Below, piece by piece: positions 1 through 42,875 of a DNA stretch of 42,875 nucleotides (position 1 is its first letter; the number at the start of each line of letters is the position of its first letter). A program made the position numbers and the translations under genes. The notes beneath the pieces are model-generated. The model made no database searches. It worked only from the letters and a program-made list of their open reading frames with translations, and was not told the DNA's origin. Source of the stretch: Candidatus Bathyarchaeota archaeon (GTDB lineage: Archaea > Thermoproteota > Bathyarchaeia > Bathyarchaeales > Bathycorpusculaceae); assembly GCA_025059195.1 (NCBI GenBank), contig JANXDU010000005.1, positions 1 to 42,875 of the forward strand. The letters run 5' to 3'.

Positions 1-253
1 TTTGTTTGGAAAGGTTTAAGAGTTGCTCTGGGGTTATGCTATTTGAGGTGTGTGATGTTTGCCGACGCATGGTTCGCTTTCGAAGGCTGGGAAGGTTAGG
101 TCTCAAACGCCTAAAATTCAGCCTTTACCCAAGAAGAGTCCCTCTCCCCGTTATAAGACTAGGCGGAACTATGAAAAGAGGGTTTTGCTGCAGAGGAAGC
201 CTGGGCAAAACTGGGTTTAAATCTTTTATTTTTGCTTAAGCCTATTTTGTGGC

Positions 254-1831
254 ATGTTTAGCATGGGTGTCGACCTAGCCATTTTAAATGCTAACATTGT
301 TACGTTAAACCCAAAGCAGCCCAAAGCGGAGGCTTTAGCCATTAAAGACGGCAGAATTGTGGCGGTAGGTTCTAACAGTGAAGTATGCGAGCATTTAGGT
401 AGCGAAACCGTAGTTTTGGATTTGAGAGGCAAAACTGTTGTGCCCGGGTTTGTGGACTGTCATGTGCACATGACAAGTTTTGGGCGGCAACTGCAGACTT
501 TAGACCTTCGAAACGTCAAATCTTTAAGGGAAATGAAAGAGAAAATTCGCGATTATGCGGAGGAAAACCCTGGGAAAAGCTGGGTTTTGGGTGGGAGATG
601 GGATCATGAAAGGTTTGCGGAGAAGCGTTATCCCACCCGTTGGGACTTGGATGAGGCTGTTTCAGAAAAACCCGTTTTCCTCTTAAGGGTTTGCGGTCAT
701 GTTGGAGTAGCCAACACAAAAGCCTTGGAGCTTGCCGGGATAACGAGGGAAACAGCCATTCAAGGCGGAAAAGTTGATTTGGACGAGGCTAGCGGTGAAC
801 CTAACGGAGTTTTAAGGGAGAAAGCCCTTGACCTTGTTTGGCGAGTTGTGCCGAAACCTTCAGTGGCGGAGCTTGAGGAGGCATGTATCCAAGCATGTCA
901 AAGGGCTGTTGAGGAAGGATTAACGGCGGTTCACTGGATCGTTGATTCCGCCGAGGAGCTGCGCGTAATACAAAAACTTTGGATGGAGAGAAAGCTTCCT
1001 CTCCGAGTTTATTTAGGGGTTCCTGCAAAACTTTTGGATGGGGCTGCTAGACTTGGGTTAGCAACGGGTTTTGGAAACGACATGTTAAAGCTTGGCTTTA
1101 TCAAGGTTTTTGCCGATGGCTCCCTCGGAGCTAGAACCGCCGCCTTGAAAAAGCCGTACTCCGACAAACCCGAAACAAAAGGCATGCTGCTTTTATCCCA
1201 AAGAAAACTAAACAGCCTTCTCTTAAAGGCGCATAGGGCTGGCTGGCAGGTGGCTGTTCACGCCATAGGCGACAAAGCCATAGAATCCACTTTAAAGGCT
1301 TTCTCAAAGGTGCTGAAGGAGTGCCCAAACAGAGATCATAGACATAGAATTGAACACTGTTCCGTGCTTAATCCCAAACTTGTCAAGTGGATGAAGAGAC
1401 TTGGCTTAACAGCCTCAATCCAGCCTCATTTTGTTGTTTCCGATTTCTGGGTTGTGGAACGGGTTGGCGTTGAAAGAGCCCGCTGGGTTTACCCCTTTAA
1501 AACATTAATGACGGAAGGCGTTTTAGTTGTGTCTGGGTCAGACTGCCCAGTGGAACCGATCAGCCCACTTTTGGGCATTTGGGCTGCCGTAACGCGGGAA
1601 GAATTTATAGAGGAAAACCTAACCGTGGAGGAGGCTTTAAAAACCTACACTTTGAATGCTGCTTATGCTTCCTTTGACGAGGACAAAAAGGGAACCATTG
1701 AAGTGGGAAAATTTGCAGACCTCACAGTGTTGTCTGAAGACTTGTTTAAAATTCCCCCGAAAAAAATTCCGGATATCAGGGTTGAAATGACCATTGTCGA
1801 TGGAAAAATAGTTTATGAAAGGAGCTTTTAA
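254..1831 (+). CDS. YtcJ-like metal-dependent amidohydrolase
   Basis: This is a 525-residue amidohydrolase-superfamily enzyme of the YtcJ / COG1574 type, which hydrolyses amide or related C-N bonds; the substrate cannot be read from sequence. The N-terminal beta-sandwich part (residues 1-60) runs into the metal-binding His-x-His at residues 70-72 (GFVDCHVH). Further family landmarks follow: FADGSLGART near residue 290, the metal His in VAVHAIGD near 338, HRIEHC near 366, and the late Asp in GSDCPVEP near 430. The C-terminal ADLTVL segment closes the composite domain. Length is normal for the family. A TATA-like tttaaat at 216-222 puts transcription start near 245, so a short-leader start at 254 or at the in-frame ATG at 263 is plausible. 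It stands alone on the strand before the next promoter. Family call is firm; substrate is unknown. Confidence 0.9.
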   Translation: MFSMGVDLAILNANIVTLNPKQPKAEALAIKDGRIVAVGSNSEVCEHLGSETVVLDLRGKTVVPGFVDCHVHMTSFGRQLQTLDLRNVKSLREMKEKIRDYAEENPGKSWVLGGRWDHERFAEKRYPTRWDLDEAVSEKPVFLLRVCGHVGVANTKALELAGITRETAIQGGKVDLDEASGEPNGVLREKALDLVWRVVPKPSVAELEEACIQACQRAVEEGLTAVHWIVDSAEELRVIQKLWMERKLPLRVYLGVPAKLLDGAARLGLATGFGNDMLKLGFIKVFADGSLGARTAALKKPYSDKPETKGMLLLSQRKLNSLLLKAHRAGWQVAVHAIGDKAIESTLKAFSKVLKECPNRDHRHRIEHCSVLNPKLVKWMKRLGLTASIQPHFVVSDFWVVERVGVERARWVYPFKTLMTEGVLVVSGSDCPVEPISPLLGIWAAVTREEFIEENLTVEEALKTYTLNAAYASFDEDKKGTIEVGKFADLTVLSEDLFKIPPKKIPDIRVEMTIVDGKIVYERSF

Positions 1832-1903
1832 AGACTTCGAGGCTAATGTTTAAATTCTACAACATCATTCATACCGCCAATAACCAGTCCGCGGCTGGCA
1901 AAC

Positions 1904-2650
1904 ATGGTTAAAAACGAAAACTTGCTGGAAAAGCTTACGATGGAAGTTAAGCAACTAGCCTTTCAAGCTGGCGCAAGCCTTGTGGGGGTTGTTTCCGCCG
2001 ATGTTTATGATTCTCTTCCCAAGGTTTGGATATCGTGGAAGGTCCAAGATTATTCGAAGAAAGCTGTTGAATTGATGGCGGAATCCAAATCCATAATTGT
2101 GCTTGGCTACCACGTGTGGGATGACATGCTTGAGTTGGCGGTTAGGAAGGGCGAAGGCTGGGTGTACCCGGGGTATTCCCCCTTGGAAGTTATTACTCGG
2201 ACCGTGGAGAACTTTTTAGAAAAACTTGGTTTTAAAGCGGTTTCAGCTCAAGGCTTGTCGTATAAACGTTTAGCCCAGCTTGCAGGGTTTGGATGTTATG
2301 GCAAAAACACTCTTATAATCAATCCAGTTTTCGGTCCCTGGATACGTTTGGCCGCCGTTTTGACGGACGCGAAGCTCGTGGCCGATGAGCCTTTCACCCG
2401 AGACCTTTGCGTCGACTGTGAGGAATGTGTTAAGGCTTGTCCCGTGGGAGCTTTGTCTCCCTACAAAATTGATGTTAACAAATGTCTTGTGGGCGTGCGC
2501 CTATTGGGGAAAGGAGAAACTAAAAACGATGAAATGTTTAGGCTTTATGAGCCGGCCTTCACTGAAAACGCCCATTTAATGTGTTTGGAATGTCAAAAGG
2601 CTTGTAGATACGGAAGAAGCATTCACAGTTCGCTGAAACTGCGCTTATAG
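1904..2650 (+). CDS. QueG-like 4Fe-4S protein (epoxyqueuosine reductase-related)
   Basis: This 248-residue protein resembles the QueG / reductive-dehalogenase-related iron-sulfur family. It has a CxxCxxCxxxCP ferredoxin motif at Cys169/172/175/179 (DLCVDCEECVKACPVGAL). Further cysteines lie at Cys194 and in a CLECQKAC block near residue 230, enough for two Fe-S clusters. The preceding segment QLAGFGCYGKNTLIINP matches the conserved 'G..GKN.L' region next to the cobalamin/substrate pocket of QueG. At 248 residues it is shorter than bacterial QueG (about 350), which carries extra C-terminal HEAT repeats. Archaea generally make archaeosine rather than queuosine, so a literal QueG role is doubtful; another redox reaction is likely. 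It sits between the amidohydrolase and the Elp3-GatDE run. Family call is good; function is uncertain. Confidence 0.8.
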   Translation: MVKNENLLEKLTMEVKQLAFQAGASLVGVVSADVYDSLPKVWISWKVQDYSKKAVELMAESKSIIVLGYHVWDDMLELAVRKGEGWVYPGYSPLEVITRTVENFLEKLGFKAVSAQGLSYKRLAQLAGFGCYGKNTLIINPVFGPWIRLAAVLTDAKLVADEPFTRDLCVDCEECVKACPVGALSPYKIDVNKCLVGVRLLGKGETKNDEMFRLYEPAFTENAHLMCLECQKACRYGRSIHSSLKLRL

Positions 2651-2709
2651 TATGGTTTTATGTTTATCTATAAGAGTCTTTTAGAGAGTATTTTGGTTGA
2701 ATCTGCTTA

Positions 2710-4305
2710 ATGACGGTGGAAGCGGTTAGGGAAATCATAGAAACGTTAATGCTTATTCCTTCGCCCAGTCCAGATGATGTTAACCGTGTTAAGATGCGGA
2801 TTGCCGCCAAACACCGTCTTGGAAGGGTTCCCTCAAACCCCGAGATAATAGCGTCTTTGAAAACGCCCGAAGAAAAGGCTAAGCTTTTGGCGGTCTTACG
2901 GAGGAAGGCCACACGAACCATTTCAGGCGTAACCGTCGTGGCTGTTATGACCCAGCCCTATCCGTGTCCACAACCGGAGCCATGTGCCTATTGCCCTGGC
3001 GGCCCGCCCTATGGAGTGCCTCAAAGCTACACTGGTTTTGAGCCTGCTGCCATGAGAGGGTTGCAGAACGCCTTTGACCCCTTTTTGCAGGTGAAAAGCC
3101 GCATTGAACAGCTTATGGCCATCGGCCACAAGGTGGATAAGGTTGAGCTTATCATTATGGGTGGAACTTTTCCAGCCACTCCAGACGAATATCAAACATG
3201 GTTTGTAAAGCGTTGTCTTGATGCATTAAATAATGTGGAATCGCCGAGTCTTGAAGGGGCTAAGCGGTTGGCGGAAACAAGCCCAATCCGCAATGTTGGC
3301 ATAACCGTGGAGACTCGGCCAGACTGGGCTAAGGAGAGGCATGTGGACAAAATGTTAGACATGGGCGTGACACGGGTTGAGCTGGGCGTTCAGAATCCGG
3401 ACGATGAGGTTTACCGGCTGGTTGGAAGAAAACACACCGTCCAAGACGTGGTTGAAGCAACTCGCATATTAAAAGACGCGGGACTAAAAGTTGTTTACCA
3501 TTTAATGCCCGGCTTGCCCGGCTCTAATATGGAGAAGGATTTGGCCGTTTTCCGCGAGGTTTTAACTAACCCGGCCTATAAGCCGGACATGATTAAGATT
3601 TACCCGTGCCTCGTTTTGAAGGGCACTAAAGCCTACGAGTGGTATGTGCATGGCGAATATACGCCCTACACGACTGAGGAGGCAGCCAAGCTCATCGTCG
3701 AAGTTAAGAAGATGATTCCGCCATGGGTTCGCATAATGCGGGTTCAACGCGACATACCAGCACCGCTCATCGTGGCGGGCGTTAAAATGAGCAACCTCCG
3801 CCAATTTGTCCAACAAAAGCTTAAGGAGCAAGGCTTAAGGTGCAGATGTATAAGATGCCGAGAAGTTGGACATAGGCTTTTAGCGGACGGCGTAAAACCC
3901 AACCCAGAGAAAGTGGAGATCTTGACAATCCATTACGAGGCTTCGGAAGGCGAAGAAATCTTCATCTCGGCGGAAGACGTTGAAAACGACGTTTTGGTAG
4001 GCTATTTAAGGCTGAGAGTTCCATCAGAGAAGGCGCACAGACCAGAAATAAAGGCGGAGTCATGCAGCATAATCCGGGAACTCCACGTTTACGGACCACT
4101 GGTGCCAGTGGGCAAACGCCTACCAAAGGCTTGGCAACACAAAGGCTACGGCGCAACCCTACTAGCCGAAGCGGAACGCATAACCCGCCAAGAATACGGC
4201 TTCAAAAAGATACTGGTTATAAGTGCGTTAGGCACAAAACAATACTATAAACGGTTTGGATACACATACGATGGACCATATATGTCAAAAAGGTTGGAGA
4301 ATTAA
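2710..4305 (+). CDS. elp3: Elp3 tRNA uridine-34 radical SAM acetyltransferase
   Basis: This is the archaeal stand-alone Elongator catalytic subunit (531 residues), which starts the carboxymethyl-type modification of wobble U34 in tRNA using acetyl-CoA and SAM. The N-terminal part leads into the radical-SAM cysteines C86, C92 and C95 (YPCPQPEPCAYCPGG), the Elp3-specific arrangement. Later radical-SAM strands include GITVETRPDW and VELGVQNPDDEVY. The last ~130 residues are a GNAT acetyltransferase with acetyl-CoA binding (HKGYGATLLAEAER) and the terminal KRFGYTYDGPYMSKRL. Length is full for archaeal Elp3. A TATA-rich stretch at about 2650-2670 precedes the ATG. The stop is 2 nt from the GatD start, so the two are co-transcribed, linking wobble modification with Gln-tRNA formation. 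Confidence 0.96.
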   Translation: MTVEAVREIIETLMLIPSPSPDDVNRVKMRIAAKHRLGRVPSNPEIIASLKTPEEKAKLLAVLRRKATRTISGVTVVAVMTQPYPCPQPEPCAYCPGGPPYGVPQSYTGFEPAAMRGLQNAFDPFLQVKSRIEQLMAIGHKVDKVELIIMGGTFPATPDEYQTWFVKRCLDALNNVESPSLEGAKRLAETSPIRNVGITVETRPDWAKERHVDKMLDMGVTRVELGVQNPDDEVYRLVGRKHTVQDVVEATRILKDAGLKVVYHLMPGLPGSNMEKDLAVFREVLTNPAYKPDMIKIYPCLVLKGTKAYEWYVHGEYTPYTTEEAAKLIVEVKKMIPPWVRIMRVQRDIPAPLIVAGVKMSNLRQFVQQKLKEQGLRCRCIRCREVGHRLLADGVKPNPEKVEILTIHYEASEGEEIFISAEDVENDVLVGYLRLRVPSEKAHRPEIKAESCSIIRELHVYGPLVPVGKRLPKAWQHKGYGATLLAEAERITRQEYGFKKILVISALGTKQYYKRFGYTYDGPYMSKRLEN

Positions 4306-4307
4306 AA

Positions 4308-5651
4308 ATGAACAGAGAAGAGAGTCTCGCTGGGTATAAAGGGTTAGCCCTTAAAATTCTTAAGGATATGGATGCGGAAATCGGCGACCTAATTCGCATT
4401 GTTAAGGGCGGGCAAGCGTATGAGGGAATTCTTATTCCCCGTTCGGAGTATGGTGATGACAAGCATATTGTAATTAAGTTGCGAAGCGGCTACAACATCG
4501 GCGTGCGTTTAACCCCCGATACTAAAGTGGAAAAGATAGGGCGGGGTGAGAAGCCGGCCTTTGTGGCTCCGCCTATGCCCGAGCAAAAACAAGCTCTACC
4601 AAAAGTTTCCATTATTAGTACCGGCGGCACTATTGCCAGTCGTGTGGATTACCGAACAGGTGCGGTTCGTCCTGCGTTGTCTGCTGGCGACCTGTATAGT
4701 GTTGTGCCGGAGTTAGCCGACATAGCCCGCATAGACGCCCAAATATTGTTCAGTCTTTACAGCGAAAACATTACGCCAGTCCATTGGGCGGAGATGGCGA
4801 AAACTGTGGCGGAAAAAATTGCTGAGGGCGTTGAAGGCGTTGTGATCGCCCATGGCACTGATACTATGGGTTATTCGGCTGCAGCCCTAAGCTTCGCCTT
4901 GCAAAACTTGCCGGTTCCAGTTATTTTTGTTGGTTCTCAGCGTTCAGCCGACCGCCCCAGCTCAGATGCAGCTACAAACTTGACGGGTGCCGTTTTAGCT
5001 GCTGCCCGCGCGCCTTTCGCTGAGGTTGCCGTGGCCATGCATGAAACCACATCTGACACCAGCATAGTGCTTCACCGCGGGACTCGCGTCCGCAAGTGCC
5101 ACACAAGCCGACGTGACGCCTTCAAATCCATAAACGCTCAGCCCCTAGCCCGCGTAGAGGAAAACCGCATAACTATGCTCGCTGAAGACTATCCAAAGCG
5201 GGATCCAACGCGAAAACTTGTTGTTAAGTCGGACTTCTGCGACAAAGTCGCCCTCGTCAAGTTTTACCCGGGCATAGATCCAGCCGTAATAGACTGGTAT
5301 GTGGATAAAGGCTACAAGGCGGTTGTGCTTGAGGGCACTGGTTTAGGCCACGTGGCAAAAAGCCTATTTGAACCAATAAAAAAAGCCGTGGACAAGGGCG
5401 TTTTGGTAGCTATGGCTTCACAGTGCATCTGGGGGCGGGTAAACATGAACGTTTATGATACTGGCCGCGACTTGCTAGCGTTGGGTGTTATACCACTGGA
5501 GGATATGCTGGCGGAAACAGCCACCGTTAAACTCATGTGGATTTTCGCCCAAACCAGCAGCATGGAAGAAGCCAAACAGCTTTTGAAAACAAACATAGCT
5601 GGAGAGTTCTCCACACGCTCGCTATATACGGTGGAGGAAAACAAGCCATGA
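4308..5651 (+). CDS. gatD: Glutamyl-tRNA(Gln) amidotransferase subunit D
   Basis: GatD is the glutaminase (L-asparaginase-like) subunit of the archaeal GatDE complex, which converts mischarged Glu-tRNA(Gln) to Gln-tRNA(Gln). The 447-residue product begins with the archaeal GatD N-terminal domain (GLALKILKDMDAEIGDLIRIVKGGQAYEGI is the matching region, about residues 10-45). The amidohydrolase domain follows, with the first catalytic Thr in STGGTIASR near residue 105 and the Thr-Asp pair in VIAHGTDTMGYSA near residue 185. The length matches the family. The stop overlaps the GatE start as ATGA at 5648-5651, which is translational coupling of complex partners. An upstream ggttggag gives a ribosome site ahead of the ATG at 4308. 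The call is secure. Confidence 0.97.
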   Translation: MNREESLAGYKGLALKILKDMDAEIGDLIRIVKGGQAYEGILIPRSEYGDDKHIVIKLRSGYNIGVRLTPDTKVEKIGRGEKPAFVAPPMPEQKQALPKVSIISTGGTIASRVDYRTGAVRPALSAGDLYSVVPELADIARIDAQILFSLYSENITPVHWAEMAKTVAEKIAEGVEGVVIAHGTDTMGYSAAALSFALQNLPVPVIFVGSQRSADRPSSDAATNLTGAVLAAARAPFAEVAVAMHETTSDTSIVLHRGTRVRKCHTSRRDAFKSINAQPLARVEENRITMLAEDYPKRDPTRKLVVKSDFCDKVALVKFYPGIDPAVIDWYVDKGYKAVVLEGTGLGHVAKSLFEPIKKAVDKGVLVAMASQCIWGRVNMNVYDTGRDLLALGVIPLEDMLAETATVKLMWIFAQTSSMEEAKQLLKTNIAGEFSTRSLYTVEENKP

Positions 5652-7561
5652 CAACCAAAGAAATAGACTACGCCCAACTAGGCTTAAAAGTGGGTTTGGA
5701 GGTTCACCAACAGCTGGACACCTCCACCAAGCTTTTCTGTCACTGCAAACCAGAACTATTCAAAGAAGAGCCGGAAATCACTTTTCTACGCAGACTGCGC
5801 CCAACCCAAAGCGAACTGGGTCAAATAGACCCGGCCGCCTACTTCGAATTCCAAAAGGGCGTGAAAATCCTTTACGAGGCGGATAGCCAATCCTCTTGCT
5901 TAGTGGAAATGGATGAGGAGCCACCCCACCCGCTGAGCATGGAAGCCGTTGAAATCGCTTTAACAGCGGCTTTAATGATGAACGCTAATCCAGTAGATGA
6001 AATCCACGTCATGCGAAAAACGGTTATAGATGGCTCTAACACGACTGGTTTTCAACGCACATGTGTCATAGCCCTAAACGGCATAATAAAAGTTGGCGAA
6101 AAAACAGTGCCCATCCAACACATAAGCCTAGAAGAAGATGCAGCCCGCAAAACAGGCGAAGATGGCACAACAATACGTTACCGCATAGACCGACTTGGAA
6201 TACCCCTAATCGAAGTGGCCACAGCTCCAGTCATGAACTCACCAAGGGAAGCTGGCGAGGTAGCCCTAGCCATAGGCAGGATTCTTCGCGCTACAGGACG
6301 TGTTAAACGGGGCCTGGGTACAATACGCCAAGACCTAAACATCTCTATAAAAGGCGGAGCCTTAACCGAGATAAAAGGCGTCCAAGAACTCGAACTCATA
6401 CCGCTCGTTATCGAATACGAGGTGCAGAGACAACTAAACCTAATAAAGATCAGCGAGGAACTTGCTAAAGCCGGAATTCGCCCAGAAAACCTTAAAGAAG
6501 AATTCTTCGACGTAACAGAAGTTTTCCAGCAAACCAACTGCAAAATTCTCCGCAAATCCATAGAAAAAGGCCACCAAATCCTAGCCGTAAAACTTCCGGG
6601 ATTTGCAGGGTTCCTAAAACGGGAACTCATGCCTGGAGTCCGCTTGGGGACGGAGATGGCTGACCGCGCCCATTTCTGGGGAAGAGTCGGCGGAATATTC
6701 CATACGGATGAGCTTCCAGCCTACGGCATAACTCAACAAGAAGTCGAAGCCTTAAAGAAGGCTGTTGGTTGCGTACCAACTGACGCCGTGGTTTTCGTTG
6801 CAGACGTCATGGAAAACGCAAGAGACGCCTTAAAAGCGGTTTTAGAAAGAGCCCGCGAAGCCTTGAGAGGGGTTCCAGAAGAAACCCGTGCTGCAAACCC
6901 AGATGGCACAACCCGCTACATGAGACCTAGACCCGGAGCAGCCCGCATGTACCCGGAAACAGATATACCGCCCATCCAACTGACGGAAGAACATATAGAC
7001 AAGATTCGCAAGCGCTTGCCAGAACTTCCGGAACAAAAGCTTCGAAGGTTGATGCTGGAATACAACCTAAATCAGAAGCTAGCCCAACAGCTTTTGGATT
7101 CAGAGCACGCGGAGCTTTTCGAAACAATTTTGAAGGAAAGCCGCGTTTCCCCGACAACTGTTGCCGCCTTCTTGACGGAGACGCTGAAAGCCCTGAAACG
7201 TCAGGGAATCCCCGTGGAAAGACTTTCAGAAGGACGACTAAGGGAAATCTTTAAGGCGCTGGCAAACGGCGAAATTACTAAGGAAGCCATCTCGGAGGTT
7301 GCCGCTTGGCTGTCGAAAAACGAGAACAAAACAGTGAAAGAAGCCCTTGAATGCCTCAGCTTAAAAGTCATGCCAAAAGAGGAGCTGGAAAAACTTGTAG
7401 ACCAAATAATAAGTCAAAACAAGAACTTAATCGAAAAAAATGAGGCAAAAGCTTTTGGCTCTATCATGGGCATGGTTATGAGGGAAGTTAGGGGAAGGGC
7501 AAACGCCGATCTTGTCAGTGAAATTATTAGACGTAAACTAGCTGACGCCCAAAAAGCCTAA
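5648..7561 (+). CDS. gatE: Glutamyl-tRNA(Gln) amidotransferase subunit E
   Basis: GatE (637 residues from this start) binds Glu-tRNA(Gln), activates the gamma-carboxyl with ATP and receives ammonia from GatD. The cradle domain opens with GLKVGLEVHQQLDT and has the GatB/E zinc cysteines in KLFCHCKPELF, followed by the conserved MRKTVIDGSNTTGFQRT segment. About residues 250-450 hold the GatE-specific AspRS-like insertion, including FFDVTEVFQQTNC and LPGFAGFLKREL, which separates GatE from bacterial GatB. The C-terminal helical and YqeY-like tail includes EAKAFGSIMGMVMREVRGRA. The open frame extends upstream to 5537, but the ATG at 5648 is preferred because it gives the Met-Thr-Thr-Lys start next to conserved sequence and overlaps the gatD stop by 4 nt. 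Confidence 0.97.
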   Translation: MTTKEIDYAQLGLKVGLEVHQQLDTSTKLFCHCKPELFKEEPEITFLRRLRPTQSELGQIDPAAYFEFQKGVKILYEADSQSSCLVEMDEEPPHPLSMEAVEIALTAALMMNANPVDEIHVMRKTVIDGSNTTGFQRTCVIALNGIIKVGEKTVPIQHISLEEDAARKTGEDGTTIRYRIDRLGIPLIEVATAPVMNSPREAGEVALAIGRILRATGRVKRGLGTIRQDLNISIKGGALTEIKGVQELELIPLVIEYEVQRQLNLIKISEELAKAGIRPENLKEEFFDVTEVFQQTNCKILRKSIEKGHQILAVKLPGFAGFLKRELMPGVRLGTEMADRAHFWGRVGGIFHTDELPAYGITQQEVEALKKAVGCVPTDAVVFVADVMENARDALKAVLERAREALRGVPEETRAANPDGTTRYMRPRPGAARMYPETDIPPIQLTEEHIDKIRKRLPELPEQKLRRLMLEYNLNQKLAQQLLDSEHAELFETILKESRVSPTTVAAFLTETLKALKRQGIPVERLSEGRLREIFKALANGEITKEAISEVAAWLSKNENKTVKEALECLSLKVMPKEELEKLVDQIISQNKNLIEKNEAKAFGSIMGMVMREVRGRANADLVSEIIRRKLADAQKA

Positions 7562-7567
7562 AACGGT

Positions 7568-8197
7568 TTATCTGTATTTTTCTAGCGGAAGAACTTGCTC
7601 CCTCAACGGTTTTAGGTTTTCTCCACAGTAGGGGCATACGTTAAACCCTGGAAGCACAGGTTTTCCGCACGCAAAGCACATGTTTGGATATTTCAACTTT
7701 TCCTCAAAGTTTTTTAGCTCTCTTTTCAAGTGGCTGAGTTCAGCCTTTATCTTTTCCACGCTTTCATTAAGGGGCTTTATCTCTTTTATTTCAGCTCTTA
7801 TGTTATAGATGACATCTTTAATCTGTGATAGTATTTCGTTGTTTATCTCTATCGTTTCGTTCATAGCGTCTAGGATTTCGCTTTTTTCCTCCAAGAGTTG
7901 GGTTTCAACGGCGCTTTGTTTCTTTGCGTCTGATAGTATTTTGTTTAGAAAGGCTTCCATTGGATTATCGAAGGCTATAGCGCATGTTATACCCCAGAAA
8001 ATGATGGTGGAAGCAGCGGCGGCGAGAAAGTAGATGTTGGGCGTTATCGCTTGAAGCTTCGCCTCTTCAAACGGGTATAGGCGGAGAATTGCCGCCGGCT
8101 TGTTAAAAAACAGCGCTCCGGCCGCGTCGATTAGGTGAGTGGCGGATATTGCGGTTAAGGTGCTGAAGAGCCAGACGCCAAAGCCCTTTTTTGTCAA
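7568..8197 (-). CDS. Membrane-anchored coiled-coil zinc-ribbon protein
   Basis: I do not recognise this 209-residue protein as a named family. Two hydrophobic segments (about residues 7-30 and 50-75) place it in the membrane. They are followed by a long charged heptad-rich stretch (about 85-170, Glu/Lys/Ile/Leu) expected to form a coiled coil. The C-terminal zinc ribbon has CxxC pairs in CFACGKP and CPYCGENL (about residues 174-195). The start is TTG, and an AT-rich TATA candidate (ttaatatttaata, about 8228-8240) lies about 35 nt upstream. It is convergent with gatE (6 nt gap) and divergent from the three-gene paralogue cluster at 8328. The layout suggests a membrane-tethered scaffold; this is inference. 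Confidence 0.8.
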   Translation of the reverse strand: MTKKGFGVWLFSTLTAISATHLIDAAGALFFNKPAAILRLYPFEEAKLQAITPNIYFLAAAASTIIFWGITCAIAFDNPMEAFLNKILSDAKKQSAVETQLLEEKSEILDAMNETIEINNEILSQIKDVIYNIRAEIKEIKPLNESVEKIKAELSHLKRELKNFEEKLKYPNMCFACGKPVLPGFNVCPYCGENLKPLREQVLPLEKYR

Positions 8198-8327
8198 GTG
8201 TATGCCTCGCGCAAGTATATTGCATCTTAATATTTAATACAGTATTCCCACTCCCGAAATATTCCAGACGCGTAAATTCTAAAAGGAGAACCGCCACCTA
8301 CATAATGTGGTTCCGTAGGGTGAGACG

Positions 8328-8813
8328 GTGGCGAAACGTTTAAGCGAAAATTTTTCTATTCGCGTTAAGGTTGGCGAATATGAAGTTGAAGTTAAGGGTT
8401 CTCGCAGCGAAGTCTTAGAAACCATAAAGGAGTTGCCAAGCCTCGTGCCAAGCTTCAGCAAAGCCTTCGAAAGCCTGAAGACAAAGGGGGCGGAGGCGGC
8501 GGTTAAAGCCCCTGTTCCGGCGGCCGCTAGGGCGGAGTCTCCATTGGAGAGGTATCCAAAAATCTCGAAGGTGGAAAGCTGCAGCGAAGCCCTTCTGAGA
8601 GTTTTGGAGAGCGACTGGGGAAAGTGGCGTCCACGGACGGTCACAGAGCTTAAGGAGGCTTTGGCGGCTAACGACATGCATTTCCCGGGGCGGACTTTGG
8701 CGGGAGATTTGTTGGCTCTCGTGCGGAAGGGCGTTGTTAGGTGTTGGAAAACGGATAAAGGTTACGTTTACATTCTAGCTGAAAAGGAGGTTCTAGCCCA
8801 GCAGGGGGAGTAA
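8328..8813 (+). CDS. Paralogue family member A: beta-hairpin/winged-helix protein
   Basis: This is an unknown 161-residue protein, first of three tandem related genes. The N-terminal module (about residues 9-40, IRVKVGEYEVEVKGSRSEV) predicts a beta-hairpin followed by an amphipathic helix. An Ala/Pro-rich linker follows (about 53-72). The C-terminal part (about 83-150) looks like a winged helix, with CSEALLRVLES, an RTVTELKEAL helix and a GYVYIL wing. The C-terminal part aligns well with the gene at 12360-12764: both have Cys-x-x-(hydrophobic) then a Trp-x-Lys-x-x-x-Thr motif and Leu-Val-x-x-Gly. The only start compatible with the upstream in-frame stop (tag at 8316) is GTG at 8328. The stop is 6 nt from the next gene. 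Reality as a gene is well supported; function is not known. Confidence 0.82.
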   Translation: MAKRLSENFSIRVKVGEYEVEVKGSRSEVLETIKELPSLVPSFSKAFESLKTKGAEAAVKAPVPAAARAESPLERYPKISKVESCSEALLRVLESDWGKWRPRTVTELKEALAANDMHFPGRTLAGDLLALVRKGVVRCWKTDKGYVYILAEKEVLAQQGE

Positions 8814-8819
8814 AACCGT

Positions 8820-9293
8820 ATGAAAAGGGTTGAAGTTCGTATCAAGGTGCCTTTCGGCGAAATAGTCATAGAAGGTGAAACGCCTCAAGACATCTTAAGC
8901 CTAATGGAGGCTTTCCCAAAAGACTTTGTGGAAAACGTTTCCAATCTGGTGACAAGCAAAATTGTTCCGTCGGCGGCAGCCCAGCTTAAAGGCATAATAG
9001 AGTTCACCACTGATGGGCCGGTGCTTATAGCCCGTGAGAAACTCACACATTACGAGGCCATTGGGCTAATCCTATACGCTTCAGATGGACGGCAGAACAC
9101 TGCCGCTCAAATCCAGAAGCTTCTCGAATACAGCGGAATAAAATGCATGGTGCCAGCCCGCCTAAACGAGATGGTTAAACGAGGCCAAGTCTTCAAGCCA
9201 GATCCGGGTAGACCAGAGTTCAAGCTGACGGTTCAGGGCGAGAAGTGGATTGAAGAGGAAGTCCTAGCCAAACTTAGAGGGATGATGGCGTGA
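8820..9293 (+). CDS. Paralogue family member B: beta-hairpin/winged-helix protein
   Basis: This unknown 157-residue protein is second of the tandem trio. It keeps the N-terminal module (VEVRIKVPFGEIVIEGETPQ, about residues 4-23) followed by a helix. Its C-terminal half differs from member A but matches member C. Shared features are Pro-x-Leu-Ile then Glu-Lys-Leu-Thr and a Glu (PVLIAREKLTHYEA, about 65-78), a Leu-rich helix, and Arg-Leu-x-Glu-Met-Val-Lys-x-Gly near 115-123, then a wing-like RPEFKLTVQG. It is probably a winged-helix fold. The ATG lies 6 nt after gene A, and the stop overlaps the next gene as GTGA at 9290-9293, so A, B and C should be co-translated. No enzyme motif is visible. 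Confidence 0.82.
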   Translation: MKRVEVRIKVPFGEIVIEGETPQDILSLMEAFPKDFVENVSNLVTSKIVPSAAAQLKGIIEFTTDGPVLIAREKLTHYEAIGLILYASDGRQNTAAQIQKLLEYSGIKCMVPARLNEMVKRGQVFKPDPGRPEFKLTVQGEKWIEEEVLAKLRGMMA

Positions 9294-9802
9294 CCAGCCA
9301 GCAGCAGCCTTTAACAGTTCACGTGAAGTATGGCGACGTGGAGTACACTTTTTCCGGCAGCCTTGAAGAGGTCTGGCATGCTCTGAACCGATTCTTCGCC
9401 GAGCACGCCCCCACGTTTCAGATTGCTAGGACGCTGGTTTTGAATGTCGACTTGCAGAGGCTTGTGGAAGACTGTAGGGGTCTGATTGGGTTTGCAGATA
9501 ATGCGCCGCACTTGCTTGTTCCGAAGGAGAAGCTGACGGACAATGAGACTTTAGCTTTGCATCTCCTAGCCGTCCACCTGGGGTTTAGGCTTGGCATTCT
9601 AAAAACGGATGTGCTTTCGCGGGAAGAGCTTCAAGCGAAGCTTGGCAAAAACCCAAAGATCACTAGCACCCGCCTCGGTGAACTTGTAAAGGCAGGAATT
9701 GCCGAAAAAACAAGCGAGGGCGGATACCGCATGACAAGCTTCGGCCTAGTCCAAATGCAGAGGGAATGGCTTCCAAAAATCAAAGCGAAGCTAGGCTTAT
9801 AA
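9290..9802 (+). CDS. Paralogue family member C: beta-hairpin/winged-helix protein
   Basis: This unknown 170-residue protein is third of the tandem trio. The N-terminal module is present (LTVHVKYGDVEYTFSGSLEE, about residues 8-27). The middle carries the B-like block HLLVPKEKLTDNETLAL (about 74-90). The C-terminal part has TSTRLGELVKAGIAEKTSEG and a GYRMTSFG wing (about 125-155), like the Arg-Leu-x-Glu-x-Val-Lys-x-Gly of member B. The GTG start overlaps gene B's stop by 4 nt, indicating coupling. The stop overlaps convergently by 6 nt with the SPOUT methyltransferase gene on the other strand. A DNA- or RNA-binding subunit is the simplest guess, made from the winged-helix-like pattern only. Confidence 0.82.
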   Translation: MTSQQQPLTVHVKYGDVEYTFSGSLEEVWHALNRFFAEHAPTFQIARTLVLNVDLQRLVEDCRGLIGFADNAPHLLVPKEKLTDNETLALHLLAVHLGFRLGILKTDVLSREELQAKLGKNPKITSTRLGELVKAGIAEKTSEGGYRMTSFGLVQMQREWLPKIKAKLGL

Positions 9803-10411
9803 CTCGCCCTTAAGAAGCCTTTCTTCGTCCTTGACGATTTCATTTGAACAGAGATATGCCACAAGCCTCTGGCTTATGAGGGGTTTTCCATCTCGCAATG
9901 GATAAGCGTATGGAAGATAGACTTCTCCATGCCCGTTGAGCTTCAACGTTAAACCCTTCTTGACGGGTATAGCCTCTAATGGTGTTCCTTCGCTGACAAG
10001 CATCGCCACGTAAACAGCACCATCAATGGAGAACTGCCACCGGCCAATGTGGCGCACCATCGCCTTCGGAAAACGTTTTGTCAAAAGCTTTCTTGTTCTG
10101 CCCTTCGGCGGATGGTCGCCCAAGATCCCACCGACGATAACGGCCTCTTTACCCGCAAAGTCTTCTGGTTTCAGCGGATGCTCAGCCTTTGGGTCTAGGA
10201 TTATGACTTTCCCGTGGTTGAAGATTTCCGCCGCGCTTTTCTCTTCAACCATGCCGAACCTTGAAAGCAGTTGCCATTCGCCCGTCTTTTTGACGTTTGT
10301 GAACATTAGGCGGTCTTTACCCACAATTTCTGATACGTGTTCATATTCAAAGATGAGCCACTTTCCAAGTTCTGGCTCTAGATGTTCAATGACAAAGATG
10401 AGCTTCGTCAC
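9797..10411 (-). CDS. SFM1-like SPOUT methyltransferase (DUF431 family)
   Basis: This 204-residue protein matches the DUF431 / predicted SAM-dependent methyltransferase family, whose yeast member SFM1 methylates an arginine of ribosomal protein Rps3. Visible features are the N-terminal IFVIEHLEPELGKWLIFEYEH segment, a central VIVGGILGDHPPKGRTRKL loop typical of the SPOUT trefoil-knot SAM site (about residues 92-112), and a late block rich in conserved aromatic and Pro residues (VYLPYAYPLRDGKPLIS). The start is GTG. It lies 20 nt downstream of oligoendopeptidase F on the same strand and probably shares its transcript. The substrate in this organism (protein arginine or RNA) is not decided by sequence; a ribosome-related role is inferred from the yeast homologue. 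Confidence 0.83.
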   Translation of the reverse strand: MTKLIFVIEHLEPELGKWLIFEYEHVSEIVGKDRLMFTNVKKTGEWQLLSRFGMVEEKSAAEIFNHGKVIILDPKAEHPLKPEDFAGKEAVIVGGILGDHPPKGRTRKLLTKRFPKAMVRHIGRWQFSIDGAVYVAMLVSEGTPLEAIPVKKGLTLKLNGHGEVYLPYAYPLRDGKPLISQRLVAYLCSNEIVKDEERLLKGEL

Positions 10412-10431
10412 TTTACAGTCGCCTAGTCCAT

Positions 10432-12225
10432 CTAGAAGTTTTGTTTAGCGATTTCTTCCAGTTGTTTTAGGAAGTGTTCATATTGCCCTATGCCTATTTG
10501 CCAGAACTCCTTCTTTGTTGTGTCATAGCCCGCTATCTTGGCTATCTCAGCTGGGGATAAGCTTCCGCCAGCAGCCAGCATCTGCTTCATTTTTGGGACG
10601 AAGGCTTTTTCCTCCGCCAAGTATTTCTGGTATAGTGCGTAAACGAAGAGTTGCGCGTACACGTAGGGGTAATTGTAGAAGCGGAAGTTCGCCATATAAT
10701 AATGTGGTGTGATACTCCATTCGGAGAGCATTTCGTTGAACCATTCCACAGCGTCGCCGTAAACCTTGTCTCGAGCTGCTACCCAAAGGCGGCAAACAGC
10801 CTCATGGCTTAAGTATTCGCCCCGCTTAACAGCGTCGTAGGCGGACTGTTCAAACCACGCGCGGGCTGTCACACTGAAGATCACGCGGCCGGCGCCATCC
10901 AAAACTCGGCAGAGGACTACTTTTCGCTCCGTGTCTGTTTTTGCCTCTTTAAGTAGCAAGTCTGTTAGCAGCAGTTCGCCGAATATGGAGGCTGTTTCCG
11001 CTACAACCATGGGAATCCGCGTGTTCAGCATGGTTTGGCTTCTATAGCAGTAATAGTCGTGAACCGCGTGGCCAAGCTCATGTGCCAACGTGTACAAGTC
11101 GTTGAGTCGTCCGTTAAAGCTTTGAAGGATGTAGGCTGTCTTGCCATTATACCACCCAGCGCAGAAGGCACCATGTTGCTTGCCATATCGTGGCGTAGCG
11201 TCTATGTGCCTTCGCTGGAACATATCTTTCACTGGATAGGCGTATTCTTTGTCGAAGCTTTCGTAAGCTTTTGTGACTAGGTCTCTGGCTTGCTCAAAGG
11301 TGAACTTCATGTCTGGGGCGTCCGGCAGAGGCGCAAGAATATCGTGGCATCCAAGCTTAGGCAAACCCATGAGTTTGGCTTTAAGCCTCAAATAGCGTTG
11401 GTATATGCCAACGTTTTCCTCCACCGCCCTTAGCAAGTTGTCTATGGTTTGCTGGTCTGTGTCGTTCACTATTAGGCTGGCTTCCATGGGCGAGCTGTAT
11501 TTGCGCCACTCGCAAACCGTAAGCCAGTCGTTGCAAATGTTGCGGAAAGCCGAGGCGAAAACTTCACCGTCTTTGCCGACGAGGCTGAAAACCGCCTTGT
11601 AGGCGGATTCGCGGGTCGCCCTGTCTGGATGCGAAAACAAGCCATAAGCGGCGCCAAAGGGCAGAAGCTTCTTTTCACCTTCAACTGTCACTTCGAACGT
11701 TCGAGTGTTAAGCCATTTGGCTTGAAACTCCTCCCAAGCGTAGACGCCAAACTGGTCCTTGTCAATTATGAGTTTTTCTTCGGTTTCTGAAAGCTGGTGG
11801 GGAACCATCCGCCGAAGCTTTTCAAGATAATGCCTGTAATTAGCTAAGGCTGGATCCGCTAGGAGTTCTGGCTTGTCGTAAACGAGTCTGCCCACCTCCA
11901 ACTCCAAGAAAGCCAAAAGTTTGCCAAGTTTGGCCTCAAGCTTCATCGCTCTATCATGAAGCTTTTGGGTTTCAGGCAAAGTCATGTTGGCCGCAAAAGA
12001 AAGCTCAGCAAAAAGAGTTACATCACGCAGCCTAGCCAAATAAGCCTCATACTCTTGAAGACACTTCGCCAACTCCGCAGCTGTTAAACTGCCAATTTTC
12101 CCATGATATTTGGCGGCAAACGCCTCAGCCATCGCCGACACTTCGTCCATGGCTTTCTGCACAGAAGCATCCGAAACGCTTGGAAAAATTTCAGATAGAT
12201 CCCAAACAACTTCGCCTCCAATCAT
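10432..12225 (-). CDS. pepF: Oligoendopeptidase F (M3 metallopeptidase)
   Basis: This 597-residue zinc metallopeptidase of family M3B degrades oligopeptides in the cytoplasm. The N-terminal helical domain covers about residues 1-200 (WDLSEIFPSVSDASVQKAMD). The catalytic domain carries the zinc motif HELGH within YTLAHELGHAVHDYY near residue 390, and the third zinc ligand Glu in VVAETASIFGELLL about 25 residues later. The expected Tyr/His-rich C-terminal substrate segment (SITPHYYMANFRFYNYPYVYAQ) follows. There is no signal peptide. Length is normal. It is preceded by a 134-nt gap downstream of the wHTH gene at 12360-12764 and followed 20 nt later by the SFM1-like gene. The call is secure. Confidence 0.96.
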   Translation of the reverse strand: MIGGEVVWDLSEIFPSVSDASVQKAMDEVSAMAEAFAAKYHGKIGSLTAAELAKCLQEYEAYLARLRDVTLFAELSFAANMTLPETQKLHDRAMKLEAKLGKLLAFLELEVGRLVYDKPELLADPALANYRHYLEKLRRMVPHQLSETEEKLIIDKDQFGVYAWEEFQAKWLNTRTFEVTVEGEKKLLPFGAAYGLFSHPDRATRESAYKAVFSLVGKDGEVFASAFRNICNDWLTVCEWRKYSSPMEASLIVNDTDQQTIDNLLRAVEENVGIYQRYLRLKAKLMGLPKLGCHDILAPLPDAPDMKFTFEQARDLVTKAYESFDKEYAYPVKDMFQRRHIDATPRYGKQHGAFCAGWYNGKTAYILQSFNGRLNDLYTLAHELGHAVHDYYCYRSQTMLNTRIPMVVAETASIFGELLLTDLLLKEAKTDTERKVVLCRVLDGAGRVIFSVTARAWFEQSAYDAVKRGEYLSHEAVCRLWVAARDKVYGDAVEWFNEMLSEWSITPHYYMANFRFYNYPYVYAQLFVYALYQKYLAEEKAFVPKMKQMLAAGGSLSPAEIAKIAGYDTTKKEFWQIGIGQYEHFLKQLEEIAKQNF

Positions 12226-12359
12226 AACCGTTCACCACCTACACACGGAACACCAAAAGTAGGCAACGACGGAATTTAAGCCTTAATCCACGGTAGGGTG
12301 GAGATCTTGAAAGCTAGTAAAATCTCGCCAAAAATGGTTGAAAGTCTAGCTAAAAATTA

Positions 12360-12764
12360 CTATGGTGGCCTTTTTTGGGCGTATTGGTATCTGCGGGGTT
12401 TTCCGTCGCGTGTGAGTATGCCGTCTTTGACTAGGTCGATTAGTGCGTGGGCTACCGCCGTTCTATCGTAGTGGTATCCTCGTTTTGCCATTTCCGTGTG
12501 GACTTCGCTTAGGGTTTTTGGCGTTTTGAACCATCCTTCCTCCCAGAGTTTTTGGATAATGCTTTTACATGTTTCTGCTCTTGGTGGTGGGGGTGCGCGT
12601 TCAGCTATTGGCGTGGTGGGCGCTTGTTTTAGTTTTTCTGTTATTGTGGAAAGGATGCGGTCTACGGCCGATTGTAGTTGGTCTTCTTGGCATTCTATTT
12701 CGATTTCTATTTCGCCTATTCGCATTTTTAGGCGGATGGGTGGTTTTGTGCTGTTTTGTGTCAA
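12360..12764 (-). CDS. Paralogue family member D: beta-hairpin/winged-helix protein
   Basis: This unknown 134-residue protein is a distant copy of member A. The N-terminal module (PIRLKMRIGEIEIEIECQED, about residues 8-27) is followed by a helix, a Pro-rich linker (about 48-63), and a C-terminal winged-helix-like part (about 66-130). That part contains CKSIIQKLWEEGWFKTPKTL, AVAHALIDLVKDGIL and the wing RRYQYAQ. The Trp-x-Lys-x-x-x-Thr-x-x-Glu pattern and Leu-Val-x-x-Gly match member A. The TTG start has an aggtga ribosome site 6 nt upstream. It diverges from the NurA-HerA operon across a 92-nt intergenic region and is upstream of pepF on the same strand. It may regulate or partner one of these, which is untested inference. 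Confidence 0.8.
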   Translation of the reverse strand: MTQNSTKPPIRLKMRIGEIEIEIECQEDQLQSAVDRILSTITEKLKQAPTTPIAERAPPPPRAETCKSIIQKLWEEGWFKTPKTLSEVHTEMAKRGYHYDRTAVAHALIDLVKDGILTRDGKPRRYQYAQKRPP

Positions 12765-12813
12765 TTTTTCACCTTATTGAATATTGAATTGCGCATCTTG
12801 TTCATGCACAACA

Positions 12814-12821
12814 TTTATATA
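12814..12821 (+). promoter_or_regulatory. TATA box of the NurA-HerA operon
   Basis: The sequence tttatata lies in the 92-nt divergent intergenic region. It would place transcription start near 12841-12846, about 15-20 nt before the GTG at 12860. Its reverse complement could also serve the divergent gene at 12764, about 50 nt away. Confidence 0.6.
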
Positions 12822-12859
12822 CCTCTTCCGCTCAAACAACTGCATGTTGGTGAATCTTG

Positions 12860-13951
12860 GTGATTGAACAATACACTATAACAACAACATCAAAATATAA
12901 TTTTCCACAAAACCCCATAGACACCGCACTTCCCCAACGATTCATAGAACTAAGCCTCCACTCGCTCAAGCAAGTACAAAACCAAACCATTCAACTAAAC
13001 CAACAAACCATTCAACAACCACTCAACAGCCAAGAAACCCTCATCGCCCAGCAGTCAAATCCGCCAACCCTTCCCATACCATTAATCCCGAAACCAGAGC
13101 CGCCAACCACTATAGCCGCCGTAGACACATCCAGCATAAAACTCGGTGAAACAAGCAAAGGCATAATAGTCGCCGTCCGCGGGACCACCGTATGGAAAAG
13201 AGCCAAAAACTATGCTTACCTACGGGTTGGCCCCTTCATATTCCACATAACCGAAGACAACATTCAAGAAGTCTACAACGCCCTACTGAAGGCGTATTTT
13301 CCAGAACAAAATCCGCAAGCGTCGCCGGGCTTCCTCCAAATTCCGGTGCGAATGGCAAACCTATTGGAACGGTGGCTGCAATTCTCCTTAGCCAAAACCA
13401 TGAGCAACAGCTTAATCCTCTTCGATGGTTCTTTAACCGCTGGAACCCCCGACACACCGGCTCATCAGCTTAGGGAAATTTTGGCGACTGCCAGAAGCAT
13501 GGGCAACACAGTTTTAGCGTTCACAAAAGTGACGACACTACGGTTTAACGGTTGCCTATTAACGGAAGCCTTTCCAGCTTATAGGCCGCCCTGCCTAATA
13601 GCGGTAGCAAACATCAAGCCAAAACCGCCTTTAACGCTTTTGGGCGAAGTTCACGTGGCGAAACTAGCCAGGGGCAATTATGCCTTCCGTCTAGACATAG
13701 ACCGCGAAGTCCCAGCTCCAAAACGCGTGGAAGCCGTTGAAAGGCTTTTGGGAAATGATTTGATAACGCAGGGCTATCCGGAAACACTTCGGCTGGCGCA
13801 TATACTGTGCACTTTCACGGCTAACGAGGTTATAGCTATGCAACATTTCATCCAGCACCGCTACCGCCTAAAAATCATCGATCGCCCGGACATGCATAGG
13901 CTTTTGTTTGGGCCCTTTGGAAAGGGGGAAATCCACCATGAGATTGTATAG
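12860..13951 (+). CDS. nurA: NurA 5'-3' nuclease-domain protein
   Basis: NurA is the nuclease that works with the HerA translocase in DNA end resection. This 363-residue protein shows the first acidic metal ligand in IAAVDTSS (Asp near residue 89). A second catalytic block is LILFDGSLTAG (about 190-200), followed later by TKVTTLRF and the C-terminal LAHILCTFTANEV segment. HerA lies directly downstream with a 14-nt overlap, the canonical partner order. The first ~80 residues are unusual, being rich in Gln, Asn, Ser and Pro and apparently disordered. TTG at 12857 is also possible, but GTG at 12860 sits 7 nt after a ggtg ribosome site. Family call is good; the N-terminal extension is the odd point. 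Confidence 0.88.
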   Translation: MIEQYTITTTSKYNFPQNPIDTALPQRFIELSLHSLKQVQNQTIQLNQQTIQQPLNSQETLIAQQSNPPTLPIPLIPKPEPPTTIAAVDTSSIKLGETSKGIIVAVRGTTVWKRAKNYAYLRVGPFIFHITEDNIQEVYNALLKAYFPEQNPQASPGFLQIPVRMANLLERWLQFSLAKTMSNSLILFDGSLTAGTPDTPAHQLREILATARSMGNTVLAFTKVTTLRFNGCLLTEAFPAYRPPCLIAVANIKPKPPLTLLGEVHVAKLARGNYAFRLDIDREVPAPKRVEAVERLLGNDLITQGYPETLRLAHILCTFTANEVIAMQHFIQHRYRLKIIDRPDMHRLLFGPFGKGEIHHEIV

Positions 13952-15398
13952 GAAAGAGGGCAACATAATAGAGATCCTAAGCTTTCCAAACGAAAACGTA
14001 GAGAAGGGCGACTACCTTCTTATAGAGAACGGGGAATCCCAAAAGGCGCTTATAGCCCAGGTCATAGACGTGCAGTTCGCCAACATACCCGGTGTTTTAG
14101 AGGAACTTCTGCGAAGCCTTCCAGACGGGGGAGGCTTAATTCAAGGCGAAGATGTGGATCCTCTGGAAATTGCACCCCACATAACGTATATCCAAGATTC
14201 AAGGCTTTTAATTTGTAAAATCCGCGCCACCGTGGAAGGCGAAGCCTTAAGCCCAAGCACTTCGTGGCTTCCTTCGCGGTCGCAGTCTTCGGTTAGGAAG
14301 CTTCCCATCTCCATGCTTCTTAAGCTTGCAAGAGTTGACGGCAACCTTCCCATAACACTAGGCGTAACAAAAGAGAATTCCCTTTTAACCATAGACGCTT
14401 CCTCGCTGGATGGACGGCTAAACATTATTACGGGAAAAAAGGAGACGGGCAAGTCTCACCTTTCAAAGCTTTTGATCACAAGTCTCCTTCAGTATAAGGC
14501 TGTGGTGGTTGTTTTAGACTTGAACGGTGAATATGCTGGTTTGGGTTTAACATCTGACGGAAAACGCAACGCCTACTACAACAAAATCCACGTTTTAACG
14601 CCTTCGCAAAACTTTAAGGTCGCCCTAAAGCAGCTCCACCTAAACGTTATATTAAATATTCTCATTCACGCCTTGCATTTGCCGGGCACCTCCGCCCGAG
14701 AATTCCGTCGAATATGGCAGTTTCTAAAAGAAAAAGACAGCTTAACGTTGCACGAGTTAGGTGAGGCTATTCGCAACTGGAACTGCAACCAAAACGTGCG
14801 CGATGCGCTTTTCAGCCGCTATTACGCGTTGGTGAATTCTGGCTTTTTCACCGACAACCCGGCGGAGGCCACTTTGCTGGAGGAGTGCCTAATTAAGGCG
14901 AGGGAGGAGGGCGGCGCCATAATCGTTAATTTGCGGAACACTTCGCCCATAGACCGCCAAATAGTCGTTGAATACGTTTTGGGCAAGCTTGTCGAGCTTT
15001 TGACAAGCTGGAGGCTTAAAGCTGTTTTCCTATTCGCCGAAGAAGCCCACCTATATTTACGTGAAACCTATTGGGACGACGTTGTGACGCGGATGCGTCA
15101 CTTTGGAATATTCACAACCTTTATAACAAACCAGCCGGACACCATCCGCGAGAACATTTACCGCCAAGCCGACAACATATTCCTATTCAACTTCACCAAC
15201 GAACACGATTTGGAAGTGGTTTCCAGAGCAGCACGCGTGGACGCGGAAACTGTCAAATCCATAGCTCGCGATTTGCCGCCGCACCATTGCCTTGTGCTGG
15301 GCAAAGTGGTTCGAGATTTTCCAATAGTCGTTAAGGTTCGGGCTTTAGACGTCAAAACCATGGGCGAAACAAGGCTCTTCTTTAAAGAAGTTAACTAA
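13938..15398 (+). CDS. herA: HerA-type DNA translocase ATPase
   Basis: HerA is a hexameric FtsK/VirB4-like ATPase that pumps DNA for NurA (and Mre11-Rad50) during end processing. The 486-residue product has an N-terminal HAS beta-barrel (about residues 1-100). The Walker A GKKETGKS is at 166-173, with the following VVVLDLNGEY strand. A Walker B region FLFAEEAHLYL lies near 365-375 with Glu where Asp is usual, and a sensor-like TTFITNQPDTI is near 395. The C-terminal DLPPHHCLVLGKVV region is typical of the family. The frame opens upstream at TTG 13908, but the ATG at 13938 has a strong aaggggga ribosome site. It overlaps nurA's stop by 14 nt. Confidence 0.92.
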   Translation: MRLYRKEGNIIEILSFPNENVEKGDYLLIENGESQKALIAQVIDVQFANIPGVLEELLRSLPDGGGLIQGEDVDPLEIAPHITYIQDSRLLICKIRATVEGEALSPSTSWLPSRSQSSVRKLPISMLLKLARVDGNLPITLGVTKENSLLTIDASSLDGRLNIITGKKETGKSHLSKLLITSLLQYKAVVVVLDLNGEYAGLGLTSDGKRNAYYNKIHVLTPSQNFKVALKQLHLNVILNILIHALHLPGTSAREFRRIWQFLKEKDSLTLHELGEAIRNWNCNQNVRDALFSRYYALVNSGFFTDNPAEATLLEECLIKAREEGGAIIVNLRNTSPIDRQIVVEYVLGKLVELLTSWRLKAVFLFAEEAHLYLRETYWDDVVTRMRHFGIFTTFITNQPDTIRENIYRQADNIFLFNFTNEHDLEVVSRAARVDAETVKSIARDLPPHHCLVLGKVVRDFPIVVKVRALDVKTMGETRLFFKEVN

Positions 15399-15441
15399 AT
15401 TTGGCTGGTTTGTTGTTTTGTAAAAAAGGGTGGGATGAAAC

Positions 15442-15449
15442 TTTTATAT
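15442..15449 (+). promoter_or_regulatory. TATA box of the Sm-like protein gene
   Basis: The sequence ttttatat predicts transcription start near 15470. It covers the in-frame ATG at 15448, which therefore cannot be the translation start and supports ATG 15499 instead. Confidence 0.6.
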
Positions 15450-15498
15450 GCAACATTTGCGTGGATTATGCTTAGGTTGCCTCCTTCAAGGTGCTGTT

Positions 15499-15735
15499 AT
15501 GGAGCCAAGCAAGAAGCCTTTGAACGTTCTTGTTAAGCAGTTAAACGCGCATATTGCCGTTGTTTTAAAGAATGGTTGCGAGTATAGGGGTAAGATGGTT
15601 AAGTGTGATGGACACATGAATATTCTGTTGGAAGGCGCAACTGAATGCCGGGAGGACCAGCCTATTGCCAACTACGGGAATGTTCTGCTTCGGGGCAACA
15701 ACATCCTCTACATAATTTTGGACTCTCTTAGGTAG
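15499..15735 (+). CDS. Sm-like (LSm) RNA-binding protein
   Basis: This 78-residue archaeal LSm protein forms oligomeric rings that bind U-rich RNA. The Sm1 motif spans about residues 10-50: NVLVKQLNAHIAVVLKNG, with the Gly-Lys-Met and the conserved KCDGHMNILLEGA (Asp-x-x-Met-Asn). The Sm2 motif follows (GNVLLRGNNILYIIL, about 60-75, in place of the usual Arg-Gly-x-x-Ile/Val). Length and motif order are normal for the family. The ATG at 15499 is preferred over upstream ATG 15448 because a TATA box overlaps the latter. The gene ends convergently with RIO2, overlapping by 8 nt. Neighbouring RIO2 and HerA fit a housekeeping nucleic-acid context. Confidence 0.93.
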   Translation: MEPSKKPLNVLVKQLNAHIAVVLKNGCEYRGKMVKCDGHMNILLEGATECREDQPIANYGNVLLRGNNILYIILDSLR

Positions 15736-16621
15736 GAGGCTTTCGCCCCTTGCCCGTTACATAGGCTAGGGCTTCTTCTGTTTTGACCTCTAGCAGATGT
15801 TTTCGTTTGAAGTAGGCGATTATGTTTTCGATGTCTCGCTTTAAGAGTTGCTGGGCGTTCGGGTGTTCCTTAGTTACATATTGGGGCCAGTCGATTATGA
15901 GGATATGGGTGTCTGGTTTTAAGATGATGTTGTATTCGCTTAGGTCTGCGTGGATTACTCCAGCCTTCAAGTAGGCTTTTCGGATGTTGCCTAAAATTTC
16001 CAGAAGCACTCTCCGTGGGTTTGGGATTTCATGGTATTGGGCGAGTTCTGCGCCTTCTATGGCGTTCATGGCTATGGCGTGGCGGTTTTGGCTTATGGGT
16101 TTTGGAACAGCCACGCCCTTTGGATAAACAAGCATTAACGCTTCATACTCTTTTTCTGCTGCTTTTCTTGAACGGAGCAGCCAGTTTACGTCTTCCCTTG
16201 TCCAGTTTCTTTTTCGCCTTGTTTGGCGGAAGCTTATTCTGCCTAGGCGGTGGAACTTTATGGCTATGCGTTCGCCTGAGGGCGTTAAAGCGTCATATAC
16301 GTCGGCTTCTTTGCCCACGCCTAGTGGTTTGCCGAAAGCCTCTAGGATGCCGGCCTTTACGAAGGCGTTTATGACTAGGCAGTCGTAGCCCGCGTAGTTT
16401 AGGGTGTAACCCAAATAGGGCTGTTTTGTTTGGCTTATTAGGCGAAGCTTGTGGAGTTTTTCAAGGCGGAAGGTGGCTTCTTCCATGGTAAATTTGGAGT
16501 ATTTGACGATGACTTCTTTTGGCACGTATTCGTGTTTCGTCATGGCAGCTTCAATAACCTGCAATATGCGGAAGTCTTGGCTTTCAAGGTTTTTGAAGGC
16601 TTGAATGGCTTCGGCTGACAT
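15728..16621 (-). CDS. rio2: RIO2 atypical serine kinase/ATPase
   Basis: RIO2 acts in late small-subunit ribosome maturation. The 297-residue protein starts with the RIO2-specific N-terminal winged helix (about residues 15-90, FRILQVIEAAMTKHEYVP). The kinase part has a nucleotide loop GVGKEADVYDA (about 102-112), the catalytic Lys in RIAIKFHRLG (about 121), and the RIO flexible loop SFRQTRRKRNW. The catalytic loop is HADLSEYNI (about 224-232), and the metal Asp is in LIIDWPQ (about 245). Length is normal for archaeal RIO2, and the winged helix distinguishes it from RIO1. The gene shares a divergent upstream region with the GNAT at 16668 and overlaps the Sm-like gene's end by 8 nt. Confidence 0.96.
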   Translation of the reverse strand: MSAEAIQAFKNLESQDFRILQVIEAAMTKHEYVPKEVIVKYSKFTMEEATFRLEKLHKLRLISQTKQPYLGYTLNYAGYDCLVINAFVKAGILEAFGKPLGVGKEADVYDALTPSGERIAIKFHRLGRISFRQTRRKRNWTREDVNWLLRSRKAAEKEYEALMLVYPKGVAVPKPISQNRHAIAMNAIEGAELAQYHEIPNPRRVLLEILGNIRKAYLKAGVIHADLSEYNIILKPDTHILIIDWPQYVTKEHPNAQQLLKRDIENIIAYFKRKHLLEVKTEEALAYVTGKGRKPPT

Positions 16622-16667
16622 TCCTAATGCCTAAAATAGGCGCGAACGCTAATTAAACTATGCACTT

Positions 16668-17591
16668 ATGCGGGGCTGCCGGTGGCTTATGGAGGGCGTT
16701 GATGGCAAGGTGAAACTGCCGGTGCATGTGCGAGAAGCTTTTAAATCCGACCGAGATGCGGTTTTTGATTTTTGCCGCCACACGTGGAGTTGGGGCGACT
16801 ACATTCCACACGTGTGGGACCAGTGGCTTCAAGAGCCTAACGGTAAGGTTTTTGTGGCTGTTTTGGACGGGGCGCCCGTGGGCATACAACATATATCCAT
16901 CGACAAGCCGGGGGAAGCGTGGCTTAGCGGCGCAAGGACGGCTCCCAGATATAGGCGGATGGGTGTGGCAACCGCCATCACTGCCAAGTGCCTCGAATAT
17001 GCAAAGAGCATGGGCGTGAAGGTGGTGAGGCTTGCCACGGAGTCAGATAACCCGGCGGCGGTTGCAGCCGTCCAGAAGATGGGTTTCAAACCTATCGCCG
17101 AGTTCATTGAAATGGTTTTGGAGAAAACTTTCAAGGCGAACAGCCACAGTTCACGGTGGGCTGACGGGGGCAACCTCGGGGACGTTTGGCTTTATTTGCA
17201 GTCTTCAGAAGCTTACAGGCGGGCTGCTGGATTATACACGGTGCTTTATCATTGGTATTCTTTGGATAAAACCGACTTGGAAAGGTTTCTGGACGAAGGG
17301 AAAGCCATAATTTACGAGGGCAAAGGCAACGGGGCTGTTGATGGCTTGGTTTTGGTGGACGATGCTGTTGCAAGCGAATGGCGTGAAAACGCTATTCAAA
17401 CATGCTACATAGACGGCGCTTTTGAAGCGGTTTCGGATATGGCTGATTTTCTGGTGGATTACTGCTACAGGCAGGGCGTCGAGAAAATTTACGGGTTCAC
17501 GTGCAACTACAAGCCCCTAACAGATGCCCTAACGAAACACGGCTTCAAGAAACCAGAAAAAACAGTCATAGCCTTCGAAAAACACCTGTAA
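16668..17591 (+). CDS. Two-domain GNAT N-acetyltransferase
   Basis: This 307-residue protein has a clear GNAT domain (about residues 15-150). The acetyl-CoA motif A is ARTAPRYRRMGVATAITAKCL (key Arg-x-x-Gly-x-Ala), and motif B is ESDNPAAVAAVQKMGFKPI. The second half (about 155-307) has a GNAT-like end (DYCYRQGVEKIYGF then LTKHGFKKPEKTVIAFEKHL) but no clear acetyl-CoA loop, so it is probably a degenerate second GNAT repeat. The acceptor is unknown. The start is uncertain: ATG 16668 fits a TATA near 16633, while ATG 16689 fits TATA-like attaaac at 16652-16657. It diverges from rio2. The enzyme class is firm; the substrate is not. Confidence 0.87.
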   Translation: MRGCRWLMEGVDGKVKLPVHVREAFKSDRDAVFDFCRHTWSWGDYIPHVWDQWLQEPNGKVFVAVLDGAPVGIQHISIDKPGEAWLSGARTAPRYRRMGVATAITAKCLEYAKSMGVKVVRLATESDNPAAVAAVQKMGFKPIAEFIEMVLEKTFKANSHSSRWADGGNLGDVWLYLQSSEAYRRAAGLYTVLYHWYSLDKTDLERFLDEGKAIIYEGKGNGAVDGLVLVDDAVASEWRENAIQTCYIDGAFEAVSDMADFLVDYCYRQGVEKIYGFTCNYKPLTDALTKHGFKKPEKTVIAFEKHL

Positions 17592-17727
17592 ACGCCAATT
17601 TCATTGATTATGGCAAACTGCGAAACTGACGCTCTTCAGCTTTTAGCAAAGCATGGAAAATGGCGCCCCTTCCAGCCTTATTTTCACTAGCCCCTCCCCT
17701 CTAGGTTTTCGGTGAACGCTGACGCCG

Positions 17728-18723
17728 TTATTTTATTCTTAGCCTTTCTATTTGCTGTGGGTTTGGTCTTTCCACTGTTATGGTTTTTTCTGGTTTTGTT
17801 CTGCCGTATTGCACTTGGACTTCGCCCGTTTTCTGGTCTGAGTAGTAGGCTGTTAGTTGGGCGGCTTTTTCTATGGCTTGCCTTGTTTTTGGTCCATGCA
17901 ACAGCGTTACGGGGCTTCCGGTGCCTACTGCCTCGAAAAAGTAGTCGTTTCTGCCTTTTAGCTTTAGAAGCGTTTCGTTTTCCTCTTTGTTTCTTCCCAC
18001 GATTATCTTGTTTTTGCCGAATCGGAAGTGGCGCCCAATTTTTAGCAGTTCTAAATCCGCTGTTGAAACGCGTTTTTTATGATCCAGTAGGTCGCGGAGT
18101 TTAGCTGCAAACTCCTTGGAGGTTAAGAGGCACCCGCCGCTTGGAGACTGGTATTCCGTTACGCCATAAGCCTTTGCAAGGGCTAACTGCCTCCTGCGGG
18201 AACGCCCTCTAATGTCCAGCAGCCTGCTTCTATCCACGATTCCCGCCTTTTCTGGTTCTGTGGGCGGCAGAAGCTTGGCGGAAAGCGGACGCAGCAACCG
18301 TCCTTTTAAGCTTGATTCTTCCTCCACAATTTTTAGGGCTTTCCAGTGCTGAGACATGGGCCGCTCATCCAAAACCTCGCCAGTTATCACGAAGGCCGCC
18401 CCAATTCGCCTCGCATATTGCTTGGCTTTCTTAAGCATGTAGATGCGGCAGTCTATGCACGGGTTCATGTGCCTTCCGTAACCATGCTTAGGCTTGCGAA
18501 TTATCCGCAGATAATCCAAGCCCAAACGCATGACTGTTAGCCGGACACCCAATTGTTGGGCAGCCCTTTCTAGGCTGAAGCCGCCTGCCCTAGCCGAATA
18601 AAAGGGCGTTAGAAAGGTTACGGCTTCAACATCTATTCCCTGTTCTTGAATCAGTTTTATGGCGAGGCTGCTGTCTAAACCGCCGGAAAAAAGCGCTAAA
18701 GCCTTCACTTTAGGTTTTTCCAT
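17728..18723 (-). CDS. PP-loop tRNA thiolation-like protein (MnmA/ThiI-related)
   Basis: This 331-residue adenylating protein has a PP-loop SGGLDSS at residues 14-20. Next come a Cys-x-x-Cys pair in NPCIDCRIYML (about residues 88-98), a GEVLDERPMSQH motif, and SGGCLLT with a further Cys near residue 197. These features fit archaeal sulfurtransferase relatives of MnmA/TrmU and ThiI that activate a tRNA uridine for thiolation. The C-terminal third (about 225-331) looks like the DUF814/NFACT-R RNA-binding module (FRFGKNKIIVGRNKEENETL). There is no THUMP domain, so it is not a standard ThiI. The exact modified position is unknown. It is monocistronic, flanked by a convergent GNAT and an upstream exchanger on the same strand. 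Confidence 0.85.
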   Translation of the reverse strand: MEKPKVKALALFSGGLDSSLAIKLIQEQGIDVEAVTFLTPFYSARAGGFSLERAAQQLGVRLTVMRLGLDYLRIIRKPKHGYGRHMNPCIDCRIYMLKKAKQYARRIGAAFVITGEVLDERPMSQHWKALKIVEEESSLKGRLLRPLSAKLLPPTEPEKAGIVDRSRLLDIRGRSRRRQLALAKAYGVTEYQSPSGGCLLTSKEFAAKLRDLLDHKKRVSTADLELLKIGRHFRFGKNKIIVGRNKEENETLLKLKGRNDYFFEAVGTGSPVTLLHGPKTRQAIEKAAQLTAYYSDQKTGEVQVQYGRTKPEKTITVERPNPQQIERLRIK

Positions 18724-18774
18724 AACACCTAATCCATTGAGTTTTAAACCCTTATTTAAGCCCTCTTTCAGCCT

Positions 18775-19755
18775 TTATCTGTAGCCTCCGAAGCTTGCCA
18801 CCAAGAACACTGCATACATGAAAAGCAGCATTAGGGCTTCTCTCCAGCCGACTTTTCCGCTGGATAGGAAATACCAGAGCAGAAGGTTTGTTATGAGCGA
18901 AAACAGTATGGGGCTTGTGAAAGGGGTGATGTCCCTTATCACTGTTGAACCCATGAGGGCTACGCCCAAGATTAGGGTTATGTTGGTGAAGCAGCTTCCC
19001 ACAATGTTGCCTAAAGCCAGCTCTAAATGCCCTTTGAAAGCGGACTTCACCGTGTTCGCAAACTCTGGAAGGCTTGTTCCAAAAGCAATTATTGTGGCGC
19101 CCAAAACAACTTGGGGCACACCAAAATACTCGGCGATATACACGGCGGAATCAACTATAAAATTGGCGCTTGCCACCACTACAATGGCGCCCAAAACAGC
19201 CAAAAAAGTGTAAAGCTTCAATTTTGCCCTTTCCCCTCCGAGAGCGCACTCATTTTTCGGGCGTTTCATCTTTGCGAGTCTAAAAATGTAGAATGCAAAT
19301 ATCCCTATGAGAAGGACTCCTATCATTCTACCCGCGTATCCCACGTAAAGAAGCGTTAACGGAACCACCGACGCGATAAAAAGGCCGAAGTAAAGGGTTC
19401 CAACTTCCTCTTCAGCTAAGAGCGGCACCATCTTCAAACGGTCAGAGCTTTTCAAAGAGGCTATTAAAATTCCCGTGCCCAGTATTAGGCAGATGTTCAC
19501 AACGTTGGAGCCTAAAACGTTTCCAATGGCTATGTCTATACCTTCCCCCATGATTGCGGCGAAAATGGAAACGCTGAGTTCCGGCAATGTTGTAACTAAG
19601 GCTATTAGGATGAAGCCCACGGTTGTTTTCCCCAAACCGCTTATCTCTGAAACTTTAACCGCGTTGTCAATGGTCAAATCGCTTGCCCTATCAAGTATAA
19701 TTAACGAGGCTATGAGAACAAGCAGGTTGCCAAGCAGTCCCCACTCCTCAAACAC
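18775..19755 (-). CDS. Cation/Ca2+ exchanger (CaCA superfamily, YrbG-like)
   Basis: This 326-residue integral membrane antiporter has about ten hydrophobic segments. Both alpha repeats are clear. Alpha-1 is near residues 45-85, with TVGFILIALVTTLPELSVS and AIGNVLGSNVVNICLILG. Alpha-2 is near 215-265, with VVLGATIIAFGTSLPEFAN and LGNIVGSCFTNITLILG. The Pro-Glu of each repeat is the ion-binding carboxylate. This symmetry is diagnostic of the K+-independent Na+/Ca2+ or H+/Ca2+ exchangers. The start is GTG. A Cys replaces the second-repeat Asn (GSCFTN in place of GSNVVN), a minor variation. The ion is not certain from sequence. It lies 51 nt upstream of the PP-loop gene on the same strand. Confidence 0.93.
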   Translation of the reverse strand: MFEEWGLLGNLLVLIASLIILDRASDLTIDNAVKVSEISGLGKTTVGFILIALVTTLPELSVSIFAAIMGEGIDIAIGNVLGSNVVNICLILGTGILIASLKSSDRLKMVPLLAEEEVGTLYFGLFIASVVPLTLLYVGYAGRMIGVLLIGIFAFYIFRLAKMKRPKNECALGGERAKLKLYTFLAVLGAIVVVASANFIVDSAVYIAEYFGVPQVVLGATIIAFGTSLPEFANTVKSAFKGHLELALGNIVGSCFTNITLILGVALMGSTVIRDITPFTSPILFSLITNLLLWYFLSSGKVGWREALMLLFMYAVFLVASFGGYR

Positions 19756-19862
19756 AGCTGTCGCCCCTCACGCTCTAAACAAGCTCTCTATTAAAATATT
19801 TCCTTGATGAATTCTAAATATGGATGCGTTAACAAAATTCCTCGTAAACCAGAGGCATGGGC

Positions 19863-20693
19863 ATGGCGCCTTATGAAATAGTGTTCCTCGGAACGGGCGG
19901 CGGAAGATTCACAACCATAACTCAAAAACGGCGCACAGCTGGAATCCGCATTTTAGGAGAAAACCTAAACTTGCACTTAGATCCCGGGCCTGGAGCGCTT
20001 GTCCACTCCATAAGCGAGGGCTTAGACCCCCAGAAGCTTAACGGCATCCTTGTTTCACATAGCCATCCAGACCACTATACAGATGCGGAAGTGCTTATAG
20101 AGGCTATGACCCGGGGCATGACGAAAAAGCGGGGAGTGCTTGCCGCCTCAAAAAGCGTGTTGAAGGGGAACGCCGTCTGCGAACCATCCATTTCGAAGTA
20201 TCACCAGCAAATGGTTGAGCAAGTTGTCGAAGTCGTTCCGGGCGCCCGTTTCCAAATGGTAAACGTGGAGGTTTCCGCCACGGAAGCGAGGCACACCGAT
20301 CCAGACGCTGTTGGCTTCCGCTTTGAAACGCGAGAATACGGTGACTTTGCCTACACCAGCGACACCCAATATTTTGAGGGAATAGGCAAACACTACGAGG
20401 GCGTAAGGCTCCTCATGTTATGCGTTATGAGGCCAGCTGGCAAGCCATGGGAAGGCCACATGACCACAGAAGACGCCATAAAAATTGTGGAGGCAATCCG
20501 TCCAGAACAAGTCGTCCTAACGCATCTTGGCATGCAAATGATATTCCACGGACCAGCCAAGGAAGCCAAACTTATCGAGGCGAAAACTGGCACCCCTACA
20601 GTGGCGGCCGCCGACGGCATGCGCATAATTTTCGGCGAAAAAATAGAGGCGCAAACAGCCAAGCCCAAACAGGGATTAGATAAATTCTTTTAA
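19863..20693 (+). CDS. MBL-fold metallo-hydrolase
   Basis: This 276-residue metallo-beta-lactamase-fold hydrolase is of the RNase Z-like / small-molecule type. It opens with EIVFLGTGGGRF and contains a substrate-side DPGPGALVHS. The metal motif is SHSHPDHYTDAEV (His-x-His-x-Asp-His, about residues 65-77). Later metal ligands are in EARHTDPDAVGF, AYTSDTQYF (Asp) and VLTHLGMQM (His). The usual RNase Z exosite arm is absent, so tRNA 3' processing is not claimed. ATG 19857 is also in frame, but ATG 19863 has better spacing from the agagg ribosome site. UMP kinase follows 42 nt later. The substrate is unknown. Confidence 0.88.
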   Translation: MAPYEIVFLGTGGGRFTTITQKRRTAGIRILGENLNLHLDPGPGALVHSISEGLDPQKLNGILVSHSHPDHYTDAEVLIEAMTRGMTKKRGVLAASKSVLKGNAVCEPSISKYHQQMVEQVVEVVPGARFQMVNVEVSATEARHTDPDAVGFRFETREYGDFAYTSDTQYFEGIGKHYEGVRLLMLCVMRPAGKPWEGHMTTEDAIKIVEAIRPEQVVLTHLGMQMIFHGPAKEAKLIEAKTGTPTVAAADGMRIIFGEKIEAQTAKPKQGLDKFF

Positions 20694-20735
20694 GCATCCG
20701 GCGCCTTTCTCCCTAAATTAAAAGGAGCTTGAACT

Positions 20736-21410
20736 ATGCGGATAGTCATACGCTTGGGCGGCTCCGTTGTCGCCACACCGGTGAACACTGAGCTGATAGG
20801 CAAATACGCTGAAATTTTGAAGAGGCTGAAGGCTGAAGGCCACACGTTGGCGGTTGTTGTGGGCGGAGGCGCCCTGGCAAGAGAATTCATAAAAATCGCT
20901 AAAGAGCTGGGCTTGCCGGAAAAAGACCAAGACGATTTGGCGATAACAGTTTCGAGGCTTTACGCCAAACTTTTCGCCAAAACTTTGGGTGAGCTGGCTT
21001 GCGAGAAAATCCCCACAAGTGTGGAAGAAGCTGCCCAATGCTTGGAAATGGACAAGATCCCCGTTTTAGGAGGTCTTAAACCGGGCATGACGACTGACAC
21101 CGTTGCAGCCATGGTGGCTGAACATGTAAAGGCGGACATTCTCATAAAAGCCACAGACCAAGAAGGCATATACACTAAAGATCCGCGTAAATATTCCGAC
21201 GCTGTGAAACTGGACAAGCTTAGTTTTGAGGATCTCCCAAAGGTTTTGGCGGAAAATAGGCACAGGGCGGGGATCCACCAAATCCTAGACCCTCAAGCTG
21301 TAAAAATCTTAAAAGCCAAACGAATAAAAGTGTGGGTTCTAAGCGGGTTCAAGCCAGAAAACCTTCTGCTTGCGGTGGAAGGGAAACCCGTTGGAACAAT
21401 AGTAGAGTAG
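20736..21410 (+). CDS. pyrH: UMP kinase (archaeal type)
   Basis: This 224-residue amino-acid-kinase-fold enzyme phosphorylates UMP to UDP for pyrimidine nucleotide synthesis. It starts directly with the ATP-binding strand RIVIRLGGSVV. It continues with the nucleotide loop VVVGGGALAREFIK (about residues 43-56), the UMP-binding region PVLGGLKPGMTTDTVAA (about 107-123) and DILIKATDQEGIYTKDPRKY (about 132-151). It lacks the extra lid of acetylglutamate kinases, and its length is typical for archaeal UMP kinases (about 220-230). An aaggagc ribosome site lies 6-9 nt before the ATG. The gene end is 1 nt from the convergent membrane-protein gene. Confidence 0.94.
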   Translation: MRIVIRLGGSVVATPVNTELIGKYAEILKRLKAEGHTLAVVVGGGALAREFIKIAKELGLPEKDQDDLAITVSRLYAKLFAKTLGELACEKIPTSVEEAAQCLEMDKIPVLGGLKPGMTTDTVAAMVAEHVKADILIKATDQEGIYTKDPRKYSDAVKLDKLSFEDLPKVLAENRHRAGIHQILDPQAVKILKAKRIKVWVLSGFKPENLLLAVEGKPVGTIVE

Positions 21411-21411
21411 T

Positions 21412-21909
21412 TTAAAAGTTTTTGATGGCTTTTCTCCACACTATGGCGGCGGTGTATCCGCCTACCAAGCCGCTTATGGTTCCCGCTACGAGAATAACCG
21501 CCTCGAGGATCGGATTTCGAGGTATGACGCCAAGCACGTGGGATGAAAAGTAGTAGCTCAAGAGCCCCGTTACCGCTGTGCTCGTTGTCATGGCGAATGC
21601 AAGCCTCCATGCCTTGACGTTGCTACTCGGCTGCTCAACTCTAAATGCGTGAATCAACGCGTCTGTCAAGAGCCCATACAATATGGCAAAGATTATGGTT
21701 AGGGGCGCGAGAGCTGACTTAACGACGGCCGTGAGGACTGCACTGACAACCGAAACCTTGGTGGCACCGAGGGGCTTGGCCAGCAAGGCACCCAGCGCCA
21801 GAAAGATGGCTTGAACAGCGATCAGCATTTTATCTATGGGCGTTGGAAGGAAACCCTTTGATATGAAGACAGCGACGCCGAAGAGGATCGTAAGGGCAAC
21901 CTTACGCAT
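21412..21909 (-). CDS. Small polytopic membrane protein (ECF S-component-like)
   Basis: This 165-residue protein has about five hydrophobic segments (residues 5-20, 28-45, 50-85, 100-125, 130-155) with Gly and Ala packing motifs. The overall size and pattern, with ALGALLAKPLGA and an IIFAILYGLLTDAL helix, resemble substrate-binding S components of energy-coupling factor vitamin transporters. No diagnostic motif is visible, and no EcfA or EcfT gene is nearby. The ATG start is clear and the intergenic region with the PadR operon is 140 nt. Treat it as an unrecognised membrane protein with a low-confidence transport suggestion. Confidence 0.7.
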   Translation of the reverse strand: MRKVALTILFGVAVFISKGFLPTPIDKMLIAVQAIFLALGALLAKPLGATKVSVVSAVLTAVVKSALAPLTIIFAILYGLLTDALIHAFRVEQPSSNVKAWRLAFAMTTSTAVTGLLSYYFSSHVLGVIPRNPILEAVILVAGTISGLVGGYTAAIVWRKAIKNF

Positions 21910-22010
21910 TTGGGCTAAACCTCATTTACAGTTTTTCGACACGCTTTGTTTAATAGATAAATTTTTGCTGTGGCTGTTATGGTTTATGTGCCGTAGAGGT
22001 GGACAAAACG

Positions 22011-22018
22011 TTTATATG
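22011..22018 (+). promoter_or_regulatory. TATA box of the PadR-ABC operon
   Basis: The sequence tttatatg lies about 32-39 nt ahead of the PadR ATG at 22050. It would place transcription start within the palindromic region 22022-22050, leaving almost no leader. Confidence 0.6.
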
Positions 22019-22021
22019 TTT

Positions 22022-22050
22022 TATCAAATTTGATATCGACGGTGATATCA
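22022..22050 (+). promoter_or_regulatory. Candidate PadR operator: two overlapping palindromes
   Basis: Two palindromes overlap here. The first is a perfect 14-bp one, tatcaaatttgata (22022-22035). The second is an inverted repeat with 7-bp arms, TGATATC at 22031-22037 and GATATCA at 22044-22050, separated by 6 nt. They lie between the TATA box and the ATG at 22050 and would block initiation if bound. Autoregulation by PadR is inferred from position and from the behaviour of PadR proteins in general. Confidence 0.55.
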
Positions 22051-22619
22051 TGTTTGATGTGTTTCCGCCGCCTCCGCCGTTTCGGCATTGGATGAGGCAC
22101 ATAGCTGCTGTGCCAAAGGGCTTTCTGCGTTATCAAGTCCTCGAGCTTTTGAGCGAGAAGCCCATGTCTGGTTCAGAGATTATCAGCGAGATTGAACGGC
22201 GCACCGGCGGATGGTGGAAGCCCAGTCCAGGTTCGGTTTATCCGCTCTTGGCTTGGCTTCAGGATAACGGCTACGTCCGCGAGGTGCCGACTGAAGAGAC
22301 TGGTGTGAGGCGTTATGGGCTGACGGATAAGGGGAAACAGCTTCTTGAAGAGCAGCGTAAGGTGCGCCACCACTTCCCTATGGGCAGAAAGTTTTTCGCT
22401 TTGCCAATGATGGGCGGCCTTTGGCTTCGCATACCCCAAGATAGAGCCGAAGAAATCCGCGAGTCCTTTAGGCACTTTCTTAAAGCTCTGTTTAGTTTAG
22501 GTTTAACCCTTGAGGAACGTTTTAGCGAGCAAGCCTTAAAAGAGGCTTTAACTGTTTTGAACGAAACCACAAAACGGCTTGAGAACCTTGAAAAACGGCT
22601 TAAAGGTGAGAAAACTTGA
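22050..22619 (+). CDS. PadR-family transcriptional regulator
   Basis: This 189-residue PadR regulator has its N-terminal winged helix at about residues 22-100: LRYQVLELLSEKPMSGSEIISEI, then the PadR signature WWKPSPGSVYPLLAWLQDNGYV, and a wing ETGVRRYGLTDKG. The C-terminal helical part (about 120-189, EERFSEQALKEALTVLNETT and a KRLENLEKRL coil) should dimerise. ATG 22050 is preferred over the upstream frame opening at 21999 because a TATA box and palindromes lie in between. The stop overlaps the next gene's TTG start (TTGA at 22616-22619), so it leads a five-gene exporter operon and probably controls it. The inducing ligand is unknown. Confidence 0.93.
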   Translation: MFDVFPPPPPFRHWMRHIAAVPKGFLRYQVLELLSEKPMSGSEIISEIERRTGGWWKPSPGSVYPLLAWLQDNGYVREVPTEETGVRRYGLTDKGKQLLEEQRKVRHHFPMGRKFFALPMMGGLWLRIPQDRAEEIRESFRHFLKALFSLGLTLEERFSEQALKEALTVLNETTKRLENLEKRLKGEKT

Positions 22620-23620
22620 GGGAGGACGTGATTAAGGCTGAAAACTTAACAAAGGTTTTTAACCGAAACTTAGTGGCAGTAGACCATATAACCTTCAGCG
22701 TCCGCGAAGGCGAAGTCTTCGGTTTTCTGGGCCCCAACGGCGCCGGCAAAACCACAACCATAAACATGCTGATCACTGTGCTGAAGCCGACTGAGGGAGC
22801 GGCCTCCGTGCTTGGCTTTGACGTTGTGAAACAAGCTAACGAGGTTAGGAAAGTTATCGGCGTTGTTCCCCAAGAGTACACGGCGGACGAGGATTTAACA
22901 GGCTACGAGAACATTATGCTTTGTGCAGACTTGTATGGAATTCCCCGCGACGTCGCCAAACAAAGGGCCCTAGAGCTGCTGGAACTCGTGGAGCTGTCAG
23001 ATTTTAAAGACAAGCGGGTAGAAACTTATTCTGGTGGGATGCGGCGAAGGCTTGAGCTTGCATGCGGCTTAATTAACCGTCCCAAAGTGCTGTTTTTAGA
23101 CGAGCCCACTTTGGGTTTAGATGTTCAAACACGGGCTGCCACTTGGGAGTATATTAGACGTCTAAAGAATGAGTATGGCATGACCCTTTTCATGACAACC
23201 CATTACTTAGAGGAGGCTGACGTTCTCTGCGACCGCATAGCCATCATAGACCACGGCAAAATAGTTGTGACGGGCTCGCCCAGCGAACTCAAAGACAGCC
23301 TAGGCGGAGACATAATCACCATAACCGTCAAGGAGAACGCCGACGTGACAAGCGTGATTCAAAGTGTTGAAAACGTGAAGGAAGTACGGAAAGAAAACGG
23401 CGCCTACAGGGTTAAGGCTGCGAACGGCGAGGTAACTGCCCCCATTATAATTGAGGCTTTACGGAAGAAGGGCTATACGGTTACGAGGCTTTCGCTTACA
23501 GAGCCAACCCTAAACGAGGTTTACTTAGAATACACGGGCAGAGCCTTCCGCAACACGGAAGAATCTCGCATGGAGTTTATGGCGCAGAGATTCCAACTAT
23601 GGAGGGCTAGGCGAAGATGA
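22616..23620 (+). CDS. ABC exporter ATPase (DrrA-type)
   Basis: This 334-residue nucleotide-binding subunit belongs to the ABC-2 / DrrA exporter group. The Walker A is GPNGAGKTTT (about residues 38-47), the Q-loop is GVVPQEY, the ABC signature is YSGGMRRRLE (about 138-147), and the Walker B is VLFLDEPTLGLD (about 160-171). The H-loop His is in FMTTHYLEEAD. A C-terminal extension after residue 230 (IITITVKENADV...TRLSLTEPTLNEVYLEYTG) is typical of DrrA. The TTG start overlaps the padR stop and has a ggtgag ribosome site; GTG 22628 is an alternative. The permease start overlaps its stop (ATGA). Exported substrates could be drugs or lipids. Confidence 0.95.
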   Translation: MREDVIKAENLTKVFNRNLVAVDHITFSVREGEVFGFLGPNGAGKTTTINMLITVLKPTEGAASVLGFDVVKQANEVRKVIGVVPQEYTADEDLTGYENIMLCADLYGIPRDVAKQRALELLELVELSDFKDKRVETYSGGMRRRLELACGLINRPKVLFLDEPTLGLDVQTRAATWEYIRRLKNEYGMTLFMTTHYLEEADVLCDRIAIIDHGKIVVTGSPSELKDSLGGDIITITVKENADVTSVIQSVENVKEVRKENGAYRVKAANGEVTAPIIIEALRKKGYTVTRLSLTEPTLNEVYLEYTGRAFRNTEESRMEFMAQRFQLWRARRR

Positions 23621-24567
23621 GCGAAGCGGAAATCGTAAACGAGTGTCAGCCAAGCTTCGCCAGAGGCTTGTGGGCTTTAACCCGCCGCGAACTCAAAAAG
23701 TGGCTCAACGACCCAGTTATGCTGGTCATGTTTGTGCTCCAGCCCCTTATATGGATGGGTCTGCTTGGCAAGTCCATGAACATTGGAGGGCTTTTCTCAA
23801 CCAGCAACATAAACCTACCCCAGCAGATACCCATTCCGGGCAGCGCTATCCTCTATCCGTCCGGCCTTCCCGGCGTGGTTCTGGATGGCGCCGTGATTTT
23901 GCAGATGTTCGCCGAAATGGGTTCAAGCATAATGCAGAACACGTTCGGAGTTGCGGACTATTTCAGTTTTATGGCTGTGGGCATGGTTTCCATGATTGTT
24001 ATAACCACAACCATGTTCAGCGGCATGTCCATCGTCTGGGACCGACGTTTAGGATTTTTGGACAAGGTTATAAGCACACCGGTTTCGCGGGCAGCCATAA
24101 TATTCTCGAAAATTCTCAACGCCACTTTTAGGGCGATGTTTCAAGCCACAGTGATTTTGGCGCTTGCCTACCTGCTGGGATTAAAGTTGAGCTCCACGTT
24201 TACGCCGCTTAACCTTTTAGGGGTTTACGCCGCCATATTCCTGCTGGGCGTGGGGCTCTCGTCGGTTTTCATAGCCTTCTCCATAAGGTCCACTCGGATG
24301 GAGCGTCCCATGCAGTTTGTAAGCCTTATCACTATGCCGTTAATGTTTGCAAGCAACACCTTCTTCCCAACAAAACTCATGCCAGACTGGATGCAAGCCA
24401 TAGCCCGCGTCAACCCGCTCACATATTTAACAGACGCCGTTCGACAGTTGACCATACTGCCCACGGATTCATCTGCCCTACTAGTGGACTTCACATATCT
24501 GGGATTGTTTGCGGCGGTTCTCGCCACAGCTGGCATAGTATTGGCTTGGAAATACTTGACAAGGTGA
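23617..24567 (+). CDS. ABC-2 type exporter permease (DrrB-type)
   Basis: This 316-residue membrane subunit partners the preceding ATPase. After a charged cytoplasmic start (TRRELKKWLNDPVM) it has six hydrophobic helices, with a longer extracytoplasmic stretch after helix 1 (about residues 48-110, ISTS/GLPG-rich). It has the ABC-2 features FMAVGMVSMIVITTTMFSG and DRRLGFLDKVISTPVSR (about 140-156). The late MQFVSLITMPLMFASNTFFP and MQAIARVNPLTYLTDAVRQL are the family signature near the C-terminus. The ATG overlaps the ATPase stop by 4 nt. It should export amphipathic compounds; the specificity is not readable. Confidence 0.93.
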   Translation: MSEAEIVNECQPSFARGLWALTRRELKKWLNDPVMLVMFVLQPLIWMGLLGKSMNIGGLFSTSNINLPQQIPIPGSAILYPSGLPGVVLDGAVILQMFAEMGSSIMQNTFGVADYFSFMAVGMVSMIVITTTMFSGMSIVWDRRLGFLDKVISTPVSRAAIIFSKILNATFRAMFQATVILALAYLLGLKLSSTFTPLNLLGVYAAIFLLGVGLSSVFIAFSIRSTRMERPMQFVSLITMPLMFASNTFFPTKLMPDWMQAIARVNPLTYLTDAVRQLTILPTDSSALLVDFTYLGLFAAVLATAGIVLAWKYLTR

Positions 24568-24583
24568 AAGGGCTGACGCGTTT

Positions 24584-25273
24584 ATGACTGCGGTTGTTGA
24601 AGCCGTCAATCTTAGGAAGGTTTACATGCTTGGCAAGGTTCCAGTGGAAGCCCTTAGGGGGGTAAACCTAAAAGTTGAGGAAGGCGAATTCTTGTCAGTT
24701 TTAGGGCCTTCTGGAAGCGGTAAATCGACGCTTCTAAACCTAATAGGGGCTTTGGACAGGCCGACCAGCGGGAAAGTCCTCATAGACGGGGCTGACATTT
24801 CAACTTTCAACGAGGACAGGCTAACAGATTTAAGGCGTAAAATTGGCTTCGTTTTCCAGTTTTTCAATTTAATTCCAAGATTTACGGCTTTAGAGAACGT
24901 TGAGCTCCCCATGGCTATTGCTGGTTTGGGCAAGGAGGAAAGGCGGAAACGCGCCGTAAAACTGCTGGAAACCGTCGGTTTAGCCGATAGAATAAACCAT
25001 AAGCCAGCAGAACTCAGTGGAGGCGAACAACAACGTGTAGCCATAGCCAGAGCCTTGGCGAATGACCCGCGCTTCTTACTTATGGACGAGCCTACTGGAA
25101 ACATTGACTCAAAAAACGCCAGCGAAATAATAGAGCTCGTGGAGCGTTTAAACGAGGAGAAAGGCGTGACGATAATCATGGTTACCCATGACCAGCGCCT
25201 AGCCAAGGAAACCCATCGAACAGTGCACATGCTTGACGGCCTCATCGTGGATGAGAGGGTGAATAAGCCGTGA
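24584..25273 (+). CDS. ABC ATPase (LolD/MacB-type)
   Basis: This 229-residue ATPase belongs to the LolD/FtsE/MacB group. It carries Walker A GPSGSGKSTLLN (about residues 42-53), Q-loop FVFQFFNLIP (about 89-98), signature LSGGEQQRVAIARAL (about 146-160), Walker B FLLMDEPTGNID (about 166-177) and an H-loop in IIMVTHDQR. The N-terminal KVYMLGKVPVEALRGVNL is typical. It starts 16 nt after the DrrB-type permease and overlaps the next permease by 4 nt (GTGA at 25270-25273). It is therefore the energy source of the second, mechanotransmission-type exporter in the operon. Confidence 0.95.
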   Translation: MTAVVEAVNLRKVYMLGKVPVEALRGVNLKVEEGEFLSVLGPSGSGKSTLLNLIGALDRPTSGKVLIDGADISTFNEDRLTDLRRKIGFVFQFFNLIPRFTALENVELPMAIAGLGKEERRKRAVKLLETVGLADRINHKPAELSGGEQQRVAIARALANDPRFLLMDEPTGNIDSKNASEIIELVERLNEEKGVTIIMVTHDQRLAKETHRTVHMLDGLIVDERVNKP

Positions 25274-26550
25274 AGCCAACAGACGTTTGGTCTTATGCCC
25301 TAAGCGCCATAAAGCTGCGGAAACTCCGCGCAGCCCTAACAACCCTAGGCGTCGTCATAGGTATAGCCGCCATAGTGGCATTGCTGTCAATAACTCAGGG
25401 CTTGCAGACTGCCATAGCCACGCAACTCCAACGGGGATTCGCAACAGACGCCCTCATCGTAACGGCCGGTGGGGGACTAGGCGCAGACACAGGTTTTAGC
25501 CTCCTAGTCAATGATACGGAGACCATAAGCCAAGTAGGGAACGTTACCACAGCCCTAGCCATAATCCAAAGGGTCGGCTACATAAAAAATGCTGAGGGCA
25601 AAGCCCGCCGCGTTACAATTGTGGGCGTGGACTTTAAAGCGTATAAGGCGATTTATGGCAGCACATTCATAGCCGAAGATGGAGCCGATATCCCGTCAAA
25701 GCCAGAGAACACCGCTGTAATTGTGGGTAAAAGGGTAAGCGACCCATGGGGCAATGGAACCCGCTTCTGCAGTAAAAGCGACACAGTAGAGGTTATTTGG
25801 ACTAACACGACAGCCCGTCCCCTTAGAAACGAGTCTTACACGGGCATGGTGGTGGCGGTTCTTCAAGAGGTGGGAGGCTTCAGCTTAGGCGGCCCCTCAG
25901 ACACGAGCATTTACATTCCAATAACGCAGGCCCAAAGCTTCTTCAGAACGGATAAATGTGAAATTATAATTGTCAAACTGAAAAGCGACGACAAGGCAAC
26001 CATCGAAAGCACCGCAAAAACTATAAGAAGCCTCTTCGGCGGCCAGGTTGCAGTTACATCTGCGGCAGCCGTTCTGAGCATAATTTCAAGCGTCTTCTCT
26101 ACTATGGGGCTTTTCTTGGCGGGGATAGCCGCCATATCGCTTCTGGTAGCCGGAATAGGCATAATGAACATAATGATTGTCTCCTTAATGGAGCGAACAA
26201 GGGAGATAGGCATCCTAAAAGCTCTGGGAATGAAAAACCGCACGGTGCTGCTTATCTTCCTAACAGAAGCAGCCATAATAGGGTTAATGGGCGCCATCAT
26301 CGGCGTTGGAACGGGCTATGGGTTGGCGGAACTTGTTGTGAGAATATTCGCTAACGGAGGTTTCGGAGGCGGCTTAAGGCAAGGCGGCCAAGTAGCAGCT
26401 GCAAACGTTGTGAGGATAACTCCTGTTTTAACGCCCACCGTTTTTCTCGGAGCCATCGCCTTCGGTCTTGTGGTCAGCTTGATTTTCGCCCTCTACCCCG
26501 CTTGGAGAGCCTCAAGGCTTAAGCCCGTGGAAGCCCTTAGGTATGAATAG
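25270..26550 (+). CDS. MacB/FtsX-type ABC permease
   Basis: This 426-residue permease has one N-terminal membrane helix (about residues 22-42, ALTTLGVVIGIAAIVALLSI). A large extracytoplasmic domain (about 43-280, MacB-PCD-like) includes a GVDFKAYKAIYG core. The C-terminal FtsX domain has three helices (about 280-305, 335-360, 395-420), the conserved GIGIMNIMIVSLMERTREIG and the ending YPAWRASRLKPVEALRYE. The topology and length fit MacB-like permeases lacking the N-terminal ATPase, supplied by the gene upstream. The GTG start overlaps the ATPase stop. In a single-membrane archaeon it probably moves lipids or peptides between the membrane and the outside. Confidence 0.95.
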   Translation: MKPTDVWSYALSAIKLRKLRAALTTLGVVIGIAAIVALLSITQGLQTAIATQLQRGFATDALIVTAGGGLGADTGFSLLVNDTETISQVGNVTTALAIIQRVGYIKNAEGKARRVTIVGVDFKAYKAIYGSTFIAEDGADIPSKPENTAVIVGKRVSDPWGNGTRFCSKSDTVEVIWTNTTARPLRNESYTGMVVAVLQEVGGFSLGGPSDTSIYIPITQAQSFFRTDKCEIIIVKLKSDDKATIESTAKTIRSLFGGQVAVTSAAAVLSIISSVFSTMGLFLAGIAAISLLVAGIGIMNIMIVSLMERTREIGILKALGMKNRTVLLIFLTEAAIIGLMGAIIGVGTGYGLAELVVRIFANGGFGGGLRQGGQVAAANVVRITPVLTPTVFLGAIAFGLVVSLIFALYPAWRASRLKPVEALRYE

Positions 26551-26612
26551 CTGGCCATCAGCAAATTATTTAACGTGCCTTTCACCTTTAAAGGTGAGGA
26601 GTTGCAGTTTAG

Positions 26613-28028
26613 TTGCTTAACCTTAAAAGAAGCCTTGGCATACCCATGGGCGGATACACCCGCACCAAAACGCGGCCTATAACCACACTAGCCCTCATAA
26701 TAGCGAACATCGCGGTTTACGCTGTATCATCCTACCAACGCTTTTTCATGGAAATAGATGATTACTGGGTAAGCGCCGGCGGCTTTGTCCCGTCTTTGAT
26801 CGCCATGCCAAACCAGCTTTACCGGATTTTCTCTTCCATGTTTCTACACGCCGACTTCTTCCACATCCTATTCAACATGTATTTCCTATACCTTTTCGGC
26901 AGGGCTGTAGAAGAAGCTTTGGGCAAACTGCGTTTCCTAATCCTATACATTTTTTCAGGCGTGGCCGCCTCCATTTTCCACACGGCTTTCAGCTTTCTGG
27001 GAGGAGCAACAGCCTACGTGATCCCAGCTATAGGGGCGTCGGGAGCCATAAGCGGAGTCTTAGGCGCCTACCTAATCCTATATCCCGGCACATCGCTTAC
27101 GATGGGCTGGTTCTTCTTTTACATGCCGGTCCTCTTCCGGATGAAGGCAGCCTACTACCTAATCTTCTGGTTTGCAACCCAAGTGATATATGGCTACGCG
27201 AGGCTAGGCGGAAGCACAGCGGTCTTCGCCCACGCTGGAGGCTTCATAGCAGGAATAGCATTGCTTCCGCTTGTCGCCAGTGAAAAAAGGCTTAGCCAGT
27301 TTAGGCTTACAAGGCAACAAGCTCTGTTTCCCGCTTACGTAATATTCACGCCAGAATCAGTTAAAAGCGCGGGGCTGGGCACCGCCACCAAGGTGGTTAT
27401 AACCGTGCTTTTAGTTTCGCTGCTCTTTGGAGCCGCCTATGCATCTTCGGGTCTTTCTATTCGCGGCGACGTAAAAGCGGCGACCCTTCGATACTCTTTT
27501 GAGGGGACGCCATACATGGATTATGTGGGCCTTCAACTCCAAAACGTTGAGTATCAGCTTTCCCAAGTGTCGATGGATGAAACGAGGATTTTGTTGAATA
27601 GGTTGTATGCTGCTGAACTGCTTTATGACGACGATAAGGCCGGCGGAACCTTGAGCTTAACGGACTGGAACGTTAAATTGGTTATGCGAGTTGGCAATCG
27701 CCCCGTTTCAGTGAATTTGACGGTGGCCTACTTCAATGGGACATACGATGAAGACGGTTTTCTAAACCATGGCCAAGGAGAACTGGAAACCCAAGTGGTT
27801 TTAATAGACTATTATGGTCGCCCATCTGTCAGCGACTACCTCGTGCACTACAGCTTTGAATTGGTTTCGCTGACTGTAAACCTTACAAGCATAACGCAAT
27901 ACACGGGGATGATGTCGCTTGTTGCTACAGCCTTCGCGCTTATGGTGGCTCTTACAAAAGATAGGGATTTAACCTTAATCGGCGAGGAACCCGAAAGGCC
28001 TTGGCAGCCCCTTTCCCCCTACGTTTAA
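26613..28028 (+). CDS. Rhomboid-family intramembrane serine protease with extracytoplasmic domain
   Basis: This 471-residue rhomboid protease has its core at about residues 20-230. It carries the helix-1/loop-1 landmarks (FSSMFLHADFFHILFNMYFLYLFG), the catalytic Ser in IGASGAISGVLGAY (about 140-153) and the catalytic His in VFAHAGGFIAGIAL (about 205-218). After the core, one more helix (about 257-275) leads to an extracytoplasmic region of about 165 residues (about 280-445). It has Asn-rich sites and beta-strand patterns, and is closed by a terminal membrane helix (about 436-455). That tail matches nothing I recognise. The start is uncertain: TTG 26613 or ATG 26646. TATA-like attatttaa lies near 26564. 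Confidence 0.88.
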   Translation: MLNLKRSLGIPMGGYTRTKTRPITTLALIIANIAVYAVSSYQRFFMEIDDYWVSAGGFVPSLIAMPNQLYRIFSSMFLHADFFHILFNMYFLYLFGRAVEEALGKLRFLILYIFSGVAASIFHTAFSFLGGATAYVIPAIGASGAISGVLGAYLILYPGTSLTMGWFFFYMPVLFRMKAAYYLIFWFATQVIYGYARLGGSTAVFAHAGGFIAGIALLPLVASEKRLSQFRLTRQQALFPAYVIFTPESVKSAGLGTATKVVITVLLVSLLFGAAYASSGLSIRGDVKAATLRYSFEGTPYMDYVGLQLQNVEYQLSQVSMDETRILLNRLYAAELLYDDDKAGGTLSLTDWNVKLVMRVGNRPVSVNLTVAYFNGTYDEDGFLNHGQGELETQVVLIDYYGRPSVSDYLVHYSFELVSLTVNLTSITQYTGMMSLVATAFALMVALTKDRDLTLIGEEPERPWQPLSPYV

Positions 28029-28076
28029 GAAAAGTTTAAGCTTAGGCTTGGAAAAATGCGTAGAAAGGGCTAGGGT

Positions 28077-28526
28077 ATGGTTAAGCGTTTTTACCCAAGC
28101 CAGCCCGTGGTCGGCGTTGGCGCCATAATTGTCTGCGATGGCAAGATTCTTTTGGAAAAGAGGAAAGGCGAACCTGGGAGAGGCAAGTGGAGCGTCCCCG
28201 GCGGACTGGTTGAGCTTGGCGAAACCGTTGAGGAGGCGGTTGTCCGCGAGGTCAAGGAGGAAACAGGCTTAGATGTCGCCGACCCAGAGCTTATCGACGT
28301 GGTGGACAACATTGTCCGCGACGAAAAAGGAGAAATAAAATATCATTTTGTCATAATTGACTATTTGGTAAAGGTTAGGGGAGGGGAAGTTAGAGCGGCA
28401 GACGATGCCGAAGAATTAAAGTGGATTCCGTTGAGTGAAGTGGAGAAATATGATTTAACCAAAACTTTCAGATTTTTCCTTCAAAAGAATAGAGGAAAAC
28501 TTGAAAAGTTTAACTCTTGTCCTTAA
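28077..28526 (+). CDS. Nudix hydrolase (ADP-ribose pyrophosphatase-like)
   Basis: This 149-residue Nudix hydrolase cleaves nucleoside diphosphates linked to another moiety. The complete Nudix box matches G-x5-E-x7-R-E-U-x-E-E-x-G-U from GLVELGE through REVKEETGL (about residues 42-64). It is preceded by the substrate-side VVGVGAIIVCDGKILLEKRKG and followed by WIPLSEVEKYDL. The general pattern is nearest to ADP-ribose pyrophosphatase or MutT-like sanitising enzymes, and I cannot choose between them. The ATG has an AT-rich tttaagctta about 35-45 nt upstream, so it probably has its own promoter. It sits alone between the rhomboid and histidine ammonia-lyase genes. Confidence 0.94.
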   Translation: MVKRFYPSQPVVGVGAIIVCDGKILLEKRKGEPGRGKWSVPGGLVELGETVEEAVVREVKEETGLDVADPELIDVVDNIVRDEKGEIKYHFVIIDYLVKVRGGEVRAADDAEELKWIPLSEVEKYDLTKTFRFFLQKNRGKLEKFNSCP

Positions 28527-28643
28527 AGTTTCTTCAGCCAAAAGTAAACTTCCTTAAAAGGGCCGAAGTCGCTGCATTATGGTGTGAACCAATTATCAAA
28601 GAATTTAAAATCCTAAACGTTGAGGTTTATGGCGGAGAGATCT

Positions 28644-30203
28644 ATGCATAAAGAGGTTCAAATAGACGGGGAAACCTTAACCATTGAGGATGTTGTTGCA
28701 GTTGCCTATGGAAGGGCGAAGGTTTGCGTGCCCGAAAAAGTGAAGGCGAGGGTGGGAAGGAGCCGCCAAATTCTGGAAAAAATTATGGAAAAGGGCGAGA
28801 TCATTTATGGTGTGAACACGGGTTTCGGTGCTTTAAGTAGTATTGTAATACCAAAAGATGAGATTAAGCAACTTCAGAAAAATCTCATTAGAAGCCATGC
28901 CGCAGGCGTTGGAAAACCCTTAGAAACAGAGGTTGTGAGGGCAGCCATGCTTTTAAGGGCTAACACGTTGGCTAAGGGATATTCAGGCGTGCGCCTTGAA
29001 GTCCTTGAAACCCTTGTGGAGATGTTGAATAAAGGCTTGCATCCGATAATACCGGCGAAGGGTTCTGTGGGTGCAAGCGGAGACTTGGCGCCCTTATCCC
29101 ACATGGTCCTCGTGGTTACGGGTGAAGGAACAGCCGAATACAAAGGCAAAATTATGGATGGAAAAGAGGCCATGGAAAAAGCTGGAATAAAGCCCGTTCA
29201 ACTCGACTTCAAAGAAGGCATAGCCCTAAACAATGGCACCCAGATTATGACGGCAATAGCCGCCCTCAACGTCCATAAAGCGGAGAACCTAATTAAAGTG
29301 GCGGAGATAGCTGCAGCCTTAACCATGGAAGCTTTGTTAGGGGTTTCAGACGCTTTAGACGAGAAAATTCACAGGGTTAGACCCCACGCTGGGCAAGTTG
29401 CAACAGCTAAAAACATTAAAAAACTAATCGAGGGAAGCCAACTTATCCAAACTGGAAAGGAGGCTATAACAAGCCTTGGACGGCTCCATGACGCTTACAG
29501 TTTGAGATGCACGCCCCAAGTTTTAGGCGCTGCCAGAGACGCCTTAGCCTACGCTAGGAAAGTGGTGGAAACCGAAATAAACTCGGCGACAGATAATCCG
29601 CTGGTTTTTCCAGACGAGGGCGTGTGCCTTTCTGGAGGAAACTTTCATGGACAGCCCATATCCCTAGCCATGGACTTGCTTGGAATGGCTTTGGCAGTGG
29701 TGGGCAACCTTTCAGAAAGGCGCATAGCCCGCCTCTTAGACGAAAAACTGAACAACGGTTTGCCAGCCTTCTTAGTGCCACCCTCAGCGGAAAAGGGTTT
29801 ACACAGCGGCTTAATGACAGCCCAATACACGGCGGCAGCCCTAGCTTCAGAAAACAAGGTTTTGGCGCATCCAGCCTGCGTGGACTCGATACCAACATCC
29901 GCCAACTTCGAAGACTTTGTAAGCATGGGAACCACAGCAGCTCAAAAAGCAGCCCAAATACTGGAAAACACGGAATATATAATAGCCATAGAACTTCTCT
30001 GCGCCGCCCAAGCCATAGACCTCCGCGGACCAGAAAAACTTGGAAAAGGAACACGAAAAGCTTACACGGCCATCAGAAACGTGGTGCCCATGCTGAGAGA
30101 GGATAAAGTGCTAAGCGAAGACGTAGAGAGAATTAAAAGGGTTATGTACACTCTTTTAAGGCCTGAACAACCTTCTCAGCCACGGCGACAGCAAGCCTCT
30201 TGA
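28644..30203 (+). CDS. hutH: Histidine ammonia-lyase
   Basis: HutH converts L-histidine to trans-urocanate and ammonia. The 519-residue protein contains the Ala-Ser-Gly triplet that cyclises to the MIO cofactor (GSVGASGDLAPLSH, about residues 141-153). It also has the active-site Tyr in IIYGVNTGFG and the HAL-type Ser-His pair in RSHAAGVG (about 83-90), where phenylalanine or tyrosine lyases have Phe-Leu or His-Leu. Later conserved blocks include TDNPLVF and GNFHGQPISLAMD. Upstream in-frame starts exist (TTG 28620, ATG 28629), but ATG 28644 follows a ggag ribosome site and matches bacterial HutH starts. Its last 62 nt overlap the antisense dehydrogenase gene. No urocanase or imidazolonepropionase gene is in the window. 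Confidence 0.94.
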   Translation: MHKEVQIDGETLTIEDVVAVAYGRAKVCVPEKVKARVGRSRQILEKIMEKGEIIYGVNTGFGALSSIVIPKDEIKQLQKNLIRSHAAGVGKPLETEVVRAAMLLRANTLAKGYSGVRLEVLETLVEMLNKGLHPIIPAKGSVGASGDLAPLSHMVLVVTGEGTAEYKGKIMDGKEAMEKAGIKPVQLDFKEGIALNNGTQIMTAIAALNVHKAENLIKVAEIAAALTMEALLGVSDALDEKIHRVRPHAGQVATAKNIKKLIEGSQLIQTGKEAITSLGRLHDAYSLRCTPQVLGAARDALAYARKVVETEINSATDNPLVFPDEGVCLSGGNFHGQPISLAMDLLGMALAVVGNLSERRIARLLDEKLNNGLPAFLVPPSAEKGLHSGLMTAQYTAAALASENKVLAHPACVDSIPTSANFEDFVSMGTTAAQKAAQILENTEYIIAIELLCAAQAIDLRGPEKLGKGTRKAYTAIRNVVPMLREDKVLSEDVERIKRVMYTLLRPEQPSQPRRQQAS

Positions 30204-31080
30204 GGGTTTCCTCACAGCTTGCCGCCAAATGCGGCGTGAGAATAACGTTGCCAAGCCCTGTTAAGGGGTTGTCTGGGCTTAAAGGCTCAGCTTCAAAAAC
30301 GTCTAAGGCTGCTCCAGCCACTTTTCCGGAGACTAAAGCCTCGTATAACGCCTTTTCGTCTATAACTGCGCCTCTAGCCGTGTTAACAATGTAAACGCCG
30401 TGCTTCATCAACGCGAACTCTTTAAAGGAGATCATGTGGTAGGTATCAGGGGTTAAGGGCACATGAACCGTTATTATGTCTGAAGCCTTCAAAAGCTCAT
30501 GGAAGGAAACGTATTCTACACCAAGAAGCCTTTCAAGCTCCACGTTTCTGTTCCGCTTGTAATAAATTAGGTTGACGTCAAAACCGCGCAGCCTCTTGGC
30601 GACAGCGCTTCCAATCCGTCCAAGCCCTAGGACGCCCACAGTTTTGCCCATAAGCTCGGCGCCTACGAGATCGCCATATTTCCTATTCCATTCACCCTTC
30701 CTTACAGCGGCGTCAGCTGACGGAATCTTCCTCAAAAGAGAAAGCATCAAACTCACGGTGAACTCGGCGACGCTGTCAGCTAGAGCCTCCGGAGTTCGAA
30801 CAATACGTATACCCCTTTTCGCTGCAAAATCCACATCAATGTGGTCAACACCCACGCCGTGAACACCAATCACCTTAAGCCTTTTAGAAGCTTCCAGAAC
30901 TTCTCTTGGAATCTTGGTAAAACCCCTTGTGATTAAAGCGTCGACTTCCCCGCTAAACCTTAATATATCTGTCCAAGAGGCGCCGGGACCAAGCTGAACC
31001 ACACGGCCATGCTTTTCTAAAACCATTATCCCACAGGGGTGGATGGGCTCCACAACGAGAAAAGTTAAATCCTCCTCCAT
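30142..31080 (-). CDS. D-isomer-specific 2-hydroxyacid dehydrogenase
   Basis: This NAD(P)-dependent dehydrogenase (312 residues from this start) is of the SerA / glyoxylate-hydroxypyruvate reductase family. The Rossmann motif is VGVLGLGRIGSAVA (about residues 143-156). Catalytic residues are Arg in VNTARGAVID (about 231-240), Glu in DVFEAEPL (about 258-265) and His in LTPHLAASCEET (about 280-291). There is no ACT domain, so it is not a regulated full-length SerA. A ggaagg ribosome site 9 nt away favours ATG 31080, although ATG 31086 and TTG 31089 are in frame. The 3' end overlaps hutH antisense by 62 nt. The substrate (2-oxo or hydroxy acid) is not resolved. Confidence 0.9.
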   Translation of the reverse strand: MEEDLTFLVVEPIHPCGIMVLEKHGRVVQLGPGASWTDILRFSGEVDALITRGFTKIPREVLEASKRLKVIGVHGVGVDHIDVDFAAKRGIRIVRTPEALADSVAEFTVSLMLSLLRKIPSADAAVRKGEWNRKYGDLVGAELMGKTVGVLGLGRIGSAVAKRLRGFDVNLIYYKRNRNVELERLLGVEYVSFHELLKASDIITVHVPLTPDTYHMISFKEFALMKHGVYIVNTARGAVIDEKALYEALVSGKVAGAALDVFEAEPLSPDNPLTGLGNVILTPHLAASCEETLKRLAVAVAEKVVQALKECT

Positions 31081-31149
31081 AACCATCAACCTTCCATAAG
31101 AGGCTTACATAAATGGAAGTAGAGCTAAGCTAAAATTTATGATTAATCG

Positions 31150-31284
31150 TGGTCGGGCGGGCAGGATTTGAACCTGCGACACTCCGGTTTCAGCAACCAC
31201 CTGTACGCTTGGTAGGCTGGATGGGACACCCACCATGGGCAGGTGTCTACAGCCGGAAGCTCTACCAAGCTGAGCTACCGCCCG
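31150..31284 (-). tRNA. tRNA-Tyr (anticodon GTA) with a 58-nt intron, CCA encoded
   Basis: Read on the minus strand, the acceptor stem is CGGGCGG pairing with CCGCCCG, discriminator A, and an encoded CCA at 31150-31152. C1-G72 is the archaeal tRNA-Tyr identity pair. The D arm is GCTC/GAGC, the anticodon stem TCCGG/CCGGA with loop C-T-GTA-G-A, and the T arm GCAGG/CCTGC. An intron of 58 nt lies at the usual position 37/38; its inner helix CACCTG/CAGGTG is visible. I did not fully resolve the bulge-helix-bulge, so exact splice points may shift by 1 nt. TATA-like sequence lies near 31308-31325. Confidence 0.93.
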
Positions 31285-31340
31285 GTTTTCGGCTAAATCT
31301 TAAAGTTGAATAAAGCGATTTAACCGTTTCGCAGTTTCGT

Positions 31341-31460
31341 TTACTTAGCCTTCTTGACTGTTTTAAGCCAGAGGGCTCCCCAGATTATGGCGAAGCCCAG
31401 CGTGGCCCAGAGAAAGAATATCAACATTTTAACAGCGTTTGCAGCCGTATCCTCAAACAT
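31341..31460 (-). CDS. 39-residue single-span membrane microprotein
   Basis: This short open frame was found by reading the minus strand directly. It encodes 39 residues: an acidic/neutral start (MFEDTAANAVK), one hydrophobic helix rich in Phe, Leu, Ile, Trp and Gly (about residues 12-32), then a basic tail ending KTVKKAK. The charge pattern predicts one membrane span with the C-terminus in the cytoplasm. A purine-rich ggcggagagg precedes the ATG by about 5-12 nt, and a TATA-like tttaaaat lies about 35-40 nt upstream. It sits between tRNA-Tyr and the large surface-protein gene. I do not recognise a family; a small subunit of a membrane complex is possible. Confidence 0.6.
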   Translation of the reverse strand: MFEDTAANAVKMLIFFLWATLGFAIIWGALWLKTVKKAK

Positions 31461-31629
31461 TCTGAAGCCTCTCCGCCTCCACAACGAAATGTCATTTTAA
31501 AGGTTAAAAGCAAGCTTCCGCCCGTGAAATACGCCTCCAAGCAAGCATATTTTCAACGGAGAAATATGCCAGCGTGGACAGTAAGCCATTTATTAACAAA
31601 ACGCCTAATAGTGTTTAGCCGGACAAGGG

Positions 31630-31657
31630 GGAAGGGGAGGGCTTCCATCACCCTTCC
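31630..31657 (-). terminator. GC-rich hairpin downstream of the surface-protein gene
   Basis: An inverted repeat with 7-bp arms GGAAGGG (31630-31636) and CCCTTCC (31651-31657) lies about 20 nt beyond the stop of the gene ending at 31678. No T tract follows immediately, so a termination role is only possible. Confidence 0.3.
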
Positions 31658-31677
31658 ATAAGTTTTAGCAACGCAGC

Positions 31678-33417
31678 TCATTTTAAGCGGCGGTTTCTGC
31701 CCAGCAAATCATAACCGTAATACCAAGCGGTCCAGCCCCTTGCAAAGGCGGTTTCTCCAGCCTTCGCCCTCTTCCTTCTGCGATAAATCCAAACGCAAAG
31801 CAGTATGATAACCAAAACCAGTATCAAAAGCAGAATCCAGTAAAACCATTCCGGAAGGAACCAGCCAACCACACGAACGCTATAATGGGCAGTGGCGACG
31901 TGAGGCCTATTCATAAAAACAGTCAACGCGACCCTGCCAACCTCAAAAGCTCGACCATCAACATCCCAATAGCTAAAGTCGTACCCAGCCACAGGCAGGG
32001 CCACCAGAGAAACATTCACATACGCGTTATACCACCAACCATCAACTGGACCGGCCTCGCCGAGGGGGCTTCTAGAAGGCCTCGGCCTCAAACCAGCCGG
32101 ATCCGTAGCCACGGTCAAGAGATACTGAGTCTTCCAATTCGCAACAGCAGTCTTCGGCCCGTCCATGAGAATTGGACCGCTTTTCGAATAATTTGCTCCG
32201 GAAGCAGCACCACCCCAAGAAACAAAAACACGTCGTGTTCCATTGCCATGATCAAGAAGCCCCAAATCCAAAAAAGCATAAGCTGTCTCATTAGCATTAT
32301 ACCAGCCTTCGCCACCCACAACACCATAAGGGGAAACAACATTCAAATAGTATTGCAGATAGTAATGGGCAGTCGCAGTGTAATTTCTATCCATAACAAA
32401 AGCGACTGTGTGGCCAGCTAAAGCTTTACCGTTAACACTCCAATGCTTAAACCTATACCGCGCACCAGGAGAAATTGGAACAACTTCTGGAGCAGTTAAA
32501 GAAGCCGTTGCCCCTTCATCGTACCATCCCTCGCCAAGAATAGAAACAACACCAGGAGGGTCCGTTTTGACAGTTAAGTAATACTGTACCTTAGGGATAG
32601 GCAACACGTCAAAATACGACAGGCATGGAGGACTGTAAGCGACACCCCCATACACCGGCAAGGCGGTGTACGCGACAGCGGAAACAGTTGCCCTTCCCAC
32701 CGTCGCGTTCTCCGGCACCTTTACAACAACTTGAATAAAGCTTTTGCCGGGTTGAAAGATTACGGGTTTTCCAGCATAAATCACGTGGGCTATGGGGTAA
32801 TTTACAACGTCAAAGACGTTGACTATCACAACTGCAGACTTACCCGTTAAAGCAATGTTTTTAACTGTTAGGTTGAAAACCACCGTTTCTCCACGCAAAA
32901 AGCTTGTTTTGGGGCTAAGCTCAGCATTCAATGTTTTTATGTCGGTTATCTGAACGATCCATCCAACCTGAAAAGTCAACGTGTCCATGAAAACTTTCTC
33001 AGCTATGTTAACCGCCGCCACAACTTTCCAAACGCCAAAAACCGTTTGCTCAGCAACATCCTCAGAAGGCCATGGAACCCTAAAACCGAAATGGGCTATA
33101 CCATTGCCATCCGTCCGATTAACGCTCACCGCCACCGTTTCATTTAAGGGGTTTAAAACTTGAAAAGCCACAAGCCAGTTCACAATTGGCTCCTCATTGT
33201 AGGTTACGAGGGCATACAATTCTACAAACTCTTGAGGTTGAAAGGCATCGCTCTGCCGGTTTAACCCCCGCCCATCAAACGGCACTTTATTTGTAAACAA
33301 ATCAATCTTTCCCCCTCCACCATAAACCCTCACATTCACAACCGATTGTGCAAAAGCGGTAATGCACAAAGCCAACATGAAAGTGGCTAATAGCCTTCTC
33401 CCCGTTATCATCGTCAT
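31678..33417 (-). CDS. Secreted, membrane-anchored protein with InlB-type repeats
   Basis: This surface protein has 579 residues from ATG 33417. A signal peptide (MTMITGRRLLATFMLALC...FAQS) is followed by two beta-sandwich-like regions. The first has an MG2/Ig-like strand pattern (about residues 40-130, including NWLVAFQVLNPLNETVAV). The second resembles CARDB-type domains (about 150-270, VFNLTVKNIALTGKSAVVIV). Three consecutive divergent InlB B-repeat-like units follow, each with 'YYL.V...P' then 'G.GWY..' and 'F..W..' cores. A C-terminal helix (FYWILLLILVLVIILLCVWIY) and a basic tail anchor it. The frame opens at 33465, but TATA-like sequence near 33445-33457 favours ATG 33417 or 33411. An S-layer or cell-surface binding role is inferred. 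Confidence 0.86.
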   Translation of the reverse strand: MTMITGRRLLATFMLALCITAFAQSVVNVRVYGGGGKIDLFTNKVPFDGRGLNRQSDAFQPQEFVELYALVTYNEEPIVNWLVAFQVLNPLNETVAVSVNRTDGNGIAHFGFRVPWPSEDVAEQTVFGVWKVVAAVNIAEKVFMDTLTFQVGWIVQITDIKTLNAELSPKTSFLRGETVVFNLTVKNIALTGKSAVVIVNVFDVVNYPIAHVIYAGKPVIFQPGKSFIQVVVKVPENATVGRATVSAVAYTALPVYGGVAYSPPCLSYFDVLPIPKVQYYLTVKTDPPGVVSILGEGWYDEGATASLTAPEVVPISPGARYRFKHWSVNGKALAGHTVAFVMDRNYTATAHYYLQYYLNVVSPYGVVGGEGWYNANETAYAFLDLGLLDHGNGTRRVFVSWGGAASGANYSKSGPILMDGPKTAVANWKTQYLLTVATDPAGLRPRPSRSPLGEAGPVDGWWYNAYVNVSLVALPVAGYDFSYWDVDGRAFEVGRVALTVFMNRPHVATAHYSVRVVGWFLPEWFYWILLLILVLVIILLCVWIYRRRKRAKAGETAFARGWTAWYYGYDLLGRNRRLK

Positions 33418-33516
33418 CAAGCCTATAATTGATGAGGGCTTCTTTAACAAATATTCCGTAATCACGAATATTGCTACAAAAGATGCACAGTTTTATGTAA
33501 AATGTCAAAATTAAAG

Positions 33517-33595
33517 TGGCGGGCCCGCTGGGATTTGAACCCAGGATCTCCGGCTCCGCAGGCCAGCGTCCTAATCCGTGCTAGACTACGGGCCC
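33517..33595 (-). tRNA. tRNA-Arg (anticodon GCG), CCA encoded
   Basis: On the minus strand the acceptor stem GGGCCCG pairs with CGGGCCC, discriminator G, and an encoded CCA (33517-33519). The anticodon stem is CTGGC/GCCGG, with loop C-T-GCG-G-A reading CGC/CGU arginine codons. The T arm is CTGGG/CCCAG. No intron is seen. A TATA-like cttttatcc (about 33618-33626) lies about 25-30 nt upstream, just beside the lysyl-tRNA synthetase stop, so the tRNA has its own promoter. Confidence 0.95.
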
Positions 33596-33631
33596 ATCTT
33601 ATTGAATATTTGAAAGTGGATAAAAGGGTTT

Positions 33632-35236
33632 TTAGGTTTGGTTTAGGGTGCGTTGTAGGGCGTTTATTACGTTTTGTTTGCCCATGGCCACTATGTAGGG
33701 GCCTAGTCTTGGTCCTTGGGGCGCTCCGATTAGGATGGTGTATAAGGTTTTGAAGAATTCTGAGGGTGAGACACCGTGTTTTTTGGCGGTGTTGAATATG
33801 GCGTTTTGAATTTTTTCCGGTTCTGTTTCGGTTTTTAGGGTTTCTATGAGGTCTTCTATGGCTGTTTTTTCTTCGGGTTTTAGGGTTATTGTTGTTTCTC
33901 GGATTTCTTCAAAGTCCCTTGCCCAGTTGAGGGCGTATTCTATTCGTTTTTTCAAGTTTTCGTCGGGCTGTTGTCCTTTTGGCAAGTAGCCGTAGGCTTG
34001 AAGTTTTTCTGTTATGAACTCTATTTCTCTGTCTTTCGGAGCGATTTTCGCCAGATAGGTTAGCATGTTGTAGGGGACGTGGATGCTTGGCTGTTTTGGC
34101 GGTTTCAAAAGCCAGCAGTACTCGTATAAGCCTTTAAGTTTCGTCAACTCTTTCTTATCGGGAATCGTTTTCTTTCCGAAGTATATGTCTTCTAAGGCGT
34201 CTAGTTCGTTCATGTAGGCGGGTATGTCCCTCACGTCTAAGGTGCGGGTTCCAACGAACCTTTTTAGCATTAGAAGCATGAGCGACTGGGGTGAGCCATA
34301 CCTAAACCATACTTGAGGCGTGAAAACGTTGCCCGTTGACTTTGAAATCTTTCTTCCACTTTTGTCTAGGAACATTTCGTATCGGGCGTGGGCTGGCGGC
34401 TCGTAGCCCAGCACTTCGCGGCTTATTCTGTCGTTGACGCGAACGGAGTCGGCTATGTCTTTTCCGTAAGCTTCAAACCTTATGTCGAGGGCTTTCCATC
34501 GAGCGGCGAACTCGCCTTTCCAGCTCAGCTTCCCAGCGCCTTTCGTCACGTCAGCTTCGCCTTTATAGCCGCATCCTTCAATCCATCTGCCCTTAATTTC
34601 CATTCCTTCGCAGATGTAGAGCACTCTCTTTTCTTTGGGCAAATATTCCAAGGCTTTGGTTGTGTATATTCTCCCGCAGCTTTCGCATGTGGGGAAGTAT
34701 GGTAAAACCTCCATGTACCTTTCTTGTCCAACTTCTTCCCGGACGATTTCGCCAACTTTCTTCGCGTTCAAGAGGATCGTGTGGATTTCGTTGTTAAGCA
34801 AGCCTCGTTCATAAGCTTCTTTGGCCGACATGTAAAGGTATTCTATGCCACACTTGTCTAAGGCTTCAAGCAGCAGAGAACTCATGTGTCTGCCATAGCT
34901 ATCATGGCACTTGAACGGATCTGGAATGTCCGTAACTGGAAAGCCCAAATACTTTTCCAAGGTTTTTGGTAGGCCCACTGGCACTTTGCGTAGTCCATCC
35001 TTGTCATCACAGAAGGCTATAAGTTCTGAGCGGTAGCCTTGCTCTTTTAGGGCTAAAGCCACGGCGTAGGAGCGAGCGGCGTCGCCTAAGCTTCCAATGT
35101 GGGGGAAACCCGAGGCGCCTAACCCCATTTCGGTTCGGATTAGGTCTAGGCTTCTGCCTAGCTTTCGCTCTCTTTCGATGATTTTCGCCGCCATTTTGTC
35201 GTACCATGTTCCTCGTCCAATTATTTCGCGGCTCAT
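33632..35236 (-). CDS. lysS: Lysyl-tRNA synthetase, class I
   Basis: This 534-residue class I LysRS attaches lysine to tRNA-Lys; the class I form is characteristic of most archaea and a few bacteria. The catalytic Rossmann domain has the HIGH-equivalent in GASGFPHIGSLGDAAR (about residues 40-55) and the KMSKS-equivalent KISKSTG (about 293-299). Zinc-type cysteines lie in FPTCESCGRIY (about 180-190) and CEGMEIKGRWIEGCGY. The C-terminal alpha-helical anticodon-binding part covers about 350-534. Length is full. The gene starts 19 nt after the zinc-ribbon gene on the same strand, which suggests one transcript, and is followed by tRNA-Arg with its own TATA. Confidence 0.97.
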   Translation of the reverse strand: MSREIIGRGTWYDKMAAKIIERERKLGRSLDLIRTEMGLGASGFPHIGSLGDAARSYAVALALKEQGYRSELIAFCDDKDGLRKVPVGLPKTLEKYLGFPVTDIPDPFKCHDSYGRHMSSLLLEALDKCGIEYLYMSAKEAYERGLLNNEIHTILLNAKKVGEIVREEVGQERYMEVLPYFPTCESCGRIYTTKALEYLPKEKRVLYICEGMEIKGRWIEGCGYKGEADVTKGAGKLSWKGEFAARWKALDIRFEAYGKDIADSVRVNDRISREVLGYEPPAHARYEMFLDKSGRKISKSTGNVFTPQVWFRYGSPQSLMLLMLKRFVGTRTLDVRDIPAYMNELDALEDIYFGKKTIPDKKELTKLKGLYEYCWLLKPPKQPSIHVPYNMLTYLAKIAPKDREIEFITEKLQAYGYLPKGQQPDENLKKRIEYALNWARDFEEIRETTITLKPEEKTAIEDLIETLKTETEPEKIQNAIFNTAKKHGVSPSEFFKTLYTILIGAPQGPRLGPYIVAMGKQNVINALQRTLNQT

Positions 35237-35255
35237 TCACTATCACAGCCGTGGG

Positions 35256-36008
35256 TTAGAATAATCCTATTTTCGTTGGGGGGATTTCGCCCTTTATAAC
35301 TGTGCCAGTGGCTCCGTCCAGCCATAACGTGTAAACTTTGCCTTTATACTCATATTTAATAAACCAAACGGGGGCGTGGAGGTAAACTGTTTGGTTCACT
35401 TTTATCTCGTTTTTCATTTCTATGATTCTGTCAACATCCTGCTGAGCCAAGTAGCGGTGATGCTCAGTTATCTGTTGCTTTGCGATTTCTAAGGCTTCTT
35501 CTCTATCCATTTCGCTGTTCAGAACTTTCGCGAACTCTTCGATTCTCCTAAAGTCGTATGGAACCTTGCCCTCTAAAGGCACGTCGTACTCTTTCGTTGG
35601 AAATTCTGAGGCTTTTCTTGCGAGAACAAGCCAGTTGTATTTTTTGGTTATTTTGCCTTCCTTCACTATCGGCGGGTTTAAACGTTCAAAAATGCCTTTG
35701 TAAGTGCTTTCTGTTTCAGCGGACACCACCCAGAAGGGCAAATACATCAATGTCTTCTCGACGAATCTTGCCTTTTCCGCTAGATCTGAGGGTTTAAGGA
35801 AGCCGAAGCGCATCCAGTTTTTGGCTGGTTCCTCAATACTTGCTGGGTTATATTTGTTGAGGAGCATGGAATGCTCGAAAGTAAACGCCTTCCCGGTTTC
35901 AATCACCACCGTGTAGCCACAGTATCTGCACGTGGCAACTATTTCTCCGGGTTTAAAGGGGATTGGTGCTCCACAATAGGAACAGCTCAGCTCTTTAACT
36001 ATCGACAT
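35256..36008 (-). CDS. Zinc-ribbon protein of unknown function
   Basis: This is a 250-residue soluble protein. Its N-terminus is a zinc ribbon with CSYCGAP and CRYCGYTV (Cys pairs about residues 9-12 and 27-30). A mixed alpha/beta region follows, including YLPFWVVSAETESTYKGIF and TVYLHAPVWFIKYEYKGKVYTLWLDGATG (about 205-235). The last block resembles the repeated beta-strand units of PepSY-like or 'YkvR-like' small domains, but I do not recognise it firmly. It overlaps the 3' end of the FAD dehydrogenase gene upstream by 14 nt and precedes lysS by 19 nt, so all three are probably co-transcribed. Function is unknown. Confidence 0.8.
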   Translation of the reverse strand: MSIVKELSCSYCGAPIPFKPGEIVATCRYCGYTVVIETGKAFTFEHSMLLNKYNPASIEEPAKNWMRFGFLKPSDLAEKARFVEKTLMYLPFWVVSAETESTYKGIFERLNPPIVKEGKITKKYNWLVLARKASEFPTKEYDVPLEGKVPYDFRRIEEFAKVLNSEMDREEALEIAKQQITEHHRYLAQQDVDRIIEMKNEIKVNQTVYLHAPVWFIKYEYKGKVYTLWLDGATGTVIKGEIPPTKIGLF

Positions 36009-37395
36009 TTTCTTTTACCTTCTGCTTCTCCCGCCTTAGAATTTCTCTTGCCACAATCACTCCAGAGGCGGAGGCTTGAATAAGCCCCCTTGTGACTCCG
36101 GCGCCGTCGCCTATTGTGAAAAGGTTTCGTATTTTTGTTTCCAGCGAGTTGCTTAATTCAAGCCTTGAAGAGTAGAATTTCACCTCAACCCCGTAGAGAA
36201 GGGTGTCCCTTGAATGGATGCCCGGGGCTATTTTGTCCAAGGCTTCCAGCATCTCTCTTATGTCGGCTAAATAGCGGTAGGGCAAAACGAAGCTTAGATC
36301 TCCTGGTGTAGCGTTTTTCAAAGTGGGGGTTACGACGCTTCTGGCTATTCTGTCGGGCGTTGAACGTCTACCCGCTTCTAAATCGCCTAAACGCTGTATT
36401 AGGATGCCTCCGCTTAGAAGGTTTGAAAGCCTCGCCAAATACTTGCCGTAGGCTATGGGCTCCTTGAAGGGTTCCGTGAAGGATGTTCTAACAAGGACGG
36501 CGAAGTTTGTGTTTTCTGTTTTCCGTTCGGCATAACTCTGCCCGTTAACGGTTAAAACACCGTTATATGATTCTGTTATAACTTCTCCGTATGGAGCTAC
36601 ACAGAAAGTCCTAACCTGATCGTCGAAGAATTTTGAGTAATAAACGAATTTTGGCTCGTAGAGGATGTTTGTCAAATTTTCCATAACCGCTGCGAGCACT
36701 TCCACCCTTACGCCAACGTCCACGGGATTGTTAAGCCGTTTTAAACCTAAAGCTTGGGCTTCCGTTTGAAGCCATTCGGCGCCAACCCTTCCCGGCGCCA
36801 CGATAACATATTTCCCGAAGAACTTTTCTCCGTCGACGGTTTCAACGCCTTCCACAACACCATTTTTGACAATAAGTCCTTTAACGTCCTTCTTCATTTT
36901 TATCTCAACTTTTCCCTCAAGCTCTTGCCGCATTTTCCGCAGTGTTTGGGCGCACCGTTCCGTTCCCATGTGCCTAATTTTTTGGTGGATGAGTTTTAAT
37001 CCAGCTAAAGAGGCTTTCCGCTCTATTTCCTCAACTTTCTCCACGTCGCCACCGTAAACGTGGCTCGGCGCCCCAAAACGGAGATAAACGTTGTCCACGT
37101 AGTTTATTAACTCGGACAGCTCCTTTTCTGAAACGTACTGGTTCAGCCATCCTCCCACTTCCGTTGATATAGTTAGCTTGCCGTCGCTGAAGGCTCCGGC
37201 TCCGCCCCAACCGCAGAGAAGCCCACATGGATCGCAATTCACACAGCCGAAGCCTCTGCTTGCCGGGCATCTCCGCTGTTCAAGGTCTGGACCTTTGTCA
37301 AGCATCAAAATACGGAGGTCAGCTTTGCCGACAAGTTCAAGGGCTGAAAATATCCCCGCTGGACCCGCTCCAACAATCACCACGTCGTATTTCAA
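35995..37395 (-). CDS. FAD-dependent dehydrogenase (COG2509 type)
   Basis: This 466-residue FAD-dependent oxidoreductase belongs to the uncharacterised COG2509 group. The dinucleotide-binding motif is VVIVGAGPAGIFSALEL just after the start. A cysteine-rich patch follows (RRCPASRGFGCVNCDPCGLLCG, about residues 40-61) with GWGGAGAFSDGKLT. The middle carries VIVAPGRVGAEWL, and the C-terminal FAD motif is NLFTIGDGAGVTRGLIQASASG (about 425-446). The cysteines could bind a metal or an Fe-S cluster. TTG 37419 is the furthest start, but a TATA-like atatatc at 37439-37447 implies transcription near 37416. TTG 37395 follows aagaggt at good spacing. The substrate is unknown. Confidence 0.88.
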   Translation of the reverse strand: MKYDVVIVGAGPAGIFSALELVGKADLRILMLDKGPDLEQRRCPASRGFGCVNCDPCGLLCGWGGAGAFSDGKLTISTEVGGWLNQYVSEKELSELINYVDNVYLRFGAPSHVYGGDVEKVEEIERKASLAGLKLIHQKIRHMGTERCAQTLRKMRQELEGKVEIKMKKDVKGLIVKNGVVEGVETVDGEKFFGKYVIVAPGRVGAEWLQTEAQALGLKRLNNPVDVGVRVEVLAAVMENLTNILYEPKFVYYSKFFDDQVRTFCVAPYGEVITESYNGVLTVNGQSYAERKTENTNFAVLVRTSFTEPFKEPIAYGKYLARLSNLLSGGILIQRLGDLEAGRRSTPDRIARSVVTPTLKNATPGDLSFVLPYRYLADIREMLEALDKIAPGIHSRDTLLYGVEVKFYSSRLELSNSLETKIRNLFTIGDGAGVTRGLIQASASGVIVAREILRREKQKVKENVDS

Positions 37396-37491
37396 GGCTT
37401 TATACCTCTTGAAGCCCAAAACAACATGTAATAACCAGCATATATCTTTAGCGAATCCAAAACGTAATGGGAATGGAGAAACTTTAGAGTC

Positions 37492-37830
37492 CTAGTGAAG
37501 CGGTACCAGACAGAGAAACTTTACAGTCTGTTTCCCATCGTTTCTAAATTGGTGTTTCTCATTGGGAGGGACAAAAATCACGTCGCCGGGCTTAAATTTC
37601 TTTTCGCCTTCTGGGCCAACAACGGTGCCCTCACCTTCAAGAACGAAAACCTCATGCTCCCAAGGATGCGCATGTAGGGGGCTGTGGCCTCCGGGCTCCA
37701 TCTCGAAGAGCCTCATGGCAAAGTTTGGAGCTCCCGTCTCTTTTGCGATAAGCCATCTGACCTTCAACTTTGAGGCGCCTTGTTCACGGGCTTCTTCAGC
37801 TTTAACTTCACTGTAATGGAAAACCCTCAT
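37492..37830 (-). CDS. Small cupin-domain protein
   Basis: This is a single-domain cupin of 112 residues. Cupin motif 1 is HSPLHAHPWEHEVFVLEGEG (about residues 49-68), with His, His and Glu/His metal ligands. Motif 2 is FKPGDVIFVPPNEKHQFRN (about 78-96) with the final His. The conserved barrel and length match archaeal small cupins often annotated as putative dioxygenases or isomerases. Family is certain, but no reaction can be assigned. The gene has its own start region and is separate from the FAD dehydrogenase (about 70-nt gap), on the same strand. Confidence 0.92.
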   Translation of the reverse strand: MRVFHYSEVKAEEAREQGASKLKVRWLIAKETGAPNFAMRLFEMEPGGHSPLHAHPWEHEVFVLEGEGTVVGPEGEKKFKPGDVIFVPPNEKHQFRNDGKQTVKFLCLVPLH

Positions 37831-37876
37831 GTCAAACCCTTCCTTTCATGGTTAAAGACGCCGGGTTTAATCTTCC

Positions 37877-38155
37877 CTAGTCTTTTATGGCTTCAAGGAT
37901 GCTCATAACATTCCAAAGTTTTACACGCGTGTAGGGCGGCATGTTCGGGTCTTGTAGAATTTCGTCCAATATGGATATGGCGTTTGAAGCCCTAACTGCG
38001 GGTGTGAACTCTGTTGTCTGTAGCGCATCCATAGAGTCTTTAGCCGCCCTTCTAATGTTTCGCGGCGTCGTGGTGTCCTCAGAGACCTCAGCCAACACGG
38101 CTAAAGCCTGCTTAATTCGCTCCTCATACTCTTCAAGTTTCTTTTTCCTCACCAT
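37877..38155 (-). CDS. UPF0147 family protein
   Basis: This is a conserved archaeal helical protein of 92 residues (UPF0147). Its sequence from KKLEEYEERIKQALAVLAEV through TPRNIRRAAKDSMDALQ and DPNMPPYTRVKLWNVMSILE is the family pattern. No biochemical role is established for the family. The frame opens at 38194, but ATG 38155 (MVRKKK) gives the family's usual ~90-residue length. The tatata box at 38197-38202 lies 42 nt from it, which excludes the longer start. It is divergent from the SSSCA1-type gene and probably shares that TATA element. Confidence 0.9.
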   Translation of the reverse strand: MVRKKKLEEYEERIKQALAVLAEVSEDTTTPRNIRRAAKDSMDALQTTEFTPAVRASNAISILDEILQDPNMPPYTRVKLWNVMSILEAIKD

Positions 38156-38194
38156 GGCAACCCCCGCCAGAATCAGAATATTCAAGGTAATCAA

Positions 38195-38204
38195 GTTATA
38201 TAGG
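38195..38204. promoter_or_regulatory. Shared TATA element between UPF0147 and SSSCA1-type genes
   Basis: The sequence gttatatagg contains palindromic tatata (38197-38202). It lies about 37-42 nt from the starts of both divergent genes, so one box could serve both strands. Confidence 0.5.
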
Positions 38205-38238
38205 CTTTTATGCCTATCCTTATTGGGGGGCTTAGCCG

Positions 38239-38610
38239 ATGCCGCAGAGCGCCAAATCCAGCGATGAGCAGTATATTAAACGTATGGCTGACATGCTTCG
38301 CCAAGGTTCAACACTTACGGAGCTTGCGTGTCCAGTTTGTGCTTCACCAATTTTTAGGCTTAAAAATGGCGATTTATGGTGTGCCAAATGCGAAAAGAAG
38401 GTTATAGTCGTCAGAGAAGAGGCGGAGCTGGCGAAAATAACAAGCGCCTTAAGCCTTGAAGCCTTAGAGGCAACGCTGCTAGCTAAAATTCAAGAAATTC
38501 AAGGGAAAATGTTGCACGAAACAAACGTTGAAGAGCTTCAAAAACTTGGCGTGGCGCTTTCTGGACTGCTGGAAAACTTGGAGAAAGTTAGAAAAGCCAG
38601 AAAAGTTTGA
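38239..38610 (+). CDS. SSSCA1-type (autoantigen p27-like) zinc-ribbon protein
   Basis: This is a 123-residue protein of the Sjogren's syndrome/scleroderma autoantigen 1 family (UPF0148 in archaea). An N-terminal helix (EQYIKRMADMLRQGSTLTEL) leads to the zinc ribbon LACPVCASPIFRLKNGDLWCAKCEKKV (two CxxC pairs, about residues 31-52). A charged helical coiled tail (about 60-123) follows. The arrangement 'M...GA/ST L...CP.C..P.F..K.G...C..C' is the family signature. The molecular role is unknown in archaea. The ATG has a gggggg-rich ribosome site 9-14 nt upstream. It leads a pair with the unknown gene 21 nt downstream. Confidence 0.9.
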   Translation: MPQSAKSSDEQYIKRMADMLRQGSTLTELACPVCASPIFRLKNGDLWCAKCEKKVIVVREEAELAKITSALSLEALEATLLAKIQEIQGKMLHETNVEELQKLGVALSGLLENLEKVRKARKV

Positions 38611-38631
38611 AGCGGAGACGAGGATGCCGCA

Positions 38632-39132
38632 ATGCTTGGTTTTTACCGGAACTTCCCATTTAACGTGCACATGGTTGCCCAGCTAACCACCTCGGTTTCT
38701 CTGAAAAAGTTGCAGCAAGCGATAATTCAAGCCCTTCATGGACTTAACGGTGAAAGCCTAAACTTAGAAACAATAACTGAGCCTTCCATTCCAGAATGCA
38801 CGGTAATTTTCGAATTCGGCATAGCGGAAAGCGAAGCTTTCAACTATCTGGATGGCGAAGAAACGCAGAAAGCACTACAAATAGTTGGGAAAAATCCATT
38901 GAAGGTTATGGACTTCTTCTGCGCTGTGCGGTATTATAGGCGTCGAGAGGACAAAAACAAGCCTTTAAAGTTTGACTACTACATGCTCCGCTTAACCTTC
39001 AACGCCAACACCGTGGAAATGCAAGTTTTTCATGAAAGGGGGCCGCGACATATTTCTCCAGAAGAGATCGTGAACCTTGTTGTTTCAAGGGTGAACGCGT
39101 TATTTCCGAGAAAAGCGTTAAAACCCGCTTAA
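38632..39132 (+). CDS. Unrecognised conserved-looking protein
   Basis: I do not recognise this 166-residue soluble protein. It has alternating strands and helices: an N-terminal FPFNVHMVAQLTTSVSLKKLQQAI segment, a middle ECTVIFEFGIAESEAFNYLDG, a KVMDFFCAVRYYRRREDKNK basic stretch, and a final FDYYMLRLTFNANTVEMQVFHERG then a C-terminal helix EEIVNLVVSRVNAL. This resembles a two-layer alpha/beta sandwich. No signal peptide or catalytic motif is visible. It follows the SSSCA1-type gene by 21 nt and is probably co-transcribed. Its end overlaps the dTMP kinase gene convergently by 4 nt. Codon use looks like its neighbours. Confidence 0.78.
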   Translation: MLGFYRNFPFNVHMVAQLTTSVSLKKLQQAIIQALHGLNGESLNLETITEPSIPECTVIFEFGIAESEAFNYLDGEETQKALQIVGKNPLKVMDFFCAVRYYRRREDKNKPLKFDYYMLRLTFNANTVEMQVFHERGPRHISPEEIVNLVVSRVNALFPRKALKPA

Positions 39133-39743
39133 ATTCTACGCGCTTCAGCCCCTTCCAAGCAGTTCAAAACTATGGATAGGATTTCCCTTGCAACCTCTCG
39201 TTTAGGCTTGTTTCCATCCACTTTGACAAGCTCTCCTTTCTCCACAAAAAACATGTAAACTTCCCGCACTTTCCGTTGGATTTCAAGGTTTTCCATAACC
39301 GACTTTTTGGGCTTAAGTCTCTGGACAACGGTTTCAGGCTCAACGTCTATGTAAATCGCCAAGTCGGGCGCCACTGCATGCTGGTTTATGTTCCTAATCC
39401 AGTCAAAGCTTAAGCCAGCCGCCCCCTGATAGGCCAAAGAAGAATACAAATAGCGATCTGAAACTACGATTCCCCCATTTTTTAAGGCGGGGACTATTTC
39501 CTTTTCCACGTGTTCATAGCGGTCGGCCGCAAAAAGCAAAGCTTCAACAACGCTTGAGACACGCTTCTCCCCATGCAAACAATACCTTTTAATAAACTTT
39601 CCAATCTTTCCACGGCTTGGCTCAGCCGTATAAACCGCCGCATACCCCCTTTTCCTAAGTTCTCTCACTAGAATCTTCGTTTGGGTTGTTTTTCCGCAGC
39701 CGTCCAAGCCTTCGACACATATGAAGAAACCCTGCTTATCCAA
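39129..39743 (-). CDS. tmk: Thymidylate kinase
   Basis: dTMP kinase (204 residues) makes dTDP for DNA synthesis. The P-loop is FICVEGLDGCGKTTQTK (Gly-x4-Gly-Lys-Thr at about residues 11-19). The DR(Y/H) motif is VVSDRYLYSSLAYQG (about 95-109). The substrate-side TAEPSRGKIGKFI, LLFAADRYEHVEKEI and the LID-like region near 145-150 fit the family, and the length is normal. The start is ATG 39743. It overlaps the preceding convergent gene's end by 4 nt and is divergent from the HD-domain protein at 39827, about 83 nt away. Confidence 0.95.
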   Translation of the reverse strand: MDKQGFFICVEGLDGCGKTTQTKILVRELRKRGYAAVYTAEPSRGKIGKFIKRYCLHGEKRVSSVVEALLFAADRYEHVEKEIVPALKNGGIVVSDRYLYSSLAYQGAAGLSFDWIRNINQHAVAPDLAIYIDVEPETVVQRLKPKKSVMENLEIQRKVREVYMFFVEKGELVKVDGNKPKREVAREILSIVLNCLEGAEARRI

Positions 39744-39826
39744 CGCCTAGTCCTCCACGCCAGCATTACACATTATAAAAGGGAACCCACATTAATAATT
39801 GTCTAATCACTTACGGAGAATAAGCC

Positions 39827-41107
39827 ATGGCCAAAACCTACTGGGGAGAGATAAAAGATCCAGTTTACGGGTACATCTATATAACGGAGCGGGAAAAGGA
39901 AGTAATAGACTCCTATCCCGTGCAGAGGCTTCGCAGATTGAGGCAGCTGGCCGGAGCGGAATACGTTTATCCCGGAGCAAACCACACGCGTTTCGAGCAC
40001 TCCGTTGGCGTTATGTATCTGGCTGGCAAGGTGGTTGAAAACTCCCACATTTCCCAAATAGTAAGCGAAGAGGACGTCGAAGCCGTGCGGATTGCCGGTT
40101 TGCTTCATGACGTGGGGCATGGGCCTTTCTCCCACGTTTTTGAGCATTTGCTTACAAAGAAGCTTAACAAAACCCACGAAGACATAACTATGTGGTTAAT
40201 TAGAAACAGCGAGCTGAAAGACGTTATAGGCAGGCTTGGACACAGGCCAGAATACATCGCGGAGCTGGCGGCTGGCTCCCTTCCGGGAAACCCGAAAGCC
40301 TTCCTCAACCAGATAGTCCGAGGCTCCATAGATGTTGACAAACTCGACTTCGTTGTCAGAGACACTTATCACACCGGCGCTGAGTACGGCTTTGTGGACA
40401 TTTTCCGCCTAATCCACTCATTGGACGTTTTAGACGGCAACTTAGCCGTGGACATTGGGGCGCTTTCGACTTTAGAATCTTTTATAATAGCGCGAATTGA
40501 GTCCTTCAAAAGCATATACTTCCACCGGGTTGGAAGGGCCGCCCAAATAATGTTGGCAACAGCCCTTGAAAAGGCAGACGCGGAACTGGGCTTGTCGGCT
40601 TTCAAAACGCCGGAAGAGTATTTGGCTATGGATGACTACACGGTTTGGACTATGCTTAAAAACTGTAGAGAATCCAGCCCAATAATTAGGGATTTGGAGA
40701 GGCGTAGACTGCTGAAATGCGCCTACGAGCAAACCTTCTATGTTAAGGACAAAACGGTTTCAAGTATTTTCGGCGCCGAAGAGTTCCGCAACCAAATAAG
40801 AGATAGAATTGCGAAAAACGCCAAAGTGGCGCCGAATGCCATAGTAATAGATGTTCCAACAGTGCCAAGCGTCCCCTACCATCACTCCATGTTCATGGAG
40901 CCCATGGAAATCCCGGTTTTCAGCAAAACGAGAAACGGCAAAAAAGAGGTTAGGCGGCTTAGCGAAATCTCCGGAATATTCGAAGTCTTGAAGGGTTTCA
41001 TAAACATTTTAAGGGTTTACACAGACGAGAAAAACCGTGCAAGGGTGGCGGAAGCCTCCTTAAAGGTTTTAGGCGAAATTCCATCATCAGCCAAAATATC
41101 CTTTTAG
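39827..41107 (+). CDS. HD-domain phosphohydrolase (dNTPase/SAMHD1-like)
   Basis: This 426-residue protein belongs to the COG1078 HD superfamily, related to SAMHD1 and dGTP triphosphohydrolases. The HD metal-binding residues are His in TRFEHSVGVMYLAG (about residue 50) and the His-Asp pair in GLLHDVGHGPFSHVFEH (about 90-106). A downstream Asp lies in SIDVDKLDFVVRDTYHTG (about 170-188), with the substrate-side YHTGAEYGF motif. The N-terminus starts with the typical 'DPVYG.I.I...E..VID..P.QRLR.L.Q' pattern. Length is normal. Whether it degrades dNTPs or another phosphate ester is not settled. It is followed 11 nt later by the phosphomevalonate dehydratase genes. Confidence 0.93.
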   Translation: MAKTYWGEIKDPVYGYIYITEREKEVIDSYPVQRLRRLRQLAGAEYVYPGANHTRFEHSVGVMYLAGKVVENSHISQIVSEEDVEAVRIAGLLHDVGHGPFSHVFEHLLTKKLNKTHEDITMWLIRNSELKDVIGRLGHRPEYIAELAAGSLPGNPKAFLNQIVRGSIDVDKLDFVVRDTYHTGAEYGFVDIFRLIHSLDVLDGNLAVDIGALSTLESFIIARIESFKSIYFHRVGRAAQIMLATALEKADAELGLSAFKTPEEYLAMDDYTVWTMLKNCRESSPIIRDLERRRLLKCAYEQTFYVKDKTVSSIFGAEEFRNQIRDRIAKNAKVAPNAIVIDVPTVPSVPYHHSMFMEPMEIPVFSKTRNGKKEVRRLSEISGIFEVLKGFINILRVYTDEKNRARVAEASLKVLGEIPSSAKISF

Positions 41108-41118
41108 GAGACCCATAA

Positions 41119-41553
41119 ATGGCAAGCCCCGTTATTTTACATGGGCGGGGAATTGTTGAAGGAAAATGCGTAGCCGAAGCTTTAGTTTCCACGAAACCAA
41201 TAAGCTTCTTAGGCGACGTTGACCCCGCCACTGGAAAAATAATTGAAAGACGCCATAGCCTTTATGGCAAATGCGTGAAAGACAAGGTTTTATGTTTTCC
41301 CCACGGGCATGGCTCAACTGTTGGCAGTTACGTTCTGTACTCTTTGGCGAAGAACGGGCTGGCGCCTAAAGCCATAATAAACCGTAGGGCGGACCCCGTG
41401 ATCGTCGTCGGCGCAGTCATAGCCAACATTCCCATGATAGACCAAGTGGATGTAAACCAAATAAGAACGGGTGACTTGGTTGAAGTAGACGCCCACAAAG
41501 GCACAGTTAAAGTTTTGAAATCCACAGCGGAGGAGTTGGCAAAGTGTACTTGA
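41119..41553 (+). CDS. Phosphomevalonate dehydratase small subunit (aconitase X swivel)
   Basis: This 144-residue swivelling domain of aconitase X is, in archaea, the small subunit of phosphomevalonate dehydratase of the modified mevalonate pathway (established in Aeropyrum pernix). It begins with VILHGRGIVEGKCVAEALVS. It contains FLGDVDPATGKIIERRHSLYG (about residues 32-52), the conserved FPHGHGSTVGSYVL (about 64-77) and the closing GDLVEVDAHKGTVKV (about 122-136). The next gene, the catalytic large subunit, overlaps by 10 nt. The HD-domain gene precedes it by 11 nt, so one operon is likely. The call rests on family and neighbour. Confidence 0.93.
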   Translation: MASPVILHGRGIVEGKCVAEALVSTKPISFLGDVDPATGKIIERRHSLYGKCVKDKVLCFPHGHGSTVGSYVLYSLAKNGLAPKAIINRRADPVIVVGAVIANIPMIDQVDVNQIRTGDLVEVDAHKGTVKVLKSTAEELAKCT

Positions 41554-42725
41554 CGCGGGAGGAAGAACGCATCTACAACGGCGAACACGGTTGGGCGAAG
41601 CAAGTTTGCATGAAAATTTTAGTCAAACTGGGCGAGCTTTTCGGCGCTTCAAGGCTTATTCCAGTGGAATCCGCCCACGTTTCAGGAGTTTCCTATAAAA
41701 CTTTAGGCGATGCACCTACAGACTTTCTGGAAGCTTTGGCAAACACCGGCGGAAAAGCGGCGGTGGAAGCCACATTAAACCCTCAAAGCCTCGACCCCCA
41801 GCATTTGGCTGAAAGGCTTCCGGAGAACCTTGTGAAAAACCAGTTGAAGCTTTGCGAAATATTCAAGAAAATGGGCTTCGAAACTTCCTACACGTGCACA
41901 CCCTACTACATTAAAACGCCGGCAAAAGGTGCCCATCTGGCTTGGGCTGAATCCTCCGCCGTTGTCTACGCCAACTCGGTTTTAGGTGCTTGGACAAACC
42001 GGGAGGGGGGACCAAGCGCTTTGGCCGCCGCAATAATCGGCAAAACACCGGACTGCGGCATCCACAGGGCTGAGAACCGCAAACCAAAAATCCTTGTCGA
42101 GGTTAAGGCGCCTCTGGAAAAGGAGACTGATTACGGCGCCCTCGGAATATACCTGGGCAAGGTTCTGGAAGATAAAATCCCATTTATAACCGGTTTAGGT
42201 AAGCCCACACCTGAAAGCCTTAAACAGCTCGGCGCAGCATTGGCATCCGCCGGAATGGTTAACATGTTCCATCACGATGGCGCAGCAGCCAAAACTATAG
42301 AAAAACCCCTTGAAAAAATAACCGTTGAGCCTAAAAACCTTCAAGAAACAGTCGAAGAATTAACCACAACATCAACGAAAAAGCCGGATTTAGTCTTCGT
42401 CGGCTGCCCCCACTGCTCGCTAAGTGAAATCCGCGAGATCGCTGAAAAAATAGGCGACAAAAAAGTGATGGAGGGCGTCGAGTTCTGGGTTTGCACAAGC
42501 CGCCACATAAAAGAAAAAGCCAAAAACTATGTGCAGAGGATAGAGGCAAGCGGAGCAAAAATCATAACCGACACATGCGCCGTAGTCACGTGGACAGACA
42601 GGCTGGGCGTAAAAACGATAATAACAAACTCGGCTAAAACAGCCCACTACGCACCAACCCTAAACAAGGCAGAGGTGAAACTGGCAAGCCTCGAAGAATG
42701 CTTAAAAACAGCCCTAAAAGAATAA
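41544..42725 (+). CDS. Phosphomevalonate dehydratase large subunit (aconitase X catalytic)
   Basis: This 393-residue catalytic domain of aconitase X dehydrates 5-phosphomevalonate to trans-anhydromevalonate phosphate, a step toward archaeal isoprenoids. Cysteines for the Fe-S cluster are in FETSYTCTPYYIK (about residues 115-125), FVGCPHCSLSE (about 287-297) and ITDTCAVVTW (about 341-350). The protein opens YLTREEERIYNGEHGWAKQ, and an intervening EWAESSAVVYANSVLGAWTNREGG-like segment is conserved. The GTG start at 41544 has ggagga about 9 nt upstream and overlaps the small subunit. tRNA-Glu follows. The call is secure within the family. Confidence 0.94.
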   Translation: MYLTREEERIYNGEHGWAKQVCMKILVKLGELFGASRLIPVESAHVSGVSYKTLGDAPTDFLEALANTGGKAAVEATLNPQSLDPQHLAERLPENLVKNQLKLCEIFKKMGFETSYTCTPYYIKTPAKGAHLAWAESSAVVYANSVLGAWTNREGGPSALAAAIIGKTPDCGIHRAENRKPKILVEVKAPLEKETDYGALGIYLGKVLEDKIPFITGLGKPTPESLKQLGAALASAGMVNMFHHDGAAAKTIEKPLEKITVEPKNLQETVEELTTTSTKKPDLVFVGCPHCSLSEIREIAEKIGDKKVMEGVEFWVCTSRHIKEKAKNYVQRIEASGAKIITDTCAVVTWTDRLGVKTIITNSAKTAHYAPTLNKAEVKLASLEECLKTALKE

Positions 42726-42777
42726 AATTTATCCGAAACCGTAAACATTTGCATGATGCCAGCAATCCACAAACGGC

Positions 42778-42852
42778 GCTCCGGTAGTATAGCCCGGTCA
42801 AGTATTCCGGCCTTTCGAGCCGGAGACGCGGGTTCAAATCCCGCCCGGAGCA
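42778..42852 (+). tRNA. tRNA-Glu (anticodon TTC), CCA not encoded
   Basis: The acceptor stem GCTCCGG pairs with CCGGAGC, discriminator A. The D arm is GTAT/GTAT-type with G-U pairs. The anticodon stem is CCGGC/GCCGG, with loop C-T-TTC-G-A reading Glu codons. The T arm is GCGGG/CCCGC. The next bases are ctc, so CCA must be added post-transcriptionally, unlike the other two tRNAs here. It is intron-free. AT-rich aaaattta lies about 45-54 nt upstream. Confidence 0.95.
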
Positions 42853-42875
42853 CTCCAAAACTGCTTGCTTCAGCA

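Follow-up and report, generated by a model that had tools for sequence, protein, structure and literature searches.

What are the four small genes that lie between positions 8,328 and 12,764 of the window (the whole 42,875-nucleotide stretch of Candidatus Bathyarchaeota DNA that we analysed), and which cellular process might they serve? Inspection of the sequence alone had suggested that they belong together, sharing an N-terminal hairpin-and-helix module and carrying two kinds of winged-helix-like C-termini. The four open reading frames were indeed found where the sequence-only reading had placed them, with D on the minus strand:

8328..8813, plus strand: gene A, 161 aa; N-terminal beta-beta-alpha module (N-module) and winged helix of the A/D type
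8820..9293, plus strand: gene B, 157 aa; N-module and winged helix of the B/C type
9290..9802, plus strand: gene C, 170 aa; N-module at residues 8-39, followed by a short second hairpin (66-75), a winged helix (84-148) and a C-terminal helix
12360..12764, minus strand: gene D, 134 aa; N-module, variable linker and winged helix

Since full-length homologues occur across the order, we consider that A, B, C and D are real genes. Their tight A-B-C coupling was also confirmed, with a gap of 6 nt between A and B and an overlap of 4 nt between B and C, the latter being found in 36 of 56 Bathyarchaeia loci. B is the most widely retained of the four among 151 sampled genomes of the order (130 genomes, compared to 103 for D and 67 for A), and strong C matches (E < 1e-20) were detected in 98 of these genomes. 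D and C extend well beyond the class: across 349 genomes from the phylum, D was found in 93 and C in 120.

The proposal that A to D form one family was examined by comparing profiles of their N-modules, which included members from other classes, for all six pairs, using 20 column-shuffled profiles and a reversed profile as controls. Every pair scored higher than both its best shuffled control and the reversed profile (A-D 40.6, C-D 34.1, A-C 33.3, A-B 24.4, B-C 23.8 and B-D 19.9, versus shuffled maxima of 12.9-14.9), showing that the four proteins have related, rather than unrelated, N-terminal folds and belong to one family with a common N-module. The A-D, C-D and A-C links are strong, and the weakest one is B-D (hhalign probability of 38%). 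The suggested pairing of the C-terminal parts into A/D and B/C also held (98.5% probability for A-D and 98.8% for B-C, versus 2-37% for cross pairs), with little likeness between the two pairs beyond that of a generic winged helix. The winged-helix nature of these C-termini is supported by an AlphaFold2 model of C and by consistent weak Pfam matches of D and C. In the predicted structure of C (pLDDT 88.6), a hairpin (8-23) and a helix (25-39) are followed by a second hairpin, a winged helix (84-148) and a long C-terminal helix. The AlphaFold2 model of D, which is of low confidence (pLDDT 67.8), displays a hairpin (10-25), a helix (27-46) and a helical HTH (66-113), with the same strand-strand-helix order at its N-terminus as in C. 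The winged helix of D includes a near-invariant recognition-helix region (HYDRTAVAHALxDLV) and a wing (PRRYxYxQKRPP). No other part of D is as conserved across classes as this recognition-helix region (0.87 versus 0.52 for the N helix), as expected if the target sequence of D is fixed.

Searches of Pfam, NCBIfam, PADLOC and PDB sequences revealed no known family for A to D, nor any well-characterised family that would explain each gene separately, and no solved structure was found to be related to them by sequence. Viral relatives of D and C were searched for and none was found. Below the Pfam gathering cut-offs, the window proteins gave matches to Penicillinase_R/BlaI (PF03965; 20.3 for D and 14.2 for A versus 22.6), to RTP (PF02334; 16.9 for D versus 26.7) and to the HVO_A0261_N winged helix (PF25213; 18.3 for C versus 35), and such weak matches recur in other family members (PF03965 in 29 of 30 and PF02334 in 24 D members, PF25213 in 40 of 53 C members). 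The BlaI/penicillinase-repressor-type and RTP-type winged helices thus have the same general fold as D, but these families lack the N-terminal module of A to D, and the window's A and D stay under their curated cut-offs. Foldseek searches with the C and D models gave no match at E 0.001. The second-ranked hit of the C model was the centromere-binding protein of plasmid pNOB8 (PDB 4rs8; E = 0.007, TM 0.70 by target length), with a match confined to the winged helix. The ZapA N-terminal head ranked second for the low-confidence D model, with a non-significant E of about 1; this head is a hairpin-plus-helix similar to the N-terminus of D, and a Pfam search of D gave no match to ZapA. Matches of the D profile to SERCA in the PDB (E 0.08) were discarded as chance hits. 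Altogether, these sequence comparisons identify A to D as a real, undescribed family spanning the phylum.

Two features that the sequence-only reading had not included turned out to tell more about function than the fold does, namely a near-invariant link to nurA-herA and an operator-like array between D and nurA. NurA-HerA is a DNA-end-resection enzyme (PMC4351679, PMC5715905), and its two genes are found next to D in the window:

12857..13951, plus strand: nurA (PF09376, 28.4 bits versus a cut-off of 21)
13938..15398, plus strand: herA (PF01935 HerA central domain, 55.6 bits versus 23.2; Walker A GKKETGKS)

D is divergent from nurA (starting at 12857) and herA (starting at 13938), with a gap of 92 bp between D and nurA. 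The NurA nuclease domain PF09376 reaches up to 82 bits in homologous loci, and the HerA Walker A motif is invariant. Matches to the NCBIfam HerA equivalogs stay at 20-40 bits, under cut-offs of 800-970, and the window protein is, as judged from its sequence, a diverged HerA. PADLOC models of anti-phage HerA systems matched neither A to D nor NurA, and matched HerA alone, weakly. The N-module is not shared with the N-terminal barrel of HerA, and only one other plausible N-module protein was detected in the fetched loci (L190, 8697-9188).

Synteny in related archaea, which had been put forward as a check on the initial reading, was surveyed in 80 Bathyarchaeia loci and 20 loci from other classes and revealed a recurrent layout: gatD-gatE-A-B-C, with D convergent and with nurA-herA pointing away from D. 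No described system with the A-D layout was found in the open literature, as the sequence-only reading had supposed. The gatD-gatE genes belong to this conserved neighbourhood in 45 of 48 loci, and D lies head-to-head with nurA, with a common promoter region, in 27 of the 27 Bathyarchaeia loci holding both genes, as well as in other classes. At three loci (L179-L181), the divergent genes that phmmer had overlooked were found to be NurA and HerA by Pfam. In close relatives of the window, C is separated from D by an SFM1-like gene and a pepF gene; in other loci, the two can stand tail-to-tail with an overlap of up to 10 nt. An apparent separation of 196 kb between D and nurA in one genome (G395) was recognised as a scaffolding artefact, in which a run of Ns interrupts D after its N-terminal codons (L206). 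D is missing from family f22 and from other orders of the class (L195-L202), where the genes form one-strand B-C-C(-A)-nurA-herA arrays, often with overlapping ends. Since these arrays lack D, they tie A, B and C to nurA-herA independently of D.

The intergenic regions of the locus contain the following elements:

12765..12856, no strand assigned: divergent D/nurA promoter region; strikingly conserved throughout the order, with half-sites conserved across classes
12789..12811, no strand assigned: operator-like array TTGCGCATCTTGTTCATGCACAA with three TTGnnCA half-sites, the sole match in the window's genome at <=1 mismatch
12814..12821, plus strand: TATA-like box TTTATATA, immediately following the array in the nurA direction
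8270..8288, plus strand: box GCGTAAATTCTAAAAGGAG upstream of A, defined by sequence conservation

The half-sites of the D/nurA region follow a 9-bp direct period and form inverted pairs at a spacing of 0 or 3. Their density is 28.4/kb in the D/nurA promoter versus 2.0/kb in the rest of 45 loci, which corresponds to 14 times background, and 82 half-sites were observed where dinucleotide shuffles of the intergenic DNA gave 15.8 +/- 4.6. Inverted pairs at these two spacings were found 34 times inside D/nurA promoters, versus only once outside in 578 kb. In other classes, TTGnnCA half-sites occur mostly at spacing 3, directly upstream of the TATA box. When 61 genomes were searched with the triple-site pattern at up to one mismatch, the exact pattern occurred a single time per genome and at the D/nurA promoter, apart from one further exact match, in G031; one-mismatch matches were scattered. 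The promoters of the D-less B-C-C-nurA-herA operons showed no TTGnnCA half-sites when checked and were enriched in TTACGT-type repeats. The array thus follows D, rather than nurA or B/C, and this pattern singles out D as the leading candidate for binding to it. The ABC promoter of Bathyarchaeia lacks the array (3.7/kb), so that D is probably not its regulator. An Rfam search of the conserved intergenic region revealed no known RNA.

The link between these genes is also visible in their patterns of retention. Among the 151 genomes of the order, 98 had both D and NurA, 5 had D alone, 3 had NurA alone and 45 had neither (phi 0.88, a statistic that ignores kinship), and HerA followed the same pattern. 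The eight discordant genomes all involve stop-containing copies, remnants, weak matches or contig-end fragments. In genome G238, D contains an internal stop and is joined to a HerA fragment, and nurA is gone; by its sequence, this locus is one where the loss is in progress. Since D and nurA are neighbours, a joint deletion would give the same picture, and their co-loss could correspond to one linked deletion. C provides a better co-loss test because it is not near nurA in genus g11, where the two genes are on different contigs or 92 kb apart (G446): there, C was kept in 7 of 9 NurA-positive genomes versus none of 21 NurA-negative genomes, kinship again being ignored. On the other side, six genomes (G043, G056, G266, G327, G396 and G401) contain C with no match to D or NurA. 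B is retained almost regardless of NurA (phi 0.08 over the 151 genomes, kinship ignored), and therefore B at least has another role.

The family, its synteny, the co-loss, the array and the restriction of the array to one locus are read from the genomes themselves, and they incline us, with modest confidence, towards the view that A to D are a phylum-wide winged-helix family dedicated to NurA-HerA resection, in which D would regulate the promoter of D and nurA-herA and in which A, B and C would belong to the same circuit. DNA binding and repression by D are inferred from the anatomy of this promoter. D, as a putative DNA-binding regulator, would occupy the TTGnnCA array of the D/nurA intergenic region. 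In the nurA direction, the last half-site of the array directly adjoins the TATA box, at the place where the BRE is contacted by archaeal TFB; on the opposite strand, the array lies between this same TATA box and the D start, such that a protein on the array should cover the BRE/TATA region and block both promoters. NurA-HerA levels may then be held by feedback and released on some inferred signal, DNA damage being one possibility. The products of A, B and C would probably associate with one another, and with D, via their N-terminal beta-beta-alpha modules, forming presumptive hetero-oligomers, and could be co-regulators in this circuit or else accessory subunits of the NurA-HerA machine. They may modulate D, control their own operon by way of other motifs or make contact with NurA-HerA.

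A less probable explanation, although one that we take seriously, is that A to D are mainly physical accessory subunits of NurA-HerA (a DNA-end sensor, a loader or a clamp) rather than regulators, and that the array serves only the autoregulation of their own synthesis. The apparent B-C-C(-A)-nurA-herA operons, whose genes overlap and follow a subunit-like order both in family f22 and in several orders, would fit with this explanation, as would C tracking NurA in genus g11 without linkage. However, several lineages have NurA-HerA without C (G037, G045 and G046, for example), others have C without NurA and, to our knowledge, characterised NurA-HerA acts in DNA-end resection without proteins like A to D.

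It seems unlikely that D is merely a local autoregulator of nurA-herA, with A, B and C being functionally unrelated transcription factors that share ancestry and neighbourhood with it: the retention of B without NurA (phi 0.08) and the different promoter motifs found upstream of ABC and of the D-less operons speak in its favour, but A, B and C are found within the nurA-herA operon itself where D is absent, and the convergent ABC/D layout is retained across classes. We give still less weight to the idea that A to D come together through their N-modules as a DNA-binding hetero-oligomer and physical component of the NurA-HerA machine, the array then being a cis loading or nucleation site and not an operator alone. 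Finally, a frozen ancestral neighbourhood resulting from slow gene-order drift, with no functional tie, would be compatible with the conservation there of gatD-gatE, which have no obvious link to DNA repair, but is highly improbable considering that rearranged loci (divergent or operonic) still hold nurA-herA with B/C, that unlinked C is co-lost in g11 and that the operator-like array is single-copy.

The A-D locus is thus most likely a regulatory, and perhaps an accessory, apparatus of NurA-HerA. With this assignment, several conserved families of "hypothetical" proteins gain a common identity and a likely role. Open literature on HerA and NurA in combination with Thaumarchaeota or Bathyarchaeota contained no description of this family that we could find, nor is it described among the uncharacterised archaeal proteins listed as top-priority in PMC6393860; the control of resection in Nitrososphaeria/Bathyarchaeia-type archaea appears to be undescribed in the open literature. 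The combination of a dedicated candidate regulator with an operator-like site found at one place per genome, both kept across classes, can be tested with one protein and 92 bp of DNA.

In thermophiles, nurA and herA are usually part of an mre11-rad50-herA-nurA operon (PMC4351679, PMC9905601). The core enzyme pair of this usual archaeal module is the same as in the locus described here, the two genes being adjacent and co-directional, but here they either diverge from or share an operon with members of an undescribed winged-helix family, which takes the place of any known regulator. The HerA operon of Sulfolobales is reportedly under the control of TFB3 (PMC9905601), and the candidate regulator found here would likewise provide dedicated transcriptional control of a herA operon. 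TFB3 is however a TFB-like protein that controls several operons, whereas the candidate here is a small winged-helix protein with an operator-like site at one place per genome.

At the loci lacking D (L195-L202), TTACGT / ACGTTACGT repeats in the promoters of the B-C-C-nurA-herA operons occupy the place of the absent D-type array, the TTGnnCA half-sites that otherwise lie between D and nurA, and 10 such repeats were observed in the set that was checked vs 0.36 expected. These repeats are possibly an operator for B/C. In the window, a box upstream of A is conserved in the majority of close relatives, with partial conservation in family f2, and it may serve as the A-B-C operon promoter. This box and two additional neighbor genes are as follows:

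Window 8270-8288, upstream of A: box GCGTAAATTCTAAAAGGAG
Window 7568-8197, minus strand: coiled-coil protein with a zinc ribbon at its C-terminus
L180 7763-8467 and L181 7891-8604, minus strand: additional conserved gene of ~235 aa (RLSWERLCxxLVxYLNA...)

Many genomes of the same family retain the coiled-coil/zinc-ribbon gene, with gatE on one side and A on the other. In families f28 and f33, the ~235-aa gene separates D from the B/C genes.

Two genomes carry decaying copies. Locus L205 (G238:C40, 1733-2560) is in decay: its D copy contains an in-frame stop and is joined to a HerA fragment, and nurA is deleted. A D-like fragment containing a stop, located between C and an intact D gene (G024:C22:106655-106768), is a duplicate in decay. 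At L206 and L207, a run of N splits D into two parts found 196 kb apart on G395:C1, a single "contig" that appears to have been scaffolded in the wrong order.

Finally, the HerA homolog of L180 (3565-6156, minus strand) contains an intein (PF14890, E 2e-16), and the similar length of the L187 homolog suggests that it contains one as well.
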